Shown here: piece by piece, positions 1 through 64,000 of the stretch
Layout of the letters: the number at the start of each line of letters is the position of its first letter
Position numbering within the stretch: the first letter of the stretch is position 1
From: Proteinivorax hydrogeniformans
GTDB taxonomy: Bacteria > Bacillota > Proteinivoracia > Proteinivoracales > Proteinivoracaceae
DNA length: 64,000 bases
Reading direction: 5' to 3'
Assembly (NCBI RefSeq): GCF_040515995.1
Contig: NZ_CP159485.1
Span: 1,240,001-1,304,000 of the forward strand
Notes under the pieces: model-generated
Told to the model about the DNA's origin: nothing
Seen by the model: only the letters and a program-made list of their open reading frames with translations
Databases searched by the model: none
Program-made: the position numbers and the translations under genes

Positions 1-50
1 TCACAGGCTCAATCACGCTGATACTGTTGCTGTTTGGACTTTTTTATTTT
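1..50. other. Window edge, no gene seen
   Basis: The first 50 bases before the heptamer array carry no recognisable gene. They end in a T-rich stretch that could belong to the end of an upstream transcription unit outside the window. Confidence 0.4.
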
Positions 51-271
51 AGGAGATAGGAGATAGGAGATAGAAGATAGGAGATAGAAGATAGAAGATA
101 GGAGATAGAAGATAGAAGATAGGAGATAGGGGATTGGGGATAGGAGATAGGAGATAGGGGATAGGAGATAGGAGATAGGGGATAGGGGATAGGGGATAGG
201 GGATAGGGGATAGGGGATAGAAGATAGAAGATAGAAGATAGAAGATAGAAGATAGAAGATAGAAGATAGAA
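51..271. repeat. GATAGRR heptamer array (A1)
   Basis: About 220 bases made almost only of 7-base units GATAGGA, GATAGAA and GATAGGG. Because 7 is not a multiple of 3, long open frames exist on the minus strand (Leu-Ser-Ser-Ile-rich); these are by-products and not genes. The array is directly followed by a terminator-like hairpin of the type that also follows the arrays at 2332 and 37494. Confidence 0.95.
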
Positions 272-277
272 ATGGAT

Positions 278-317
278 AAAAAACTAGTGAGCATTTTATG
301 CTCACTAGTTTTTTTGA
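278..317. terminator. Terminator type T1 after array A1
   Basis: Inverted repeat with arms ACTAGTGAGCA / TGCTCACTAGT, a run of A before it and a run of T after it, so it can stop transcription in both directions. Near-identical copies lie at 2445-2483 and 37617-37653, each after a GATAGRR array. Confidence 0.85.
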
Positions 318-364
318 CTAGAACTCCTGCCCACTAACCAACCTTTTGCTAACCAACTAGGGCC

Positions 365-566
365 AGGTACTCACAATATTATCCCGGGATTTTGGGTGGT
401 GATCAACTGTTTCACCAATGCTTGTGCTTTATGGCTTATGGGTCGCCAGTAATGGGGGGTACTGTCTCTGCAAACCAGTTAGGGACGGCCCAAAGCCATA
501 AAACCCTTCACATGGTTTAAAAACGCTTCCCACCAATCAAACCCTAAAATAATATTATGAGCACCT
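365..566 (+). mobile_element. R1 MITE-like element, copy 1 (202 bp)
   Basis: Begins AGGTACTCACAATATTAT and ends ATAATATTATGAGCACCT; these ends are imperfect inverted repeats. There is no coding capacity. Copies of exactly the same length lie at 758-959, 18905-19106 and 42006-42207. Flanks (CTAGGGCC on the left, GGCAGAGCAGG-like on the right) are also partly shared, so the true borders may be wider and no target-site duplication could be defined. Confidence 0.75.
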
Positions 567-757
567 TAAGTGGGCAGATCAGGAAACAGGGATGTGAGAT
601 GGTGTAAATGTCATAATGAGTTTTTATTAAAACAGGGTCTTTCCAATATGGGTACGATAAATGAACGGGTTTGGACCCAGCATGTAGCTTATTTCGTGAT
701 GTTTACCGTGGCCAATTAAGGTTTTAGGGTCTTTTAAACTCCTTTTCAACTAGGGCC

Positions 758-959
758 AGGTACTCACAATATTATCCCGGGATTTTGGGTGGTGATCAGC
801 TGTTTCACCAATGCTTGTGCTTTATGGCTTATGGGTCGCCAGTAATGGGGGGTACTGTCTCTGCAAACCAGTTAGGGATGGCCCAAAGCCATAAAACCCT
901 TCACATGGTTCAAAAACGCTTCTCGCCAATCAAACCCTAAAATAATATTATGAGCACCT
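758..959 (+). mobile_element. R1 MITE-like element, copy 2 (202 bp)
   Basis: Nearly identical to the copy at 365-566, with the same length and the same imperfect terminal inverted repeats. Only about 190 bp of other repeat sequence separate the two copies. Confidence 0.75.
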
Positions 960-1219
960 TCAGAGGGCAGAGCAGGACAGGAATCAAAGATAGCCATATC
1001 TTAAGCCTCTCCCTCGAAGAGGTAAGGGTTGACCTCTGTGTCAACCCATCAGCAAATGGCTACCCAATATGGCAATGACCACCAAACTCCGACCTCAAAT
1101 TACTTATTACCACTACTCATGTAGCTATTTCGTAATCATTACCGTGGCTGATTAAGTAGAAAGTGGAAGGTAGAAAGTTGGAGAGTAGAAAGTAGAAAGT
1201 GTAAGCTGGAGTTCGTTTT

Positions 1220-1270
1220 GTGGGTCTTGCGCCCTTGTGGGCTAGATCCTTCGGAGTGCCTCAGGATGAC
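1220..1270 (+). repeat. R4 hairpin element, copy 1
   Basis: About 51 bp with two stem-loops: GCCCTTGTGGGC and an ATCCT...AGGAT stem. It is preceded by a GGAAAGT-type tract (1157-1205), as are most other copies (3255, 19402, 29413, 38191, 38651, 43117; inverted at 46647, 46933, 47218). Confidence 0.8.
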
Positions 1271-1556
1271 ATTATAAATTAATAAGGGTTCCTATTTTGT
1301 TTATAGTGGTGTAATTGCTCGTGTTTTACCGGGTCTTTCAGATCTGGACACATACATGGATGGGGTTGGACCAAGCATGTAGCTTATTTCGTAATCATTA
1401 CCGTGGCCAATAAAGGTTTGTGTCTTTAGGTTTTAGATACCAACCTCCGACCTCAAATTACTTATTACCACTACTACATTGTCACTTCCAAAAAAGGATT
1501 TCAGCCTCTAAACATCGAATAACTATCCGAACAACTTAATACAGGAGGCCTACATA

Positions 1557-2333
1557 ATGTTAGATCAGCATAACTATAATGAATTTATGTCAAAAATATT
1601 TAAACTTACAGGAATTGACCTAAGCAGCTATAAAGAAAAACAGATGAAAAGACGTCTAGATTCCCTTATAGAGAAGAAGTCGCTTAACACCTATGATGAG
1701 TACATAAACCTAATAAAAACCTCACCAACGGACTTAGAAGAGTTCTTAGACAGAATGACCATCAACGTATCAGAGTTTTTTAGAAATGGAGAGAGGTGGG
1801 AGGTTTTAGATCAAAAAATACTTCCGCTTATAACAGCTGGTACAGATAAAATAAAAGTATGGAGTGCGGCATGCTCGACGGGACAAGAACCATATTCACT
1901 TGCCATGCTTTTTGAGAGCCAAGGGTTAAAGTACGAGATATTAGCTACTGATTTAGATGAAAAAGTTTTAAACAAAGCTAGACAGGGTAAGTTTAACATT
2001 AAAGAAAAAGAAGGTATACCAGAAAAACACCATAAATACTTAAATATAAATGGCGAAACCTTTACCGTAGATCCTAAGCTAAAAAGGTATATAAAATTTC
2101 AAAAACACAATCTTTTAGAAAACTCCTACCCCACAGACTTTGACTTAATACTTTGCAGAAATGTAATGATCTATTTTAAGGAGTCAACTAAAAAAGAAGT
2201 ATACAAAAGATTTAACCAATCATTAAAGGATAACGGAATATTATTTGTAGGCAGCACAGAACAAATATTTTTCGCCAGCAACCTATCGTTTAAATCACTA
2301 GACACATTTTTTTATAAAAAAGTTAACTCATAG
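1557..2333 (+). CDS. cheR: CheR-type chemoreceptor (protein-glutamate) methyltransferase
   Basis: A 258-residue protein of normal CheR length. CheR transfers methyl groups from S-adenosylmethionine to glutamates of chemoreceptors in the cytoplasm. An N-terminal helical domain (about 1-75) ends in RMTINVSEFFRN, as in CheR. The SAM-binding part contains WSAACSTGQEPYSLAML, an acidic strand end ILATDLDEKVL and LCRNVMIYF. AGGAGG at 1543-1548 supports the ATG at 1557. No other chemotaxis gene is in the window, and the gene is isolated between repeat blocks, so its partner receptor system is unknown. The stop codon TAG merges into a GATAGGG heptamer array. Confidence 0.93.
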   Translation: MLDQHNYNEFMSKIFKLTGIDLSSYKEKQMKRRLDSLIEKKSLNTYDEYINLIKTSPTDLEEFLDRMTINVSEFFRNGERWEVLDQKILPLITAGTDKIKVWSAACSTGQEPYSLAMLFESQGLKYEILATDLDEKVLNKARQGKFNIKEKEGIPEKHHKYLNINGETFTVDPKLKRYIKFQKHNLLENSYPTDFDLILCRNVMIYFKESTKKEVYKRFNQSLKDNGILFVGSTEQIFFASNLSFKSLDTFFYKKVNS

Positions 2334-2441
2334 GGGATAGGGGATAGGAGATAGGAGATAGGAGATAGGAGATAGGAGATAGGGGATAGAAGATAGGGGA
2401 TAGAAGATAGGGGATAGAAGATAGGGGATAGAAGATAGGAA
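2332..2441. repeat. GATAGRR heptamer array (A2)
   Basis: The array starts inside the TAG stop codon of cheR and runs for about 110 bases as GATAGGG, GATAGGA and GATAGAA units. It is followed by the matching terminator hairpin at 2445. Confidence 0.95.
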
Positions 2442-2444
2442 TGG

Positions 2445-2483
2445 AAAAAAACTAGTGAGCATTTTATGCTCACTAGTTTTTTG
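2445..2483. terminator. Terminator type T1 after cheR
   Basis: Arms ACTAGTGAGCA / TGCTCACTAGT followed by TTTTTT. It is the only terminator candidate behind cheR, so the array-plus-hairpin module probably serves as that gene's transcription end. Confidence 0.85.
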
Positions 2484-3535
2484 ACTAAAAAGCCTTGAAC
2501 TCATGTCTAACTGTCCAACTTTCTGCCAACCAACTTTCCGCTGACTCTAAAGCAGAACCAATATAAAAGCAACTGGCCGCGTAAACGTATAAACTTGCTT
2601 ATTCTGCTGGGACAAAGGGCATGTTTAAAACTTGCTAACTCTGCTGGGTCTGGAAACAAATGGTTTTAGCTAAACTGCAGTAGCATTTGTATTTTATACC
2701 TGCTGTATTTAAAACCGGGTCTTTCCAATATGGATACCACACATGAATGGGTTTGGACCCAGCATGTAGCCAGTATCGTAATCATTACAGTGGCCAATTA
2801 AGGTTTTATGGTCTTTAAAGTATGTTAAATTTCCGACTTAATATCACCTAACATTATTTAATTGTAAATTGTAAATTCGCCTTTGAACTCCTGTACAGAA
2901 ATCATCGAATTCCGGGCTTTTAGGTGGTGGTCAGCTGTTAACCATATTAGATGGGGCGATACAGAGGTCGCCCCCTACTCGCGTGGAGGGAAGGGGGCTC
3001 TTATAGCCCAGAATCAGAAACCTGCATCCCTCGAAGAGGTAGGGGTTGACCTCTGTGTCAACCCATCAGTAAATGGCTAGCCAATATGGCAGTTCTCCCA
3101 AACCCGCAACTAAAGTCTAGGGTGTTATGTTCTTTGTTGCCAACTCCGACCTCAAATTACTTATTACCACTAGTATCGTAATCTTTATCGTGGCCAATTA
3201 AGTTTTATCGTTGATGAAGTGGAAGGTGGAAGGGTGGAAGCTGGAGTTCGTTTGGTGGGTCTTGCGCCCTTGTGGGCTAGATCCTTCGGTGTGCCTCAGG
3301 ATGACATTATCAATTAATAAGGGATCCCTATTTGTTTATAGTGGTTTAATTGCTCGTGTCTTACCGGGTCTTTCCAATATGCTCACCACATATGAATGGG
3401 TTTGGACCCAGCATGTAGCTTATTTCGTAATCATTACCGTGGCCAATTAAGTTTTTTGTAGTATGTACTAACTTCGGAAGGGACTTTTCAATTTGCAAGT
3501 TTAAAGTTTGAATTCCTAACCAACTGCTTCATATA
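2484..3535. repeat. Intergenic repeat block 2
   Basis: No gene is seen. The block holds one R6 copy (2544-2653), two full R2 copies (2709-2807, 3361-3456) and a partial one (about 3171-3205), one R3 copy (3028-3092), a GGAAAGT-type tract (about 3217-3240) and one R4 copy (3255-3305). Short open frames here are made of repeat sequence. Confidence 0.88.
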
Positions 3536-3579
3536 AAAACAAAAAAAATCGCGTTAAGATTATATCTTAACGCGATTTG
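3536..3579 (-). terminator. Rho-independent terminator of the tRNA operon
   Basis: Perfect inverted repeat with arms AAATCGCGTTAAGAT / ATCTTAACGCGATTT. On the minus strand it is followed by a T run (A run at 3533-3548 on the plus strand). It lies just behind the last tRNA gene. Confidence 0.9.
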
Positions 3580-3591
3580 TAGGTAGAATTT

Positions 3592-3667
3592 TGGTGAGCC
3601 ATCCGCGATTCGAACACGGGACACCCTGATTAAAAGTCAGGTGCTCTACCGACTGAGCTAATGGCTC
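3592..3667 (-). tRNA. tRNA-Lys (anticodon TTT)
   Basis: Reads on the minus strand as GAGCCATTAGCTCAGTCGG and folds as a cloverleaf. The anticodon loop is CTTTTAA (anticodon TTT), the T-loop is TTCGAAT, and CCA is encoded. It is the last gene of a five-tRNA operon. Confidence 0.97.
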
Positions 3668-3688
3668 TCATATTTAGGCAAAAAAAAA

Positions 3689-3764
3689 TGGCTGGGCCGG
3701 CAGGACTCGAACCTACGCATGCGGGAGTCAAAGTCCCGTGCCTTACCGACTTGGCGACGGCCCA
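3689..3764 (-). tRNA. tRNA-Gln (anticodon TTG)
   Basis: Minus-strand cloverleaf beginning TGGGCCG (a U1-A72 pair, usual for tRNA-Gln). The anticodon loop is CTTTGAC, the T-loop TTCGAGT, and CCA is encoded. Confidence 0.96.
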
Positions 3765-3770
3765 ACATTA

Positions 3771-3856
3771 TGGTGGAGAGGACTGGATTCGAACCAGTGA
3801 AGGCGGAGCCAGCAGATTTACAGTCTGCCCCCTTTGGCCAACTCGGGAACCTCTCC
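3771..3856 (-). tRNA. tRNA-Tyr (anticodon GTA)
   Basis: At 86 nt it is a class II tRNA with a long variable arm. The anticodon loop is CTGTAAA. CCA is encoded. Confidence 0.97.
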
Positions 3857-3862
3857 ATGTTT

Positions 3863-3938
3863 TGGAGCCGGCGATGGGACTCGAACCCGCAACCTGCTCA
3901 TTACAAGTGAGCTGCTCTGCCAATTGAGCTACGTCGGC
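3863..3938 (-). tRNA. tRNA-Thr (anticodon TGT)
   Basis: Minus-strand cloverleaf beginning GCCGACGTAGCTCAATTGG. The anticodon loop is CTTGTAA. The 3' end with CCA is encoded. Confidence 0.97.
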
Positions 3939-3950
3939 CTGTTCCTTCAT

Positions 3951-4027
<77 letters not shown>

Positions 4028-4039
4028 ACAACGATATTT

Positions 4040-4068
4040 AGTATAAAACATTTTTTGATCATCGTCAA
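4040..4068 (-). promoter_or_regulatory. Sigma-A-type promoter of the tRNA operon
   Basis: On the minus strand TTGACG, a 17-base spacer and TATACT, placed immediately upstream of tRNA-Pro. This is close to the vegetative consensus, as expected for a stable-RNA operon. Confidence 0.85.
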
Positions 4069-4157
4069 GGGTTAAAACAATTTTTTTAAGAAAAAACATT
4101 AACTTTTATCTAATAGTATTATTCCACATAAATTAGTTTTTATAATGTAAAAGATTT

Positions 4158-4718
4158 CTAGAAATTTTTAATGGCATCCCAAAATCCAGACCACATTTCC
4201 TTAGAAAAGAGGTTATACTCTATACGATCGCCTGGTAGGTTATACTGAACCACCATTTCATCGCCTTCAACACTTCTTACCTTATCACCATTTACAGTTA
4301 GGTATCTTTGGATAACAACATCATCTTCATCTTTAACAGTTTCGTACCCCACATCAAAAGAAGAAGTTGAACCATCGTGAGACTTTACAGATAAGGTTGC
4401 AGTATCTCCATCTCTATCTTTTACAACTTCAGCGGCAAGCTCTTCATTTTTTGTCCAATTAAAACTCACTATATAGCCTTCTTCAGATTCTTCGCTCTCG
4501 CCCCATACAGCTGACACTGTATTTAGCACAGGATCAGTCCTTACATCTCCTGCCTCCCAAATGTAACTAATTCCAACCTGCATCCCAATAGTGAATAGCA
4601 CAACACATAAAACAGGAATCCAAGTAAATCTTAAGATTTTTAAAAGCACCGGATTCATTTTTATTCTAACTTTTCCATTATTTTTGTTTGTTTTATTTGT
4701 TTCAGTTTGTCGAGTCAT
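4158..4718 (-). CDS. Hypothetical single-pass membrane protein
   Basis: 186 residues and not recognised. A polar, Asn/Lys/Thr-rich N-terminus (1-27) is followed by one hydrophobic segment (about 30-52) and an acidic, probably extracellular domain rich in beta-type sequence (about 55-186). Overall it resembles a membrane-tethered soluble domain. GGAGGTGAG lies a few bases upstream of the ATG at 4718. It is transcribed in the same direction as the tRNA operon but begins more than 600 bp upstream of it with a separate start, and it diverges from the gene at 4790. No catalytic motif is seen. Confidence 0.7.
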   Translation of the reverse strand: MTRQTETNKTNKNNGKVRIKMNPVLLKILRFTWIPVLCVVLFTIGMQVGISYIWEAGDVRTDPVLNTVSAVWGESEESEEGYIVSFNWTKNEELAAEVVKDRDGDTATLSVKSHDGSTSSFDVGYETVKDEDDVVIQRYLTVNGDKVRSVEGDEMVVQYNLPGDRIEYNLFSKEMWSGFWDAIKNF

Positions 4719-4789
4719 AAAAACTCACCTCCATCTATAACATTATACTGAATATATAAAAAAACATCAATATCTTAGGGGGGAAGACT

Positions 4790-5464
4790 TTGATAAATAA
4801 AATATATAGAAGACTAAAAATAATTGTCATTCCAACTGCTTTAGCTTTACTGGTTGTTTTTATGATAGATAGCCCAAACCCAGTAAGCGTATGGAACGAC
4901 GATTTTATTGATAGAAATCAAAAGCCAAATAAACCTTATTATTACTATTTACAAATCTTCAATGTTAATGATAGCCCGTTAATAATAGTAAATACAAGAA
5001 ACAAAGAGCATCTAATATTCTTAGGTGGCTACGACGATCTAAAATCTTTTAATATCAACTTAGAAGAATTTTCTTCTATCTATATTTATAAGCCACAAGA
5101 CCTTAAAAAGTTTGACATACTTACTATTGGCAGTCACCTAACTCTTAGCGAAAATTCTTATATTGATGTTATAGACCCAAACGCCATAATGATAAAAGCT
5201 AATAGATTAAACTTTTTAGTTATCGGAGAAGAAGCATGCTTAGAAAATCTAGATATGTACCATGACTTTCAATTTGTTATCTCAGACAGCACCGAATTAT
5301 ATCCATGGTCTATGGATAAATTTACGTTAGAAAACTTTTTCTACACTGGCCCTGTGGAAAATAGCTCTACCGATGAAACTTTTATAGCAGTTTCTCAGGA
5401 AAACTATATAAATATAATTAGTGATGGCAGTACTTTGGAAATTTTCCAAAAAAATATAAAATAA
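4790..5464 (+). CDS. Hypothetical membrane-anchored protein upstream of a histidine kinase
   Basis: 224 residues from a TTG start with a strong ribosome binding site (GGGGGG near 4778-4783). Residues about 8-26 form a hydrophobic signal anchor; the rest would be extracellular and shows no familiar motif. It ends 73 bp before the histidine kinase at 5538, in the same direction and with no terminator between, so the two are probably co-transcribed. By position it could be an extracellular accessory or sensing subunit of that kinase, but this is inference only. Confidence 0.7.
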   Translation: MINKIYRRLKIIVIPTALALLVVFMIDSPNPVSVWNDDFIDRNQKPNKPYYYYLQIFNVNDSPLIIVNTRNKEHLIFLGGYDDLKSFNINLEEFSSIYIYKPQDLKKFDILTIGSHLTLSENSYIDVIDPNAIMIKANRLNFLVIGEEACLENLDMYHDFQFVISDSTELYPWSMDKFTLENFFYTGPVENSSTDETFIAVSQENYINIISDGSTLEIFQKNIK

Positions 5465-5537
5465 AGCAGGAGAACAGCAAAAAATACAGAATATTACTGA
5501 TTGTGATAATGTGGTTATTAGATGAGGGTGTGATTTC

Positions 5538-7304
5538 TTGAGTAAATTAAAAAAAATAAACGAATTTCTTTCTATTGTTTTTTTTGTTTGTCTTGTGGTG
5601 TATATTTTAAGCACTATATTTGTAAATACACCGTCTTTTGCTAATATAACCCAAATTATTTTCTTAGTAATGATTCTTGTGGCTGTGGATATGTATAGGG
5701 CTAGAGTTTACGGCTCACTTTTTGTAGCTTTTGATATGCCGTTAATAATTAGCAGTTTTTTTATAATTAATGACGGCATTTTCCCGGCAGTTACCGCTTA
5801 TACCATAACCTTAACTATTTCAGCACTTTTAGACAAAAACGACTTGGGCATTAGACATATTAAGTTGGTAGGGCGACAGACTTTTCCTTTAATAATAGCT
5901 GGAGTGATCTATACCCTGTTTTCTTCATACTATAGCAATACAATGCTACTTGTGTTTTTAACTCTTTCCACCTACGCAATTCTTAATCACTATATTTTGC
6001 ACCTAAATGTGTACGCCCACACTAAGACTAAATTAACTAGCATTATAAACCTATCTTGGGCACTTACATTTTACATAGTTCAGTTTATGGGTATTTTAGC
6101 AATCATTGAATTACATCAGGCGTTTTTAAATAATGGTCTTTTACTTTCTATATCTGGTGTAATTTTAGGATACGTTCTTTGTATAGCCTGTATTCTAAAG
6201 CTTAATGGCGCTATGGATATCGGCAAAAATAAAAAGATTTACAAAGAATCCCTAAACTATTTTATAGAAACTAATAATTACGGATTTATAGCCCTAGATA
6301 AAAGGAATAACATCCTAGCTTTTAATGACAAAATATTAGAAATTGCAAACACCACATCAAAAAACGTTATTGGCAAACCAGTGACAGAAATATTTCCTAA
6401 CACATTCTTAGGACGTTACATTGACAGTTGCCAGGGGATTCAAGATTTTGTTGACCACTATTTTGACTCTGAAACTGATAAATACTACAGTCTTAACTAC
6501 CTAAAAATAGAGTCAGAAAATAGACCTTTAAAAGACAAGTTAGTGTCCTCAATAATTCTAATTAAAGATGCTACAGAAGAGATGGCAAAACAAGAAGAAG
6601 AAAGTATTAGAAATAAGCTTGAATCTTTAGAACAGTTGGCAGCAGGTACCGCAAATGAGATGAAGAACCCATTGACGGTAGCCCTTGGATTTTTGCAGCT
6701 TGCTAGGCAAAATGTTGAAAAGGGCGAACTTGAAAGGGATACGTTATTATATTATTTAGACAATATAGATGAATCCCTTAAACAAACCGATACAAGCTTA
6801 GAGCGACTGACTATAACTGCAAACAGTTCACTTAATAAAGCTAGGCTTAAATGGATAAACATGTCAAAGCTACTACAAGACCTCATTAAACAGTACCAAG
6901 TTAGATTCCCTAACATTGATTTTAAGTTAAATGCCCCTGAGTTAAAAGCCCTAGTTGAGCCTAGACTTATAAACATATGTCTAAACTACATAATGGAAAA
7001 TGCGGTAGAAGCAATTATGGAAAAAGAAGGCGCTGGGAAACTTGATATACAAGGGTGTATAAAGGGAAATGATATAAAGATTGAAATAATAGATGATGGT
7101 GTAGGAATAGAAAAAGATAAATATTTAAAAATCTTTGACCCTTATTTTACTACTAAAGATAACAACAATCATGGATTAGGACTTTATTATTGCAACTGTA
7201 TTATCAATAAGTTAAAAGGAAATATAGAGGTTATTTCAAAACTAAACCAAGGTACTAAAGTCATAATAACTTTGCCCGTAGATTTAAATGACAAATTAAA
7301 TTAA
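5538..7304 (+). CDS. PAS-containing sensor histidine kinase with Asn at the phospho-acceptor position
   Basis: 588 residues from a TTG start (GAGGGTG at 5524-5530). Six or seven hydrophobic segments fill about 10-225, a PAS domain follows (about 235-345), then a HisKA-like helix pair (about 362-430) and a HATPase domain (about 465-585) with the N box (MENAVEAI), G1 (DDGVGI), F box (FDPYFTTK) and G2 (GLGL). The H-box reads AAGTANEMKNPLT: residue 373 is Asn (AAT at 6654-6656), where active kinases of this KinA-E-like group have His. The ATP-binding part looks intact. It may be a pseudokinase, a phosphatase or allosteric partner, or recently inactivated. No response regulator gene is adjacent. 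Confidence 0.88.
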   Translation: MSKLKKINEFLSIVFFVCLVVYILSTIFVNTPSFANITQIIFLVMILVAVDMYRARVYGSLFVAFDMPLIISSFFIINDGIFPAVTAYTITLTISALLDKNDLGIRHIKLVGRQTFPLIIAGVIYTLFSSYYSNTMLLVFLTLSTYAILNHYILHLNVYAHTKTKLTSIINLSWALTFYIVQFMGILAIIELHQAFLNNGLLLSISGVILGYVLCIACILKLNGAMDIGKNKKIYKESLNYFIETNNYGFIALDKRNNILAFNDKILEIANTTSKNVIGKPVTEIFPNTFLGRYIDSCQGIQDFVDHYFDSETDKYYSLNYLKIESENRPLKDKLVSSIILIKDATEEMAKQEEESIRNKLESLEQLAAGTANEMKNPLTVALGFLQLARQNVEKGELERDTLLYYLDNIDESLKQTDTSLERLTITANSSLNKARLKWINMSKLLQDLIKQYQVRFPNIDFKLNAPELKALVEPRLINICLNYIMENAVEAIMEKEGAGKLDIQGCIKGNDIKIEIIDDGVGIEKDKYLKIFDPYFTTKDNNNHGLGLYYCNCIINKLKGNIEVISKLNQGTKVIITLPVDLNDKLN

Positions 7305-7328
7305 AATACTTTTACAACTTAAGCATCT

Positions 7329-7369
7329 TTTATCAAGTTTTTAATAGTAATTAATAAAAGCTTGATAAA
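7329..7369. promoter_or_regulatory. Imperfect inverted repeat before the gene at 7384
   Basis: Outer arms TTTATCAAG (7329-7337) and CTTGATAAA (7361-7369) are perfect, and the sequence between them continues the symmetry imperfectly. It could be the kinase gene's terminator or an operator/5' leader hairpin of the next gene. There is no clear T run. Confidence 0.4.
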
Positions 7370-7383
7370 GGTGGGGGAAAAAC

Positions 7384-7746
7384 ATGATATTAAAGCTAAT
7401 CGATGAAAGCCAACTGTCTGTTGATGTTAAAAACGACTATGTTGTGGTTTTTTTTAAGCAGCACCCAGATGTTTATTTGGGAAAGCAGAAAATTGATTAT
7501 GTAGATGGTGACGTTGTAGAAAAATTTAGCACAATGCCTGGCGACTTAATAGACGAAAAGTACTTTAAGCTTTATGATGGTATTGTTTATATCGGTGGAA
7601 TTATAAGTCCGATTAAATGCTATTCCTGTAGCAAAAAATTATACTATGATGAATACACTGTTCATGAAGAAGCTATCCAATGCTTCTATTGTGGTCAGTC
7701 AATAAAAATAAAAAAGAGCAGCTCGTTAAACGACTTGTTACTATAA
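7384..7746 (+). CDS. Hypothetical protein with C-terminal zinc ribbon
   Basis: 120 residues and not recognised. The C-terminal third holds two CxxC knuckles, CYSC (about 80-83) and CFYC (about 100-103), the layout of a small zinc ribbon. The N-terminal part is a soluble alpha/beta-like sequence without signal peptide. GGTGGGGG upstream supports the ATG. It stands between the degenerate kinase and the spore protein gene. It could bind nucleic acid or a protein partner, but nothing more specific can be said. Confidence 0.7.
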   Translation: MILKLIDESQLSVDVKNDYVVVFFKQHPDVYLGKQKIDYVDGDVVEKFSTMPGDLIDEKYFKLYDGIVYIGGIISPIKCYSCSKKLYYDEYTVHEEAIQCFYCGQSIKIKKSSSLNDLLL

Positions 7747-7758
7747 AAAACCAATATT

Positions 7759-7788
7759 AAAGGGAGAACTTTTAAAGTTCTCCCTTTT
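7759..7788. terminator. Hairpin terminator overlapping the end of the SASP gene
   Basis: Arms AAAGGGAGAAC / GTTCTCCCTTT. The minus-strand stop codon of the spore protein (7772-7774) lies in its loop. T-rich sequence lies on both sides, so it may serve both convergent genes. Confidence 0.7.
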
Positions 7789-7999
7789 CCATCATTTGTT
7801 TTTGTGCGTCTCTGATTATAGACTTAACCATTGCTCCTCCAATTCTACCACCAATTTTACCACATTCATAAGAACTCATATTTCCCCAACCCACGTTTTC
7901 TATTTTTTGCTTTAGACCTAGCTGATCTGCAACTTCGTACTTAAACTGGTCTAATACTTCCTCTGGAAGTATGCTCCTTCTGCGTCTTCTTGCAGCCAT
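7772..7999 (-). CDS. Alpha/beta-type small acid-soluble spore protein (SASP)
   Basis: 75 residues, normal for the family. These proteins coat and protect DNA in dormant spores and are cut by the Gpr protease on germination. The family core is visible: LDQFKYEVADQLGL followed by MSSYECGKIGGRIGGAM. The N-terminus carries an Arg run (RRRRR at about 4-8), more basic than in common members. AGGAGGTGG precedes the start. A strong hairpin overlaps its stop codon. It is the clearest marker that the organism forms endospores. Confidence 0.93.
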   Translation of the reverse strand: MAARRRRRSILPEEVLDQFKYEVADQLGLKQKIENVGWGNMSSYECGKIGGRIGGAMVKSIIRDAQKQMMEKGEL

Positions 8000-8081
8000 C
8001 TAAAACCACCTCCTAGGTATATTTTCTGCTTTTAATTACAATACTATCCTAGAAGATAATTACTCTTATCCCTGCAAAAAC

Positions 8082-8110
8082 AAAAAAGCGCCCTTTACAG
8101 GCACTTTTCT
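8082..8110 (-). terminator. Terminator of the YhcN-like gene
   Basis: AAAAGCGCC / GGCACTTTT arms with one mismatch, followed on the minus strand by a T-rich run. It lies just after the minus-strand stop codon. Confidence 0.7.
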
Positions 8111-8112
8111 TG

Positions 8113-8682
8113 TTATTGAGCAGTGTCAGCGTCTGGTCTAACTTCTCTTATAATGTTATTTATTTCCTCAAGTAACTGGCTTGTCGGCTCTCCACCTCGC
8201 TGCTGATCAGCAACTCTGCCAATTCGCTCGGTTAAATCTGGATCAGCAGTTACAATTGCCTGTTCTATATTTTCGTGCTGTCCTTCTACTTCAGAAGTTA
8301 CTTTATTTTTGATATCATCACTATCGTCAACTTCAGTTCTGATACCTATAAGAGCCATATTCCCCACAACAACCACGTCAGCTCTTTCTACACCCGCCAT
8401 ATTGCTAACGCTGTTAGCAATATCTTCAGCTATATTTTCCTCTGTCATCATACCATCATTTGGCCTGGTTTGGCCTTGATCAGGAAGCCGTTGTTGATCC
8501 GGGTTTTCGATATTTCTAGGTGACATATCGGGGTCGGTTGGGGTGTCTCTTTCAGTAGGTTGCATATTTTGGTTTTCCGGCTGCTCAGGAGCAGGTGCAG
8601 GACTAGGGTTGATTCTACAACCAACCAAAAGTGTCAAAGACAATACAAGAACTAATATCAAGACAATCTTGATATTTTTCAT
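8113..8682 (-). CDS. YhcN/YlaJ-family sporulation lipoprotein
   Basis: 189 residues. A signal peptide ends in a lipobox LLVGC (Cys about 22), followed by a Pro/Gln/Asp-rich linker (about 25-80). The C-terminal domain (about 82-189) has the family pattern of paired amphipathic helix and strand, with VERADVVVVGNMALIGI. YhcN/YlaJ proteins are membrane or spore-coat-associated lipoproteins with a role in spore germination or outgrowth. It is transcribed in the same direction as the SASP gene downstream but has its own terminator. Family assignment is by pattern only. Confidence 0.82.
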   Translation of the reverse strand: MKNIKIVLILVLVLSLTLLVGCRINPSPAPAPEQPENQNMQPTERDTPTDPDMSPRNIENPDQQRLPDQGQTRPNDGMMTEENIAEDIANSVSNMAGVERADVVVVGNMALIGIRTEVDDSDDIKNKVTSEVEGQHENIEQAIVTADPDLTERIGRVADQQRGGEPTSQLLEEINNIIREVRPDADTAQ

Positions 8683-8802
8683 TTTGTTAAACCTCCTTTA
8701 TAATTAAACATGTTCATTTATATATTTTCCACCAAAGAAATCCGTTATACTGTGTAATAAAGTTAACTTTGTAAAATTTTTTCAAAAAAGGAGCTGAGTT
8801 GT

Positions 8803-9555
8803 ATGAAAATACTTGTAACAAACGATGACGGTATATACGCAAAAGGCATCGATGCTCTAGTAAATCACTTAATTGACAAAGGGCATGATATTTATGTAGT
8901 AGCGCCAGATAGAGAAAGAAGCGCCAGTGGACAAGCAATTACCCTACACCATCCTCTGAGAACGACTAAAGTTTTAAAGTGGGATAAAGCTAGTGCATGG
9001 GCTGTCGATGGAACTCCCACAGATTGCGTAAAGCTAGGCTTATCTGAACTAATAGATGAAGAGGTGGATTTGGTGATATCCGGAATTAACCTCGGCCCCA
9101 ATTTAGGAACAGATGTATTATACTCAGGTACTGTATCTGCAGCTATAGAGGGGGCAGTCTCTGGTGTCCCTGCTATAGCAGTTTCATTAGCGGGAACAGA
9201 AAAGCTAGATTTTTCATATAGTGCAAAAATAGCCTGTCATTATGCCGAGCTGATGCAGAAAAATAAAGTGCCTAAAGATACTCTTGTAAATATAAATGTT
9301 CCTACCGAAAAAGAGGATAAAATTAAAGGAATAAAATATACAACCTTAGGCAAAGTACGTTATAACAACCCATTTCAAAAAAGAGAAGACCCTAGAGGAA
9401 GACCATATTACTGGCTATCAGGCGAAGTTAATCAAGACATAAGCAATGAAAAGTCTGATGTGTACGCTGTATCAGAAAACTACGTCTCGATATGTCCAAT
9501 ACACTTTGATTTTACAAATTATAGGTTGTTAGAAATTATAGAAAAATGGAAATAG
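8803..9555 (+). CDS. surE: SurE 5'/3'-nucleotidase (survival protein)
   Basis: 250 residues. SurE dephosphorylates nucleoside monophosphates in the cytoplasm using a divalent metal. The N-terminal TNDDGIYAKG carries the metal-binding Asp8 and Asp9; SASGQAITLHHPLR and GTPTDCVKLG follow, and ISGINLGPNLGTDVLYSGTVSAA is the family's strongest signature. Length and start are normal; AAGGAG at 8788 supports the ATG. No partner gene (pcm, nlpD) is adjacent. It diverges from the YhcN-like gene. Confidence 0.96.
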   Translation: MKILVTNDDGIYAKGIDALVNHLIDKGHDIYVVAPDRERSASGQAITLHHPLRTTKVLKWDKASAWAVDGTPTDCVKLGLSELIDEEVDLVISGINLGPNLGTDVLYSGTVSAAIEGAVSGVPAIAVSLAGTEKLDFSYSAKIACHYAELMQKNKVPKDTLVNINVPTEKEDKIKGIKYTTLGKVRYNNPFQKREDPRGRPYYWLSGEVNQDISNEKSDVYAVSENYVSICPIHFDFTNYRLLEIIEKWK

Positions 9556-9646
9556 CAACTTGCATAAACTTGAAAAATTACATAAAAAGAAATATAATAA
9601 GCTTGTCAGATGTCTTACAACAATACATGAAAGGGGAGTTAAGTAA

Positions 9647-10324
9647 ATGAACTTTGATCAAAAATTAGCTAGCATGATTGACCATACTTTACTTAAAGCA
9701 CAATCTACAAAAGAACAGGTGACAAAGCTCTGCAAAGAGGCAAAGGAGTATAACTTTGCCACCGTATGCGTAAACCCAAGTTACATAGAACAAGCTAAAA
9801 AGGAGCTTAAAGGAACAAATGTAGGGATTACTACGGTTATTGGATTTCCACTAGGTGCCTCAACATCTGAAACAAAAGCTTTTGAAACAAAAGATGCCAT
9901 TGCAAAAGGGGCAACTGAAATAGACATGGTGTTAAATGTCGGACAAATGAAGTCTCAAAACTACGATTATGTCCAAGAAGATATTAAAGCAGTGGTACAA
10001 GCTGCAAATGGTGTTACGGTAAAGGTAATTTTAGAGACTTGTTATTTAACTGATGAAGAAATTGTCAAAGCATGTGAGTTTTCTGTGCAGGCAAATGCCA
10101 ACTTTGTCAAAACTTCCACAGGCTTCGGTACTGGTGGTGCAACTAAAGAGCATATTAAACTTATGCGAGATACAGTAGGCCCTGAAATTGGAGTTAAGGC
10201 TTCAGGTGGGGTAAGAGATCAAAAAACAGCAAAAGAAATGGTTGATAGCGGAGCTACTAGAATAGGAGCATCTAGCAGCATAGACATTGTAAAAGGTTCC
10301 GCATCAGGAAATTCCGATTACTAA
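9647..10324 (+). CDS. deoC: Deoxyribose-phosphate aldolase
   Basis: 225 residues, normal for DeoC. It splits 2-deoxyribose 5-phosphate into acetaldehyde and glyceraldehyde 3-phosphate during deoxynucleoside breakdown. The Schiff-base lysine is Lys155 in FVKTSTGFG, and the second essential lysine is Lys184 in GVKASGG. The N-terminal IDHTLLKA is typical. AGGGGAG precedes the ATG. No other deo gene is beside it; a terminator follows, so it is probably monocistronic. Confidence 0.96.
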
Positions 10325-10350
10325 AATTGTTACACACAAGTTACAAAACA

Positions 10351-10379
10351 GAGTCCGGTCAATAGAGGGCTCTTTTTTT
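10351..10379 (+). terminator. Terminator of deoC
   Basis: Six-pair stem GAGTCC / GGGCTC (one G-U pair) followed by seven T. Confidence 0.65.
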
Positions 10380-10464
10380 ATTGCAAAAAAGTTACAAAAA
10401 AGAAGGAATCTTATCGTTTTTGTAGAATATTCTAATAACAAAGAGTTATAGAGGAGGGGTTTAT

Positions 10465-11022
10465 GTGAAAAAAATATGGTTTTTATTATTAGTATTAACT
10501 CTGCTATCAACATTAGCGATAGGTTGTGGGCCTAGCGAGCCTGTGGAAGCAGAGGATCCTCAAGAAAAAGAGGAGGAGCAGGTCGATGAAAATGCAGAGT
10601 TTATCCCGTTGGTTGTTGACTCCTTAAAACTTACGATAGATGTTCCGCAAAAAGGATGGGAAAATACTCGCTCTAGAGCAACGTTAGAAGAGTTTGAAGA
10701 TGATAATGGTCATTTTGAGATATGGTTTTCCACCACACATCCTAACGTGAGGAGACTAACCGACGCTAGTGAAGATGCTATAGTAGATCTACAAGATGTT
10801 GAAGTTACTGGCCTTGATGAAAAAGCGGCCCATGTAAAGATAACTGCTACTGAAGAAGGAACAGATGTATATAAAGAACAACTATATTATGAATATGTAA
10901 ATCCCGACAACGATCGTCATTACTATGTATTAATTACCATGACCTACCCTCAAGATGGAGATACTGAATACTATAGCGATAAATTTTCCCATATAATTAG
11001 CTCAGCCACCATAGGCAAGTAA
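10465..11022 (+). CDS. Hypothetical lipoprotein
   Basis: 185 residues from a GTG start (GAGGAGGGG at 10451-10459). The signal peptide ends in the lipobox LAIGC, so the mature protein should be lipid-anchored to the outer face of the membrane. An acidic linker (about 25-45) is followed by a folded domain (about 48-185) rich in beta strand. I do not recognise the domain. It has its own terminator and lies between deoC and the amidase gene. Confidence 0.75.
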   Translation: MKKIWFLLLVLTLLSTLAIGCGPSEPVEAEDPQEKEEEQVDENAEFIPLVVDSLKLTIDVPQKGWENTRSRATLEEFEDDNGHFEIWFSTTHPNVRRLTDASEDAIVDLQDVEVTGLDEKAAHVKITATEEGTDVYKEQLYYEYVNPDNDRHYYVLITMTYPQDGDTEYYSDKFSHIISSATIGK

Positions 11023-11027
11023 AATGT

Positions 11028-11060
11028 AAAGGCTACCTCAAAAAGGAGGTGGCCTTTTTT
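11028..11060 (+). terminator. Terminator of the lipoprotein gene
   Basis: Stem AAGGCTACCTC / GAGGTGGCCTT with one mismatch, followed by TTTTTT. Confidence 0.85.
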
Positions 11061-11099
11061 AAATTCAAATATTAATTTTAAAGGGTTTTAGCAATGTTT

Positions 11100-11106
11100 T
11101 GTCGAA
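11100..11106 (+). promoter_or_regulatory. Possible Spo0A box upstream of the amidase
   Basis: TGTCGAA, the core of the known Spo0A binding site, about 75 bases before the amidase start. Seven bases is weak evidence by itself; the sequence also occurs at 25051. Confidence 0.3.
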
Positions 11107-11180
11107 AAAAGTATTTTACAGAAAGCTTTACAAAAAACAAAATTTAATGTAGAAATGTACAACCAAATGGAGGAAAGACC

Positions 11181-12224
11181 ATGGCACAAAAGCTATTTAA
11201 TCAACCTAAAAAACGCAGTATTAAACCAAAGTTAATTTTCTTAAGTCTACTTTTTATTGTCGCAGCCCTAATTACAGGTTCATCGATGTTTTTTTCAACA
11301 TCAGAACCATCTCTTCCACAGCCTCATGTATTTAGTTCTGACAGGGCCAATCATTTTGTTGGTTTTAAAGCAACTAATGATAGTGATAACAACCGAGTTT
11401 TGGCTTTTAAGTTCGCCAACTTAGATAATGAAAAAGTACAAGTGCATAACAACGATGGAAAACTTATGCTAACAATCACAGACACTTACCATACCGAGGA
11501 TTTTAGCGAGAAAACACACCTTTCAGATGTTGTTACTGTAAATCAGAATGCTTCAAACACTATCCAGTTTGCTTTACCTTTAGAGCGCCTTGGACCCTAT
11601 AATACAAGAATTAGCGAGGATGGTATATTTATCACTAAACTAAATTGGGGCCTGGAGGGAAAAAACATTGTTATCGACCCTGGTCATGGCCAACCCGACG
11701 GAGGAGCTATCGGACCATCAGGTCTATTAGAAAAAGATGTAGTGTTAAATATATCTCTTAGGCTTAAAGAGATTTTAGAAGATAAAGGTGCAAACGTTCT
11801 ATTAACAAGAGAGGGAGATTCAAGACCTTATCCTTCTTCATATTTGCAGGATTTATGGGAGAGAGTTTACATAGCAGAGGAGTTTGGAGCGCATGTAGTT
11901 CTTTCTATTCATAACAACGCCAGCGATTACCCTTATGTAGGAGGTATTGAAACTTTTTATCGTCCTAACACTTTGCAAGGTCACAATAACAAAAAGTTTG
12001 CCAAAACCATACAAAATCAGCTGACAAACGATTTAGGCCGTAGAGATAGAGGTGTACATTCAGCTAACTTTAATGTGTTAAGAAGTGAAGAATTCATAGG
12101 TGCATTAGTTGAACTTATGTTCATAACAAACCCAGAGGAAGAGCGTTTACTCTCAGACCCCCAGATGATAGAGAAAATAGCCCAATCATTGGCAGAAGGA
12201 ATAGAGAACTTTTTTACTAATTAG
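11181..12224 (+). CDS. N-acetylmuramoyl-L-alanine amidase (Amidase_3)
   Basis: 347 residues. These zinc enzymes cut the bond between muramic acid and the stem peptide of peptidoglycan. Residues about 17-36 form a membrane anchor, an AMIN-like or unknown beta domain covers about 50-158, and the Amidase_3 domain about 161-345. Zinc ligands His169 (DPGHG), Glu184 and His244 (SIHNN) and catalytic Glu311 (LVELMF) are all present, so it should be active. GGAGG precedes the ATG. A CwlD-like role in spore cortex or a vegetative role are both possible. The second amidase of the window (32685) differs by carrying a dockerin. Confidence 0.9.
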   Translation: MAQKLFNQPKKRSIKPKLIFLSLLFIVAALITGSSMFFSTSEPSLPQPHVFSSDRANHFVGFKATNDSDNNRVLAFKFANLDNEKVQVHNNDGKLMLTITDTYHTEDFSEKTHLSDVVTVNQNASNTIQFALPLERLGPYNTRISEDGIFITKLNWGLEGKNIVIDPGHGQPDGGAIGPSGLLEKDVVLNISLRLKEILEDKGANVLLTREGDSRPYPSSYLQDLWERVYIAEEFGAHVVLSIHNNASDYPYVGGIETFYRPNTLQGHNNKKFAKTIQNQLTNDLGRRDRGVHSANFNVLRSEEFIGALVELMFITNPEEERLLSDPQMIEKIAQSLAEGIENFFTN

Positions 12225-12286
12225 TTCTTTTCATATCTCAATATTTCATGTATAATTTACCTTGTTTGTAGCAAGGAGGAGTAATA

Positions 12287-13384
12287 GTGTTTATCTTAGA
12301 CGACAACAACAAAAAAGATACCATAATAAAACATCAGCTTTTAGAATTATATGTACCTCTTATAGGTTACGAGGCTGTATCTTTATGGATTTACTTAAAG
12401 CATTGTGTAGAAAACAAAAAGTCTTTATCCATAAAGGACCTATATTTACAGCTTCAAATGAGAGAAAGTACTGGCAAGACATCGTTAACCCTATTGAAAA
12501 AATACAAATTATTAGAAAAGAAAGACAATAAACTGGTTTTAAAAGAGCCTATGGCTACTGACCAGTTTATTAAGTTTGTAAAGGACAATGAGTATATAGA
12601 AATAGAGACCAAAAAACGATTCTTCACTTTACTAGACGACTATTTTGAGGAAGCCCAAAAAGAAGATACCAAAGATATAACCTATACAAAGCCACCTACT
12701 CAGCCTACAATAGCGCAAAAAGAAGACGAGATTGTGGCTAGGTTTATGTCAGAGTGTAATTTTAGGGGGACAAAAGAACTGCGTCAAAAGTTTGATTATT
12801 GGTTTGAGCAAATTAAAGATATCGAGCTTATGGAAGAACTTATCAGGCGAACCAAAAAGAAAGTGGAAATGTCCGGCATAAGAGGTTGTCCAAGTAACTA
12901 TACAGATAAAATAGTCAAGGACTGGCAGTTAAAAGGTATTCGAACATTTAAAGACCTTTATGTTAAAGATGAAGAATTTAAACGAAACTGGAAAGTATAT
13001 CGCATGGTTGAAAAAGAACTCAATAAAGACTACGATTCTTTAACACCTGAAGAACGGGCTATGGTTAATAGTTGGCTTGCCCCACAAAAAGGCCAAGGCT
13101 TAAGTGAGGACATTATAAAAGAAGGCATAAAACAAGTGATACGCAAAGGCTTGTATAAGGGGAAAGGTTCTCCAACCATTGCCTATATGAATAAGTGGAT
13201 GAATAACTTAATTAAAGCAAACGTAAAAACTTGCGATGATGTAGAAAAGAACCTGTTCTATACAGATAAAAAACAGTCTGACGCTGCAACAAAAACTGGG
13301 AAAAAATACAGCCAGCGGCGGTCAAAATCTGAGTTAGAAGAAGCTATAGAAAAGAAAAAGGTTAGCTACGAAGGGGGTAATTAA
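12287..13384 (+). CDS. DnaD/DnaB-type helicase-loading protein
   Basis: 365 residues from a GTG start with AAGGAGG at 12273. The first ~100 residues look like the winged-helix N-terminal domain of Bacillus-type DnaB/DnaD primosome proteins (LLELYVPLIGYEAVSLWIYL). Two DnaD-like helical repeats follow; the second ends in SPTIAYMNKWMNN, close to the YxxxIxxxW pattern that binds single-stranded DNA. In Firmicutes such proteins help deliver the replicative helicase to the origin or restart sites. It is the first gene of a tight operon: two bases separate it from the DnaI-like gene. The region 12262-12531 in another frame is a shadow. Confidence 0.85.
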   Translation: MFILDDNNKKDTIIKHQLLELYVPLIGYEAVSLWIYLKHCVENKKSLSIKDLYLQLQMRESTGKTSLTLLKKYKLLEKKDNKLVLKEPMATDQFIKFVKDNEYIEIETKKRFFTLLDDYFEEAQKEDTKDITYTKPPTQPTIAQKEDEIVARFMSECNFRGTKELRQKFDYWFEQIKDIELMEELIRRTKKKVEMSGIRGCPSNYTDKIVKDWQLKGIRTFKDLYVKDEEFKRNWKVYRMVEKELNKDYDSLTPEERAMVNSWLAPQKGQGLSEDIIKEGIKQVIRKGLYKGKGSPTIAYMNKWMNNLIKANVKTCDDVEKNLFYTDKKQSDAATKTGKKYSQRRSKSELEEAIEKKKVSYEGGN

Positions 13385-13386
13385 AA

Positions 13387-14388
13387 ATGAAAAAAAATCC
13401 TTACTTGCAAATGCTTGATAACGACAACTATTCTACTAAAATAGTTACTCAAAGAGATCATAAAAAAAAGCTAGAGGACATTTATAAAGCCCACCCTTCC
13501 TTAAAAAAGATGGAAGATGAGATTAGCTCTTTACAAAGTGACATAGCCAACCGATTAGCTATGAAGTTTAAAGGACAACAAGTAACGGATTTAGATGAGA
13601 TAAAAGAAAAACTTGCCAAAGTAGTTAACCAAAAGAAAAGATATCTAACAAAATATTCAATTGAAACTAACTATAAAGAACCCAATTGGAAATGCGCAAA
13701 ATGCCAAGATACCGGAAAAGTTTATAAAAAAAATCAGGTAGAACCATGCGCCTGCACTAAAGAAAATTTCAACGCGCTAAAACAAAAGTCAGCAGGCCTA
13801 CCTCCTAAACTAGTAAATGCCACCTTTAAAAACGCCGATTTTTCGCTTTATCAAGACGAAGATAGAGTACAGGCTCTAAAGGTTTATAGACAGGTAAAAG
13901 ACTACCTAGATACGCTAACGGAATCTATAAAAGAAAAAGGTGCTTTTTCCGATGGTTTATATATTTATGGGAAAACCGGCGTAGGCAAGACCTTCCTTTT
14001 AGGCTGTGCTGCCAACTATTTACTTCAAAGGCAAGTTGCCGTTAAGTACTTAGTTTATGCAGATCTATTAGACCGCATCAGACAGACATATAGCCAAGAA
14101 AGCGGAGAAACTGAGTCACAAATACTTCGCAAAATAATAACTGTGCCTGTACTTTTGATAGACGACTTAGGGATGGAAAAAAATACCGAGTTTTCGCAAA
14201 AGTACCTAGGACAGATTATAGACAGCAGATATCGGAATCTACTCCCCACTATTATCACTTCTAATTTTACCTTGTTAGAACTAGAAGAAAGGACAAGAAA
14301 TGACATGTATGGAGAGAGAGTAATTTGGAGATGCGTTGAAACAAGCAACATTTTAGAATTAACAGGCAATCTACGCCGACCAAACTAA
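13387..14388 (+). CDS. DnaI/DnaC-type helicase loader ATPase
   Basis: 333 residues. The N-terminal part is coiled-coil-like and contains a zinc-binding group Cys103, Cys106, Cys121, Cys123 (CAKC, CAC), as in DnaI. The C-terminal AAA+ domain has Walker A GKTGVGKT (195-202) and Walker B LLIDDLG (about 253-259), with sensor-like ITSNF and a late Arg. The protein would load the hexameric helicase onto DNA. It lies between the DnaD-like gene (2 bp upstream) and the primase-helicase (20 bp downstream); in most Firmicutes dnaI sits with dnaB (loader), not with primase or helicase. Confidence 0.92.
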   Translation: MKKNPYLQMLDNDNYSTKIVTQRDHKKKLEDIYKAHPSLKKMEDEISSLQSDIANRLAMKFKGQQVTDLDEIKEKLAKVVNQKKRYLTKYSIETNYKEPNWKCAKCQDTGKVYKKNQVEPCACTKENFNALKQKSAGLPPKLVNATFKNADFSLYQDEDRVQALKVYRQVKDYLDTLTESIKEKGAFSDGLYIYGKTGVGKTFLLGCAANYLLQRQVAVKYLVYADLLDRIRQTYSQESGETESQILRKIITVPVLLIDDLGMEKNTEFSQKYLGQIIDSRYRNLLPTIITSNFTLLELEERTRNDMYGERVIWRCVETSNILELTGNLRRPN

Positions 14389-14408
14389 CTCAAAGAGGAG
14401 GGGACAAG

Positions 14409-16922
14409 ATGGATATAGAATCAGCTATAAATGCAGTCAAAGAAAAAGTCAATATTATTGATTTTATAGGAGAGTACACCGACCTTCAGCGAAAAGGAAA
14501 CCTTCATCAGGGTAAATGTGTGCTTCATGACGATAAAGACACCCCTTCCCTTACAGTTTATGAAGAAACCCAAAGCTTCTACTGCTTTGGTTGTAAAGCG
14601 GGAGGAAGTGTAATAGAGTTTGTAAAGGATTATTATAACTATGACTTTAACGAAGCTATGCAATTTTTGTCCGAGCGTGCAGGCATAGAGGTTAAGTCAG
14701 TAGATCCTGCAAAGTATCGTAAGAAAAAAGCAAGAGTACAGCAAAATCAAAGCCAGGTTCAAAACACTAAACAGCAATTAATACAAACGGAAAATACCGG
14801 TAAGAGCTACCTTCAAGGACGTGGTTTTTCTGTCGAAACTATTGAGGATTTTGAACTTGGATATTCAAATTCTGATAACTCAATAGTTATTCCAATTCAC
14901 GATGGATTTGGAAAGGTAGTAGGCTTTAGTAAACGTTTTTTAGACGAAGGGGTAGAACCTAAATATAAGAACTCTCGTAACGATGATGTTTTTAACAAAG
15001 CTGAACTTCTATACAATCTTCATAATGCCCGTAAAAATATTGACGATAGCCTCTATGTAGTAGAAGGCTATTTTGATGTTATAAGTTTGTGGCAAAGCGG
15101 TATTAAAGCAGTTGTAGGGGTAATGAAAGACTCCATGACCACCGAGCAAGCACAAATAATATCACGACTTTGTAAAAAAGGCAAAACTGTAGTGTTAGTA
15201 CCTGATAATGATAGCACCGGCCTTAAAAGTGTGGAAAAAAATAAAAAGACCTTATATCAAGTGGATTCAAAACTTGATATAAGGGTAGCATCCTTACCAC
15301 CAGAACATAAAGATGCCAATGATGTTTTGATGGAGGAAGGCGAGCAGTCCTTAAGAGAAATTTTAGCAGAGCATAAAAGTGCTGATTATATTATTTTAAA
15401 GCAGCTTTTAAATGATCAAAGCTCTGCAGAAAAGGAATATATTACTGCAAAAGATTATATTCAAAACAATGTTTATGATGTAATGGTGTTAGAAAACCTT
15501 ATTAACTATTTAGAAACACGTTGGGACAAACCAAAAGTTCAGATAATGGAGCATTTGGGGTTATCTAAAGAGCTGCCCAATGACCTATTAGCAGAGCAAA
15601 AAGTTTTGGGTATTTTGCTTGAGTATCCTGAGAAGCTAGATGAAGTTGCAGATACTTTAAAACCTGAGTTTTTCTACGACAAGACAAACTTACTCCTTTT
15701 CCAAAAAGTTTATGATCAATACCAATCAACCGGAGAAGTTACTAAGTTTAATTTATATCTTGATATAATGAAAGATGATTCACTGCAAAATGGCGAGGAG
15801 TTATACAAGAAACTGACAGATAACATACCTCCAGTGGAGGAGCTTGGAAAAGCTGTAGATGCCCTAGCTTCTTTACATTCAAAACGTAACCTAATCAAAG
15901 CAGCAGAAGAGATAGAAACTATTGTTTCTACTAACGAAAAAGAAAGTGTTGACTCTCTACAATCTATGGCTCAGGAAGTAATTTTTCAAGCCACCGATAT
16001 GGGCGGAAGCAATAAATCAATATTTAATACCAATGAACTTCTAGCTAATAGATTAGAAGAGTATGTAAAGCGTAAGGAAGGTATGGCGCCCCGTGGTCTA
16101 ATGACTGGCTACATGTCATTAGATGATTTGACAAACGGGTTTAAAAACAAACACTTAATTATTCTAGCTGCGGCTACTTCTACTGGAAAGACCGCTTTTA
16201 GTCTTAACTTGGTGCGTAATGTCCTTAAAAGGAACCTACCTGTAGCATTTGTCAGCCTTGAGATGAGTGCCGAAGAAGTTATGGATAGATTAATCATTCA
16301 AGAGCTTAGGATAGATTCCCAAAAATATGAGCAAGGTGATTTATCAGACGATCAGTTTGCTGAGTTTACGGAAAAACTTAACTTGTTATATGATTTACCT
16401 TTACGAGTTAGTGACCAAAGGGGAATAAACGTCTCTCAAATAAGGGCTCGTTTGCGTAGGATGAAAGCACAAATGGGAGGATTAGGGCTTGTTGTCATTG
16501 ACTATCTACAAACAATTTCAATCCCCGAAAATGGCACAACAACAACTTCCCGTGCTGTAGGTGATATAGTTCTACAGCTTAGAAACTTAGCGTCTGAGCT
16601 GGATGTGCCCATTATACTTCTTTCACAGATTAACCGTAACTATAGTCAAAGACAGGATAAACGACCTCAAGTTTCTGACCTTAGAGAGTCAGGAAACATC
16701 GAGGAGTTTGCCGACATGATTGTATTTTTGTATAGGCATGCAAGAGTTAGTGTAGAAGCTATGGAAGAAGCAAAGGCAGAAGGCAAGGAAAATGACACCG
16801 AAGTTATTGTTGCTAAAAATAGAACGGGAAAGACCGGGGTTGCAACGTTGGTGTTTGACGACAGATATCTTCGCTTTGTCGATCCAGCAGGAGAATCTTT
16901 GGAAAAAAACATGCCGAATTAA
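14409..16922 (+). CDS. Fused DNA primase - replicative helicase (DnaG-like plus DnaB-like)
   Basis: 837 residues in one uninterrupted frame with AGAGGAGGGG before the ATG. Order: CHC2-type zinc finger (Cys37, His40, Cys59, Cys62), a shortened DnaG catalytic N-part (about 130-210, RGFSVETIEDFELGYS), Toprim (Glu219 in EGYFD; Asp266 and Asp268 in VPDNDST), a linker, a DnaB N-terminal domain (about 388-490) and a RecA-like helicase domain (about 560-830) with Walker A around Lys594, Walker B VVIDYLQ and SQINR. Normal bacteria encode primase and helicase separately; T7-type phages fuse them. The DnaG C-terminal helicase-binding domain is absent, as a fusion would make unnecessary. It could be the host's own replicative enzyme or a captured phage module. 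Confidence 0.93.
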   Translation: MDIESAINAVKEKVNIIDFIGEYTDLQRKGNLHQGKCVLHDDKDTPSLTVYEETQSFYCFGCKAGGSVIEFVKDYYNYDFNEAMQFLSERAGIEVKSVDPAKYRKKKARVQQNQSQVQNTKQQLIQTENTGKSYLQGRGFSVETIEDFELGYSNSDNSIVIPIHDGFGKVVGFSKRFLDEGVEPKYKNSRNDDVFNKAELLYNLHNARKNIDDSLYVVEGYFDVISLWQSGIKAVVGVMKDSMTTEQAQIISRLCKKGKTVVLVPDNDSTGLKSVEKNKKTLYQVDSKLDIRVASLPPEHKDANDVLMEEGEQSLREILAEHKSADYIILKQLLNDQSSAEKEYITAKDYIQNNVYDVMVLENLINYLETRWDKPKVQIMEHLGLSKELPNDLLAEQKVLGILLEYPEKLDEVADTLKPEFFYDKTNLLLFQKVYDQYQSTGEVTKFNLYLDIMKDDSLQNGEELYKKLTDNIPPVEELGKAVDALASLHSKRNLIKAAEEIETIVSTNEKESVDSLQSMAQEVIFQATDMGGSNKSIFNTNELLANRLEEYVKRKEGMAPRGLMTGYMSLDDLTNGFKNKHLIILAAATSTGKTAFSLNLVRNVLKRNLPVAFVSLEMSAEEVMDRLIIQELRIDSQKYEQGDLSDDQFAEFTEKLNLLYDLPLRVSDQRGINVSQIRARLRRMKAQMGGLGLVVIDYLQTISIPENGTTTTSRAVGDIVLQLRNLASELDVPIILLSQINRNYSQRQDKRPQVSDLRESGNIEEFADMIVFLYRHARVSVEAMEEAKAEGKENDTEVIVAKNRTGKTGVATLVFDDRYLRFVDPAGESLEKNMPN

Positions 16923-16924
16923 GG

Positions 16925-16953
16925 TTGACAATAATCGTTATACAACTTACACT
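16925..16953 (+). promoter_or_regulatory. Promoter of the M-box / mgtE transcript
   Basis: TTGACA at 16925-16930, 17 bases, TACACT at 16948-16953, placed just before the riboswitch. Confidence 0.75.
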
Positions 16954-16970
16954 ATAACCATAATGAAAAG

Positions 16971-17131
16971 TATCTCGTTAGGTGAGGCTACTATATGAAC
17001 ACAGGCTGTTGCCCAGAAATGTCTAGAGACGCCAATGGGTAGAACAGGCACTGCCGAAATAAGGCATGCTTAACACAGCTGAGCAAAAGCTCTACGTCAT
17101 ATAGTGTCAAAGCCCAAACGTATGAGGTAGG
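16971..17131 (+). ncRNA. M-box (ykoK leader) magnesium riboswitch
   Basis: The leader contains the conserved M-box segments in order: GTTAGGTGAGGCTACTATAT, AACACAGGCTGTTGCCCAGA, GACGCCAATGGGTAGAACAG, GGCACTGCCGAAATAAGGC and a closing strand ending in GAGGTAGG. It precedes an mgtE magnesium transporter gene, the classic target. High magnesium stabilises the fold and favours the downstream terminator (17159-17188). Confidence 0.95.
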
Positions 17132-17158
17132 TGAACTATACTATAGTTGTGCCTTTAT

Positions 17159-17188
17159 GCCTTCCTCAATATTTGAGGAAGGCTTTTA
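17159..17188 (+). terminator. Riboswitch-controlled terminator before mgtE
   Basis: Stem GCCTTCCTCAA / TTGAGGAAGGC followed by TTTTAT, between the M-box and the mgtE start. This is the expression platform. Confidence 0.9.
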
Positions 17189-17223
17189 TAATTTATAATA
17201 TTCTAAATTTAGGGGTGATAAAA

Positions 17224-18576
17224 ATGACGATGGAAAAAAAAGCTTGGCAAAAAATTCTACGCTATTTGAAAATAAGGGATAAAGCGCGAACGGATATCTT
17301 AGAAGATATATTACCCCAAGATATTGCAGAAAAAATAACTGAACTTGAGCCTGAGGAGCAACGAAAGGTTTTTGGTTTGCTAAACGACGAGGAGGCAGCT
17401 TTGATTTTAGGTGAACTTGAGCCGTCAGAGCAAGCTCATATCATTTCAGCTATGGATGATAAAAAGTCAGCAGCCATTTTACACCATATGCCCTCTGATG
17501 ATATCGCAGACCTTTTAGGTGGACTAGAAAATCCAAAGGTGCAAAGTATATTAAAGCATATGCATAAGGAAGATGTTGCCGAAGTTACCGGCCTTTTAAA
17601 ATACCCAACTGATTCAGCTGGTGGACTTATGACCACTGAGTTTATTGCCTTTAAAGAGACTACAAAGGTAAAGCAAGCGCTTAGCAGATTACGAGAGTTA
17701 GCCCCATCTGCGGAAACAGTATATTATCTTTATACAGTTGATGAAGATGATAGATTGGTGGGCGTTACTTCTTTAAGGGAGCTTATAGCTTCATCTGACG
17801 AAGAAACATTAGGTCAAATTATGCGTACCAATGTATTATCTGTCAACGCCGAAATCGATCAAGAGGAAGTTGCCAACATCGTACAAAAATATGATTTACT
17901 GGCGTTGCCTGTAGTGGATAACGATGAAAAGCTATTGGGAATTGTTACGGTAGATGATATTATGGATGTTATCGAGGAAGAAACAACAGAGGACATCTAC
18001 CATTTAGTAGGTACATCTGAAAGAGAAGGAAAAAGCTTAGTACACGCAGGCGTCTTAGCAACTTCAAAAGCTAGGCTTCCTTGGTTGATAGTATGCTTAC
18101 TAGGTGGATTGATTTCAGGTTTTGTTATCGACTCATATGAAGACACACTTGCTAACGTTATAGCCCTAGCATCTTTTATCCCTGTAATTATGGACATGGG
18201 TGGTAATGTAGGCTCCCAATCCTCCACAGTCTTTGTTCGTGGTGTAGCAACTGGTGAAATCCTGCCAAAAGACATGTTCCAATATTTCTTTAAGGATATG
18301 AAAGTAGGGCTTATCATGGGCTCTGTATGTGGTGTTTCCGTAGCTGGTGCAGCAGCTTTATGGCAGGCAAACCCAATGTTAGGCCTAGTAGTAGGACTTG
18401 CCATGTTCTGTACAGTAGCACTAGCTGCAACAATAGGAACGCTAATTCCAATCTTTTTTATCAAACTAGGAGTTGACCCAGCAGTAACAGCAGGACCTTT
18501 TGTAACAACAATAAAAGACGTAACCGGACTAATGATTTACTTCTACATCGCCATGACCTTCATGGAATATCTGTAA
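17224..18576 (+). CDS. mgtE: MgtE magnesium transporter
   Basis: 450 residues, the standard length. I chose the ATG at 17224, which has AGGGGTG at 17211; an upstream in-frame start at 17131 would lie inside the riboswitch and overlap the terminator. An N-terminal superhelical domain (about 20-125) and a CBS pair (about 130-250), which together act as the magnesium sensor of the channel, precede five transmembrane helices (about 280-450) with the pore motif PVIMDMGGNVGSQSSTV. The gene is controlled by the M-box leader. The stop codon is directly followed by a GGAAAGT array. Confidence 0.96.
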   Translation: MTMEKKAWQKILRYLKIRDKARTDILEDILPQDIAEKITELEPEEQRKVFGLLNDEEAALILGELEPSEQAHIISAMDDKKSAAILHHMPSDDIADLLGGLENPKVQSILKHMHKEDVAEVTGLLKYPTDSAGGLMTTEFIAFKETTKVKQALSRLRELAPSAETVYYLYTVDEDDRLVGVTSLRELIASSDEETLGQIMRTNVLSVNAEIDQEEVANIVQKYDLLALPVVDNDEKLLGIVTVDDIMDVIEEETTEDIYHLVGTSEREGKSLVHAGVLATSKARLPWLIVCLLGGLISGFVIDSYEDTLANVIALASFIPVIMDMGGNVGSQSSTVFVRGVATGEILPKDMFQYFFKDMKVGLIMGSVCGVSVAGAAALWQANPMLGLVVGLAMFCTVALAATIGTLIPIFFIKLGVDPAVTAGPFVTTIKDVTGLMIYFYIAMTFMEYL

Positions 18577-18578
18577 GG

Positions 18579-18626
18579 GAAAGTGGAAAGTGGAAAGTGG
18601 AAAGTGGGAAGTGGAATGTAGAAATG
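18579..18626. repeat. GGAAAGT heptamer array (B1)
   Basis: About seven units of GGAAAGT and close variants starting two bases after the mgtE stop codon. It is followed by a T2 terminator. Confidence 0.9.
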
Positions 18627-18629
18627 CGC

Positions 18630-18668
18630 AAAAAGCTGGTAAGCACAAAGTGCTCACCAGCTTTTTAG
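18630..18668. terminator. Terminator type T2 after mgtE
   Basis: Arms AAAAAGCTGGTGAGCAC / GTGCTCACCAGCTTTTT, suited to both directions. Copies at 35738-35776, 41343-41382 and, decayed, 28789-28824 also follow GGAAAGT arrays. Confidence 0.88.
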
Positions 18669-19922
18669 CATCATCCCCCTCGAAGAGGTAGGGGTTGACC
18701 TCTGTGTCAACCCATCAGCAAATGGGCGGCAAATATGGCAGTGTCCCCCCAGAACCTCGCTGTTACTAAGGTCTTAGGGTGGAATGTTCTTTTACCAACC
18801 TCCAACCTCACATCACTAATTACCATTACTTAATTGTAAATTGTCAATTGTAAATTGTAAATTCGCTTTTAATTTAATCTCCTGCTTACTAACCAACTAG
18901 GGCCAGGTACTCACAATATTATCCCGGGCTTTGGGGTGGTGATCAGCTGTTTCACCAATGCTTGTCTTTTATGGCTTATGGGTCGCCAGTAATGGTGGGT
19001 ACTGTCTCTGCAAACCAGCTAGGGATGGCCCAACGCCATAAAACCCTTCACATGGTTCAAAAACGCTTCCCACCAATCAAACCCTAAAATAATATTATGA
19101 GCACCTTAAGTGGGCAAAGCAGGACAGGAATGTGTGATAGCCATGTCTTAAGCCACCCCTCGAAGAGGTAGGGGTTGACCTCTGTGTCAACCCATCAACA
19201 AATGGCTAGCCAATATGGTAATGACTGTGCCCAATCAAATTCTTACAGTTTTGAGGGTATAAATACCAATATCCAACCTCAAATTACTTATTACCATTAC
19301 TCATGTAACTAATTTCGTTATCTTTACCGTGGCCAATAAAGGTTTTATGGTTTTATCGTTGATGAAGTGGAAAGTAGAAAGTGGAAGCTGGAGTTCGTTT
19401 TGTGGGTCTTGCGCCCTTGTGGGCTAGATCCTTCGGAGTTCCTCAGGATGACATTATCAATTAATAAGGTATTAGTTATAGTGGTTTAATTGCTCGTGTC
19501 TCACCGGGTGTTTCCAAAATGGACACCACACATGAACGAGTTTGGACCAAGCATGTAGCCAATTTCGTTATCTTTACCGTGGCCGATAAGGGTTTAGTAG
19601 TTAGCAGTTAGCAGGTAGCAAAAGCAATTCCCTTGACCTCTTAAGTCTTCTGCAATAGCCTAAGCTTTTTCCTAAACCATCATTAAAACCGGGTGTTTCC
19701 AAAATGGACACCACGCATGAACGAGTTTGGACCCAGCATGTAACTAATTTCGTTATCTTTACCGTGGCCAATTAAGGTTTTATAGCCTTTAAAGTAAGCT
19801 ACCAACCCCCAACCTCATATCACTAATTACCATTACTTAATTGTCAATTGTAAATTGTAAATTGTAAATTCGCCCTTGAACTCCTAAATATCTAACCAAC
19901 CAACTTTATTCAATCCTAAACA
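18669..19922. repeat. Intergenic repeat block 3
   Basis: No gene is seen. Contents in order: R3 (18676-18740), R1 (18905-19106), R3 (19156-19220), partial R2 (about 19302-19345), GGAAAGT-type tract (19366-19388), R4 (19402-19452), R2 (19501-19595), R2 (19684-19782). The block also has linkers of TTGTAAATTG type and the recurrent phrase AGTTAGCAGGTAGCAAAAG. Confidence 0.88.
18905..19106 (+). mobile_element. R1 MITE-like element, copy 3 (202 bp)
   Basis: Same length and terminal inverted repeats as the copies at 365 and 758, with scattered substitutions. Confidence 0.75.
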
Positions 19923-19951
19923 TTGATATAAAAGGAAAAAAATGATATAAT
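19923..19951 (+). promoter_or_regulatory. Promoter of asnS
   Basis: TTGATA at 19923-19928, a 17-base spacer and a perfect TATAAT at 19946-19951, about 50 bases before the gene. Confidence 0.8.
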
Positions 19952-20001
19952 CATTGAATAATAAAAAACAGAACTAATATATAAAGTGGAGGTCAGTAAA
20001 T

Positions 20002-21294
20002 ATGGTACATACTAGTATTGCAGAAATCGCTAAATACAATGGCAAAGAAGTGACACTTAAGGGCTGGCTGTACAATTTGCGCTCAAGTGGCAAAATCCAT
20101 TTTCTACAAGTGCGCGACGGTTCCGGATTTATTCAAGGTGTTATGGTTAAGAATGAAGTAGGCGAAGACCTATTTAATAAAGTTAAAGAAATGTCACAAG
20201 AATCATCTGTGATAGTAGAGGGCGTAGTAAAAGAAGATGATAGGGCGCCATCAGGATATGAGCTGACTGTAAATAACGTCAACCTAGTAGATAAAGCTGA
20301 TGAATACCCTATTTCTAAAAAGGAGCATGGTACAGACTTTTTAATGGACCATCGCCATCTGTGGTTACGTTCCCCAAGACAGGTAGCTATTATGAAGATA
20401 AGAGATACCCTAGTAAAAGCAACTAGAGACTTTTTCCACAAGGACGGCTTCACTTTAGTTGACGCTCCAATCCTTACCCCTTCGTCCTGTGAAGGAACAA
20501 CTACCTTATTTGAAACAGACTACTTTGATACCAAAGCTTATCTAAGTCAAAGTGGACAGCTATATATGGAGGCCGCTGCACTAGCCCTAGGAAAGGTTTA
20601 CTGCTTTGGACCAACCTTTAGAGCGGAAAAGTCTAAGACGAGACGTCACTTAATAGAGTTTTGGATGATAGAGCCTGAGATGGCATACGTAGAGTTTGAA
20701 GAAAACCTAGAAATCCAAGAAAACTACCTAACATACATTGTTAGCGAAGTGCTTAAGCACAACAAAAAAGAGCTTGAAACCCTTGGCAGAGATATATCAA
20801 GGCTTGAAGCAATCAAAGCACCGTTTCCACGTATTACCTATGACAAAGCTATCGAGCTACTTCAAGAAAAAGGCGAAGAAATTAAGTGGGGCGAAGACTT
20901 TGGCGCACCACATGAGACTATAATTGCTGAGCATTTTGAAAAACCTGTATTTGTAACTCATTATCCAACAGAAATCAAAAGCTTTTACATGAAGCCAGAC
21001 CCTAAGCGTCCTGAAGTTGTGCTAGCAGCTGATCTATTAGCACCAGAAGGCTACGGCGAAATCATCGGAGGAAGCGAAAGAATCTCTAGCCTAGATTTAC
21101 TTATGGAGAGAGTAGAAAGTGAAAACTTACCTCTAGACGCTTATCAATGGTACATCGACTTGAGAAAATACGGTTCAGTGCCTCATTCAGGCTTTGGGCT
21201 AGGACTTGAGCGTACTGTAGCATGGGTATGTGGTTTAGAGCATATAAGAGAGACAATTCCATTTCCGAGAATGCTTAACAGAATGTATCCTTAG
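20002..21294 (+). CDS. asnS: Asparaginyl-tRNA synthetase
   Basis: 430 residues, a class IIb synthetase that charges tRNA-Asn with asparagine. An N-terminal OB-fold anticodon-binding domain (about 15-105, [20 protein letters not shown]) precedes the catalytic domain. Motif 2 reads [21 protein letters not shown] and motif 3 [13 protein letters not shown]. The AEKS.T.RH pattern favours AsnRS over AspRS. GTGGAGG precedes the ATG and a good promoter lies at 19923. No T-box is seen in the leader. Confidence 0.95.
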
Positions 21295-21421
21295 CTAGAG
21301 GCTGGGATGTGCCTACGATAAACCAAAATCTCAAAACGTGACCCACACAACGCTCTCTAAGAAGTAGTGGTTGATCTCACGGTTCTAATCATCTAAAGTA
21401 GATGATTAGAACCGTTTTTTA
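21295..21421 (+). terminator. asnS 3' region with strong terminator
   Basis: After the stop codon there are about 80 bases without recognised content, then a long perfect stem (arms ACGGTTCTAATCATCT / AGATGATTAGAACCGT, 21379-21415) followed by TTTTTT. Confidence 0.88.
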
Positions 21422-21653
21422 TTGTTGTGGCGATATATGTCCCGCCTCATTTTCCTGAAAAACTTTTATATGTTATACTGTTTTTAAACCTAAGTCAACA
21501 ATTATATTGTATAAAAACCTCTGTCATATAATTAACATTTTTGTACTTTTTGTAACAGAAATATCAATAAAATAATAGAGGACTTTATCAATAGCGTGTT
21601 GAAAATATTTAACATAAACCTTTGTTGAAAACTTTAAAGGGAGGATACAATAA

Positions 21654-22703
21654 ATGGGAGATAAAATGCAAGTTGTTATGAAAAAAGAAGCGAAATCAGG
21701 TGCTACTTTAGGAACCAAAGAAATTCCAAAGCCTAAAGCAGACGAAATACTAGTAAAGGTCATGGCTACCTCAATTTGTGGAACCGACCTTCATATCTAT
21801 AACTGGGATGAGTGGTCTCAAAACAGGATAAAGCCACCATATGTAATGGGGCATGAATTCAGTGGAGAGGTTGTAGAAGTTGGCGAAAATGTCACTTCTG
21901 TAAAACTTGGCGACATGGTATCTGCTGAAACTCATATCGTCTGCAACGAATGTGAACTATGCAGAACTGGTCAAGCTCACCTATGCGAAGAAACCAAAAT
22001 CTTAGGAGTAGATATCGACGGAACTTACGCCGAGTATGTTGCACTTCCAGCAGAAAACGCCTGGGTAAATCCAAAGGATATCGACCCTGCTTACCTTGCA
22101 GTTCAAGAGCCGCTAGGAAATGCAGTACAAACAGTTTTAGCTGGTGATATAGTAGGTAAATCAATAGCTGTTGTGGGCTGTGGACCTATCGGCATTTTTG
22201 CAGTAGCTGTTGCAAAAGCTTCTGGTGCTTCAAAAGTTATTGCGTTAGAGGTAAATGAATATCGTATGGAACTAGCTAAAAAGCTAGGCGCTGACGTAGT
22301 AATCAACCCAATAAACGAAGACCCTGTCGAAAAAGTACTAGCTGAGACAGAAGGGAAAGGCGTAGATGTAATTGCTGAAATGTCTGGAAACCCGACAGCT
22401 ATTAAACAATCACTTAAATACGTAAAATTAGGTGGAAGAGTGTCAATGCTTGGAATACCTAATGGAGAGGTGCCTATAGATATTGCAAATGACGTTGTAT
22501 TTAGAGGTATTACTATCCAAGGTATAGCTGGTAGAAAGATGTATGAAACCTGGTATCAAGTAAAGGGACTTCTACAATCAGGCAACCTAGATATAGAATC
22601 TGTAATAACTCATCGCCTGCCAATGAAAGACTTCAAAAAAGGATTTGAACTTATGCAATCTGGTAACTGTGGTAAAGTAGTGCTTTATCCTCAAGATAAA
22701 TAA
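21654..22703 (+). CDS. tdh: L-threonine 3-dehydrogenase
   Basis: 349 residues. It oxidises threonine with NAD+ to 2-amino-3-ketobutyrate. A zinc-dependent medium-chain dehydrogenase: catalytic zinc ligand Cys42 in SICGTDLH, GHEFSGEV, the structural zinc loop CNECELCRTGQAHLC and the nucleotide-binding VVGCGPIGIFA. The first ATG (21654) has GGGAGG nine bases upstream; a second in-frame ATG is at 21666. It ends 23 bp before kbl, forming the classical two-gene threonine-degrading operon. Confidence 0.96.
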   Translation: MGDKMQVVMKKEAKSGATLGTKEIPKPKADEILVKVMATSICGTDLHIYNWDEWSQNRIKPPYVMGHEFSGEVVEVGENVTSVKLGDMVSAETHIVCNECELCRTGQAHLCEETKILGVDIDGTYAEYVALPAENAWVNPKDIDPAYLAVQEPLGNAVQTVLAGDIVGKSIAVVGCGPIGIFAVAVAKASGASKVIALEVNEYRMELAKKLGADVVINPINEDPVEKVLAETEGKGVDVIAEMSGNPTAIKQSLKYVKLGGRVSMLGIPNGEVPIDIANDVVFRGITIQGIAGRKMYETWYQVKGLLQSGNLDIESVITHRLPMKDFKKGFELMQSGNCGKVVLYPQDK

Positions 22704-22726
22704 GTTTTTGAAAGGAGAAGATATCT

Positions 22727-23917
22727 ATGAGTAATGTACATGAATTAAACTATCTAAAAGAAAACATACAACAACTAAAAGAAGAAGGTGTTTACAGAGA
22801 ACTGCCTATCTTAGAAGGACCAAACGAGTCCGAAATCATTTTAAATGGCAAAAAAGTGATCAACCTTTCTTCTAACAACTACCTTGGTTTTGCTAACCAC
22901 CCTAGGCTTAAAAAAGCTGCTGTTGATGCAGTAGAAAGCCATGGTGTTGGAGCAGGCGCTGTAAGAACTATTATCGGGAATATGGATATTCATGAAAACC
23001 TAGAAAAAAGATTGGCTGAGTTTAAAAGAGAGGAAGCCGTAATGGTATTCCAATCTGGGTTTAACTGTAATGCAGGAGCTATTCAAGCTATTACTCAAAA
23101 AGGTGATCTAATTATCTCAGACGAATTAAATCACGCTAGCATTATCGACGGATGCCGCTTAAGTAGAGCTGACAAAACAGTCTACAAGCACAGCGATATG
23201 GAGGATTTAGAAAGAATCCTTAGAGAAAGAAGAGATGATTACAACAACGTTTTAATTATCACTGACGGTGTATTCAGCATGGATGGAGACATCGCTCCTC
23301 TTCCAGAAATAGTGGAGCTTGCGGAAAAATATAACGCAATGACTTATGTAGATGATGCTCACGGTTCAGGTGTACTAGGAGAAAGTGGTCGAGGAACAGT
23401 TGATCACTTTGGGCTTCACGGTAGAGTAGACTTTACCATCGGTACACTTTCTAAAGCTATCGGAGTAATCGGAGGCTATGTAGCAGGTAAAAAGACTATG
23501 AAGCAATGGCTTAGCCATCGTGGTCGCCCACTTCTTTTCAGTACCTACCTGCCTCCAGCAGCAGTAGCTCCAATCACAGAAGCTGTTAACATGCTAATGG
23601 AAACCACCGAATACACAGACAAACTATGGGACAATGCAAAATATTTCAAAGAAAAACTATCAACCCTTGGCTTTGACCTAGGCAAAAGCGAAACTCCTAT
23701 AACCCCTGTTATTATCGGTGACGAAGCAGAAACCATGGAGTTTAGCAAAAAACTTTTAGATAACGGAGTTTTTGTATCCGGCATTATCTTCCCTACAGTA
23801 CCTAAAGGTACAGGAAGAGTGCGTTGCATGGTTACTGCAGGACACACAAAAGAGCAGCTAGACAAAGCAGTGGAGATTTTCCAAAAAGTTGGTAAGGAAA
23901 TGAATGTTTTAAAATAA
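22727..23917 (+). CDS. kbl: Glycine C-acetyltransferase (2-amino-3-ketobutyrate CoA ligase)
   Basis: 396 residues, a PLP enzyme of the alpha-oxoamine synthase family. It cleaves the tdh product with CoA into glycine and acetyl-CoA. Family motifs: [51 protein letters not shown], and the PLP lysine in [15 protein letters not shown] upstream of the ATG. It is translated directly after tdh and followed by a terminator at 23922. Confidence 0.96.
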
Positions 23918-23921
23918 GCAC

Positions 23922-23964
23922 AAAACCCCAGCTACTAAAAAAATAGTAGCTGGGGTTTATTATT
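23922..23964 (+). terminator. Terminator of tdh-kbl
   Basis: Perfect stem AAACCCCAGCTACTA / TAGTAGCTGGGGTTT followed by a T-rich stretch. Confidence 0.9.
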
Positions 23965-24249
23965 ACAAAATGTTATCTTTTTAAGTCGAAAAAAGCTTGG
24001 TATTTCTTGTCATAAAACCACATAAAAAGATGAAAACAGTAGCATGATGAAGATAAAGAGAGCATAGACCCTAAAAAGACCACTAGAAGCATTTCTCGGG
24101 CAATATTGGCAGTTTATGAAGGTTTTGCATCCCTTGCTTTACGATAGCGTTTGTTTAGAATACAAAAGTTTTAATAATGTGTTACAATAATAATATAATA
24201 AATGTTACTTTTTAAACATCGGTATAAACTAAAGGGGGGCTCGCAAATA
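23965..24249. other. Intergenic region before the racemase, no clear feature
   Basis: About 285 AT-rich bases. A possible promoter lies near the end (TTTTAATAATGTGTTACAAT region, about 24168-24190). No T-box sequence, repeat family or small gene was found. Confidence 0.4.
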
Positions 24250-24942
24250 TTGAAGCTTGGCATAATTGGAGGCATGGGACCGTTGGCAACTGCAGAACTT
24301 TTTAAAAGGATAGTAAATAAATCAGATGTTCAAATAGATCAACAGCATCTAAATATACTGATAGACAATAACACTGCCATTCCTGATCGCACTGCTTATG
24401 TATTAGATAAAGGCCCTGACCCAACTTTTGAGTTAATAAAAACTGCTCGTAGATTAGAAGAAATGGAATCCACCTTTCTTGCCATGCCGTGCAACACTGC
24501 CCACGTTTTTTATGAGGAAGTACAATCTAAAGTAAACATCCCAATTATAAACATGGTGGATGAGACCTGCAAGTATATTAGCTCGCTCTTTGCTCGAGGT
24601 ACAAAGGTTGGAATTTTAGCAACCGATGGTACTATAGCCTCAAAAGTTTATCATGACGCCTTAAAAAGCCATGGACACATCCCCCTTTCACTAGATAAAG
24701 ACTGTCAGCAATATATCATGGATATCATATATAGCATAAAAGCAGGTAAAGCACCCATTAGCCGGCAACACTTCGATAACTGCACTAATTTGTTGATAAG
24801 ACAAGGTGCTAAGCCAATCATTTTAGGATGTACTGAGCTTTCCATTTTAAAAGAGCATTTTAAGTTAAGTAATCCATTTATCGACCCCCTTGATATTTTG
24901 ACTAGGTCTATTCTGAAGCATGCTAAAATAAAAGAAAAATAA
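24250..24942 (+). CDS. Aspartate/glutamate racemase family protein
   Basis: About 230 residues from the TTG at 24250, chosen because AGGGGGG lies just upstream and the protein then begins with the family N-terminus KLGIIGGMGPLATAELF; an in-frame ATG at 24202 would put the ribosome binding site inside the gene. Both catalytic cysteines are present, in AMPCNTAHVFYEE and LGCTELSIL. The enzyme would interconvert L- and D-aspartate, or a related amino acid, without cofactor. It has its own terminator. D-amino acids could feed wall or spore metabolism, but the substrate is not certain. Confidence 0.9.
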   Translation: MKLGIIGGMGPLATAELFKRIVNKSDVQIDQQHLNILIDNNTAIPDRTAYVLDKGPDPTFELIKTARRLEEMESTFLAMPCNTAHVFYEEVQSKVNIPIINMVDETCKYISSLFARGTKVGILATDGTIASKVYHDALKSHGHIPLSLDKDCQQYIMDIIYSIKAGKAPISRQHFDNCTNLLIRQGAKPIILGCTELSILKEHFKLSNPFIDPLDILTRSILKHAKIKEK

Positions 24943-24984
24943 GTAAAATAAAAAGACCAAGGTGGAGCCTAAAAGTTAAACCTA

Positions 24985-25019
24985 ACGGAGTAGAAACTTA
25001 CTCCGTTTTTTTATTTTTT
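24985..25019 (+). terminator. Terminator of the racemase gene
   Basis: Stem ACGGAGTA / TACTCCGT-like with loop, followed by TTTTTTT. Confidence 0.8.
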
Positions 25020-25050
25020 CACACAAAAATAGAGGTTTTTTGTAAAAAAA

Positions 25051-25057
25051 TGTCGAA
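25051..25057 (+). promoter_or_regulatory. Possible Spo0A box before the hybrid kinase
   Basis: TGTCGAA about 70 bases upstream of the kinase start. Same seven-base core as at 11100. Weak on its own. Confidence 0.3.
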
Positions 25058-25125
25058 AACAAAAGCGACAGTTAAAAGCAAAATTGCTAAGTAAAATGAG
25101 GCTTGTTGAGGGGTGTATAAAAGAA

Positions 25126-27444
25126 ATGAGATTTTATATCAAAAAAAACAGCGAAACAGATAAATATAATGAGATTAGATCTAGGTTTTTATTAACACAT
25201 ATAATACTTGCTCTTGGTTTGATAATATCAGTTATCTTTATAACCTTTGCATTTAACACACAGACTAGAATACATAGCGAAAAATCTGCATTTACAAACC
25301 TTTGTTTTAGCTATCTACAAACATCAAGTGAAATGACTGAACATTCAAGACGAATTGGAGTACTAGAAGATTACAGCTCCTTAGAAGAGTATCAACAGCT
25401 TTACTTAGATGGAGGTAGAGAGGCTACATTAGTACAGCTATTAGACAAGGCACAAAATCAAGCGCAACAAGAAATTGTTTCTAAATTAAAGTCTAAGGCG
25501 CAAGACCTAACGGAAAGAGAACATAAAATTATTTATCTGTCCTCTGAGTTAAGAGAGCATGAGAACGTACTTTCACTGAGAGTGTCTAATTACGAAAACC
25601 CCGACAATAGATTACTCGCTTCTACAGAGCCTTTTTATATTCTTGCAGCAAATGATAATTTTAATGTTGATATAGACTTAAGTGAGCTAGAAGGTTTTAC
25701 TGTAGAAACGTTGTTTAGCAATGATTATGAAGAAACAAAACACCAAGAACAAAGCCTGATAAATAAGTTGCAGACAGCTTACCAACAGTCCAAATCAAGA
25801 GACTTAAAATATGCCGAAAGACAGGGTGTAATTTCAATTGCTTTACTTACAATTATCACCTTTTTAATTCCCATAATTGGAGTTACTGATCTTAGAAAAA
25901 AGGTTAAGATACGAGAAGATTTATACAAGAAAAAAGAACATCTTGATGTGACATTAAGAAGCATTCAGGAAGGGGTTATGTCAACAGACCCTTATGGTAG
26001 AGTGATGACTTTGAATAAAACAGGAGAAAATATCCTAGAAATTGATAAAGAAAAAGTCGCAGGAAAGAGGATTTGGGAAGTTCTTTCTATTTTCTATCCA
26101 AATTGCAAAAAACCTATCAACTTGTTCACGATTCATCGTGGTAAGGGAATTACTAGCCTAAACAAACAGCGTCATTTTAAGCTAAAAACTTTATCTGGCA
26201 AAACAAGAAATATAGTGCTCAAATGTTCTAAGCTTTTAAACGAAAATGGGGAACAGTCCCAAGGGTATGTAGTTGCCTTTGCTGATATAACTGATCAAAT
26301 AAAGTTAGAAAAAGAAATAATGAAAAATAAGAAGTTAGAATCGTTAGGAGTTTTAGCTGGCGGTCTAGCTCATGATTTTAACAATCTATTAACCATAATC
26401 AAAGGGAATTTATCGCTAGCCAGCCAAGGAAAACCAAAAACTGAACACATTAAAGAAACAGAGAAAGCCTTAGATACAGCACAAGGTTTGACCTATCAAC
26501 TGTTGACGTTTTCAAAAGGGGGATCACCAGTAAAGGAAACTGCCACCCTAAAAGAGCTTATAGTTGAATCGGCTAGTTTTATATTAAGAGGTTCTTCGAT
26601 CAAATGCGTATTCGATTTAAATGAGAATATTTGCCCGGTTGAAATAGATAGGGGGCAAATAAACGCTGTGTTAAACAACCTGCTAATTAACGCCATCCAG
26701 TCGATGGATAATGGTGGAACAATCAAAATTACCGGCAACAACACTGAAATTACAGAAGAAAGCTTTATACCACTTGCTGAAGGAAAGTATGTAAAGATTT
26801 CTGTAATTGATGAAGGGGTAGGTATATCAAAAGAGGATTTAGAAAAGGTTTTTGACCCCTTCTTTACAACAAAAAAAGAAGGAAGTGGGCTAGGGTTACC
26901 TTCATCATTTTCAATAATTAAAAATCATGGTGGTCATATGATCGCTGAGTCGGAATTGGGGATTGGTACCACTATGAGTTTTTACCTGCCTGTAACAACA
27001 AAAAATCTTGTGGGTGGGGTACAAAAACTACCTTTCGAAGAGGAGGATATAACATCTACTATGACTGGCAGAGTTCTTGTCATGGATGATGAGCCACAAA
27101 TAAGGCGCATATTAGAAATAATACTAACAAATAGAGGTTTTGATGTTGAGGTAGTAGAAAATGGTGAGCAGGCAGTACAAGAAATAGCCTCCTGTACCGA
27201 TAACGAAGACACTTATGATTTAGTAATAATGGATTTAACAGTCAGAGGGGCAATGGGAGGAAAGCAAGCGATAGAAAAAATTAAGAAAATAGACCCAACC
27301 ATTAAAGCTATTGTTTCAAGTGGATATTCAAATGATCCAGTAATGGCGCGCTTTAAAGATTACGGATTTGATGGTTATGTAATCAAACCGTTTAACGCAG
27401 ATGAGGTCTTAGCAGCTATATCAAAGGCATTAAATAAAAACTAA
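25126..27444 (+). CDS. Hybrid sensor histidine kinase with receiver domain
   Basis: About 772 residues from the ATG at 25126 (GAGGGG 12 bases upstream); in-frame ATG 25096 and TTG 25084 lack a good site. Order: TM helix (about 20-45), extracellular helical sensor (about 46-232), TM helix (about 234-253), PAS (about 275-390), HisKA with His416 in GGLAHDFNNLLT, HATPase (DEGVGIS, FDPFFTTKK, SGLGLPSS), and a C-terminal receiver with Asp703 (VIMDLTV) and Lys754. All catalytic residues are present. Such kinases pass phosphate from His to their own Asp and then to a phosphotransfer protein or regulator, none of which is adjacent. The signal is unknown. Confidence 0.93.
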   Translation: MRFYIKKNSETDKYNEIRSRFLLTHIILALGLIISVIFITFAFNTQTRIHSEKSAFTNLCFSYLQTSSEMTEHSRRIGVLEDYSSLEEYQQLYLDGGREATLVQLLDKAQNQAQQEIVSKLKSKAQDLTEREHKIIYLSSELREHENVLSLRVSNYENPDNRLLASTEPFYILAANDNFNVDIDLSELEGFTVETLFSNDYEETKHQEQSLINKLQTAYQQSKSRDLKYAERQGVISIALLTIITFLIPIIGVTDLRKKVKIREDLYKKKEHLDVTLRSIQEGVMSTDPYGRVMTLNKTGENILEIDKEKVAGKRIWEVLSIFYPNCKKPINLFTIHRGKGITSLNKQRHFKLKTLSGKTRNIVLKCSKLLNENGEQSQGYVVAFADITDQIKLEKEIMKNKKLESLGVLAGGLAHDFNNLLTIIKGNLSLASQGKPKTEHIKETEKALDTAQGLTYQLLTFSKGGSPVKETATLKELIVESASFILRGSSIKCVFDLNENICPVEIDRGQINAVLNNLLINAIQSMDNGGTIKITGNNTEITEESFIPLAEGKYVKISVIDEGVGISKEDLEKVFDPFFTTKKEGSGLGLPSSFSIIKNHGGHMIAESELGIGTTMSFYLPVTTKNLVGGVQKLPFEEEDITSTMTGRVLVMDDEPQIRRILEIILTNRGFDVEVVENGEQAVQEIASCTDNEDTYDLVIMDLTVRGAMGGKQAIEKIKKIDPTIKAIVSSGYSNDPVMARFKDYGFDGYVIKPFNADEVLAAISKALNKN

Positions 27445-27483
27445 CTTGCATCTAAAGTGCAGTTAATGGTAGTATTTAGTTGA

Positions 27484-28603
<1,120 letters not shown>

Positions 28604-28605
<2 letters not shown>

Positions 28606-28630
28606 AACCCAGCATAAGCTGGGTTTTATT
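28604..28630 (+). terminator. Terminator of mnmA
   Basis: Stem AAAACCCAGC / GCTGGGTTTT followed by ATT, overlapping the stop codon. Confidence 0.8.
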
Positions 28631-28788
28631 GTAGGTGGAAAGATGAAACTGCTATCAGCAGCTAGTAGTTAGTAGTTAGCAGGTAGCAAAAGGCAAATCC
28701 CTTGACCTCCTGAGTCTGCTGCAATAAGACTAAGCTTATTCCGATTAAGTAGAAAGTTGGAAAGTTGAAAGTGGAAAGTGGAAATGCT

Positions 28789-28824
28789 AAAAAGCTGGTG
28801 AGAACAAAGTGCTCACAAGCTTTT
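28789..28824. terminator. Terminator type T2, decayed copy
   Basis: AGCTGGTGAGAAC / GTGCTCACAAGCT: each arm carries a substitution compared with the other T2 copies. It follows a GGAAAGT-type array. The mnmA gene already has its own terminator. Confidence 0.6.
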
Positions 28825-28844
28825 GCGCTACCCCAATCAACCAA

Positions 28845-28912
28845 GGGACTCAGGGACTGGTATGCCGTACCACCGCTTCTCAGTGGGACGTCCGTACCTG
28901 TCCCTCGCGTCC
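28845..28912. repeat. R5 foldback element, copy 1
   Basis: 68 bp, with outer arms GGGACTCAGGGACTGGTA and TACCTGTCCCTCGCGTCC(C) able to pair. Followed after 23 bp by R3. Confidence 0.8.
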
Positions 28913-29573
28913 TGAGATGGCAACTGCATAAGTTTCCCCCTCGAAGAGGTAGGGGTTGACCTCCAGTCTGTGTCAACCCATCAGCAGATGGGCGGCAAAT
29001 ATGGCAGTGCCCACTAGAAAACCTACCATAGGGACATTGCATGACCTCCCCTAGAATAACACTAAAAAAATGAGTTTAGACCATGTAGTTCTAGTAAAGA
29101 TAGAGGGCCAGAGCAAGAAACCAATATAAAAAATGGCCGCGAAAACGTATAAACCTGCTTATTCTGCTGGGACAAAGGGCATGTTTTAAATCTGCTTATT
29201 CTGCTGGGTCTTATGGCTTATGATCAAGTAGCCAGAATGGGGAAACAGGAATCAGGAATCAAAGATGGCCATGTCTTAAGTCTCACCCTCGAAGAGGTAG
29301 GGGTTGACCTCTGTGTCAACCCATCAGCAAATGGCTAACCAATATGGTAATGACTGTGCCCAATTAAGTAGAAAGTGGAAAGTTGAAGGTGAAAAGTGGA
29401 AGCTTTTGTTGTGTGGGTCATGCGCCCTTGTGGGCTAGATCCTTCGGTGTACCTCAGGATGACCTTATCAATTAATAAGAGCTCCCTATTTGGTTATGGT
29501 GGTTCACATTGCCAGTGTGTCTTACAGGGCCGTTCCTATATGCAGGCAGAACAAAAGATGAGTCTACAACCAA

Positions 29574-29642
29574 GGGACTCAGGGACTGGTATGCCGTACC
29601 ACCGCTTCCCAGTGGGACGGCCGTACCTGTCCCTCGCGTCCC
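29574..29642. repeat. R5 foldback element, copy 2
   Basis: 69 bp with the same pairing ends as at 28845, 36156 and 37666. This is the one copy not followed by R3. Confidence 0.8.
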
Positions 29643-29760
29643 GAGATGTGCAACTGCGATTAACAATATTGTAAGACGGTGAAGGTCTTAGTTTCTGTTG
29701 TGAATTCGCCTCTAATCTCCTCCTGGTCAGCAAACAACTTTCTGCTAACTAACTAGGCCC

Positions 29761-29803
29761 AGGCACTCATAATATTATCCCGGGGATTTGGGGTGGTAAT
29801 CAG
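29761..29803 (+). mobile_element. R1 MITE-like element, truncated left end
   Basis: Matches the first ~43 bases of R1 (AGGCACTCATAATATTATCC) and then breaks off into other sequence. Confidence 0.6.
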
Positions 29804-29910
29804 TCTTAGGGTTATATGTTTTATTATCAACCCACTTAATATAACCTATTGCCATCTTATAATTGCAAATTATAAATTCGCCCTTTAAAGAAAGAGAGGA
29901 GGAAAAACAA

Positions 29911-30756
29911 ATGACCAAAATACACAGACTAAGCGCCTTTGCTGCTGAAGAAAATGGAGGCAACCCCGCCGGCGTTGTGCTCGACGCAGATAACCTAACC
30001 GAGCAGCAAATGAAAAACATAGCTGCAGAAGTTGGCTACTCCGAAACAGCATTCGTGAGCCAATCACAATCAGCTGATTTTAAGGTGAGATTTTTCACCC
30101 CAACTAGCGAAGTAGACCTATGTGGCCACGCCACAATCGCCACATTTAACCTATTAAGAGATCTAAAAATAGTCCTTCCTAATCAAACCTATACCCAACA
30201 AACAAAGGCAGGCATCTTAAAACTAAAAATAGATGAGCAAGAAGTATACATGGAACAAACAAAGCCTAAATATCTCGAAACTATAAACCCAGAGGACATG
30301 CTCAGCTGCTTTGATAACTTACAAGCACTCGTAGCAGAAAACTTACCCATCCAAATAATCTCCACAGGACTTAGAGAAATCTTTCTACCCATCAAAAACT
30401 TAAAAGCCCTTTACAACCTTAAGCCTCACCTAAAAGAAATAAGCCAAGTAAGCAAAAATTTTAAAGTAGTGGGAGTCCACGCTTTTACAACAGAAACACT
30501 ACATAAGTCAAGCGCCCACACAAGAAACTTTGCCCCTCTATACGGCATAAACGAAGAATCAGCCACCGGTACGGCAAACGGAGCCCTAGCATGCTATCTT
30601 AATAAACACTTAACCTCAAATATAGAATCATACACTTTTGAGCAAGGCTATAGCATGGAAAAACCCTCAATGATAAAGGCACTTATAAAAGTACAAAACG
30701 ACACTATATATGAGGTTCACGTAGGAGGGGGAGCAATAAAGATTACAAAGTTCTAA
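29911..30756 (+). CDS. PhzF-family protein (isomerase/epimerase fold)
   Basis: 281 residues from the ATG at 29911, preceded by AGAGAGGAGG; an upstream in-frame ATG at 29863 lies in repeat-derived sequence. The N-terminus (IHRLSAFAAEENGGNPAGVVLDADN) and VGYSETAFV with the conserved catalytic Glu, plus DLCGHATIAT, define the PhzF/YddE family. PhzF itself isomerises a phenazine precursor, but most family members outside phenazine clusters have unknown substrates, and no phenazine genes are here. The gene's leader is the end of a repeat block. Confidence 0.92.
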   Translation: MTKIHRLSAFAAEENGGNPAGVVLDADNLTEQQMKNIAAEVGYSETAFVSQSQSADFKVRFFTPTSEVDLCGHATIATFNLLRDLKIVLPNQTYTQQTKAGILKLKIDEQEVYMEQTKPKYLETINPEDMLSCFDNLQALVAENLPIQIISTGLREIFLPIKNLKALYNLKPHLKEISQVSKNFKVVGVHAFTTETLHKSSAHTRNFAPLYGINEESATGTANGALACYLNKHLTSNIESYTFEQGYSMEKPSMIKALIKVQNDTIYEVHVGGGAIKITKF

Positions 30757-31046
30757 TAAATTCTACAGAAAAACAGATATTAATTTACGTTTAGACGCAA
30801 AAACCTATTGCCAAAAACTAGGGTCTATAATATTATTAATGTTAGGAAAGTGTATTATTTTGGCGAGTGTAGTAACTTTAAAATAAAAAAGGTGGAGGGT
30901 GATAAGCAAAACACAGTAATAAATATTATACATTATACAAACGGACAAGCAGCAACTCACAGAGGCTTATCATACATAACCATATTAGGGGAAGATAGCC
31001 AAATTTGAAAGATAACTGTACTTAATGAAAAGGGGAGGAAGATTGA
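30757..31046 (+). other. Possible structured leader before the cohesin gene
   Basis: About 290 bases without a supported gene. Arms GATAAGC (30901-30907) and GCTTATC (30965-30971) could pair around a segment containing AAACGGACAAGCAGCAAC, and conserved-looking A/G-rich stretches follow. A 66-codon frame (30808-31008) has poor coding character. It may be a regulatory leader; I could not match it to a riboswitch class with confidence. Confidence 0.3.
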
Positions 31047-32642
31047 ATGAAAAAATTATTAGCATTGTTTTTGGTCGCTTTTTTAACTTTTGGGGTAGTG
31101 TTAGCACATAATCCACAAGTAGCCTATGCATCTAGCTCTAGAATCTCAGTAAGCGGTGGCAATGGCTATGTAGGAGAAAGGGTTACAGTCACAGTTAGCC
31201 TCTCCGGTAGCGGAAATGTAAGTGGTGGACATGTAGCTTTGCAGTATGACGGCTCAATTTTAGAGCTAGTAAATGCTGAGTCAGGCAATCTAGGTATGGG
31301 AGCGATAAACGAGAACTATGGGCCTAACACTGTCTACCAAAACTGGGCTAACACAAGCACAAAGACAAGTGGTACAGTGATGCGGTTAACATTTAGACTT
31401 AAAAAAGAGGGAAGGGCTAACCTTAGAATAACCGACCATAACCTTGAAGGAGTTTCCAACGTTTCTACTTCAAACAACCATATCACATCAACAAAATTTG
31501 TAACTCCCAGCTCTGTTTCTTTAAATAAATCCAACATCAACTTAAATGTTGGCGAAACAGATAGCCTGTCAGCAACTGTTAGCCCAAGTAATGCTACGAA
31601 TAAGAACGTTTCATATTCTTCTAGCAACACCAGCGTAGCGACAGTAAACTCAAGCGGAACAGTATCCGCTGTGGGTGAAGGTACTGCTACAATAACTGTA
31701 ACTACTCAATCAGGAAATCGGACAGCCACAGCTAATGTAAAGGTGTCTGCCATACCGGTAGAGTCGATAGAACTAAGTGAAAGCCATTTAGAATTAATTG
31801 AAGAAGATACAGCAGAAGTCTCAGCTACAGTTAGACCAAATAATGCTACCAACAAAAGTGTTACTTGGAGCTCAGCGGACGAAAACATAGCAACCGTGTC
31901 TTCAGATGGAGTAATAACTGCCCGCCGCGAAGGAAGCACTGTAATAACAGCCGAAAGTAACAATGGCGTAACAGCAGAAGTTTCAGTTGACGTTTCTGCT
32001 CCTGAGAGAATAGCAGTTGAATATGATTTAAGTAAAGATTCCAATAACTTCAAAATAGATATGGACAAGCTTAAAGAACGCCCGGCATATAGAGAAGTGA
32101 GAATCTCAAATGAAGGCGTTGAAGTTTTAATTCCAGCTACAGTTCTTTTAGATACCATCGAGAGCTATGGTATCACCGACTATTCAGAAGTGTATATAAA
32201 AGTGGACGAACTTGATACGGTTTTACCAAGACAATTTAGATCCGGTTCCCCTATATTCACTTTCTCTTTAATGGTAGATGATGTAAAGCTATCAAACTTC
32301 TCTGAAAGCATAAGAAAAACCTTTAACGTAAACGGAGAAGTAGAAGACTGGGATAATTTAGCGCTATATTGGCATAACCCTGACACAGATCAATGGGTTA
32401 AGCAAATTACAGAAGCTAATCAAGAAGAAAATACCGTAACAGCTTATATCAATCACTGGAGTACCTATGCACTATTAGAAGATAGCACATTAAGCTTTAT
32501 CGAAGCAGCAGAAGAGTCGGGCGCTGACTGGATAATTGTTATGATAGCAGCGATATCCAACCTAATGATAGGTGCCGCAATTTCTTACTTCGTTCTCCAA
32601 CCCAAAGGCAAGCAAAAAAGAAAAGCTAATAATCATGTATAA
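31047..32642 (+). CDS. Membrane-anchored cohesin-domain surface protein with Ig-like (BIG_2) repeats
   Basis: 531 residues with AGGGGAGG before the ATG. Signal peptide 1-29 (cut near AYA-SS), cohesin-like beta sandwich about 30-145 (GYVGERVTVTVSLSG, LQYDGSILELV, GTVMRLTFRLK), two BIG_2 Ig-like domains (about 153-232 and 234-312), an unknown extracellular domain (about 315-485) and a C-terminal TM helix (about 490-515) with a basic tail. Cohesins bind dockerins; the very next gene encodes a dockerin. I infer that this protein docks that amidase at the cell surface. The cohesin assignment is by sequence pattern and should be tested by profile. Confidence 0.82.
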   Translation: MKKLLALFLVAFLTFGVVLAHNPQVAYASSSRISVSGGNGYVGERVTVTVSLSGSGNVSGGHVALQYDGSILELVNAESGNLGMGAINENYGPNTVYQNWANTSTKTSGTVMRLTFRLKKEGRANLRITDHNLEGVSNVSTSNNHITSTKFVTPSSVSLNKSNINLNVGETDSLSATVSPSNATNKNVSYSSSNTSVATVNSSGTVSAVGEGTATITVTTQSGNRTATANVKVSAIPVESIELSESHLELIEEDTAEVSATVRPNNATNKSVTWSSADENIATVSSDGVITARREGSTVITAESNNGVTAEVSVDVSAPERIAVEYDLSKDSNNFKIDMDKLKERPAYREVRISNEGVEVLIPATVLLDTIESYGITDYSEVYIKVDELDTVLPRQFRSGSPIFTFSLMVDDVKLSNFSESIRKTFNVNGEVEDWDNLALYWHNPDTDQWVKQITEANQEENTVTAYINHWSTYALLEDSTLSFIEAAEESGADWIIVMIAAISNLMIGAAISYFVLQPKGKQKRKANNHV

Positions 32643-32684
32643 ACATGATCTATTATAAGTAGTTCGTACTGAGGGGGGAGAAAA

Positions 32685-34508
32685 ATAAGAAAAATACTGA
32701 TAGTAATTATCTCATTTTTGTTTTTTATTTCAAATATGACAGTACCAGCGCATGCAGAGGGTGATGAGCAAAAAAAAGATTTAAGCCCTGATAGCTTTCT
32801 AACAGGAATTGAGATTTTAGGAGAAAGCATTGATACTTTTGAACCAGAACAGTTTAAGTATGAAGTTGTAATACCGACTGGTGTAGACTATGATGACTTA
32901 GAGATTAGTGCTCTAAAAAGCGATCCCAAAGCAAGTGTTCAAGTAAATAAAGTGCAAAAAGAAGAAAGAATAGACATTGTAGTGACTGCCCAAGATCAAA
33001 GCAAAAGTATTTATACACTAAACTTACAAAGCAAGCAAAGTTCTGACAGCTCTTTAAAGCATGTGGAAGTAGATGGGGAAAAATACCAACTAGAACCTGA
33101 TGAAACAAAAGAAATAACCCTACCTTATGGATCTGATTTACCTAAAATAATACCATTTGCCACTTCAAGTGAGGCATCTGTTAGTCAGGAACTGCCTAGT
33201 AAGCTGCCAGGTCAAGTAAAGATTGTAATCGAAGCCGAAGACGGCTCAGAGTCAAGCACATATAAGGTACTATTACTTGAGGGAGAGCAAAAGCTAGAAA
33301 AAATTAACTTTAAAGAACAGCAAATCTTTATATCTCTTCAAGAAAGTAAACAGCTAGAATTATCTGTAAAGCCAGCAGAGGCTGAGTTGCCTGAAATTAA
33401 ATGGTCCAGTTCTGACAGTGACATAATTCAGGTAAATGATGAAGGGGAACTTTTAGCAAAAACAGTTGGGAAAGCAGAGATTACAGCTCAGGTTGAGACC
33501 GAAGAAGGACCAATAACAGCATCTTTAACAGCTAACTCTTTTAAGCACGGAGATGTAACTGGAAACGGTAAAGTGGAAGTGGCTGATGCTATAGAAATAC
33601 TTAGGTATGACGCCAAACTAGTAAAAGAAGTAAGTGATGCCTTCTACCTAGCCGGGGATCTTAACAAAGACGGCCGAATAAACGCAGCTGATGCAATTTC
33701 TATTCTAAGATACTTGGCTAAACTAGAGGACTATCTAGGGCCTCCGCCACAAGCGGATACGGACTTTACAGTAATCTTAGACTCCGGACATGGGGGAGCT
33801 GACGTAGGAGCTGTCTATCGCGATTCCCGGGGAAGAGTGCTATACACCGAATTAGAATTAAATGATCAACTAACAGAAAAAATATCCGAAGAGTTGAGAA
33901 AAAGTGGTGTTAACGTAAAATACACAAGACACTACTCAGAAAACTATACCCTAGGTTTAAAAGAAAGAATGGAGATTGCCAATAACATGGATGCAGACCT
34001 CTTTATCAGCGTTCACCATGATGGCAGTTCAAATTCCAATGCAAAAGGAGTCTCAACTTTCTATAGTACCTATCTTCCTAGGATACAAACAGATACTGTT
34101 TATGTTGAAAACAGAACAACAGGCCAAAGACACGAATATGTTGCAGAACGTCGTGTAAATGGTGTAAGCAGGCTGTTTTTCAAGGATGACAATGGTAATG
34201 TAGTAAGTGGATCATTTTCAGAATACAGGGCATACGATGAAAATCCGCCACCAGAGTCAGCAGCTAGTGAGGAACTAGCCAAACGATTATTTGACGGACT
34301 AGCAGATACAGGCCTTAGAAAGCGTACTTGCTCTGATAGCAGATACTATGTTACTAGAAATAGCGTAGTACCTTCAGTTTTAATAGAGGCTGGCTTTGTC
34401 ACAAACTATGATGACGTTACACAAGCTGCAGATCCAGAAGTCCAGAGAATAAGAGCTCAAAGAATTGCTGGTATAATTGTCCAGTTTTTAAATGAGCAGA
34501 ATAAATAA
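32685..34508 (+). CDS. Secreted dockerin-bearing N-acetylmuramoyl-L-alanine amidase (apparent ATA start)
   Basis: 607 residues if read from ATA at 32685. Only that start gives a complete signal peptide (IRKILIVIISFLFFISNM, cut near AHA-EG) and a correct spacing to GAGGGGGGAG (32671-32680); the next canonical start, TTG at 32718, falls in the middle of the hydrophobic core. Order: cadherin-like beta domain (about 35-115), a second beta domain, BIG_2 (about 203-282), a two-repeat type I dockerin (about 289-350: GDVTGNGKVEVADAIEILR and GDLNKDGRINAADAISILR, calcium-loop Asp/Asn present), and Amidase_3 (about 361-605; zinc ligand His369 in DSGHGG, SVHHDG, catalytic LIEAGF). It follows the cohesin gene by 42 bp in the same direction. 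Confidence 0.88.
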   Translation: MRKILIVIISFLFFISNMTVPAHAEGDEQKKDLSPDSFLTGIEILGESIDTFEPEQFKYEVVIPTGVDYDDLEISALKSDPKASVQVNKVQKEERIDIVVTAQDQSKSIYTLNLQSKQSSDSSLKHVEVDGEKYQLEPDETKEITLPYGSDLPKIIPFATSSEASVSQELPSKLPGQVKIVIEAEDGSESSTYKVLLLEGEQKLEKINFKEQQIFISLQESKQLELSVKPAEAELPEIKWSSSDSDIIQVNDEGELLAKTVGKAEITAQVETEEGPITASLTANSFKHGDVTGNGKVEVADAIEILRYDAKLVKEVSDAFYLAGDLNKDGRINAADAISILRYLAKLEDYLGPPPQADTDFTVILDSGHGGADVGAVYRDSRGRVLYTELELNDQLTEKISEELRKSGVNVKYTRHYSENYTLGLKERMEIANNMDADLFISVHHDGSSNSNAKGVSTFYSTYLPRIQTDTVYVENRTTGQRHEYVAERRVNGVSRLFFKDDNGNVVSGSFSEYRAYDENPPPESAASEELAKRLFDGLADTGLRKRTCSDSRYYVTRNSVVPSVLIEAGFVTNYDDVTQAADPEVQRIRAQRIAGIIVQFLNEQNK

Positions 34509-34513
34509 TTAGT

Positions 34514-34565
34514 AAAAAATCACCACTTTTGTGTTTTTAAAAGCACAGAGTTGGTGATTTTTTAT
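34514..34565 (+). terminator. Terminator of the cohesin-amidase unit
   Basis: Arms AAAAAATCACCA / TTGGTGATTTTTT around a longer loop with an inner stem. Confidence 0.8.
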
Positions 34566-34598
34566 TGTGCTATGCAAAAAGTAAATCTAATAAACCTA

Positions 34599-34627
34599 TT
34601 TAACTTTGCCGAACTTTGTTATATAAT
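34599..34627 (+). promoter_or_regulatory. Possible promoter of the LCP gene
   Basis: TTTAAC, 17 bases, perfect TATAAT at 34622-34627. The -35 part is weak. Confidence 0.5.
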
Positions 34628-34662
34628 GACATATGTGTTTTACCAAAATGGGAGGGGAAAGA

Positions 34663-35697
34663 ATGTTAAAATCAAATAAACAACAAAACAATAAAAAGAA
34701 GAAAACAAAAAAGCCAATGTCAAATAAGAAAAAAATAATAGCGATAGTTAGTTCAATTATCTTGCTATACTTAGCTATCTGGGGTGGAACCGGTGCTTAT
34801 CGAATTTACAGCCTATATGATGAGATGTACGATAGCGCTGAAGAAGATGAAATTATGGATGTTATTCATACAGAAGAAATTGGCGAAGAAGCGCCAGAGC
34901 CAGAAGATGAGGAGACTCTATCACGGGTGCAGAAAATAAGAAGAGACATGGATGCTATATATGATCAAGGCAGAAGTGAAAAAGATCCAAACCTCTTAAA
35001 CGTCCTGTTAATAGGTGTAGATGGCCCAAGAGCAGATACCATAATGTTAGCTCAATATAATAAAGAAACAGGGAAAGCTGCAATGCTATCTATCCCAAGG
35101 GATACTTACGTTAAGATTCCCGAGCGCGGATATGACAAGATAAATCACGCCCACGCCTTTGGAGGCGTAAACCGTCAAAGGGCATCAGTGGAAAACTTTT
35201 TAGATATTCATATCGATCACTACGCTAGAATAGACATGCAATCATTTTCTAGAGTAATAGATGTACTTGGTGGAGTTGAAGTCCACGTATCTAGCGACAT
35301 AATTGACAACAGAGACGGATCGGTATTTAAGAGTCAAGGAACTCATAACCTAAACGGCTCTCAAGCTCTAGATTATGTGCGTTTTAGATCAGACAACAGA
35401 GGAGACTTCGGTCGTATCGATAGACAGCAGCAAGTAATGATGGCAATAATGGACGAGCTTACAAAGGCAAGCAACGTAACAAGGTACCTACAACTAATGG
35501 AAGAAATCAGTCCCTATGTAAGAACTGATATCACCCCAGGAGTAGTAACAAGCAACTGGAGAGCATTCAACAGCCTATCCAGCTCCAACGTACAAAGAGA
35601 GACCCTATCAGGAGATAACCTAATGATAAACGGAATCTACTACCTAGAAGTTGACATGGAACAAGCCAGAGAAAAAGCAAAAAACCTGACGTATTAA
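34663..35697 (+). CDS. LytR-CpsA-Psr (LCP) family protein
   Basis: 344 residues from the ATG at 34663 (GGAGGGG upstream). A Lys-rich cytoplasmic tail (1-25), one TM helix (about 27-46), and an extracellular LCP domain (about 105-305). LCP enzymes move lipid-linked glycopolymers such as teichoic acid onto peptidoglycan. Pyrophosphate- and metal-binding positions are kept: GPRADTIML, SIPRDTYVKIP, KINHAHAFGG and YVRFRSDNRGDFGRIDRQQQ. It is followed by a GGAAAGT array and T2 terminator. Two relatives lie at 36513 and 39311. Confidence 0.94.
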   Translation: MLKSNKQQNNKKKKTKKPMSNKKKIIAIVSSIILLYLAIWGGTGAYRIYSLYDEMYDSAEEDEIMDVIHTEEIGEEAPEPEDEETLSRVQKIRRDMDAIYDQGRSEKDPNLLNVLLIGVDGPRADTIMLAQYNKETGKAAMLSIPRDTYVKIPERGYDKINHAHAFGGVNRQRASVENFLDIHIDHYARIDMQSFSRVIDVLGGVEVHVSSDIIDNRDGSVFKSQGTHNLNGSQALDYVRFRSDNRGDFGRIDRQQQVMMAIMDELTKASNVTRYLQLMEEISPYVRTDITPGVVTSNWRAFNSLSSSNVQRETLSGDNLMINGIYYLEVDMEQAREKAKNLTY

Positions 35698-35705
35698 GGT
35701 TAAAA

Positions 35706-35735
35706 AGTGGAAAGTAGAAAGTAGAAAGTAGAAAT
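35706..35735. repeat. GGAAAGT heptamer array (B3)
   Basis: About four units a few bases after the LCP stop codon, then a T2 terminator. Confidence 0.85.
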
Positions 35736-35737
35736 GC

Positions 35738-35776
35738 TAAAAAAGCTGGTGAGCACAAGTGCTCACCAGCTTTTTA
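35738..35776. terminator. Terminator type T2 after the LCP gene
   Basis: Arms AAAAAAGCTGGTGAGCAC / GTGCTCACCAGCTTTTT with a two-base-shorter loop than at 18630. Confidence 0.88.
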
Positions 35777-35988
35777 GCATCTTTCCCCTCGAAGAGGTAG
35801 GGGTTGACCACTGTGTCAACCCATCAGCAAATGGCTAGCCAAAATGGCAGTGACCACCAAAACCTCGCTGTTACTAGGGTCTTAGGGTGCTATGTTTTTT
35901 GTTACCAACCTCCAACCTCATATCACTAATTACCATTATTTAATTGTAAATTGTAAATTCGCTTTTAATCTCCTTTCCAACTAGGGAC

Positions 35989-36120
35989 AGGTGCCCATAA
36001 TATTATCCCGGGATTTGGGGTGGCGATCAGCTGTTTCACCAATGCTCGGCTTTTATGGCTTATGGGTCGCTACAAAACCCTTCCCACCAATCAAACCCTA
36101 AAATAATATTACGAGCACCT
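35989..36120 (+). mobile_element. R1 MITE-like element, internal deletion (132 bp)
   Basis: Both ends of R1 are present (AGGTGCCCATAATATTATCC and ATAATATTACGAGCACCT) but about 70 bases of the middle are missing. Confidence 0.75.
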
Positions 36121-36155
36121 TCAGCGGGCAGAGCAAAAGATGAGTCTGCAACCAA

Positions 36156-36224
36156 GGGACTCAGGGACTGGTATGCCGTACCACCGCTTCCCAGTGGGAC
36201 GGTCGTACCTGTCCCTCGCGTCCC
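36156..36224. repeat. R5 foldback element, copy 3
   Basis: 69 bp with ends GGGACTCAGGGACTGGTA / TACCTGTCCCTCGCGTCCC. Followed by R3 at 36258. Confidence 0.8.
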
Positions 36225-36512
36225 GAGATGGGAAACTGCAATTACTAGTAGAACCATCCCCTCGAAGAGGTAGGGGTTGACCACTGTGTCAACCCATCAG
36301 CAAATGGGCGGCAAATATGGAAGTTTCCCCCCCAAAAAAAAACCTACCATAGCCACCGTGACAACTAAGGTCTTAGGGTTATGTACTTTATTACCAACCT
36401 CCGACCTCATATTACTTATTACCACTACAATGCATAATATCCAACAACATTACCAAAACTAATCTTAATGTCCTAAACTGGGGCATAAAACACAACAGGG
36501 GAGGGATACCAA

Positions 36513-37496
36513 ATAAAGAAAATCACACTCGCCATTTTAGTTATAACACTATCCCCACTAATAGCCATTACAACTATACTTGCTTACAATATATATAGCC
36601 TCTATACAACCACCCAAGCTACTCATCCTCAAAACCATATAGCTTATGACACTATTTTCGATAGTGAATACAACCCCATACAAAACTATAAACCACCACA
36701 AAACCAACCAGACGTAGAAGCAAATGACACGGAAAATGATGCAAAAGAAAACACACCCGAAAACACACAACCACAACCTAAAAACAAAGAAGAGGCAAAT
36801 GAAGAGCTAAACACAGAAAAAATACACCCTCCCTCTAACGAGAAATGTATCCAAGAGCAAATGAGTCAAATCTACACCCAAGGTAGAAGCAATCCAGATC
36901 CCAACTTAGTTAACGCCCTATTTGTGCGCACTAATAACCACGAGGCCGAATATCTTATGGTTGCCCAATATAACGAAGAAACGGAAAAAATGGCCATGAT
37001 AATAATCCCAAAAGAAAGCTATACAAAAATTCCCTCGCGAGGATTTAATCAACTAGGCTTATCCTACGGCACCCTAGGGCTGGAAGGATTAAAAACCACA
37101 ACAGAAAATCTCCTTGATATAGACATCCATTACCATGTTCATATCACAAGAAGTTCAGTAAGAACCATAATGAATGCTTTTGAAACCCAACTAGGAGTAG
37201 AAATCCCACCAGCAGGAACACCATCACAAGAGGCCATCACACAAATGACAACAGACATAAGAAATGTCCGCAACGTTCCCAAATACATAAGTTTAATCCT
37301 AGAAGTAGCCCCTCATATAAATACCAACATAGGACCAACAGCAATAGTAAACCACAGACAAATACTATACAAAATCCCCAACACCCAAGTAGAAGTAATA
37401 GAACTAAAAGGCGAACCAATAGACATAGAAAACAAACAATACCTTAAACTAGACATCCCCACATGGAGAAAAAACGTGGAAAAAGTAACGTATTAG
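36513..37496 (+). CDS. Degenerate LCP-family protein (apparent ATA start)
   Basis: 327 residues if read from ATA at 36513, seven bases after AGGGGAGGG (36498-36506). No ATG, GTG or TTG occurs in frame before ATG 36861, which would delete the N-terminal TM helix (about 4-26) and the acidic, Asn/Pro-rich linker, so ATA is the best-supported start. The LCP-like part (about 115-327) is alignable with the protein at 34663 (IYTQGRSNPDPNLVNALF; IIPKESYTKIP) but the RAD, SIPRD, KINHA and RFR...RIDR positions are changed or missing. It is probably not catalytic. Codon choice is unusually C- and A-rich compared with neighbours. The stop codon runs into a heptamer array. Confidence 0.75.
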   Translation: MKKITLAILVITLSPLIAITTILAYNIYSLYTTTQATHPQNHIAYDTIFDSEYNPIQNYKPPQNQPDVEANDTENDAKENTPENTQPQPKNKEEANEELNTEKIHPPSNEKCIQEQMSQIYTQGRSNPDPNLVNALFVRTNNHEAEYLMVAQYNEETEKMAMIIIPKESYTKIPSRGFNQLGLSYGTLGLEGLKTTTENLLDIDIHYHVHITRSSVRTIMNAFETQLGVEIPPAGTPSQEAITQMTTDIRNVRNVPKYISLILEVAPHINTNIGPTAIVNHRQILYKIPNTQVEVIELKGEPIDIENKQYLKLDIPTWRKNVEKVTY

Positions 37497-37611
37497 GAGA
37501 TAGAAGATAGGAGATAGAAGATAGGAGATAGAAGATAGGAGATAGAAGATAGGAGATAGAAGATAGGAGATAGAAGATAGGAGATAGAAGATAGGAGATA
37601 GAAGATAGGAA
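37494..37611. repeat. GATAGRR heptamer array (A3)
   Basis: Starts inside the TAG stop codon of the preceding gene and consists of eight regular 14-base units GGAGATAGAAGATA. Followed by a T1 terminator. Confidence 0.95.
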
Positions 37612-37616
37612 TGGAC

Positions 37617-37653
37617 AAAAAACTAGTGAGCATAAAATGCTCACTAGTTTTTT
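37617..37653. terminator. Terminator type T1 after the degenerate LCP gene
   Basis: Arms ACTAGTGAGCAT / ATGCTCACTAGT followed by TTTTTT. Confidence 0.85.
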
Positions 37654-39180
37654 GACTGCAACCAAGGGACTCAGGGACTGGTATGCCGTACCACCGCTTC
37701 CCAGTGGGACGGACGTACCTGTCCCTCGCGTCCCGAGATGGCAACTGCAATTACTAGAACCTTCCCCCTCGAAGAGGTAGGGGTTGACCTCTGTGTCAAC
37801 CCATCAGCAAATGGCCGCCAATATGGCAATGACCAACAAAACCTACTTAAGAGAGGCAATTAAGGTCATAAGGATAAGTGCTATATCACCAACCTCACAC
37901 CTAAATCACCCATTACAATACTAATGCAACTAATTTTGCAATCTTTACCGTGGCCAAGCAGGGTTTTCACTTTACTTGTTGTTCACCTGACCCTTTCCAA
38001 CTTTCTACTAACCAACTTTCCGCTGACCCTAAAGCGGAACCAATAATAAAAACAATTGGCCGCGAAAACGTATAAACTTGCTAATTCTGCTGGGACAAAG
38101 GGCATGTTTTAAATCTGCTAACTCTGCTGGGTCTGGTTCGGTAATAAAGTTGAAGGTGGAAAGTGGAAGCTGGAAGCTGGAGTTCGTTGTGTGGGTCCTG
38201 CGCTCTTATGAGCTAGATCCTTCGGTGTCCCTCAGGATGACTTTTTTGCGTATCTCTGCGGTGAACTTGCAAACCCCTTATGTTGTAGTAACTTTTACCA
38301 ACATAAGACCTCATACTACATATTACCACTACTCATGTAACTAATATCGCAATCTTTACTCTTTACCGTGGCCAACTAAGGTTCTAATGGTAATCCCTCG
38401 CAGAGGTAGGGGTTGACCACTGTGTCAACCCATCAGCAAGTGGCTGGCCAATATGGCAATGGCCTACAAAACCTACTTAAGAGAGGCAATTAAGGTCATA
38501 AGGTTAAGTGCTATATCACCAACCTCACACCTAAATTACCCATTACAATACTAATGCAACTAATTTTGCAATCTTTACCGTGGCCAATTAAGTAGAAAGC
38601 AGAAAGTTGGGAAGTTGGAAAGTTGGAAAGTGGAAGCTGGAGTTCGTTTTGTGGGTCCTGCGCCCTTGTGGGCTAGATCCTTCGGTGTACCTCAGGATGA
38701 CTTTATTAATAAATAAGGTATCCCTATTTTTTTATAATGATTTAATTGCTCCTGTCTTACCGAGCCTTTCCAATATGCTCACCACATACATGAATGAGGT
38801 TGGACCCAGCATGTAACTAGTTTCGTTATGTTTACCGTCGCCAATTAAGGTTTAAGGTTTTCAAAGCAAGCTACCATCCTCACACTACCTATTAGTTATT
38901 ATCATATCTAATCACATAAGCTCTTTTTATACCTGCTGCACTTAAAACCGGGTCTTTCCAAAATGGATACCACATATGAATGGGTTTGGACCCAGCATGT
39001 AACTAATATCGTAATCTTTACCGTGGCCAATCAAGGATTTATGGTTTTCAAAGCAAGCTACCAATTTCCGATCTCAAATTACTTATTTACCGTGGCCAAC
39101 TAAAGATTTTATGGTTTTCAAATCAAACCGACTAACCTCAGACACCATATGACTTATCAACACAAGTCTGTCTAACCACC
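37654..39180. repeat. Intergenic repeat block 6
   Basis: No gene is seen. In order: R5 (37666-37734), R3 (37764-37830), partial R2 (about 37920-37965), R6 (38027-38134), GGAAAGT-type tract, R4 (38191-38241), partial R2 (about 38333-38385), R3 (38395-38461), a near-copy of 37840-37950 at 38470-38580, GGAAAGT-type tract (38594-38637), R4 (38651-38701), R2 (38758-38853), R2 (38943-39042) and a partial R2 (about 39085-39115). Confidence 0.88.
37666..37734. repeat. R5 foldback element, copy 4
   Basis: 69 bp, directly behind the T1 terminator and followed by R3 at 37764. Confidence 0.8.
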
Positions 39181-39310
39181 TATCTAACATAAAAAATCTA
39201 CTAGCATTGTTTGTCAATGTATAATATAATATTTATGGCAAATACAATATTTTAGGGTTTTTAAAGAGTTTGTATAGGGTTAAAAAATAAAGTTATAGTG
39301 GGGTATGATT

Positions 39311-41200
39311 ATGAAAAATATTACAAAAAAAATAGCTATAGTAACAATCCTAGCTATGCTGCTAGTGGGTGTAATAACCGTAGACGCATGGGCTGAGGAC
39401 AACGACACAAACGATGTTGAAAGCACTAACGTACAACAAGTTACAGAGGATGAACAAGAGCCGGAACCTGAACCAGAACCGGAGCCAGATCCTGAACCAG
39501 AGCCAGAAGAGGAAGAGGAACCAGAGCCCGAACCAGAACCGGAGCCAGAGCCAGAAGAGGAAGAGGAACCAGAGCCAGAAGAGGAAGAGGAACCAGAGCC
39601 GGAACCAGAAGCAGACCCAAAAGGTACCATCATCGTTTACTATATTGACGAATACGGTAACAACCTAAGAGAACCTACAGTTCTTGAAGATCAGAGTATG
39701 GGGGAATATAGCTTTGATGCATTTAGCATCTCTGGCTATGAGTTAATAAGTCCCTCTAGCGAAACTGCTACCTTAACAGAAGATGGACAAACAAAAGAAG
39801 TAACCTTTATATACCGAGAGCTCCCTGAAGAGCCTCCAGAACCTGAGGAAGAGGAAGAGATAGAAGAGCGAATAGTAGAAAAGATCATCATCAACAACAA
39901 ACCCTTTACAACTGAGCACTTTGTTGGCGATGAACTTAATACAAGCGGATTAGTAGTAAGCAAAGTGTATACTGATGGCACAGAAGAGCTTATACCTTCA
40001 GAAGAATTAACCTTTGAAGGGTTTGATAGCACAGAACCAGCTGAGCAGCAAGAGGTTATCGTTAAGTGGCAAGACTATGAAACAAGCTTTACAGTTAGCA
40101 TCGAAGAACAACCAGGTACTTCACTGGGGACTATCATAAGAGGCATATTACTTTTCCTTCTTATATTTTGCTTGATAGCTGGTTTAGCAGCTATAATTGT
40201 CATTAAAAAAAGAAAGAGCAAAACCAAAAGCAAAAAACCTTATGCAAAGTCTATTAGCGACACACAAGACAAAAAGACAGACAAAAAAACAAAACCTAAA
40301 AACCGCAAAAAGAAAATCATAATTTCAGCTATATCGGTGCTGTTAGCAACGCTGCTACTGCTTTATGTAGGATCAATGTACCTTTTAGGAAGAATAGAAA
40401 GAGAAAGAATCTCTCAAGATGATGAATCCTTAGGAATCACATCTGAAGGAGAAAGAGGTATAACCAACGTAGCTGTTTTTGGTATCGACTCAGAAGGCGA
40501 TATGCGAGGGCGCAGCGACGCAATTATGATCCTAACCTTAGACGAGAAACACAAAAAGATTAAAATAACTTCTGTTGTAAGAGACTCATACGTAAACATA
40601 CCAGGAAGAGGAATGGATAAAATCAACCACGCCCATGCTTATGATGGATCTGAGTTGGCAATCAAAACTTTAAACGAAAACTTTAACCTAGATATTAGGC
40701 ACTTTGTATCGGTAAACTTTGACTCCATGCCCGCTATTGTAGACGCTGTAGGTGGTGTGGAAGTTGAGGTGACAAATGCAGAGGCAAGACAAATAAGTGG
40801 TATTGATGGTGCCGGAACCTACACCTTAAGCGGCGAACAGGCTCTAAGATTTTCTCGCATTAGAAAAATCGATTCAGACTTTGAAAGGGCCCGCAGGCAA
40901 AGAGATGTAATGGAATCTGCCATAGAAGCTGCTTTAAATACTCCGGTTACTTCTTACCCAAGAATGTTAAATGATGTATTCCCTCATTTAACAACAAACC
41001 TAACATCCACAGAAATGCTAAACCTAGGCCGCAAAACAGTAATGCAAAACATAACAACAATAGAACAACAACAATACCCAGATTCAACAATAGCAAGAGG
41101 ACAGATGATAAACGGAGTATATTACTATGTCTTTGACATAGAAGAAGCAGCTAAAAACCTAAGAGCCTATATCTATAAGAACATACCACTACCAAAGTAA
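39311..41200 (+). CDS. LCP-family protein fused to extracellular MucBP/Ig-like domains
   Basis: 629 residues from ATG 39311 (GGGG seven bases upstream; ATG 39305 is too close to it). Signal peptide 1-28 (DAWA cut), a Glu-Pro repeat stalk (about 46-104), a MucBP-like domain (about 106-168, GTIIVYYIDEYGNNL), an Ig-like domain (about 185-262), a TM helix (about 270-292), a Lys-rich cytoplasmic loop (about 293-335), a second TM helix (about 338-360) and an LCP domain (about 385-585). LCP active-site positions are kept (RGRSDAIMIL, VVRDSYVNIP, KINHAHAYDG, RFSRIRKIDSDFERARRQR). Typical LCP proteins lack the first half. It may couple wall or glycan sensing to polymer ligation. Confidence 0.9.
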   Translation: MKNITKKIAIVTILAMLLVGVITVDAWAEDNDTNDVESTNVQQVTEDEQEPEPEPEPEPDPEPEPEEEEEPEPEPEPEPEPEEEEEPEPEEEEEPEPEPEADPKGTIIVYYIDEYGNNLREPTVLEDQSMGEYSFDAFSISGYELISPSSETATLTEDGQTKEVTFIYRELPEEPPEPEEEEEIEERIVEKIIINNKPFTTEHFVGDELNTSGLVVSKVYTDGTEELIPSEELTFEGFDSTEPAEQQEVIVKWQDYETSFTVSIEEQPGTSLGTIIRGILLFLLIFCLIAGLAAIIVIKKRKSKTKSKKPYAKSISDTQDKKTDKKTKPKNRKKKIIISAISVLLATLLLLYVGSMYLLGRIERERISQDDESLGITSEGERGITNVAVFGIDSEGDMRGRSDAIMILTLDEKHKKIKITSVVRDSYVNIPGRGMDKINHAHAYDGSELAIKTLNENFNLDIRHFVSVNFDSMPAIVDAVGGVEVEVTNAEARQISGIDGAGTYTLSGEQALRFSRIRKIDSDFERARRQRDVMESAIEAALNTPVTSYPRMLNDVFPHLTTNLTSTEMLNLGRKTVMQNITTIEQQQYPDSTIARGQMINGVYYYVFDIEEAAKNLRAYIYKNIPLPK

Positions 41201-41206
41201 AAAAAA

Positions 41207-41245
41207 CAAAAGCAAGCCCAAACACAAAAAAAGGGCTTGCTTTTA
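41207..41245 (+). terminator. Terminator of the LCP fusion gene
   Basis: Stem AAAAGCAAGCCC / GGGCTTGCTTTT. It is independent of the array-terminator module that follows. Confidence 0.88.
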
Positions 41246-41261
41246 CTCTGTCAACGAACAA

Positions 41262-41339
41262 TGGAAAGTGGAAAGTTGGAAAGTGGAAAGTAGAAAGTGG
41301 AAAGTAGAAAGTGGAAAGTAGAAAGTGGAAAGTAGAAAT
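41262..41339. repeat. GGAAAGT heptamer array (B4)
   Basis: About eleven units of GGAAAGT / AGAAAGT, then a T2 terminator. Confidence 0.9.
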
Positions 41340-41342
41340 GCT

Positions 41343-41382
41343 AAAAAAGCTGGTGAGCACAAAGTGCTCACCAGCTTTTTAG
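41343..41382. terminator. Terminator type T2
   Basis: Arms AAAAAAGCTGGTGAGCAC / GTGCTCACCAGCTTTTT. Lies 100 bp behind a conventional terminator, so it is redundant for the LCP gene. Confidence 0.85.
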
Positions 41383-42435
41383 CAACTTTCCTCTCGAAGA
41401 GGTAGGGATTGACCTCTGTGTCAACCCATCAGCAAATGGGCGGCAAATATGGAAGCCCCCTAAAAAAACCTACCACTGGAATATTGCTTGACTTCCCCTA
41501 AACAGAATAACACTAAAAAAATGAGTTTAGACCATGCACTTCAAACCGGGTCTTTCCAAAAATGAGTCATATAACTGAATGAGTTTGGACCAAGCATGTA
41601 ACTTATTTCGTGATATTTACCGTGGCCAATTAGGTTTTGCGCTTTATTTATAGTTAACTCTAGTAAAGGTAGAGGACCGAGCAAGAAACCAATATAAAAA
41701 CAATTGGCCGCGAAAACGTATAAATCTGCTTATTCTGCTGGGACAAAGGGCATATTTTAAACCTGCTTGGGTCTAAAAATAAATGTTTTGTAAGGGAGCA
41801 CTACAGTGCTCCAGCAGAAGTCATTATGGATAAAAAAAATACTCCTAGAAGTAGATACGCTAGCAAAATGGAATGTAGAAAGCGGATTAAACAGGGGCTT
41901 TCCAAAATGGACACCACACATGAATGAGTTTGGACCCAGCATGTAGCTAATTTCGTAATCATTACCGTGGCCAATTAAGGTTTTAGGGTTAAAGAATGTC
42001 AGTTCAGGTGCACATAATATTATCCCGGGATTTGTGGTGATGATCAGCTGTTTCACCAATGCTTACCTTTTATGGCTTATGGGTCGCCAGTAATGGTGGG
42101 TACTGTCTCTGCAAACCAGCTAGGGTTGGCCCAACGCCATAAAACCCTTCACGTGGTTCAAAAACGCTTCTCACCAATCAAACCCTAAAATAATATTACG
42201 AGCACCTTAAGCAGGCAAAGCAGGAGCAAAACAGATATTTCCTGCATTTAAAACCGGGTCTTTCCAAAAATGGATACCATAAATGAATGGGTTTGGACCC
42301 AGCATGTAACTAATTTCGTAATCTTTAGGCCAATAAAGGTTTTAGTATCTTTAGCGTTTTATATATAAACCTACGACATTATATTTCTTCTTACTACTAC
42401 TCATGTAGCTAACATAGTGATGTCCCCGTGGCCAA
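41383..42435. repeat. Intergenic repeat block 7
   Basis: No gene is seen. In order: R3 (41391-41455), R2 (41542-41638), R6 (41678-41774), R2 (41887-41985), R1 (42006-42207), R2 (42248-42344, with a short deletion in its right part), partial R2 (about 42400-42440) that overlaps the end of the GxxExxY gene. Confidence 0.88.
42006..42207 (+). mobile_element. R1 MITE-like element, copy with divergent left flank (202 bp)
   Basis: Full length with AGGTGCACATAATATTATCC at the left and ATAATATTACGAGCACCT at the right. The left flank differs from other copies, which supports a left border near 42006. Confidence 0.78.
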
Positions 42436-42834
42436 TTAAGGAGATTTAGGTTTACTAATTGCTTCTGAAGTCCTTAGCAATCTTTTTACTTGCAACTCTT
42501 TTGTACCGAAGTTAATTAAAATTCCTAAAGCATAATTTGAAGCATTTAAGTAGTGGAGTAATTGAGCATAATGTTCAGCACTTAAATTGCTTACACACTT
42601 TAATTCAAGGATTATTTTATCCTCAACTAATAAGTCAGCAAAATAACTACCTATTTCTTTACCTTTGTATTGTAGATTAATAGGAAACTGTTGTTTGAAA
42701 TTTACACCTCTTAGCTCAAGCTCATATGATAGTGCATCCTCGTATGACTTTTCTAGAAGCTTGCTACCTAGCACTCTATGAACTTCATAGCAAGCTCTAA
42801 CTATCTCACCAGAAAGTTGCTCATAAACAAGCAT
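42436..42834 (-). CDS. GxxExxY family protein
   Basis: 132 residues on the minus strand with GAGGTGG before the ATG. The family signature region is GSKLLEKSYEDALSYEL, and DLLVEDKIILELKCV resembles the PD-(D/E)xK nuclease core. Function of the family is not established. It is the only gene inside repeat blocks 7 and 8, and its last codons and stop (TTA on the plus strand at 42436) come from a partial R2 element. It may be a passenger gene; its flanks show no transposase. Confidence 0.88.
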   Translation of the reverse strand: MLVYEQLSGEIVRACYEVHRVLGSKLLEKSYEDALSYELELRGVNFKQQFPINLQYKGKEIGSYFADLLVEDKIILELKCVSNLSAEHYAQLLHYLNASNYALGILINFGTKELQVKRLLRTSEAISKPKSP

Positions 42835-43680
42835 TAAACCACCTCACCAAATTGTAATGCTTAAACACTTCTACATTCCACCTAAACTTCCTTCACAATT
42901 TAAAAATATTAAGCTTTGATATGAGCACTTAACAAGAGCAAACAAAAAAGAGTATACTTTAAACTTAATACCTTAAAAACAGCCTCATTCCAATATGAAT
43001 ACCATAGCTTGGACCAAGCATGTAACCAATACCGCAAATCTTCATCGTGGCCAATTAGGTAGAAAGCAGAAAGTTGGAAAGTTGGAAAGTTGGAAAGTGG
43101 AGCTGGGGTTTGTTGTGTGGGTCCTGCGCCCTTGTGGGCTAGATCCTTCGGTGTACCTCAGGATGACTTTTTAGGATGTCTCTGCGGTGGATTTCCCCCC
43201 TTGTGTTGTGATAACTTTTTACCAACCTTACATTTGCATCCTAAATTGCTTTTTAAAACAGGGTCTTTCCAAAATGGACACCACACATGAACGAGTTTGG
43301 ACCAAGCATGTAGCTAATTTCGTGATGTTTACCGTGGCCAATTAGGTTTTAGGGTGAAAGAATGTCAGTTCATCAAATTACATACTAAACCTCCGAGCTC
43401 CTATTACTTATTATCACACTACTAATGTAGGCTCTTTGATTCCTATACCTGCTTTAAACCGGGTCTTTTCAATATGGGTACCATAAATGAATGGGTTTGG
43501 ACCCAGCATGTAGCCAATATCGTAATCATTACCGTGGCCAATAAAAGTATTTATGTCTTTAAGCCTTTAAGCCTTATATACCAACCTCCGACCTCATATT
43601 TCTTACTACCATTATTAAAAAATAATCATTACCGTGCTAACCAAGGTCCTAGATTTATGGGCTAGCATTACAACTTTCTA
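42835..43680. repeat. Intergenic repeat block 8
   Basis: No gene is seen. In order: divergent R2 (42974-43059), GGAAAGT-type tract (43061-43100), R4 (43117-43167), R2 (43253-43351), R2 (43454-43545), linker CCAACCTCCGACCTC, partial R2 (about 43622-43645). Confidence 0.85.
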
Positions 43681-44018
43681 CCTAAAAAGTGAAACCTTTT
43701 GACAAATATTTCGTCTAATTATATAGAAGATATTTGTACTTGCCTTTTACCCAAAACTTACTTATAATATAACACGTCAATCTTTTTTATATAATTATAC
43801 AAAAAAAACAAAATAACAAGCCAGTAACACATTTTACAAAGAAACAAGGACTAAGAACAACAACTATAGAATATATGTTTAATGGCACCAAAATTGATAA
43901 ATTTTAAATTTTATTTAACAACAACTAAAACAACTATATTATTCTATTTATAATTATAAAATAGAGTAGAGATAGCTAATAAATAAGCTTAAAAAGCTTA
44001 ACTGGGGTGGAGAAAGAA
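43681..44018. other. AT-rich leader before tagO
   Basis: About 340 bases of AT-rich sequence without repeats of the named families. No promoter could be chosen with confidence among several TATAAT-like hexamers; no structured RNA is evident. Confidence 0.4.
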
Positions 44019-45071
44019 ATGGGGAACTTACTTTATATATCGTTGGGATTTTTGCTATGTCTAATAGCAATACCCTTTTCAATGAAAATAGGAGAAAAAT
44101 TCATACTTGATAAACCTAGCAAAAGAAAAATACACACAATAGCAAAACCTCGCTCAGGGGGTATTGCTATTTTTGCTGCCTTCATAGCAGCAAACCTTAT
44201 GCTAGACATAGTCCCTGATAAGGCTCTAATACCGATAACTTTAGTATTCATCCTAGGGATAATCGACGATATGTACACATTAAAAGCCAAAGGTAAACTC
44301 ACCTCACAAATAGTAATCGGCCTGGTCACATATCTAGTGGGTTTTGAGTTTAGCTATATATCTATCGGAGAAATGACCCTCCACTTTAGCACAGTACCAT
44401 CAATACTATTGACAATTCTTTGGGTGACAGCAATTATGAATGCAGTAAACTTAATTGATGGACTAGATGGACTATCATCGCTTTTATCTTCTATATCTCT
44501 AACTACTTTCCTAATAATAACCTTATTTTTGGGTAGCAGCCTGCAAGGTCTAATCCTCGTATATTTAGGAGCTACGCTGGCATTTTTCATATACAATAAA
44601 TTTCCTGCAAAAATATTTTTAGGAGACTGCGGCAGCTTACAACTAGGCTATATACTCTCACTGGCATCATTAGACATCCTAGCTCAAAACACCAACACCC
44701 AGGTCATCGGAATTATATTTTTAGTTTTCGTACCTGTCTTTGACACCACCTGCGCAATAATAAGAAGATCTGCCAACAAACAACCAATATTTGCTCCTGA
44801 CTGCAAACATATACACCACAAACTTTTAGCACACAATATTTCTCCATGTAATAGCTGCTATATACTAGGGATATTGAGCGTTTTAGCAGCTATAGCTGGC
44901 ACAGCAATCTTATTAATGCCCAACATAATGATAATAATTCTGCTATCAATTTTGATGTCTCTTATAGCTTATTTAGCATATGCACCGGAAAAATGTATAC
45001 TACCTATATATACAAAAATAACCCTAAAAGAGCTAGCTACAACATCAGATAAGTCAAATAGTAATGATTAA
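44019..45071 (+). CDS. tagO: Undecaprenyl-phosphate N-acetylglucosaminyl-1-phosphate transferase (TagO/WecA type)
   Basis: 350 residues from the ATG at 44019 (GGGGTGGAG at 44003; GTG 44007 overlaps it). About ten or eleven TM helices. The enzyme moves GlcNAc-1-phosphate from UDP-GlcNAc onto undecaprenyl phosphate, the first step of wall teichoic or teichuronic acid synthesis. Motifs: KRKIHTIAKPRSGGIAIF, IIDDMYTLKAKGKL, NAVNLIDGLDGLSS, FLGDCGSLQLGY and the HIHHKLL cytoplasmic loop. It is separated from the sugar locus by one glycosyltransferase and a repeat block. Confidence 0.93.
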   Translation: MGNLLYISLGFLLCLIAIPFSMKIGEKFILDKPSKRKIHTIAKPRSGGIAIFAAFIAANLMLDIVPDKALIPITLVFILGIIDDMYTLKAKGKLTSQIVIGLVTYLVGFEFSYISIGEMTLHFSTVPSILLTILWVTAIMNAVNLIDGLDGLSSLLSSISLTTFLIITLFLGSSLQGLILVYLGATLAFFIYNKFPAKIFLGDCGSLQLGYILSLASLDILAQNTNTQVIGIIFLVFVPVFDTTCAIIRRSANKQPIFAPDCKHIHHKLLAHNISPCNSCYILGILSVLAAIAGTAILLMPNIMIIILLSILMSLIAYLAYAPEKCILPIYTKITLKELATTSDKSNSND

Positions 45072-45108
45072 AATACGTTATAACCACAACCGTTAACGCA
45101 ACGCTAGC

Positions 45109-45158
45109 ATGCTTAAGTGTCGAATCAGAATTCGAGGCACTTAAGCATATTATTTTTT
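45109..45158 (+). terminator. Terminator of tagO
   Basis: Stem ATGCTTAAGTG / CACTTAAGCAT with an inner TCGAA / TTCGA stem, followed by TATTATTTTTTAT. Confidence 0.85.
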
Positions 45159-45201
45159 ATAATAACTACAAAGACCGTCCTAATAGAAAGGAAGTGCCAA
45201 G

Positions 45202-46362
45202 ATGAAAGTATTACACATCGCCAATACAGACTTTTTTATAAAAAAGCTGATGCTTAATAAGCTAAGGGGGGTTGCCGACAAAGGCTATGAAGTACATGCC
45301 ATGGCCCCATTTACTAGTTATCGTCAAGATATAGAACAAGCCGGCATTAAAACTCATGACTTTAAGTTTCATAGAGAAATCAGGCCAATAAGCGATGTAG
45401 CTGCAGCCATTAGACTAGCCAAATACTTAAAGAAGCATAACTTTACCATAGTCCATACCCATACCTCTAAACCTGGAGTAATAGGTCGTATCGCTGCAAG
45501 GATAGCAAAAGTGCCTATAGTAGTTCACACCTCTCACGGCTTACCATTTTACCAAGGTCAAAACAAAATCAAATTCCATATATATAAATGCTTAGAAAAA
45601 ACAGCAGGTTATTTTACAGACATTATCTTCTCTCAAAACAAAGAAGACTTAAACCAAATTGCAAAGTACAAATTAGTTGCGCCTCATAAAGCAGTGTTTG
45701 AAGGTAACGGAGTAAACATTAAACAGTTAGAGGACAAGCTTTCAAAACAAAATCCTTGCTTTATAAAAAGAAAATACAGTGTAGAAAACCAAACTATACT
45801 AGGTTTTTACGCCCGCTTAGAGCCTGTAAAGGGGCACCTATTTTTCTTAGAAGCTTTTAGAAATTTTACAGATCAATTCCCAAATAACGACGTTATCCTA
45901 CTATTGGCAGGAGGAAACTTCGGATATTGTACTGACTACGAAAAAGAGGTGGACCAAAAAATTAAAGAGCTAGGATTAGATAATCATATAAAAAAAGTGG
46001 GATATATAGAGGAAATAACCGAGTTGCTGTCAATAACAGATATCTTAGTACTTCCATCACAAAAGGAAGGTTTACCAAGAATCGTTATGGAATCAATGAC
46101 AGCCTCAATTCCTGCAATAGGAACCGATGTGCTCGGCACCCGGGAGATTATAAAAGACAAACATAATGGTAGGCTAGTCCCATACAAAGATGTTGAAGCC
46201 ATGACAGAGGCTCTAAGTGAATTAATAAACAACCCTGCAAAAAGAAAAGAATATGGTCAAAATGCAAGAGAAGTTATATTAAAAGAGTTCGATGAAAGAT
46301 TAGTGGTAGAAAGAATACATCAACAATACACCAAACTTATTGATAACCAAAAAAATAATTAA
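45202..46362 (+). CDS. Glycosyltransferase family 4 protein
   Basis: 386 residues with GAAAGGAAG before the ATG. Two Rossmann-like halves; the N-terminal half has IVHTHTSKPGVIGRIAARIAK, the C-terminal donor-binding half has FYARLEPVKGHLFFLEAF and the EX7E motif in EGLPRIVME. It resembles GT4 enzymes such as those adding the second sugar to a lipid-linked GlcNAc or extending a capsule unit. It lies directly after tagO but behind a terminator. The acceptor and donor cannot be read from sequence. Confidence 0.9.
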   Translation: MKVLHIANTDFFIKKLMLNKLRGVADKGYEVHAMAPFTSYRQDIEQAGIKTHDFKFHREIRPISDVAAAIRLAKYLKKHNFTIVHTHTSKPGVIGRIAARIAKVPIVVHTSHGLPFYQGQNKIKFHIYKCLEKTAGYFTDIIFSQNKEDLNQIAKYKLVAPHKAVFEGNGVNIKQLEDKLSKQNPCFIKRKYSVENQTILGFYARLEPVKGHLFFLEAFRNFTDQFPNNDVILLLAGGNFGYCTDYEKEVDQKIKELGLDNHIKKVGYIEEITELLSITDILVLPSQKEGLPRIVMESMTASIPAIGTDVLGTREIIKDKHNGRLVPYKDVEAMTEALSELINNPAKRKEYGQNAREVILKEFDERLVVERIHQQYTKLIDNQKNN

Positions 46363-47345
46363 TCAGTACAGCGACAAAACAAAACCAAAAACAAAAACTC
46401 TAATTGGCCACAGTAATGATAACGAAACAGGCTACATGAGTAGTGGCAATCAGTAATATGAAGTCGGAAGTTGGTAGCTTACTTCAAAAGCACAAAACCT
46501 TTAATTGGCCACGGTAATGATTACGATACAGGCTACATGCTGGGTCCAAACCCATTCATTTATGGCATCCATATTGGAACGCCCCTGTAAGACACGAGCA
46601 ATGTAAACCACCATAACCAAGTAGGGATCTCTTATTAATTGATAATGTCATCCTGAGGGCCACCGAAGGATCTAGCCCACAAGGGCGCAGGACCTACAAA
46701 ACAAACCCCAGCTCCACCTTCCAACTTTCCACCTTCCAACTTTCTACTTTCTGCTTCATCAACGACAAAACCAAAACCATAAACCCTAATTGGCCACGGT
46801 AATGATTACGATACAGGCTACATGCCTGGTCCAAACTCGTTCATTTATGGCATCCATACTGGAACGCCCCTGTAAATACATTGGCAGCGTAAACCACCAT
46901 AACCAAATAGGGATCCCTTATTAATTGCTAATGTCATCCTGAGGGCCACCGAAGGATCTAGCCCACAAGGGCGCAAGACCCACAAAACGAACTCCAGCTT
47001 CTACTTTCCTACTTTCCACCTTTCCAACTTTCTGCTTTCTACTTCATCAACGATAAACCCAAATCCAAAACCCTAATCGGCCACGGTAAAGATAACGAAA
47101 TAAGTTACATGCTGGGTCCAAACCCGTTCATTTAGGGCATCCAAATCAGAACGACCCTGTAAGACACGAGCAATTAAACCACTATAACCAAATAGGAAAT
47201 CCTTATTAATTGCTAATGTCATCCTGAGGGACACCGAAGGATCTAGCCCACAAGGGCGCAGGACCTACACAGTGTGCCACAGCTTCCACTTTCCAACTTT
47301 CCAACTTTCCAACTTTCCCACTTTCTACCTTCCACTTCTTCTAAA
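46363..47345. repeat. Intergenic repeat block 9 (all elements inverted)
   Basis: No gene is seen. All elements are on the minus strand relative to the other blocks: partial R2 (46393-46441), R2 (46495-46590), R4 (46647-46697), GGAAAGT-type tract (about 46710-46760), R2 (46780-46876), R4 (46933-46983), tract (about 46995-47045), R2 (47069-47163), R4 (47218-47268), tract (about 47281-47340). This is about three tandem repeats of a ~290-bp unit R2-R4-tract. Confidence 0.9.
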
Positions 47346-47435
47346 AACTAGCAGGAATACACGACCCGGCGTCGAATATTAGTAGACAGGCGCAAAACAA
47401 GGTGGCGCATGTCGATTGACGTCGAAACTTTAGTG

Positions 47436-47464
47436 TTGCCAAAGCAGGACCTTTGTACTATCAT
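47436..47464 (+). promoter_or_regulatory. Promoter of the polysaccharide locus
   Basis: TTGCCA at 47436-47441, 17 bases, TATCAT at 47459-47464, 40 bases before the CapD-like start. Two CGTCGAA sequences lie upstream (near 47373 and 47421). Confidence 0.65.
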
Positions 47465-47504
47465 AAACATAGTTTTTATTTTTTGTTTAAATTGGGGGAG
47501 AAAA

Positions 47505-49391
47505 ATGAAATCGCTAAACAACATTCTAATGAATATCTTCGAAAAAATGCGCTTGCTAAACCTAGCTTATAGACAAACCTTACTTGTATTTACTGACATA
47601 GTAGTAGTTGCATTTTCTTTGCAGCTAACTTTTTTAGTACATAGCGATGTGTATGCTCAAAGCTCTTTATGGAAATACTACGCAGTCATTATTCCTATAA
47701 TGCTAATCTCCTTTTGGATTAACAAGCTTTACTCAAGCCTTTGGCAATATGCCAGCATAGAGGAGCTTTTACTAATAGCTAGAGGAACAGTGCTGGGCTT
47801 TACTGCATCATATATAACTTTTAGAATTTTAGGAGTGCAGGAATACTCAGGATTACTGATAACATTTTTAGCTTTTTCAACTTTAGCAGTAGGGGCCAGC
47901 CGGTTTTCTTATCGACTGTTTAGAAGAGCTAAAATGGGCTTTACTGCAAAACAGTTCCAAAGATACAGAGTCATGGTGATAGGAGCTGGACAAGCTGGAG
48001 CCATGGTGATAAAAGAGCTTTTAGAAAGCTCCGAAACATACAAATATCCAGTAGCAGTTATCGACGATGACTACTGTAAAGTAAAGTGTAATATCCACGG
48101 AATACCGGTAGTAGGTACCCGTGACGACATAATAACAGCTGCAGAGCAGCTGAAAATTGACGAAATAATAATAGCCATGCCCTCGGTAGGCAGAAATGAA
48201 ATAAAGCGTATTTTAGAGCTATGTAAACAGACAAACTGCAAAGTAAAAACACTGCCAGGTATGTACGAACTTATAGATGGCAAGATAGACATAAATAAAA
48301 TCCGAGATGTAGAAATCGAAGACTTACTAGGAAGAGATCCGGTCGAGGTTAACCTTGGAGAAATCTCCGATTACATCTATGATGAAACAGTGCTAGTTAC
48401 AGGTGGCGGAGGCTCCATTGGATCAGAACTATGCCGACAAATTTCCAAATTTGCTCCTAAAAAACTGATCATTCTAGACAACTACGAAAACAACGCCTAC
48501 GACATACAACAAGAACTAAAAAGACAACACAAAACCAAACTAGACATGGAAGTAATAATTGCCTCCATTAGAGAAAAGGAAAGAGTAGAAGAAATCTTTA
48601 GTACATACAAACCAAATGTCATATTCCATGCCGCAGCCCATAAACATGTGCCGCTCATGGAAAAAAGTCCACTAGAAGCTATAAAAAACAACGTCTTTGG
48701 CACCCAAAACGTTGTAAATGCAGCTCACAAGCATAAGGCCAAAAGATTTGTGCTGATATCAACGGACAAAGCTGTTAACCCAACAAATATAATGGGAGCG
48801 ACAAAACGCCTAGCAGAAAAAATCATCCAAACCATGGATAAGCAAAGCGAAACAGAGTTTGTAGCAGTGCGATTTGGAAACGTCTTAGGCAGTAACGGCA
48901 GCGTAATCCCGCTATTTAAAAAGCAAATAGCAGAAGGTGGCCCAGTAACAGTAACCCACCCAAAGATAACTAGATTCTTTATGACAATACCAGAAGCTGT
49001 CCAGCTAGTTATCCAAGCTGGATCCATGGCAAAAGGTGGGGAAATTTTTGTGCTGGACATGGGCGAACCTGTAAAAATTGCCGACCTTGCAAAAGATTTA
49101 ATTAGCCTATCAGGCTTCGATCCGGATAATGAAATCGAAATAAAGTTTTCAGGCCTAAGACCAGGGGAAAAGCTTTATGAAGAGCTTCTAATGGATGAAG
49201 AAGGCTTAAAATCGACATATCATGAAAAAATCTTTGTAGGTAAGCCCTTAATCTCAAACCCACAAGAAATTCTAGAAACACTTAAATACCTAAGAAAACT
49301 AGCAGAAAAGGGAGAGCAACTTCCTTCGCTAGAAATATTAAAAACATTAGTACCTACATATCAAAAACAACAAATCAAAAAAACAAACTAA
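47505..49391 (+). CDS. Nucleotide-sugar dehydratase/epimerase, CapD/PglF type
   Basis: 628 residues from the ATG at 47505 (GGGGGAG upstream); the in-frame ATG at 47409 would include the promoter. Four TM helices (about 20-140), a CoA-binding-like Rossmann domain (about 150-270) and a C-terminal extended SDR domain with VLVTGGGGSIGSELCRQ, HAAAHKHVPLMEKSP and STDKAVNPTNIMGATKR (the Met in place of Tyr is usual in this family). It probably makes a 4-keto-6-deoxy sugar from UDP-GlcNAc for the DegT aminotransferase at 50583. Confidence 0.94.
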   Translation: MKSLNNILMNIFEKMRLLNLAYRQTLLVFTDIVVVAFSLQLTFLVHSDVYAQSSLWKYYAVIIPIMLISFWINKLYSSLWQYASIEELLLIARGTVLGFTASYITFRILGVQEYSGLLITFLAFSTLAVGASRFSYRLFRRAKMGFTAKQFQRYRVMVIGAGQAGAMVIKELLESSETYKYPVAVIDDDYCKVKCNIHGIPVVGTRDDIITAAEQLKIDEIIIAMPSVGRNEIKRILELCKQTNCKVKTLPGMYELIDGKIDINKIRDVEIEDLLGRDPVEVNLGEISDYIYDETVLVTGGGGSIGSELCRQISKFAPKKLIILDNYENNAYDIQQELKRQHKTKLDMEVIIASIREKERVEEIFSTYKPNVIFHAAAHKHVPLMEKSPLEAIKNNVFGTQNVVNAAHKHKAKRFVLISTDKAVNPTNIMGATKRLAEKIIQTMDKQSETEFVAVRFGNVLGSNGSVIPLFKKQIAEGGPVTVTHPKITRFFMTIPEAVQLVIQAGSMAKGGEIFVLDMGEPVKIADLAKDLISLSGFDPDNEIEIKFSGLRPGEKLYEELLMDEEGLKSTYHEKIFVGKPLISNPQEILETLKYLRKLAEKGEQLPSLEILKTLVPTYQKQQIKKTN

Positions 49392-49412
49392 AAGGGAAGA
49401 GGTTGTACAAAC

Positions 49413-49565
49413 TAGCAGAATCAGAGCAAATAAAAAAGCTGATACAAGATAAAGAATAACTATCAGCACATCATATTAGACACACCACCTGTAACAGTAG
49501 TGACAGACGCCACATTACTAGCATCATTATCAGACGCAACCTTATTAGTGTGTGATAAACGGTAG
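49413..49565 (+). pseudogene. Remnant of a CpsD/YwqD-type tyrosine kinase
   Basis: Two pieces in shifted frames read LAESEQIKKLIQD and then NNYQHIILDTPPVTVVTD, TDATLLASLSDATLLVCDK, ending in TAG at 49563. This is the segment around the second Walker motif of bacterial tyrosine (BY) kinases (IIDTPPV...TDA). The rest of the gene, including Walker A and the Tyr tail, is missing, and one frameshift lies near 49450. BY-kinases normally sit next to capD/sugar-transferase genes, so this is a decayed member of the locus. Confidence 0.78.
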
Positions 49566-49780
49566 TTAAACGATAGTTAAACTGTAGTGAAACAGTAGTT
49601 AAGCAATTGCAAAGCGGTAGCTGCGCTAGATAATTTCAACCACTGCTCAACAATCGCTAGACTACTGTTAGTGGTATTCCAACCACTGCTTAACTATAGT
49701 TTAACGACTGCTCAACAACCGCTAGACTATTGTTAGTTAGCAACCGCTCGACTACTGTTAAAAGCAGGGGGAAAAAAATC
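49557..49780. repeat. 11-base GTAGTTAAACG-type repeats, set 1
   Basis: Plus-strand-oriented units such as GGTAGTTAAAC, GATAGTTAAAC, AGTAGTTAAGC (about 49560-49620) are followed by the complementary orientation (ACTGCTCAACAATCGC, CTGCTTAACTATAG, about 49640-49765). The spacing is close to 11 bases. The set ends at the ribosome binding site of the next gene. Confidence 0.8.
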
Positions 49781-50131
49781 ATGTTTAGCTTTCAAAAACT
49801 TGAAATATATCAGTTAGCCAAAGAAATTGTTAAGCTCAATTACAAGATGACTAAAAAGTTTCCCAGCGATGAAAAATTCGCCTTAACACAACAGATGAAC
49901 CGATCAGCTGTATCAGTGCCATCAAACATCGCAGAAGGCACAAGTAGAAGTAGTAATAAGGAAAGAGCACACTTCATCAACATGGCGTACGGCTCTTTAA
50001 TGGAATTGGTTTGCCAAGTTGAAATATCCCAAGAGCTGGGGTATATAGAACAAGGCGAGCAAGAAACTTTTATGAAAATGAGCAAAAACCTGAGTGTAAA
50101 AATGAGTAACTACCTTAGAACGATGGTTTAG
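49781..50131 (+). CDS. Four-helix bundle (S23/IVS-like) protein
   Basis: 116 residues from the ATG at 49781 with AGGGGG upstream; an in-frame ATG at 49730 lies in repeat sequence. It begins FSFQKLEIYQLAKEIVK and contains QMNRSAVSVPSNIAEGTSR, the signature of the four-helix bundle family found in 23S rRNA intervening sequences and as stand-alone genes. It is related to the Avd accessory protein, but there is no reverse transcriptase or variable repeat near. Function unknown. A decayed second copy follows at 50221, and both are surrounded by 11-base repeats. Confidence 0.9.
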   Translation: MFSFQKLEIYQLAKEIVKLNYKMTKKFPSDEKFALTQQMNRSAVSVPSNIAEGTSRSSNKERAHFINMAYGSLMELVCQVEISQELGYIEQGEQETFMKMSKNLSVKMSNYLRTMV

Positions 50132-50220
50132 CAATGGCTTAGCAATGGCTTAACAATGGTTCAGCAATGGTTAAACTATTGTTTTACGATCGCTCAACTA
50201 CTGCTCAACTATTGTTAAAG
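50132..50220. repeat. 11-base repeats, set 2
   Basis: Units TAGCAATGGCT, TAACAATGGTT, CAGCAATGGTT, then CTCAACTACTG in the opposite sense. It lies between the intact gene and its pseudogene copy. Confidence 0.75.
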
Positions 50221-50421
50221 TCAGAAGGAACAAGCAGAAAAAGCAACAAAGATAGAGCCCACTTTATCAACATAGCCTACGGATCTTCAATGGAACTAGT
50301 TTGTCAAATGAAAATATCCCATTAACTGGGATATATAGAACAAAGTGACCATGAAACTTTTATGAAGATGAGTAAAAACCTAAGTGTAAAGATGAGCAAT
50401 TATCTTAGAACAGTAATTTAG
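50221..50421 (+). pseudogene. Truncated second copy of the four-helix bundle gene
   Basis: Encodes EGTSRKSNKDRAHFINIAYG and MKMSKNLSVKMSNYLRTVI, matching residues about 51-116 of the intact protein, with an in-frame stop TAA at 50323-50325 and no N-terminal half. Starts abruptly at the end of the 11-base repeats. Confidence 0.88.
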
Positions 50422-50560
50422 CTTTGTTCAACGATAGTTAAACGGTAGTTAAGCAGTTTTATTTCGTTTTATAACTACAGCTCAACCCTTAACCACAGCA
50501 TACACAATTGCTTAACCACAGTTTAACAACCGCTCAACTACTGCTCGACTATTGTTAAAA
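50422..50560. repeat. 11-base repeats, set 3
   Basis: GATAGTTAAACGGTAGTTAA in one sense, then CTTAACCACAGTTTAAC and CTCAACTACTGCTCGACT in the other, ending at the next gene's leader. Ends nearly identically to set 1 (CTCGACTACTGTTAAAA). Confidence 0.75.
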
Positions 50561-50582
50561 AGAGAGGATGTGAAAGAACAAC

Positions 50583-51725
50583 ATGTCAAACAACGAAAAC
50601 AGCAAAAATAACCGCAAACGTATATACTTATCCTCCCCCCATATGAGCGATGAAGGATATGAACAACAATATGTACAACAGGCATTCGATACCAACTGGA
50701 TAGCACCCCTTGGCGAAAATGTAAACGAATTCGAGAAAGAATTCGCTGCTAAAGTAGGGTCCAAAGCAGCTGCTGCACTTTCCTCTGGGACAGCAGCTAT
50801 TCACTTAGCCCTAAAAGCAGCTGGTGTTGGAAAAGGAGATATTGTCTTCTGTCCAACACTGACTTTTGCTGCTACTGCAAATCCAATAATATACCAAAAT
50901 GCTACTCCAGTCTTCATAGATAGTGACTATAAAACATGGAACATGTGTCCAAAAGCCCTACAAGAAGCTTTTGAAAAATATCCTAATGTTAAAGTAGTTA
51001 TAGTTGTTCACCTATACGGTTTATCTGCAGATATGGACAAAATTATGGAGATTTGTAATCGGCACAACGTAACCGTCATCGAAGACGCAGCAGAAAGCCT
51101 TGGAACATACTATAAAGGGAAGCACACTGGCACAATTAGTGATTATGGAATTTATTCTTTCAATGGAAACAAAATCATCACCACATCAGGCGGTGGCATG
51201 CTAGTTTCTAATAATGAAGAGCGAATACAAAAAGCTAGATTTTGGGCGACACAATCAAGGGATCAAGCCAAGCACTATCAACATAGTGAACTGGGTTTTA
51301 ACTACCGAATGAGCAATGTTGTTGCTGGTATTGGTCGTGGACAGCTTAAAGTATTAGAAGAGAGAGTAAAAAAGAAAAGATACATATATGAATTTTATAA
51401 AAAAGAACTTGGGCATTTCCATGGTGTAGATTTTATGCCTATAAATGACTGGGATGAGCCAAACTGTTGGTTAACAGCTCTGACGTTAAGTGGCAAAGTT
51501 CGGCCTATAGATGTTATGGAAGCTCTAGAGAAAGAAAACATTGAGGCCAGGCCTATTTGGAAGCCGATGCATATGCAGCCATATTTCGAACAGTATGAGT
51601 ATGTCGGTGGAGATGTGAGTGATAAGTTATTCGAGAACGGTGTGTGCTTGCCGTCAGATTCGAAGATGACAGATGAGGATCTCGAGAGAGTTTGCAAAAT
51701 AGTTAAGGGGTTGTGGAGTAAATGA
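50583..51725 (+). CDS. DegT/DnrJ/EryC1/StrS aminotransferase
   Basis: 380 residues. These PLP enzymes aminate keto sugars attached to nucleotides. PLP lysine Lys197 in SFNGNKIITTSGGGM; FCPTLTFAATANPI, VIEDAAESLGTYYKG and GFNYRMSN are family motifs. Together with the CapD-like dehydratase and the PglC-like transferase it resembles PglF/E/C, which make and transfer a bacillosamine-type 4-amino sugar. The stop overlaps the next start (ATGA at 51722). The ribosome binding site GAGAGG is rather far (15 bases). Confidence 0.94.
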   Translation: MSNNENSKNNRKRIYLSSPHMSDEGYEQQYVQQAFDTNWIAPLGENVNEFEKEFAAKVGSKAAAALSSGTAAIHLALKAAGVGKGDIVFCPTLTFAATANPIIYQNATPVFIDSDYKTWNMCPKALQEAFEKYPNVKVVIVVHLYGLSADMDKIMEICNRHNVTVIEDAAESLGTYYKGKHTGTISDYGIYSFNGNKIITTSGGGMLVSNNEERIQKARFWATQSRDQAKHYQHSELGFNYRMSNVVAGIGRGQLKVLEERVKKKRYIYEFYKKELGHFHGVDFMPINDWDEPNCWLTALTLSGKVRPIDVMEALEKENIEARPIWKPMHMQPYFEQYEYVGGDVSDKLFENGVCLPSDSKMTDEDLERVCKIVKGLWSK

Positions 51726-52468
51726 AAAATGAGATAAAAAGTGAATTGAGCCCTTCCAACCTTCCAACTTTCCAACTTTCCAACCAAAAAGGATTTTACA
51801 GAAACTTTATCAAACGCCCAATGGACTTAATCTTGTCGTTGATGGCAATTATCGTTTTAAGTCCAGTACTTATAATTGTTGGTGTATTAGTAAGAGTTAA
51901 ACTGGGGAGTCCAGTACTATTTAAGCAAAAAAGACCTGGGCTTAATGAGAAGATTTTCACCATGTATAAGTTTAGAACTATGACAGATGAAAAGGACGAA
52001 AATGGTGAGTTATTACCTGACAGTGTTAGGTTAACAAAGTTTGGGAATATGTTACGATCAACTTCTTTAGACGAACTGCCGGAGTTGTTCAACATCCTAA
52101 AAGGGGATATGAGTATTGTTGGTCCAAGACCGCAGCTTGTAAGGGATATGGTATTTATGTCACATGACCAAAGGAAAAGACATTCGGTTCACCCCGGCCT
52201 TACTGGTTGGGCACAAGTGAATGGTAGGAATAATGTGACGTGGGAAGAAAAGCTTTCTTTAGATCTTCAATACCTTAAGGATATTACATTCATAAAAGAT
52301 ATGAAAATTATACTTATGACCATTGTCAAAGTCTTTAAGAAAGAAGATATTTCAACTCAAGGGATGGAAACAGCAGAAGATTTGGGAGATTATTTACTGA
52401 AAGTAGGGAAAGTTGATAGAGAAGAGTATAGTAAAAAGATGAGAAAAGCAGACATTACCGTAAACTAG
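51722..52468 (+). CDS. Initiating sugar-1-phosphate transferase (PglC/EpsL type)
   Basis: 248 residues. It moves a sugar-1-phosphate onto undecaprenyl phosphate at the membrane. The conserved part begins FYRNFIKRPMDLILS (residue about 25), followed by the re-entrant membrane helix, KFRTM, LDELPELFNILKGDMSIVGPRP and LTGWAQVNGRN. Residues about 10-22 (SPSNLPTFQLSNQ) are encoded by CTTCCAACCTTCC/AACTTTCC units at 51750-51784, which is the inverted GGAAAGT intergenic repeat inside the coding frame. The ATG overlaps the stop of the aminotransferase, so the extension is probably translated. No acetyltransferase (PglD) gene is adjacent. Confidence 0.93.
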   Translation: MKNEIKSELSPSNLPTFQLSNQKGFYRNFIKRPMDLILSLMAIIVLSPVLIIVGVLVRVKLGSPVLFKQKRPGLNEKIFTMYKFRTMTDEKDENGELLPDSVRLTKFGNMLRSTSLDELPELFNILKGDMSIVGPRPQLVRDMVFMSHDQRKRHSVHPGLTGWAQVNGRNNVTWEEKLSLDLQYLKDITFIKDMKIILMTIVKVFKKEDISTQGMETAEDLGDYLLKVGKVDREEYSKKMRKADITVN

Positions 52469-52522
52469 GGAATAGTTCAAAAAGTTTGCAAAGTGAATAA
52501 CAATTAGAGGAGCAATAGATTT

Positions 52523-53803
52523 ATGAGAAAAATATGGATATTCAATCATTATGCATGTACACCTAAAACAGGACCTCTCCTAAGACACTATTATTTTGCT
52601 AAAGAAATGAATAAAAGAAACTATGAGGTTAGAGTGTTTGCAGCTAACGAAGTGCACTATAACAATAATAGTATTGATACTATGGGGGGCAAATATGTTG
52701 AGAAGAACGATGAAGGGCAACCTTTTGTCTTTGTTAAAACCACTAAATATAAGGGGAATGGCATATCTAGAGTTAGAAATATGCTGTCTTATTTTTTTAA
52801 TCTTTTTCCGGCGACAGCGGGCATAGCTAAAGACTATGGAAAACCTGATGTTATTATTGGCTCTAGTGTTCACCCATTAGCATGTGTTGCTGGCATTCAA
52901 ATAGCTAAAAGGTTTAAAATTCCTTGTATTATTGAAATTAGGGACTTATGGCCTGAGGCAGTTTTTTCTTTTGGGAAAGTAAAGGAGAATAGCATATTAG
53001 GCAAATTGTTAACAGCAGGAGAAAAATGGATTTATAAACATAGTGATGCGATAATATTCACCAAAGAAGGGGATATAGATCATATCAAAGAGATGAAATG
53101 GGATACAGATCAAGGTGGAGAGATTGACTTGAGTAAATGCTTTTATATAAACAATGGAGTTGATACAGAAACATTTAATCAAAATAAAGAAACAAACCAG
53201 TATAATGATACTGATTTGATAGACGATAGTTTTAAAGTGATTTATACTGGCTCTGTTAGGCCTGTAAATAACATAGACAATATTATAGATGCTGCTGTAT
53301 TTTTAAAAGATAACCCTGATATTAAAATACTAATTTTCGGGACAGGAAGCGATTTAGATAGATTAGAGCAGCGTATTAGAGATGAAGGATTAAGTAATGT
53401 CAAAATAAAAGGTTTTGTTGAAAAAAAATATATTCCTTATATACTAAGCAAATCATCGGTTAATATACTAAACTATTCACAGCATCAATATAACTGGACT
53501 AGAGGAAATAGCTCCAACAAACTTTTCGAATATATGGCCAGTGGAAAACCTATCATATCAACGGTGAAGATGGGTTATTGTATTCTTGAAAAATACAAAT
53601 GTGGGTATTCGTTAAAAGATAGCACGCCTCAGGAGCTAGCTAATAAAATCTTAGAGATTAAAAATCTGCCTGAGCAAAGATACAAGTTTTTGTGTAAAAA
53701 TGCAAAGGAAGGCTCTACAAATTTTGATTATAAAGCATTGACAGATCAATTAGGCTATGTTGTAGATACTGTAATGAAGAGAAATAACAAGGAACGAAGG
53801 TGA
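52523..53803 (+). CDS. Glycosyltransferase family 4 protein (WbuB-like)
   Basis: 426 residues with GAGGAG before the ATG. N-terminal IWIFNHYACTPKTGPLLRHYYFA and IEIRDLWPEAVFSFGKV are typical of WbuB-like GT4 enzymes that add an amino sugar such as L-FucNAc. The C-terminal half has VIYTGSVRPVNNIDNII and NKLFEYMASGKPII. It ends 4 bp before the heparinase-like gene, in one operon. Confidence 0.9.
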   Translation: MRKIWIFNHYACTPKTGPLLRHYYFAKEMNKRNYEVRVFAANEVHYNNNSIDTMGGKYVEKNDEGQPFVFVKTTKYKGNGISRVRNMLSYFFNLFPATAGIAKDYGKPDVIIGSSVHPLACVAGIQIAKRFKIPCIIEIRDLWPEAVFSFGKVKENSILGKLLTAGEKWIYKHSDAIIFTKEGDIDHIKEMKWDTDQGGEIDLSKCFYINNGVDTETFNQNKETNQYNDTDLIDDSFKVIYTGSVRPVNNIDNIIDAAVFLKDNPDIKILIFGTGSDLDRLEQRIRDEGLSNVKIKGFVEKKYIPYILSKSSVNILNYSQHQYNWTRGNSSNKLFEYMASGKPIISTVKMGYCILEKYKCGYSLKDSTPQELANKILEIKNLPEQRYKFLCKNAKEGSTNFDYKALTDQLGYVVDTVMKRNNKERR

Positions 53804-53807
53804 TTAT

Positions 53808-55649
53808 ATGATTAAATCACTGTTAAGTGAATATGGAGTAGGTTGGACTGCAAATAGAAGCTTGTATACGGCTAAGTTAAAAATAATGACAAACTTCTCA
53901 TGCACTGAAAGACTTTTTGAGAAGAAAGTTAGTGTAAAAAGGGTTGATATTTTTGATTTCGAATTAGATACTATAAAAGACTTCCTATCAACATTAAGTA
54001 AGGAAAAACAGCAAAGTATTATTGCAGTTGCAGACAAGGCAACAAATGGCATCATAAATGGATTTTCATCAGTAGAATTAGATTATGGATACCCAATTAA
54101 TTGGCATCTGAATCCACTTACTGGGTATGAGAGTCGAAAAGACTTAAAATGGTTTAAATTACCTGATTTTGATAAAAAAATTGGAGACATAAAAGTAATT
54201 TGGGAGGCGTCAAGATTAACCCACTTTCTATATTTTGGAAGAGCGTACTTAATAACTAATGATAAAAAATATTATACTGCTTTTTCAAATCAACTTGAAG
54301 ATTGGCTTAAAAGTAATCCTTATTCATACGGCTCAAATTATAAGTGTGGACAAGAATCAACCCTTCGCATGATTAATGCACTAATTGCATACTCTGTATT
54401 TAGAGAATTTGGATTGATTACAAAGAAAGATAAGAAGCACATCTGTGAAATTGTTGAAGGAAGTTACAAAAAAGTTTTGTCAAACTTTTTTTATGCTCAT
54501 AAGTGTATAAAGAATAATCATACTTTTACTGAAATACTTGGCATGATTATTGGAGCTTGGTGTAGTGAGGATAATGCTAGGATAAGAAAAGCATATAAAC
54601 TAATGGACCAAGAGATAGTTAATCAGTTCTTCCCTGATGGAGGGTTTAATCAATATTCTTTTAATTATCATAGATTTACTTTGCAAATTCTTGAGGCTTT
54701 ATTTAAAATCAGTGAAAAGACAGGTATCCAGATAACGGAAACTGAAAGAATAAAAAAAAGTATTTTACTGCTTTACCATGTACAAGCAGAAAATGGTGAT
54801 GTTCCTAATTATGGTTCAAATGATGGGGCATTAATTTTTCCTCTTTCAACTTGCGGATATAGAGATTTTAGACCAGTATTGAATACTATGTATGGCTTAA
54901 TATCAGGAAAAAAACTCTATGAGAAAGGTCCATATGACGAGGAGCTACTATGGTTTTTTGGTTCCGCAGATTTACCAGTAGAGAAAATAACTCCTAAAAG
55001 TATAGCTTTTGATTATACAGGATTCTATGTTTTACGACATGAAAAAGGTTTTCTTATGACATGCTTACAAGACTATGGGTCTAGGCCGGCACACATGGAC
55101 CAGCTTCATATAGATCTTTGGCATAAAGGCATTAACATCTTATGTGATAGTGGTACGTATTCTTACGCTAGTGAACTAGGAAAGGAACTGTCTTCTACAA
55201 TAGGGCATAATACAGTGAAAATACCTAGTATAGAGCAGATGAATAAGAGGGGAGCTTTTTTAGTAACTGATTGGACAAAACGAGAACAGTTTACCCATTC
55301 AGAGTTTGAATTTAAGGGAAAGGTTAGTTCTCAAAATGGGTATAGCCATTCAAGAAAGGTCATCAGGTTACAAAATGGGTATTTGATTAAGGATAAAGTG
55401 ACTGGTGAATCCGAGGTTTGTGAGTTCGTCTTCAACACGCCTTGTGATGTACGTGTTAACGAGAATGGTTTTATATTACTAAGGAACAATCATAAGATTG
55501 CTTCGATAGATATTGAAGGTGATATTGATATAACGGAATCTTTTAGGAGCCTTTATTATATGAGAAAAGAAAAGATTAACAGAGTACGAGTAATACAAAG
55601 CATGCAAAATGGCATATGCCATGCAAAATATGAGATAAGTTTATACTAA
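53808..55649 (+). CDS. Heparinase II/III family protein
   Basis: 613 residues without a signal peptide. An alpha/alpha toroid (about 90-360; WEASRLTHFLYFGRAYLIT, NNHTFTEILGM) precedes a beta-sandwich (about 390-610) with HMDQLHIDLWHKGINILCDSGTYSY, where His and Tyr positions of the lyase family are seen. Such proteins are often found in O-antigen and capsule loci; secreted members cut acidic polysaccharides, but this one looks cytoplasmic, so its role is unclear. Possible editing or turnover of the uronic-acid polymer implied by the WecC gene downstream. Confidence 0.88.
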   Translation: MIKSLLSEYGVGWTANRSLYTAKLKIMTNFSCTERLFEKKVSVKRVDIFDFELDTIKDFLSTLSKEKQQSIIAVADKATNGIINGFSSVELDYGYPINWHLNPLTGYESRKDLKWFKLPDFDKKIGDIKVIWEASRLTHFLYFGRAYLITNDKKYYTAFSNQLEDWLKSNPYSYGSNYKCGQESTLRMINALIAYSVFREFGLITKKDKKHICEIVEGSYKKVLSNFFYAHKCIKNNHTFTEILGMIIGAWCSEDNARIRKAYKLMDQEIVNQFFPDGGFNQYSFNYHRFTLQILEALFKISEKTGIQITETERIKKSILLLYHVQAENGDVPNYGSNDGALIFPLSTCGYRDFRPVLNTMYGLISGKKLYEKGPYDEELLWFFGSADLPVEKITPKSIAFDYTGFYVLRHEKGFLMTCLQDYGSRPAHMDQLHIDLWHKGINILCDSGTYSYASELGKELSSTIGHNTVKIPSIEQMNKRGAFLVTDWTKREQFTHSEFEFKGKVSSQNGYSHSRKVIRLQNGYLIKDKVTGESEVCEFVFNTPCDVRVNENGFILLRNNHKIASIDIEGDIDITESFRSLYYMRKEKINRVRVIQSMQNGICHAKYEISLY

Positions 55650-55673
55650 ATAATTATTGATGGGGGAATGAAA

Positions 55674-56894
55674 ATGATTAATGTAATTGGGCTAGGTTAC
55701 ATAGGCCTACCTACCGCTTTAATGTTTGCAAAAAGTGGTGTAGAGGTTGTGGGAACAGATATTAGCGAAGAATTAGTACAGTCGCTTTCACAAGAAAAAC
55801 TTTCCTTTGAAGAAGAAGGCTTAGAAAAGCTCTTTGAAGAAGCAATAAGTAATGGGATCAAGTTCTCTACTGAATATCAATATACAAATACCTACATCAT
55901 TGCCGTGCCTACGCCTTATGTTAAGGAAAGTAAAAAGCTTGATCCAAAATATGTTATTTCGGCGGTCAACAGCGTTTTAGATGTTTGTGAAAAGGGCTCT
56001 GTTATTATAATAGAATCAACAATATCACCTGGAACTATGGATAGGTATATTAGACCTGAGATAGAAAAAAGAGGGCGTGTTATAGGGGGAGATATACACC
56101 TAGTGCATGCACCTGAAAGGATAATTCCAGGTAATATGGTTTACGAGCTTGAATATAACTCTAGAACAATTGGAGCTGATGATATACAAGTTGGTGAAAA
56201 GGTCAAAAGCTTATACAAAAACTTCTGTGAAGCTGAAGTTGTGATTACAGATATAAGAAGTGCAGAAATGTCAAAGGTTATCGAAAACACTTATAGGGAT
56301 GTAAATATAGCATTTGCTAACGAGTTGGCTAAGATTTGCAGACAGGACAATATGAATGTTTATGAAATTATAAGAATTGCTAATATGCATCCCAGGGTAA
56401 ATATATTACAACCGGGACCTGGGGTAGGGGGCCACTGTATTTCGGTTGACCCATGGTTTTTAGTTGGGGATTATCCTGATTTAACTAAAATTATATTAAA
56501 TGCTAGAAAAATCAATGATTCCATGCCTACTCATGTACTTAGTAGAATTAGAGATATTATGAGAGAGCATGGAATTAAGGATATCTCCAAGGTTGGCCTT
56601 TATGGTCTGACATATAAAGAGAATGTTGATGATACAAGAGAAAGCCCTACTCTCCAGCTTCTGGAAAGAATGGACGAGCATTTGGCTTTTGGTGTTAAAG
56701 TTTTTGATCCAATGGTTAAAGATAAAATTGTTGATCATCAATTTATGGACTTTGAGGACTTTTTAAATGAAATTGAAATTCTAGTTGTTATGGTAGGCCA
56801 TGACCATATTAAGTCTAATATGGAGCTCGTAAAAGATAAATTGGTTTTAGATACAAAAAATATATTTAATTATGAAATAGTTTACAAGTTATAA
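55674..56894 (+). CDS. UDP-N-acetyl-D-mannosamine dehydrogenase (WecC type)
   Basis: 406 residues from the ATG at 55674, which has GGGGG seven to eight bases upstream; ATG 55668 is too close to it. It oxidises the C6 of a UDP-HexNAc to the uronic acid with NAD+. Rossmann start INVIGLGYIGLPTALMF, VAIPTPY-like AVPTPYV, APERIIPG and the catalytic Cys255 in GVGGHCISVDPWF. WecC rather than UDP-glucose dehydrogenase is suggested by these motifs. The epimerase (WecB) is not in the window. Confidence 0.92.
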   Translation: MINVIGLGYIGLPTALMFAKSGVEVVGTDISEELVQSLSQEKLSFEEEGLEKLFEEAISNGIKFSTEYQYTNTYIIAVPTPYVKESKKLDPKYVISAVNSVLDVCEKGSVIIIESTISPGTMDRYIRPEIEKRGRVIGGDIHLVHAPERIIPGNMVYELEYNSRTIGADDIQVGEKVKSLYKNFCEAEVVITDIRSAEMSKVIENTYRDVNIAFANELAKICRQDNMNVYEIIRIANMHPRVNILQPGPGVGGHCISVDPWFLVGDYPDLTKIILNARKINDSMPTHVLSRIRDIMREHGIKDISKVGLYGLTYKENVDDTRESPTLQLLERMDEHLAFGVKVFDPMVKDKIVDHQFMDFEDFLNEIEILVVMVGHDHIKSNMELVKDKLVLDTKNIFNYEIVYKL

Positions 56895-56961
56895 TATGTG
56901 AATTTGGTTCAACCATGCTTAGCTATAACAAAAAATCAAATAATAATTTTGGGGTGAAACA

Positions 56962-58098
56962 GTGAAGAAAGTTATATTTTTAATTTCCCATATTCCTAAT
57001 CCAAGAATATTAAAGAGAATTAAAGCTATTGAGAGTGACTTTGGAATCTATTTAGTTTATTGGGATAGAGGCCAGGAGCTAAAAGAAGATTTTGAAATAG
57101 ATTCAAGGCATGAGGTTGTGAAGATTCAAATAGATGCCCCTTTTGGTAATCCTGTAAAAAGATTATTCCCCTTAATGAGGTTTGTGCTGACTGCATTACA
57201 CCAGCTTAAAACTATCAAACCAGATACAATTCATGCAGGGAACCTTGATATGTTACTTATATCTATTATTTACAAAAAAATATATAATAATAAAGTACAA
57301 GTAGTTTACGAAGTAGGTGACCTACCAAAATATGCTTTTATTAAAAGTGGTTATTCCCCTAAAAAATTGGTTCCTAAAACATTACAAGTTATTGAAAGAG
57401 TGCTAACAAAAGATATTTCAAAGTTAATTGTAACCTCACCTTATTTTTGGAACGAATACTTTTCGAGTTTTGTTGATCACAACAAATATTTATTCATTCC
57501 TAATGCACCATTTAAAAGTTTATTTGCTAGCTATAAAAGTAGAGAAAATAAAGTCTTTACAATTGGTTTTGTTGGTTCCGTTAGATATGTCGAACAGTTA
57601 AAAATGTTAATTGATGCAGCGGAAGAACTAGGTGGTAAAGTGAAGGTTCTTATAGCTGGTTCTGGTACAGGGTACGAACATGTGCTAAATTATACAGCTG
57701 AAAAAAGTTTTGTCGAGTGTTATGGCCCATATAACTATGAAAAAGAGATAGTACAATTATATGAAAAGGTTGATTGCTCATATTCTGTATATGATACCAA
57801 GCTAGAAAATGTGACTTTAGCACTACCTAATAGACTTTATGAATCTATTGTTTGTCATGTTCCGATTATAGGGGCTAAAGGGACTGCTTTAGGAGAATTT
57901 ATTAACAAAAATAAGATTGGCGTAACTGTGGATAGTACAGATAAAGAGGAGTTAAACTTAGCTATTATGAAACTTGTATGTGATGAAGACTTAGTAAGAG
58001 AATATAAAGAAAACTGCATAAAGATAAAAGAAGATTTTTATTATGAAAATAGTAGTAAGAAACTCTTGTCAGAGTATAAACGAATTAACGCACTTTAG
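56962..58098 (+). CDS. Glycosyltransferase family 4-like protein
   Basis: 378 residues from a GTG start (TTGGGGTG upstream). N-terminal half with DTIHAGNLDMLLISI and VVYEVGDLPKYA; C-terminal half with IGFVGSVRYVEQLKMLIDAA and an altered EX7E region (LPNRLYESIVCHVPII). Overall fold GT-B. Sugar and acceptor unknown. It lies 11 bp before the Wzy-like gene. Confidence 0.82.
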   Translation: MKKVIFLISHIPNPRILKRIKAIESDFGIYLVYWDRGQELKEDFEIDSRHEVVKIQIDAPFGNPVKRLFPLMRFVLTALHQLKTIKPDTIHAGNLDMLLISIIYKKIYNNKVQVVYEVGDLPKYAFIKSGYSPKKLVPKTLQVIERVLTKDISKLIVTSPYFWNEYFSSFVDHNKYLFIPNAPFKSLFASYKSRENKVFTIGFVGSVRYVEQLKMLIDAAEELGGKVKVLIAGSGTGYEHVLNYTAEKSFVECYGPYNYEKEIVQLYEKVDCSYSVYDTKLENVTLALPNRLYESIVCHVPIIGAKGTALGEFINKNKIGVTVDSTDKEELNLAIMKLVCDEDLVREYKENCIKIKEDFYYENSSKKLLSEYKRINAL

Positions 58099-58109
58099 GA
58101 GGAAGGAAA

Positions 58110-59462
58110 TTGAGACTTAAACCAGCAGTTAAAGAAATGAAAAATAAAGCAATTGGTTTAGGAAAAGTAGCATCATCTAAAATTACTGAATTTAATCATA
58201 ATTCATTAACCATTTTGTTGTTGCTCCTCATCCCACCAAGTATGATAATATTAGGTTATAACATCCCGGTTATATATTTTTTAATGCCAATTTTTGCATT
58301 TGTATTCATTGCTATTGTTGCTGGATGGATAAAAAAACCTAAAATAACTAGAGTGTTTATTGCATTGTGGGGTCTAATTATCTGTCAGGTTTTGATTTCA
58401 GGTATTCTAGGCCCAATAGTATTACTAGATGTTTTTTCTTTTCCAAATGAGGTGCTGCAGTACGTAACAAGATTTTTAGTTTTTGTAGGCTTAATTGCAA
58501 TAATCTATAATTCTAAGATTAGTGAGTCTTATTTTATAAAAATATTTTCAGTTGTTTCTTTGACTGCTATGGCAGTGGGGATACTACAATGGATCCCATG
58601 GATTGGACAAGAATTTATGTTACGTTCTTACGCAATGGTGGATAGAGAAATAGGAATTTCCCAAGTAGGCACCTTAGTTTCTCGTGTACCTGGTATTGCA
58701 CGACATGCAACTTCAACTGGTGGACTTGCCGCTTTCATATTTATGTTCTCGCTTTCTATGCTTTTAACAAAGAATAGATATTGGATGTTCGGTATAGTCG
58801 GAATTGTTTTTTCAATTTTGAATTTGATAGCAGCACAGGCAAGGGGTGGAATGCTTGCGGTAGCTGTCACTTTCATGGTTATTTATTTTGTTGATGGTAT
58901 ATCAAAGCGGAAAATCAAGGCAAACTTACTTAAAATGTTATTAGTAATTACTGTGGTACTATCTTTACTTGTTTTTTTATATAATCAAGGAAACCCACAT
59001 GTCGTACAAGGTTATGATAGATGGGGGAGGCTTTTTGACCAAATAGCTGATGGGGGTAACCGATATAGTCAAATAACAAGAGGGTTATCTTTGTTAGATA
59101 GTCCATATACATATATATTTGGTGTTTCTAGAGGATTTCAGGTTCTATATGGTTTTATGCTAGAAGTTGAATTTTTAAATATTTTAGTTTTATATGGCCT
59201 ATCAGGATTTGTATTACAGTATGGGTTGGTGTTATTTCTTTTATATTATTTTTATAAAAACCTACGGTTAGTAGCAAAAAATAATACAATATACACGCTG
59301 ACTTTAGCTTCCTTTTCCGGACTGTTTTCCTATCAGGTGTTTTCAACAGCTTATTATTTTTTTCGTGAAATTAATGTCGGTTTATATCCTTGGGTATTCT
59401 TCGGAATAACAATTGGACTAATTGAAAGATACAAGCGAAATATTTCTAATCTTGAGAAATAA
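58110..59462 (+). CDS. O-antigen ligase/polymerase-like membrane protein (Wzy candidate)
   Basis: 450 residues from a TTG start with AGGAGGAAGG just upstream. About eleven TM helices. A long extracellular loop follows (about 285-330: YDRWGRLFDQIADGGNRYSQ), and RGGMLA in a TM end is typical of the O-antigen ligase/Wzy group. It would join repeat units on the outer face of the membrane. Sequence is poorly conserved in this family; the call rests on topology, the short motif and the locus. Confidence 0.8.
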   Translation: MRLKPAVKEMKNKAIGLGKVASSKITEFNHNSLTILLLLLIPPSMIILGYNIPVIYFLMPIFAFVFIAIVAGWIKKPKITRVFIALWGLIICQVLISGILGPIVLLDVFSFPNEVLQYVTRFLVFVGLIAIIYNSKISESYFIKIFSVVSLTAMAVGILQWIPWIGQEFMLRSYAMVDREIGISQVGTLVSRVPGIARHATSTGGLAAFIFMFSLSMLLTKNRYWMFGIVGIVFSILNLIAAQARGGMLAVAVTFMVIYFVDGISKRKIKANLLKMLLVITVVLSLLVFLYNQGNPHVVQGYDRWGRLFDQIADGGNRYSQITRGLSLLDSPYTYIFGVSRGFQVLYGFMLEVEFLNILVLYGLSGFVLQYGLVLFLLYYFYKNLRLVAKNNTIYTLTLASFSGLFSYQVFSTAYYFFREINVGLYPWVFFGITIGLIERYKRNISNLEK

Positions 59463-59886
59463 CTTCAATTATAGAATGGAGAATAAAATAAAAAAATCGA
59501 ACCCTAAAGCATCATTTTTTTTACATTCACTAGTAGCAGGTGGATTTGTTAAAAATACTTTAAGGTTAGCTAAGAGGGATTAAAGATAAGGTATGATGTG
59601 GATTAAGCTAAACTCATGAAGACTTTCAGAACAGAAATATTTTCCAAATCTTATTAAGCCTTTGAAGTCCCAAACGAAAAAACATCAAAATTTGATATAC
59701 TATGTGAAGTGAAGTAGACAAAAATTAGAGTTATTAGTAAAGGAGCATTAGGCTATAGATTTTACTCCACCGTTTCTAATTACTTTAACTAAAAAAGAAG
59801 TAGTATGCTGCTAACTAGAACTAAAGGTAACCCCAAAAACGAAAAAGCATTGTGCTATGCAATTACTGTACCAAGGGAGTGTTTTT
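59463..59886. other. Gene-poor gap in the polysaccharide locus
   Basis: About 420 AT-rich bases. A 35-codon frame at 59476-59583 has no good ribosome binding site and may be noise or a remnant. A possible -10 (GATATACTAT, about 59693-59702) could serve the next gene. No named repeat family is present. Confidence 0.4.
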
Positions 59887-60951
59887 ATGATTCTACATAT
59901 TAGAAGAAATGAGAAATTCAATAATGCATATATTAATTTTGTAAACAATAATTTTAATTCAAAAGCTCATGAATTTGTTATAATTGGAAGAGATTATGGA
60001 TTCAAAATACCGAATAATAAAAATATTTCAGATCTTAAAAAAATAAACTTGCAGAATTTGATCCGCTTATTAAAGAAAATGTATAAAGCAAAAAAAATTA
60101 TAATTCATGGACTTTTTAACTCTAGAGTTTTACTAATACTTTTTTTAAACCCGGTTTTATTAAAAAAAGTGAGTTGGGTAGTATGGGGAGACGATCTCTA
60201 CTGTTATAGAAATAAAAATAAGTCCTTAAAATCAAAACTAAGAGAATATGTTCGAAAGAAATCCATCACGAATTTTGGGGCAGTTTGCACTTTGGTTGAG
60301 GGAGACTTCGAATTAGCAAGAAAGTGGTATGATGTAAAGGGGCAGTACAAGCCTGCGAAATATATCGATGTTAAAAGTCGAAAGTGCTTAATAGATATGA
60401 TAAAGAATGAGAAAAGAAAAGTAGGAGATAAAACAATCATACACTTAGGTAATTCTGCTACAGAAACCAATAATCACATTGAAATGTTAAAGATTCTAGG
60501 AAAATTTAAAAATGAAAACATAGAAATAAGATGTCCCTTATCATATGGGTCTGAAGAATATAGAGATGAAGTTATTAGATGCGGAAAAAACATATTTGGA
60601 GATAAATTTAAACCAATTACTCATTTTATCAAAAAGGACAAGTTTTACGATTTATTAAATGAGGTGGATATTGGAGTATTTAATAATGATAGACAACAAG
60701 GGTTAGGAAATATAAATCCTTTAATCTCTTTAGGGAAAAAAGTATATTTGCGTAGTAATACAACTGTATGGGATAGCCTCGAAGGTAAGGGCATCAAAAT
60801 TTATAAATTAGAAAGTGTTAGACAATTAAATTTTAAGGAATTTATTACATTCCCGAGTTCTGATAGAGAATGGAATAAGAACTTAAAATTAAAGGACTTA
60901 GAAAACATCAAAGAAGTTAGGAAGATTTGGGAAAATATTTTTAATACATAA
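59887..60951 (+). CDS. WecF-type N-acetylfucosaminyltransferase (glycosyltransferase family 56)
   Basis: 354 residues from the ATG at 59887 (AAGGGAG at about 59872); an upstream ATG at 59857 precedes that site. Signature blocks of the WecF/FucT group are present: WVVWGDDLYCYRN, HLGNSATETNNHIEML, IRCPLSYGSEEY and VFNNDRQQGLGNINPLISLGKKVYLR. WecF adds TDP-Fuc4NAc to the growing lipid-linked enterobacterial common antigen; here the donor may be the 4-amino sugar made by the CapD-like and DegT proteins. Gram-positive examples are less studied. Confidence 0.9.
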   Translation: MILHIRRNEKFNNAYINFVNNNFNSKAHEFVIIGRDYGFKIPNNKNISDLKKINLQNLIRLLKKMYKAKKIIIHGLFNSRVLLILFLNPVLLKKVSWVVWGDDLYCYRNKNKSLKSKLREYVRKKSITNFGAVCTLVEGDFELARKWYDVKGQYKPAKYIDVKSRKCLIDMIKNEKRKVGDKTIIHLGNSATETNNHIEMLKILGKFKNENIEIRCPLSYGSEEYRDEVIRCGKNIFGDKFKPITHFIKKDKFYDLLNEVDIGVFNNDRQQGLGNINPLISLGKKVYLRSNTTVWDSLEGKGIKIYKLESVRQLNFKEFITFPSSDREWNKNLKLKDLENIKEVRKIWENIFNT

Positions 60952-61188
60952 GAAATTTTTGGGTACTTCAAATACACAAATATTATTGGTTTGGTTAGCA
61001 GAGATAGTTTTAGCGCTAATGAATCTGGGATATCAATCTAGATATAAGATGTGATAATAATTTTTGTTTCATGAAATCATTTCGCAAAAATATAGTGAAT
61101 TGTAATTTTTAGTTTTGCGGTTAAGATATTTTGGTATTTAATAAGTGTTACAGCTTAAAAGAATTTATATAAACCTAAGGTGATAAAA
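60952..61188. other. Short intergenic region
   Basis: About 235 AT-rich bases with no recognised feature apart from the ribosome binding site TAAGGTGA of the next gene. Confidence 0.4.
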
Positions 61189-62688
61189 ATGAATAAACAA
61201 GCCTCATTAAAAAACAAAACAATTTCCGGAATGATTTGGTCGTTCTCTGAGAGAATAAGTACCCAGATAGTACAGTTAATCGTACAAGTAGTACTCGCGC
61301 GACTACTTGTGCCAGAAGATTTTGGTCTTTTGGGAATGATTATGGTTTTTATAGCATTATCACAGACTTTTGTGGATAACGGGTTTACTAAAGGACTTGT
61401 TAGGGAGCACAACTCAACAGAAGAAGATTACTCCACTGTATTTTTCTTTAATCTGGCAGCAGCAATTGCACTATATATTACACTTTTTTTCTCAGCAGAG
61501 GGAATCAGTATTTTCTTTGAAGAACCACAGTTAGTCAGTCTTATTAGAGTTATAGGTGTTGTGTTAGTTATTAATGCGTTTGGTTTAATTCAACGGACTA
61601 TTTTAATTAAGAAAATGAATTTTAAAACAGAAACAAAAATCAATCTAGCTTCTTCGTTAAGTGCAGGAGTAATTGCCATATTTCTGGCACTTAGAGGTGC
61701 TGGTGTATGGGCCTTAGTTTTTCAAAAAATATTTATGCAATTTTTTCAAGCTTTACTACTCACTTTTTCTAATAGATGGTTACCATCACTAGTTTTTAAT
61801 GTAGAATCTTTTAAAAGATTTTTTAGTTTTGGATGGAAACTTTTTGCTTCAAGCTTGATTGGAAATTTATATAAGGAGATTAATCAAGTTATCATTGGGC
61901 GTATGTTTTTAGCAACTGACTTAGGGTTTTATACTAATGCAAAAAAATTGAAAGACACAGCAGCTAACTCCATTACACAGTCTGTACAAAAAGTAAGTTA
62001 TCCCGTGCTTAGCAGCTTACAAGATGATCCTACTTTACTCAAAAAAGGGTATCAAAAAATTATAAAAAACGCTGTATATATCACGTTTCCTTTTATGCTT
62101 GGACTTATGGCTATAGCACCGACAATGATTCCTCTATTTCTAGGAGAGCAGTGGGCTTCTTCGATTGGCTATTTTCAAATATTATGTCTGGCAGGAGCAC
62201 TTTACCCCCTTCACGCTATCAACTTAAATATTCTTCAGGTAAAAGGAAGAACTGATTTATTCTTAAAATTTGAAATTGTAAAGAAAGTGGTAGGTCTAAC
62301 CTTGATTGTAGTTTCAGTAGTTCTTGAACTAGGCATTGAAGGCTTATTGTGGGCAACTGTAATCAATTCCTATATAAGTTTCTTTATTAATTCATCTAAT
62401 TCTAAAGAGTTAGCTAATTATTCTTCACTAGAGCAGCTAAAGGACATCGGTAAGACTGCCTTTAATTCAATTCTTATGACAATAGGGGTCTATATCATTG
62501 GCACTAATGTACTGCCCTTTGGATATTTTCTTACACTAATTATTCAGGTCTGTTCTGGAGTGGCCTTATATGTAACACTTTCTTTATTGTTCAAGGTAGA
62601 AGAGTTTACTACTATACTAAATATAATTAAACCGTTAGTTGTAAGAGTCCTTAAAAGGGGACATAGTAATTTTAAAATATTCAAATAA
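61189..62688 (+). CDS. Lipid-linked oligosaccharide flippase (Wzx/TuaB-like)
   Basis: 499 residues from the ATG at 61189. About fourteen TM helices in the MATE-like fold. The N-terminal TISGMIWSFSERISTQIVQLIVQVVLARLL and FGLLGMIMVFIALSQTFVDNG match the WzxC/TuaB group that flips lipid-linked repeat units across the membrane. TuaB acts in teichuronic acid export in Bacillus. It complements the Wzy-like protein at 58110 in a Wzx/Wzy pathway. Confidence 0.92.
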   Translation: MNKQASLKNKTISGMIWSFSERISTQIVQLIVQVVLARLLVPEDFGLLGMIMVFIALSQTFVDNGFTKGLVREHNSTEEDYSTVFFFNLAAAIALYITLFFSAEGISIFFEEPQLVSLIRVIGVVLVINAFGLIQRTILIKKMNFKTETKINLASSLSAGVIAIFLALRGAGVWALVFQKIFMQFFQALLLTFSNRWLPSLVFNVESFKRFFSFGWKLFASSLIGNLYKEINQVIIGRMFLATDLGFYTNAKKLKDTAANSITQSVQKVSYPVLSSLQDDPTLLKKGYQKIIKNAVYITFPFMLGLMAIAPTMIPLFLGEQWASSIGYFQILCLAGALYPLHAINLNILQVKGRTDLFLKFEIVKKVVGLTLIVVSVVLELGIEGLLWATVINSYISFFINSSNSKELANYSSLEQLKDIGKTAFNSILMTIGVYIIGTNVLPFGYFLTLIIQVCSGVALYVTLSLLFKVEEFTTILNIIKPLVVRVLKRGHSNFKIFK

Positions 62689-62916
62689 GTTTACCATGCA
62701 AAGGAAAGCCTCTAAATAATATTTAACAAAGAATAGAAAAGAAGAAAGGAATTTGTTTAAGATTAATTGCGAATTAAATTCATTAATTATACTTTGATGA
62801 GGAATGAGGGGTACAATAAGAATTTAGAGGATTTGTTCGAGTAGATAGTAATTAACAAATGGCTTCAGTTACCTGTTTTGACGTCTAGTATTTACTAATA
62901 ATTAGGAGTGATAACT

Positions 62917-63627
62917 TTGAACGAACATAAAATTGCTGTAATGCAGCCTTACATTTTCCCATATTTAGGTTATTTTCATTTGATACAATCTAGCGAATTA
63001 TTTATTTTTTACGATGATGTTAATTATATTAAGCGAGGATGGATTAACCGTAATAAGGTGCTTTGCAATGGGAAGGAACTATTATTTACAATTCCTGTTC
63101 AGAAGGCCAGCATGAATAAGTTAATTATGGAAATATCACCACTTATTGAAAAAGCCTGGATTGATAAGTTTTATAATCAACTATATCATAGCTACAGAAA
63201 AGCTCCTTATTTTGACGAAGCCATTGAACCGATTATGTCTATTTTTGATACTAAACATAACACTATTTCAGATCTAGCAATAGAGTCCATTACCACGATA
63301 TACTCATATCTAGGAATAAACTTTAAATACAATAAGTCTTCAATTTGTTCTCCAGAAACAAGGGGGATGGACAAGGCTGATAGGCTTATAGAAATTACTA
63401 AGAAGCATGGTTTTGAAAATTATGTAAATGCTCCAGGAGGTAAGCAAATATATTCTAAAGACTATTTTGCAAGTAAAGGTGTAAATCTATCCTTTATCAA
63501 AAGCAGTAATGTAAGTTATTCACAGTACAGTGAAAAATTTGTTGATGGTCTCTCTGTTATTGATGTTATCATGTTTAATAGTAAGGAAGAAACAAAAAAA
63601 CTATTGTCTTTCTATACTATCGAGTAA
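62917..63627 (+). CDS. WbqC family protein
   Basis: 236 residues from the TTG at 62917, nine bases after TAGGAG; GTG 62908 overlaps that site. HKIAVMQPYIFPYLGYFHLIQ and FYDDVNYIKRGWINRNKV are the family signature. WbqC-like proteins are common in O-antigen and capsule loci; their reaction is not settled (a role in sugar modification or amino-sugar acylation has been suggested). Complete in length. Confidence 0.9.
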   Translation: MNEHKIAVMQPYIFPYLGYFHLIQSSELFIFYDDVNYIKRGWINRNKVLCNGKELLFTIPVQKASMNKLIMEISPLIEKAWIDKFYNQLYHSYRKAPYFDEAIEPIMSIFDTKHNTISDLAIESITTIYSYLGINFKYNKSSICSPETRGMDKADRLIEITKKHGFENYVNAPGGKQIYSKDYFASKGVNLSFIKSSNVSYSQYSEKFVDGLSVIDVIMFNSKEETKKLLSFYTIE

Positions 63628-63845
63628 ATGGTCAAAGAATAAAACTTATTCACTTATGAGGAATTGACAGTTGACTTAAGGCCCAGTGAATGTACAGCAA
63701 AGAACTATAACAATAAAATAGACAAACTTATGGAGGTAAAAGAGGAGTCAAAGAATAGCTGTATTTAAGAAATATTTAAGGAAGTTGTCTAAAAGGAGGA
63801 ATTTACCGGGTTATAACCATGGCTTATTATTAAAGGAGGTTAAAA
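63628..63845. other. Gap before the last gene
   Basis: About 220 bases with no convincing gene. Two GGAGG-like sites (near 63795 and 63835) precede short frames; only the second leads to a long one. Confidence 0.4.
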
Positions 63846-64000
63846 ATGTTAGCAAATAAAAAGTTGTTGGTTTTAGGAGGAAAACCAGCTAGCTCATATG
63901 AAATTGTGCAATATGCAAAAAAGAAGGGTGTCTATACTATTGTGACCGATTTTTTGCCAAAGGAAAAGTCTGGGGCTAAGCAAATAGCAGACGAATGCTG
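63846..64000 (+). CDS. ATP-grasp family protein, N-terminal part (cut by window end)
   Basis: 51 codons are visible from the ATG at 63846, with AAAGGAGGT upstream. LANKKLLVLGGKPASSYEIV followed by YAKKKGVYTIVTDFLP is the Rossmann-like start seen in ATP-grasp (carbamoyl-phosphate synthase large-chain-like) enzymes of polysaccharide loci. The ATP-binding part lies beyond the window, so the substrate cannot be guessed. Confidence 0.75.
   Translation, partial: MLANKKLLVLGGKPASSYEIVQYAKKKGVYTIVTDFLPKEKSGAKQIADEC

Follow-up and report, generated by a model that had tools for sequence, protein, structure and literature searches.

Two neighbouring genes in a 64,000-nucleotide stretch of the Proteinivorax hydrogeniformans chromosome (hereafter the window) pair a cohesin on a membrane protein with a dockerin on a secreted N-acetylmuramoyl-L-alanine amidase. 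Cohesins and dockerins are best known from cellulosomes, hence the locus raises the question of what such a pair might do when the enzyme carrying the dockerin is a peptidoglycan hydrolase. The genome holding the window, G000, is a complete 2.83 Mb chromosome, which allowed the pair to be placed in a whole-genome inventory as well as compared with a congener (G001), a sister genus (G002), two further members of the family (G003 and G004) and a wider sample of Bacillota. Features of the locus are listed in Table 1.

Table 1. Features of the cohesin anchor/dockerin-amidase locus, in window coordinates.
Feature	Position	Strand	Basis or remark
Cohesin anchor gene, 531 aa	31047..32642	+	signal peptide, cohesin, two Big_2, membrane-proximal domain, TM, short basic tail
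Anchor signal peptide, MKKLLALFLVAFLTFGVVLAHNPQVAYA-S	31047..31133	+	sequence, by eye
Anchor cohesin domain	31146..31517	+	Pfam PF00963, Foldseek
Anchor Big_2 repeat 1 (stalk)	31512..31736	+	Pfam PF02368
Anchor Big_2 repeat 2 (stalk)	31755..31985	+	Pfam PF02368 in two stretches; limits approximate, by eye
Anchor membrane-proximal domain, ending ...YWHNPDTDQW...NHWSTYALLED	32007..32486	+	family-conserved
Anchor single TM segment, followed by basic tail LQPKGKQKRKANNHV	32529..32594	+	sequence; position conserved in alignment A1
Dockerin-amidase gene, probable ATA start behind GGGGGGAG, 42 bp past anchor stop	32685..34508	+	
Cadherin-like domain of dockerin-amidase	32829..33023	+	Pfam PF12733
Big_2 domain of dockerin-amidase	33312..33500	+	Pfam PF02368
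Type I dockerin, two calcium-loop/helix repeats with DAIEILRY and DAISILRY	33546..33716	+	PF00404, alignment A5
Amidase_3 (N-acetylmuramoyl-L-alanine amidase)	33771..34475	+	PF01520, alignment with G002
Terminator-like hairpin AAATCACCA...TTGGTGATTTTTT and T run, closing the two-gene unit	34515..34566	+	by eye
LCP (LytR-CpsA-Psr) wall-polymer ligase	34633..35697	+	syntenic in G001 without the pair

The preliminary description of this locus had called the first domain of the anchor cohesin-like, and profile searches bear this out. Residues about 34–157, scanned alone against Pfam, matched Cohesin PF00963 at 43–44 bits (E about 4e-11; curated cut-off 24.1 bits), and the same domain scored 42.8 bits in a whole-genome PF00963 search. 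The full-length anchor gave no cohesin match in hmmscan, probably owing to the dominance of the Big_2 repeats. These repeats also swamped the matches of a contig search with the anchor alignment as query, and a contig search with the single anchor protein as query returned no match. An AF2 model of the domain, built from two sequences only and of medium confidence (pLDDT 65), resolved 8 strands in agreement with the nine-stranded jelly-roll fold of cohesins, and the top 50 PDB matches of this model in Foldseek were all cohesins (best E 2.4e-6), 2jh2, 2vo8 and 2xdh among them. On the profile match and the predicted fold, the first domain is a genuine cohesin, not just an Ig-like domain. The membrane-proximal domain had no match to a named Pfam family, and no RNA element was found in the leader. 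Plasmid and phage searches yielded nothing informative.

The second protein had been described as a secreted two-repeat type I dockerin protein with a complete Amidase_3 domain, and both assignments hold. Its dockerin matches PF00404 at 32–35 bits (cut-off 22.9) and contains duplicated 12-residue calcium loops, DVTGNGKVEVAD and DLNKDGRINAAD, each followed by a helix; the AF2 model of this module was of low confidence (pLDDT 56) and too weak for use. Amidase_3 scored 128.6 bits against PF01520, with all four zinc/catalytic positions present and conserved with the G002 orthologue (H358, E378, H433 and E557 in the numbering from the TTG start; codons at 33789, 33849, 34014 and 34386). The probable ATA start leaves exactly the gap of 42 bp originally given between the two genes and restores a complete signal peptide, IRKILIVIISFLFFISNMTVPAHA, that the mechanical TTG start at 32718 would truncate.

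LCP genes lie next to the pair, as was also noted at the outset; downstream of it they begin at 34633, 36513 and 39305. The hairpin between the pair and the first of these is not in the automated hairpin scan, which permits short loops only. For a 2.83 Mb genome that encodes a single cohesin and two dockerins, we estimate a probability of ~0.0015 that an anchor and a dockerin gene adjoin by chance, taking the gene number to be about 2,700. Cohesin/dockerin adjacency also recurs in other genomes.

Whole-genome searches of G000 with PF00963 and PF00404 detected one cohesin, that of the anchor, and two dockerins, both on peptidoglycan hydrolases. The second dockerin protein (700 aa; Big_2, SH3_3 and Glucosaminidase) is encoded 66 kb from the pair, and ORFs read by eye place its gene among wall-polymer synthesis genes (TagF-like transferases, ATP-grasp, epimerase). 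Its catalytic part matches the NCBIfam model SagB, ‘peptidoglycan release complex glucosaminidase’, at 184 bits (E 2.7e-54), which does not reach the whole-protein cut-off of 425. The likeness to the type I cellulosome systems of Clostridium thermocellum and others lies in the cohesin fold and the two-repeat calcium-loop dockerin. Cellulosomes, however, are built on a multi-cohesin scaffoldin attached by SLH or sortase, whereas here a single cohesin is carried by a TM anchor. The genome encodes no scaffoldin with several cohesins, and neither of its two dockerins is on a plant-polysaccharide enzyme.

The classic use of cohesins and dockerins is to display degradative enzymes at the surface, and one cohesin common to two complementary peptidoglycan activities could equip the cell to digest foreign walls, with the peptidoglycan of dead cells or of neighbours serving as food or as a target in competition. 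We regard this as unlikely, since an anchor that crosses the membrane once and has a short stalk would be expected to extend no further than the inner wall, the known work of the SagB and SpoIID/Amidase_3 families is on the cell’s own wall, and the genes next to the pair are LCP and wall-polymer genes.

Comparison with the congener showed that cohesin and dockerin are absent together, neither being found in the whole genome of G001. The two genomes agree in the gene order mnmA-PhzF-LCP1-LCP2-LCP3 except that G001 has no pair between PhzF and LCP1, hence the pair constitutes a discrete cassette. The G001 orthologue of SagB is 60% identical to the SagB-like dockerin protein of G000 over residues 440–698, and possesses three CWB2 (CW_binding_2) modules where the G000 protein has its Big_2/dockerin part. 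CWB2 was counted 12 times in G001 and was not found anywhere in G000. As CWB2 stands in its place in the congener, the dockerin appears to be a swappable attachment module, and its occurrence in the position of a wall-attachment module is, in evidence that comes from sequence and synteny, the strongest clue to its function. The dockerin here resembles CWB2 (PF04122) of Clostridia, which retains peptidoglycan hydrolases and proteases on the wall, but CWB2 binds a wall polymer and not a membrane protein. The exchange is not strict, because the nearest SagB relative in G002 (57%) has other N-terminal repeats and no dockerin, although G002 has cohesins.

Orthologues of the anchor were found in G002, G003 and G004 (alignment A1). 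The pair had been expected to remain neighbours in related genomes, and this was the case in G002, where the orthologous anchor (33–43% identity) adjoins the orthologous dockerin-amidase (38–39%) in inverted gene order, but not in G003 and G004, each of which has one orthologous anchor and one SpoIID-SH3-dockerin encoded by unlinked genes. The SpoIID-SH3-dockerin gene of G003 adjoins an LCP gene. A second locus in G002 consists of a SpoIID-SH3-dockerin gene, then the gene of a TM protein whose cohesin-like domain scores 19 bits, under the PF00963 cut-off, and then a second cohesin gene, also with a TM segment. Every dockerin on a chromosomal enzyme in the family therefore belongs to a peptidoglycan hydrolase, and these hydrolases are of three unrelated kinds. 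The sole further family dockerin, of 88 aa, is located within a prophage lysis module in G002.

The presence of SpoIID-dockerins in three family members, along with sub-threshold matches of the amidase to the models of CwlD and AmiA, could indicate a sporulation machine, in which the anchor gathers Amidase_3, SpoIID-like and glucosaminidase enzymes for engulfment or the spore cortex, like the SpoIIDMP complex. Proteins of the SpoIID/LytB type act in vegetative cells too, however, and no sporulation genes were recognised beside the pair, where wall-polymer genes are found instead, so a role in sporulation seems quite improbable.

A putative recognition motif is common to dockerins on unrelated enzymes in the family. 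In all five family dockerins that co-occur with an A1-type anchor, each of the two helices begins with DAIx[ILV]L, and these five span three unrelated enzyme classes (amidase, glucosaminidase and SpoIID), with one A1-type anchor in each of their genomes. The doubled motif was present in only one of the 93 other dockerins (6 of 98 distinct segments collected in total). The SpoIID dockerin of G002 has a different motif (DLLTIQRHLL / DLLMVQRHLL), and its gene adjoins cohesins that differ in architecture from the A1-type anchors. The motif sharing could be due in part to relatedness of the modules.

Cohesin and dockerin also co-occur beyond this family. Among 150 relatives, 10 had both, 15 cohesin only, 4 dockerin only and 121 neither (Fisher p = 1.9e-6 for co-occurrence). 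Dockerins were present in 47 of 399 genomes in a sample of the phylum, and at least eight of those 47 (G000, G002, G003, G004, G079, G478, G501 and G588) have dockerins on peptidoglycan hydrolases; client counts rest on the loci fetched, and G170, in which the enzyme was unreadable in the stretch examined, was excluded from them. Two distant families, f61 and f85, have in common a SagB-like/cadherin-like/dockerin protein, with SH3 in most cases. Of the seven genomes examined, six have a cohesin gene directly after the gene for this protein (G079, G215, G295, G207, G478 and G501), with none detected in that position in G361, and several of these cohesin matches are weak (21–28 bits). In G588, the gene after a GH25-dockerin gene is weakly cohesin-like. 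Dockerin clients elsewhere include subtilases, LRR proteins, a heme-binding protein, phosphoesterases and a GH2 beta-galactosidase. This variety suggests that cohesin–dockerin docking is a general surface plug outside cellulosomes, for which peptidoglycan hydrolases are a recurrent but not an exclusive client.

On balance, and with some hesitation, we lean towards a Bacillota-wide, non-cellulosomal cohesin–dockerin system dedicated to the cell’s own peptidoglycan hydrolases (amidase, SagB-like glucosaminidase, SpoIID lytic enzyme and GH25). The dockerin would then be a portable address tag, interchangeable with other modules such as CWB2, and one membrane cohesin would recruit several autolysins to one place. 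Amidase with glucosaminidase, and SpoIID/LytB-like proteins with Amidase_3, are combinations known to act together.

C-terminal cohesin-like domains of ExbB/TonB-linked proteins (L038-L045) were considered as relatives of the anchor and rejected, as their architecture is different and their genomes have no dockerin. Some Bacillota of this type thus have the cohesin fold without any dockerin, hence a cohesin match alone is no proof of docking. The same observation would fit an arrangement in which nothing docks in G000 either, the cohesin fold being another Ig-like domain of the stalk and the dockerin a calcium-stabilised spacer. For a mere spacer, however, neither the joint gain and loss of cohesin and dockerin nor their repeated adjacency across families would be expected, nor would a recognition motif common to unrelated enzymes or the exchange of dockerin and CWB2, and we consider this explanation very improbable.

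Noncellulosomal cohesins and dockerins are known from Clostridium perfringens glycosidases and from Archaeoglobus, on secreted host-glycan enzymes or archaeal proteins. The pair described here is like these cases in its use outside cellulose degradation and differs in its clients, which there are not self-wall hydrolases. Noncellulosomal cohesins were also among the 50 best PDB matches of the anchor cohesin model. The preliminary description knew of no well-described system of this kind. This stands for the open-access literature searched, in which we found no description of a cohesin–dockerin system for peptidoglycan hydrolases, though single-case mentions are possible in subscription papers on noncellulosomal cohesins; it needs to be qualified by a single Ruminococcus flavefaciens protein, RflaF_05439 (NlpC/P60-XDoc), the closest published precedent found in that literature. 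RflaF_05439 is a possible peptidoglycan peptidase with a dockerin said, from unpublished data, to bind the cell-surface cohesin ScaE, but it belongs to a 220-dockerin cellulosome, ScaE is sortase-anchored and there is no dedicated gene pair (PMC3573020). Under the terms looked for, a 2024 genomic survey of cellulosome bacteria does not mention peptidoglycan-hydrolase clients (PMC11557425).

The SagB match of the second dockerin protein, although sub-cut-off, would provide a likeness to SagB-SpdC of Staphylococcus aureus, in which a membrane protein dedicated to the glucosaminidase keeps it at the membrane (PMC12272431). SpdC, however, is an integral protein that resembles CAAX proteases and makes direct contact with the enzyme (PMC12272431), whereas the cohesin here would be a generic plug common to two enzymes. 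The novelty of the locus would lie in a variant use of known cohesin–dockerin docking, with cell-wall hydrolases as its clients.

We infer that autolysins probably dock, in a calcium-dependent manner, on the membrane-anchored cohesin and are in this way kept at the inner wall. A membrane tether for the amidase had been suggested when the locus was first described, and this reading gains support from the family dockerins on peptidoglycan hydrolases, the motif on unrelated enzymes and the CWB2 replacement in the congener. The anchor would be a single-pass membrane protein whose Ig-like stalk extends one cohesin into the inner cell wall, and the secreted amidase and the SagB-like glucosaminidase would dock on this cohesin via calcium-stabilised dockerins. 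Docking would thereby keep the hydrolases close to the membrane, at the site of insertion of new peptidoglycan and of polymers ligated by LCP proteins, in place of diffusion away or direct binding to wall polymers.

How Gram-positive bacteria place their autolysins without lysis is a long-standing question. Two answers are known, namely modules that bind the wall directly and membrane partners dedicated to the enzyme, SpdC for example. If the proposed role is true, the cohesin–dockerin plug would be a third answer, one that is modular, biochemically well understood and readily testable, and cohesin–dockerin biology would extend from eating plants to building the bacterium’s own wall.

In the distant-family genome G207, the SagB-like-dockerin and cohesin genes are followed by a gene which, read by eye, encodes a likely M23-type peptidase with a coiled-coil-like N-terminal part. 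This is likely to be an additional wall hydrolase within the cluster.

Two unrelated genomes, the sister-genus genome G002 and G561, also carry small two-repeat dockerins (84–88 aa, TM-anchored) in the lysis module of a prophage, with holin and M23 endolysin genes directly downstream in both. A search of INPHARED phages for this small TM-anchored dockerin returned no matches. Separately, a protein of ~680 aa with a C-terminal cohesin-like domain is found in many Bacillota whose genomes are without dockerins (loci L038, L039, L041, L042, L044 and L045), its gene adjoined by ExbB/ExbD/TonB-like and coiled-coil surface genes.

Within the window, an M-box magnesium riboswitch precedes an MgtE magnesium transporter gene. 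The spaces between the LCP (LytR-CpsA-Psr wall-polymer ligase) genes are filled with dispersed direct repeats (at least 13 families, 50–140 bp) and tandem arrays of a 14 bp unit, and related repeats occur at the same place in the congener G001.

Coordinates of the features described
Feature	Source	Position	Remark
Small prophage dockerin	G002, L054	1492-1755	
Small prophage dockerin	G561, L274	4836-5087	
Likely M23-type peptidase gene	G207, L276	7513-8796	Read by eye
M-box riboswitch	Window	16967-17133	152.7 bits
Inter-LCP repeats	Window	35700-39250, 41200-43900	
Probable dockerin-amidase start	Window	32685	
Second LCP gene (LCP2) start	Window	36513	
LCP orthologue starts	G001, L287	About 11050, 5475	Reverse complement

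The only sensible start of the dockerin-amidase is ATA, behind a strong Shine-Dalgarno sequence, and ATA is likewise the sole plausible start of the second LCP gene, again after a strong Shine-Dalgarno. In G001, the LCP2 orthologue starts with ATC and LCP1 apparently with CTG, hinting that rare start codons may be in use in this genus.
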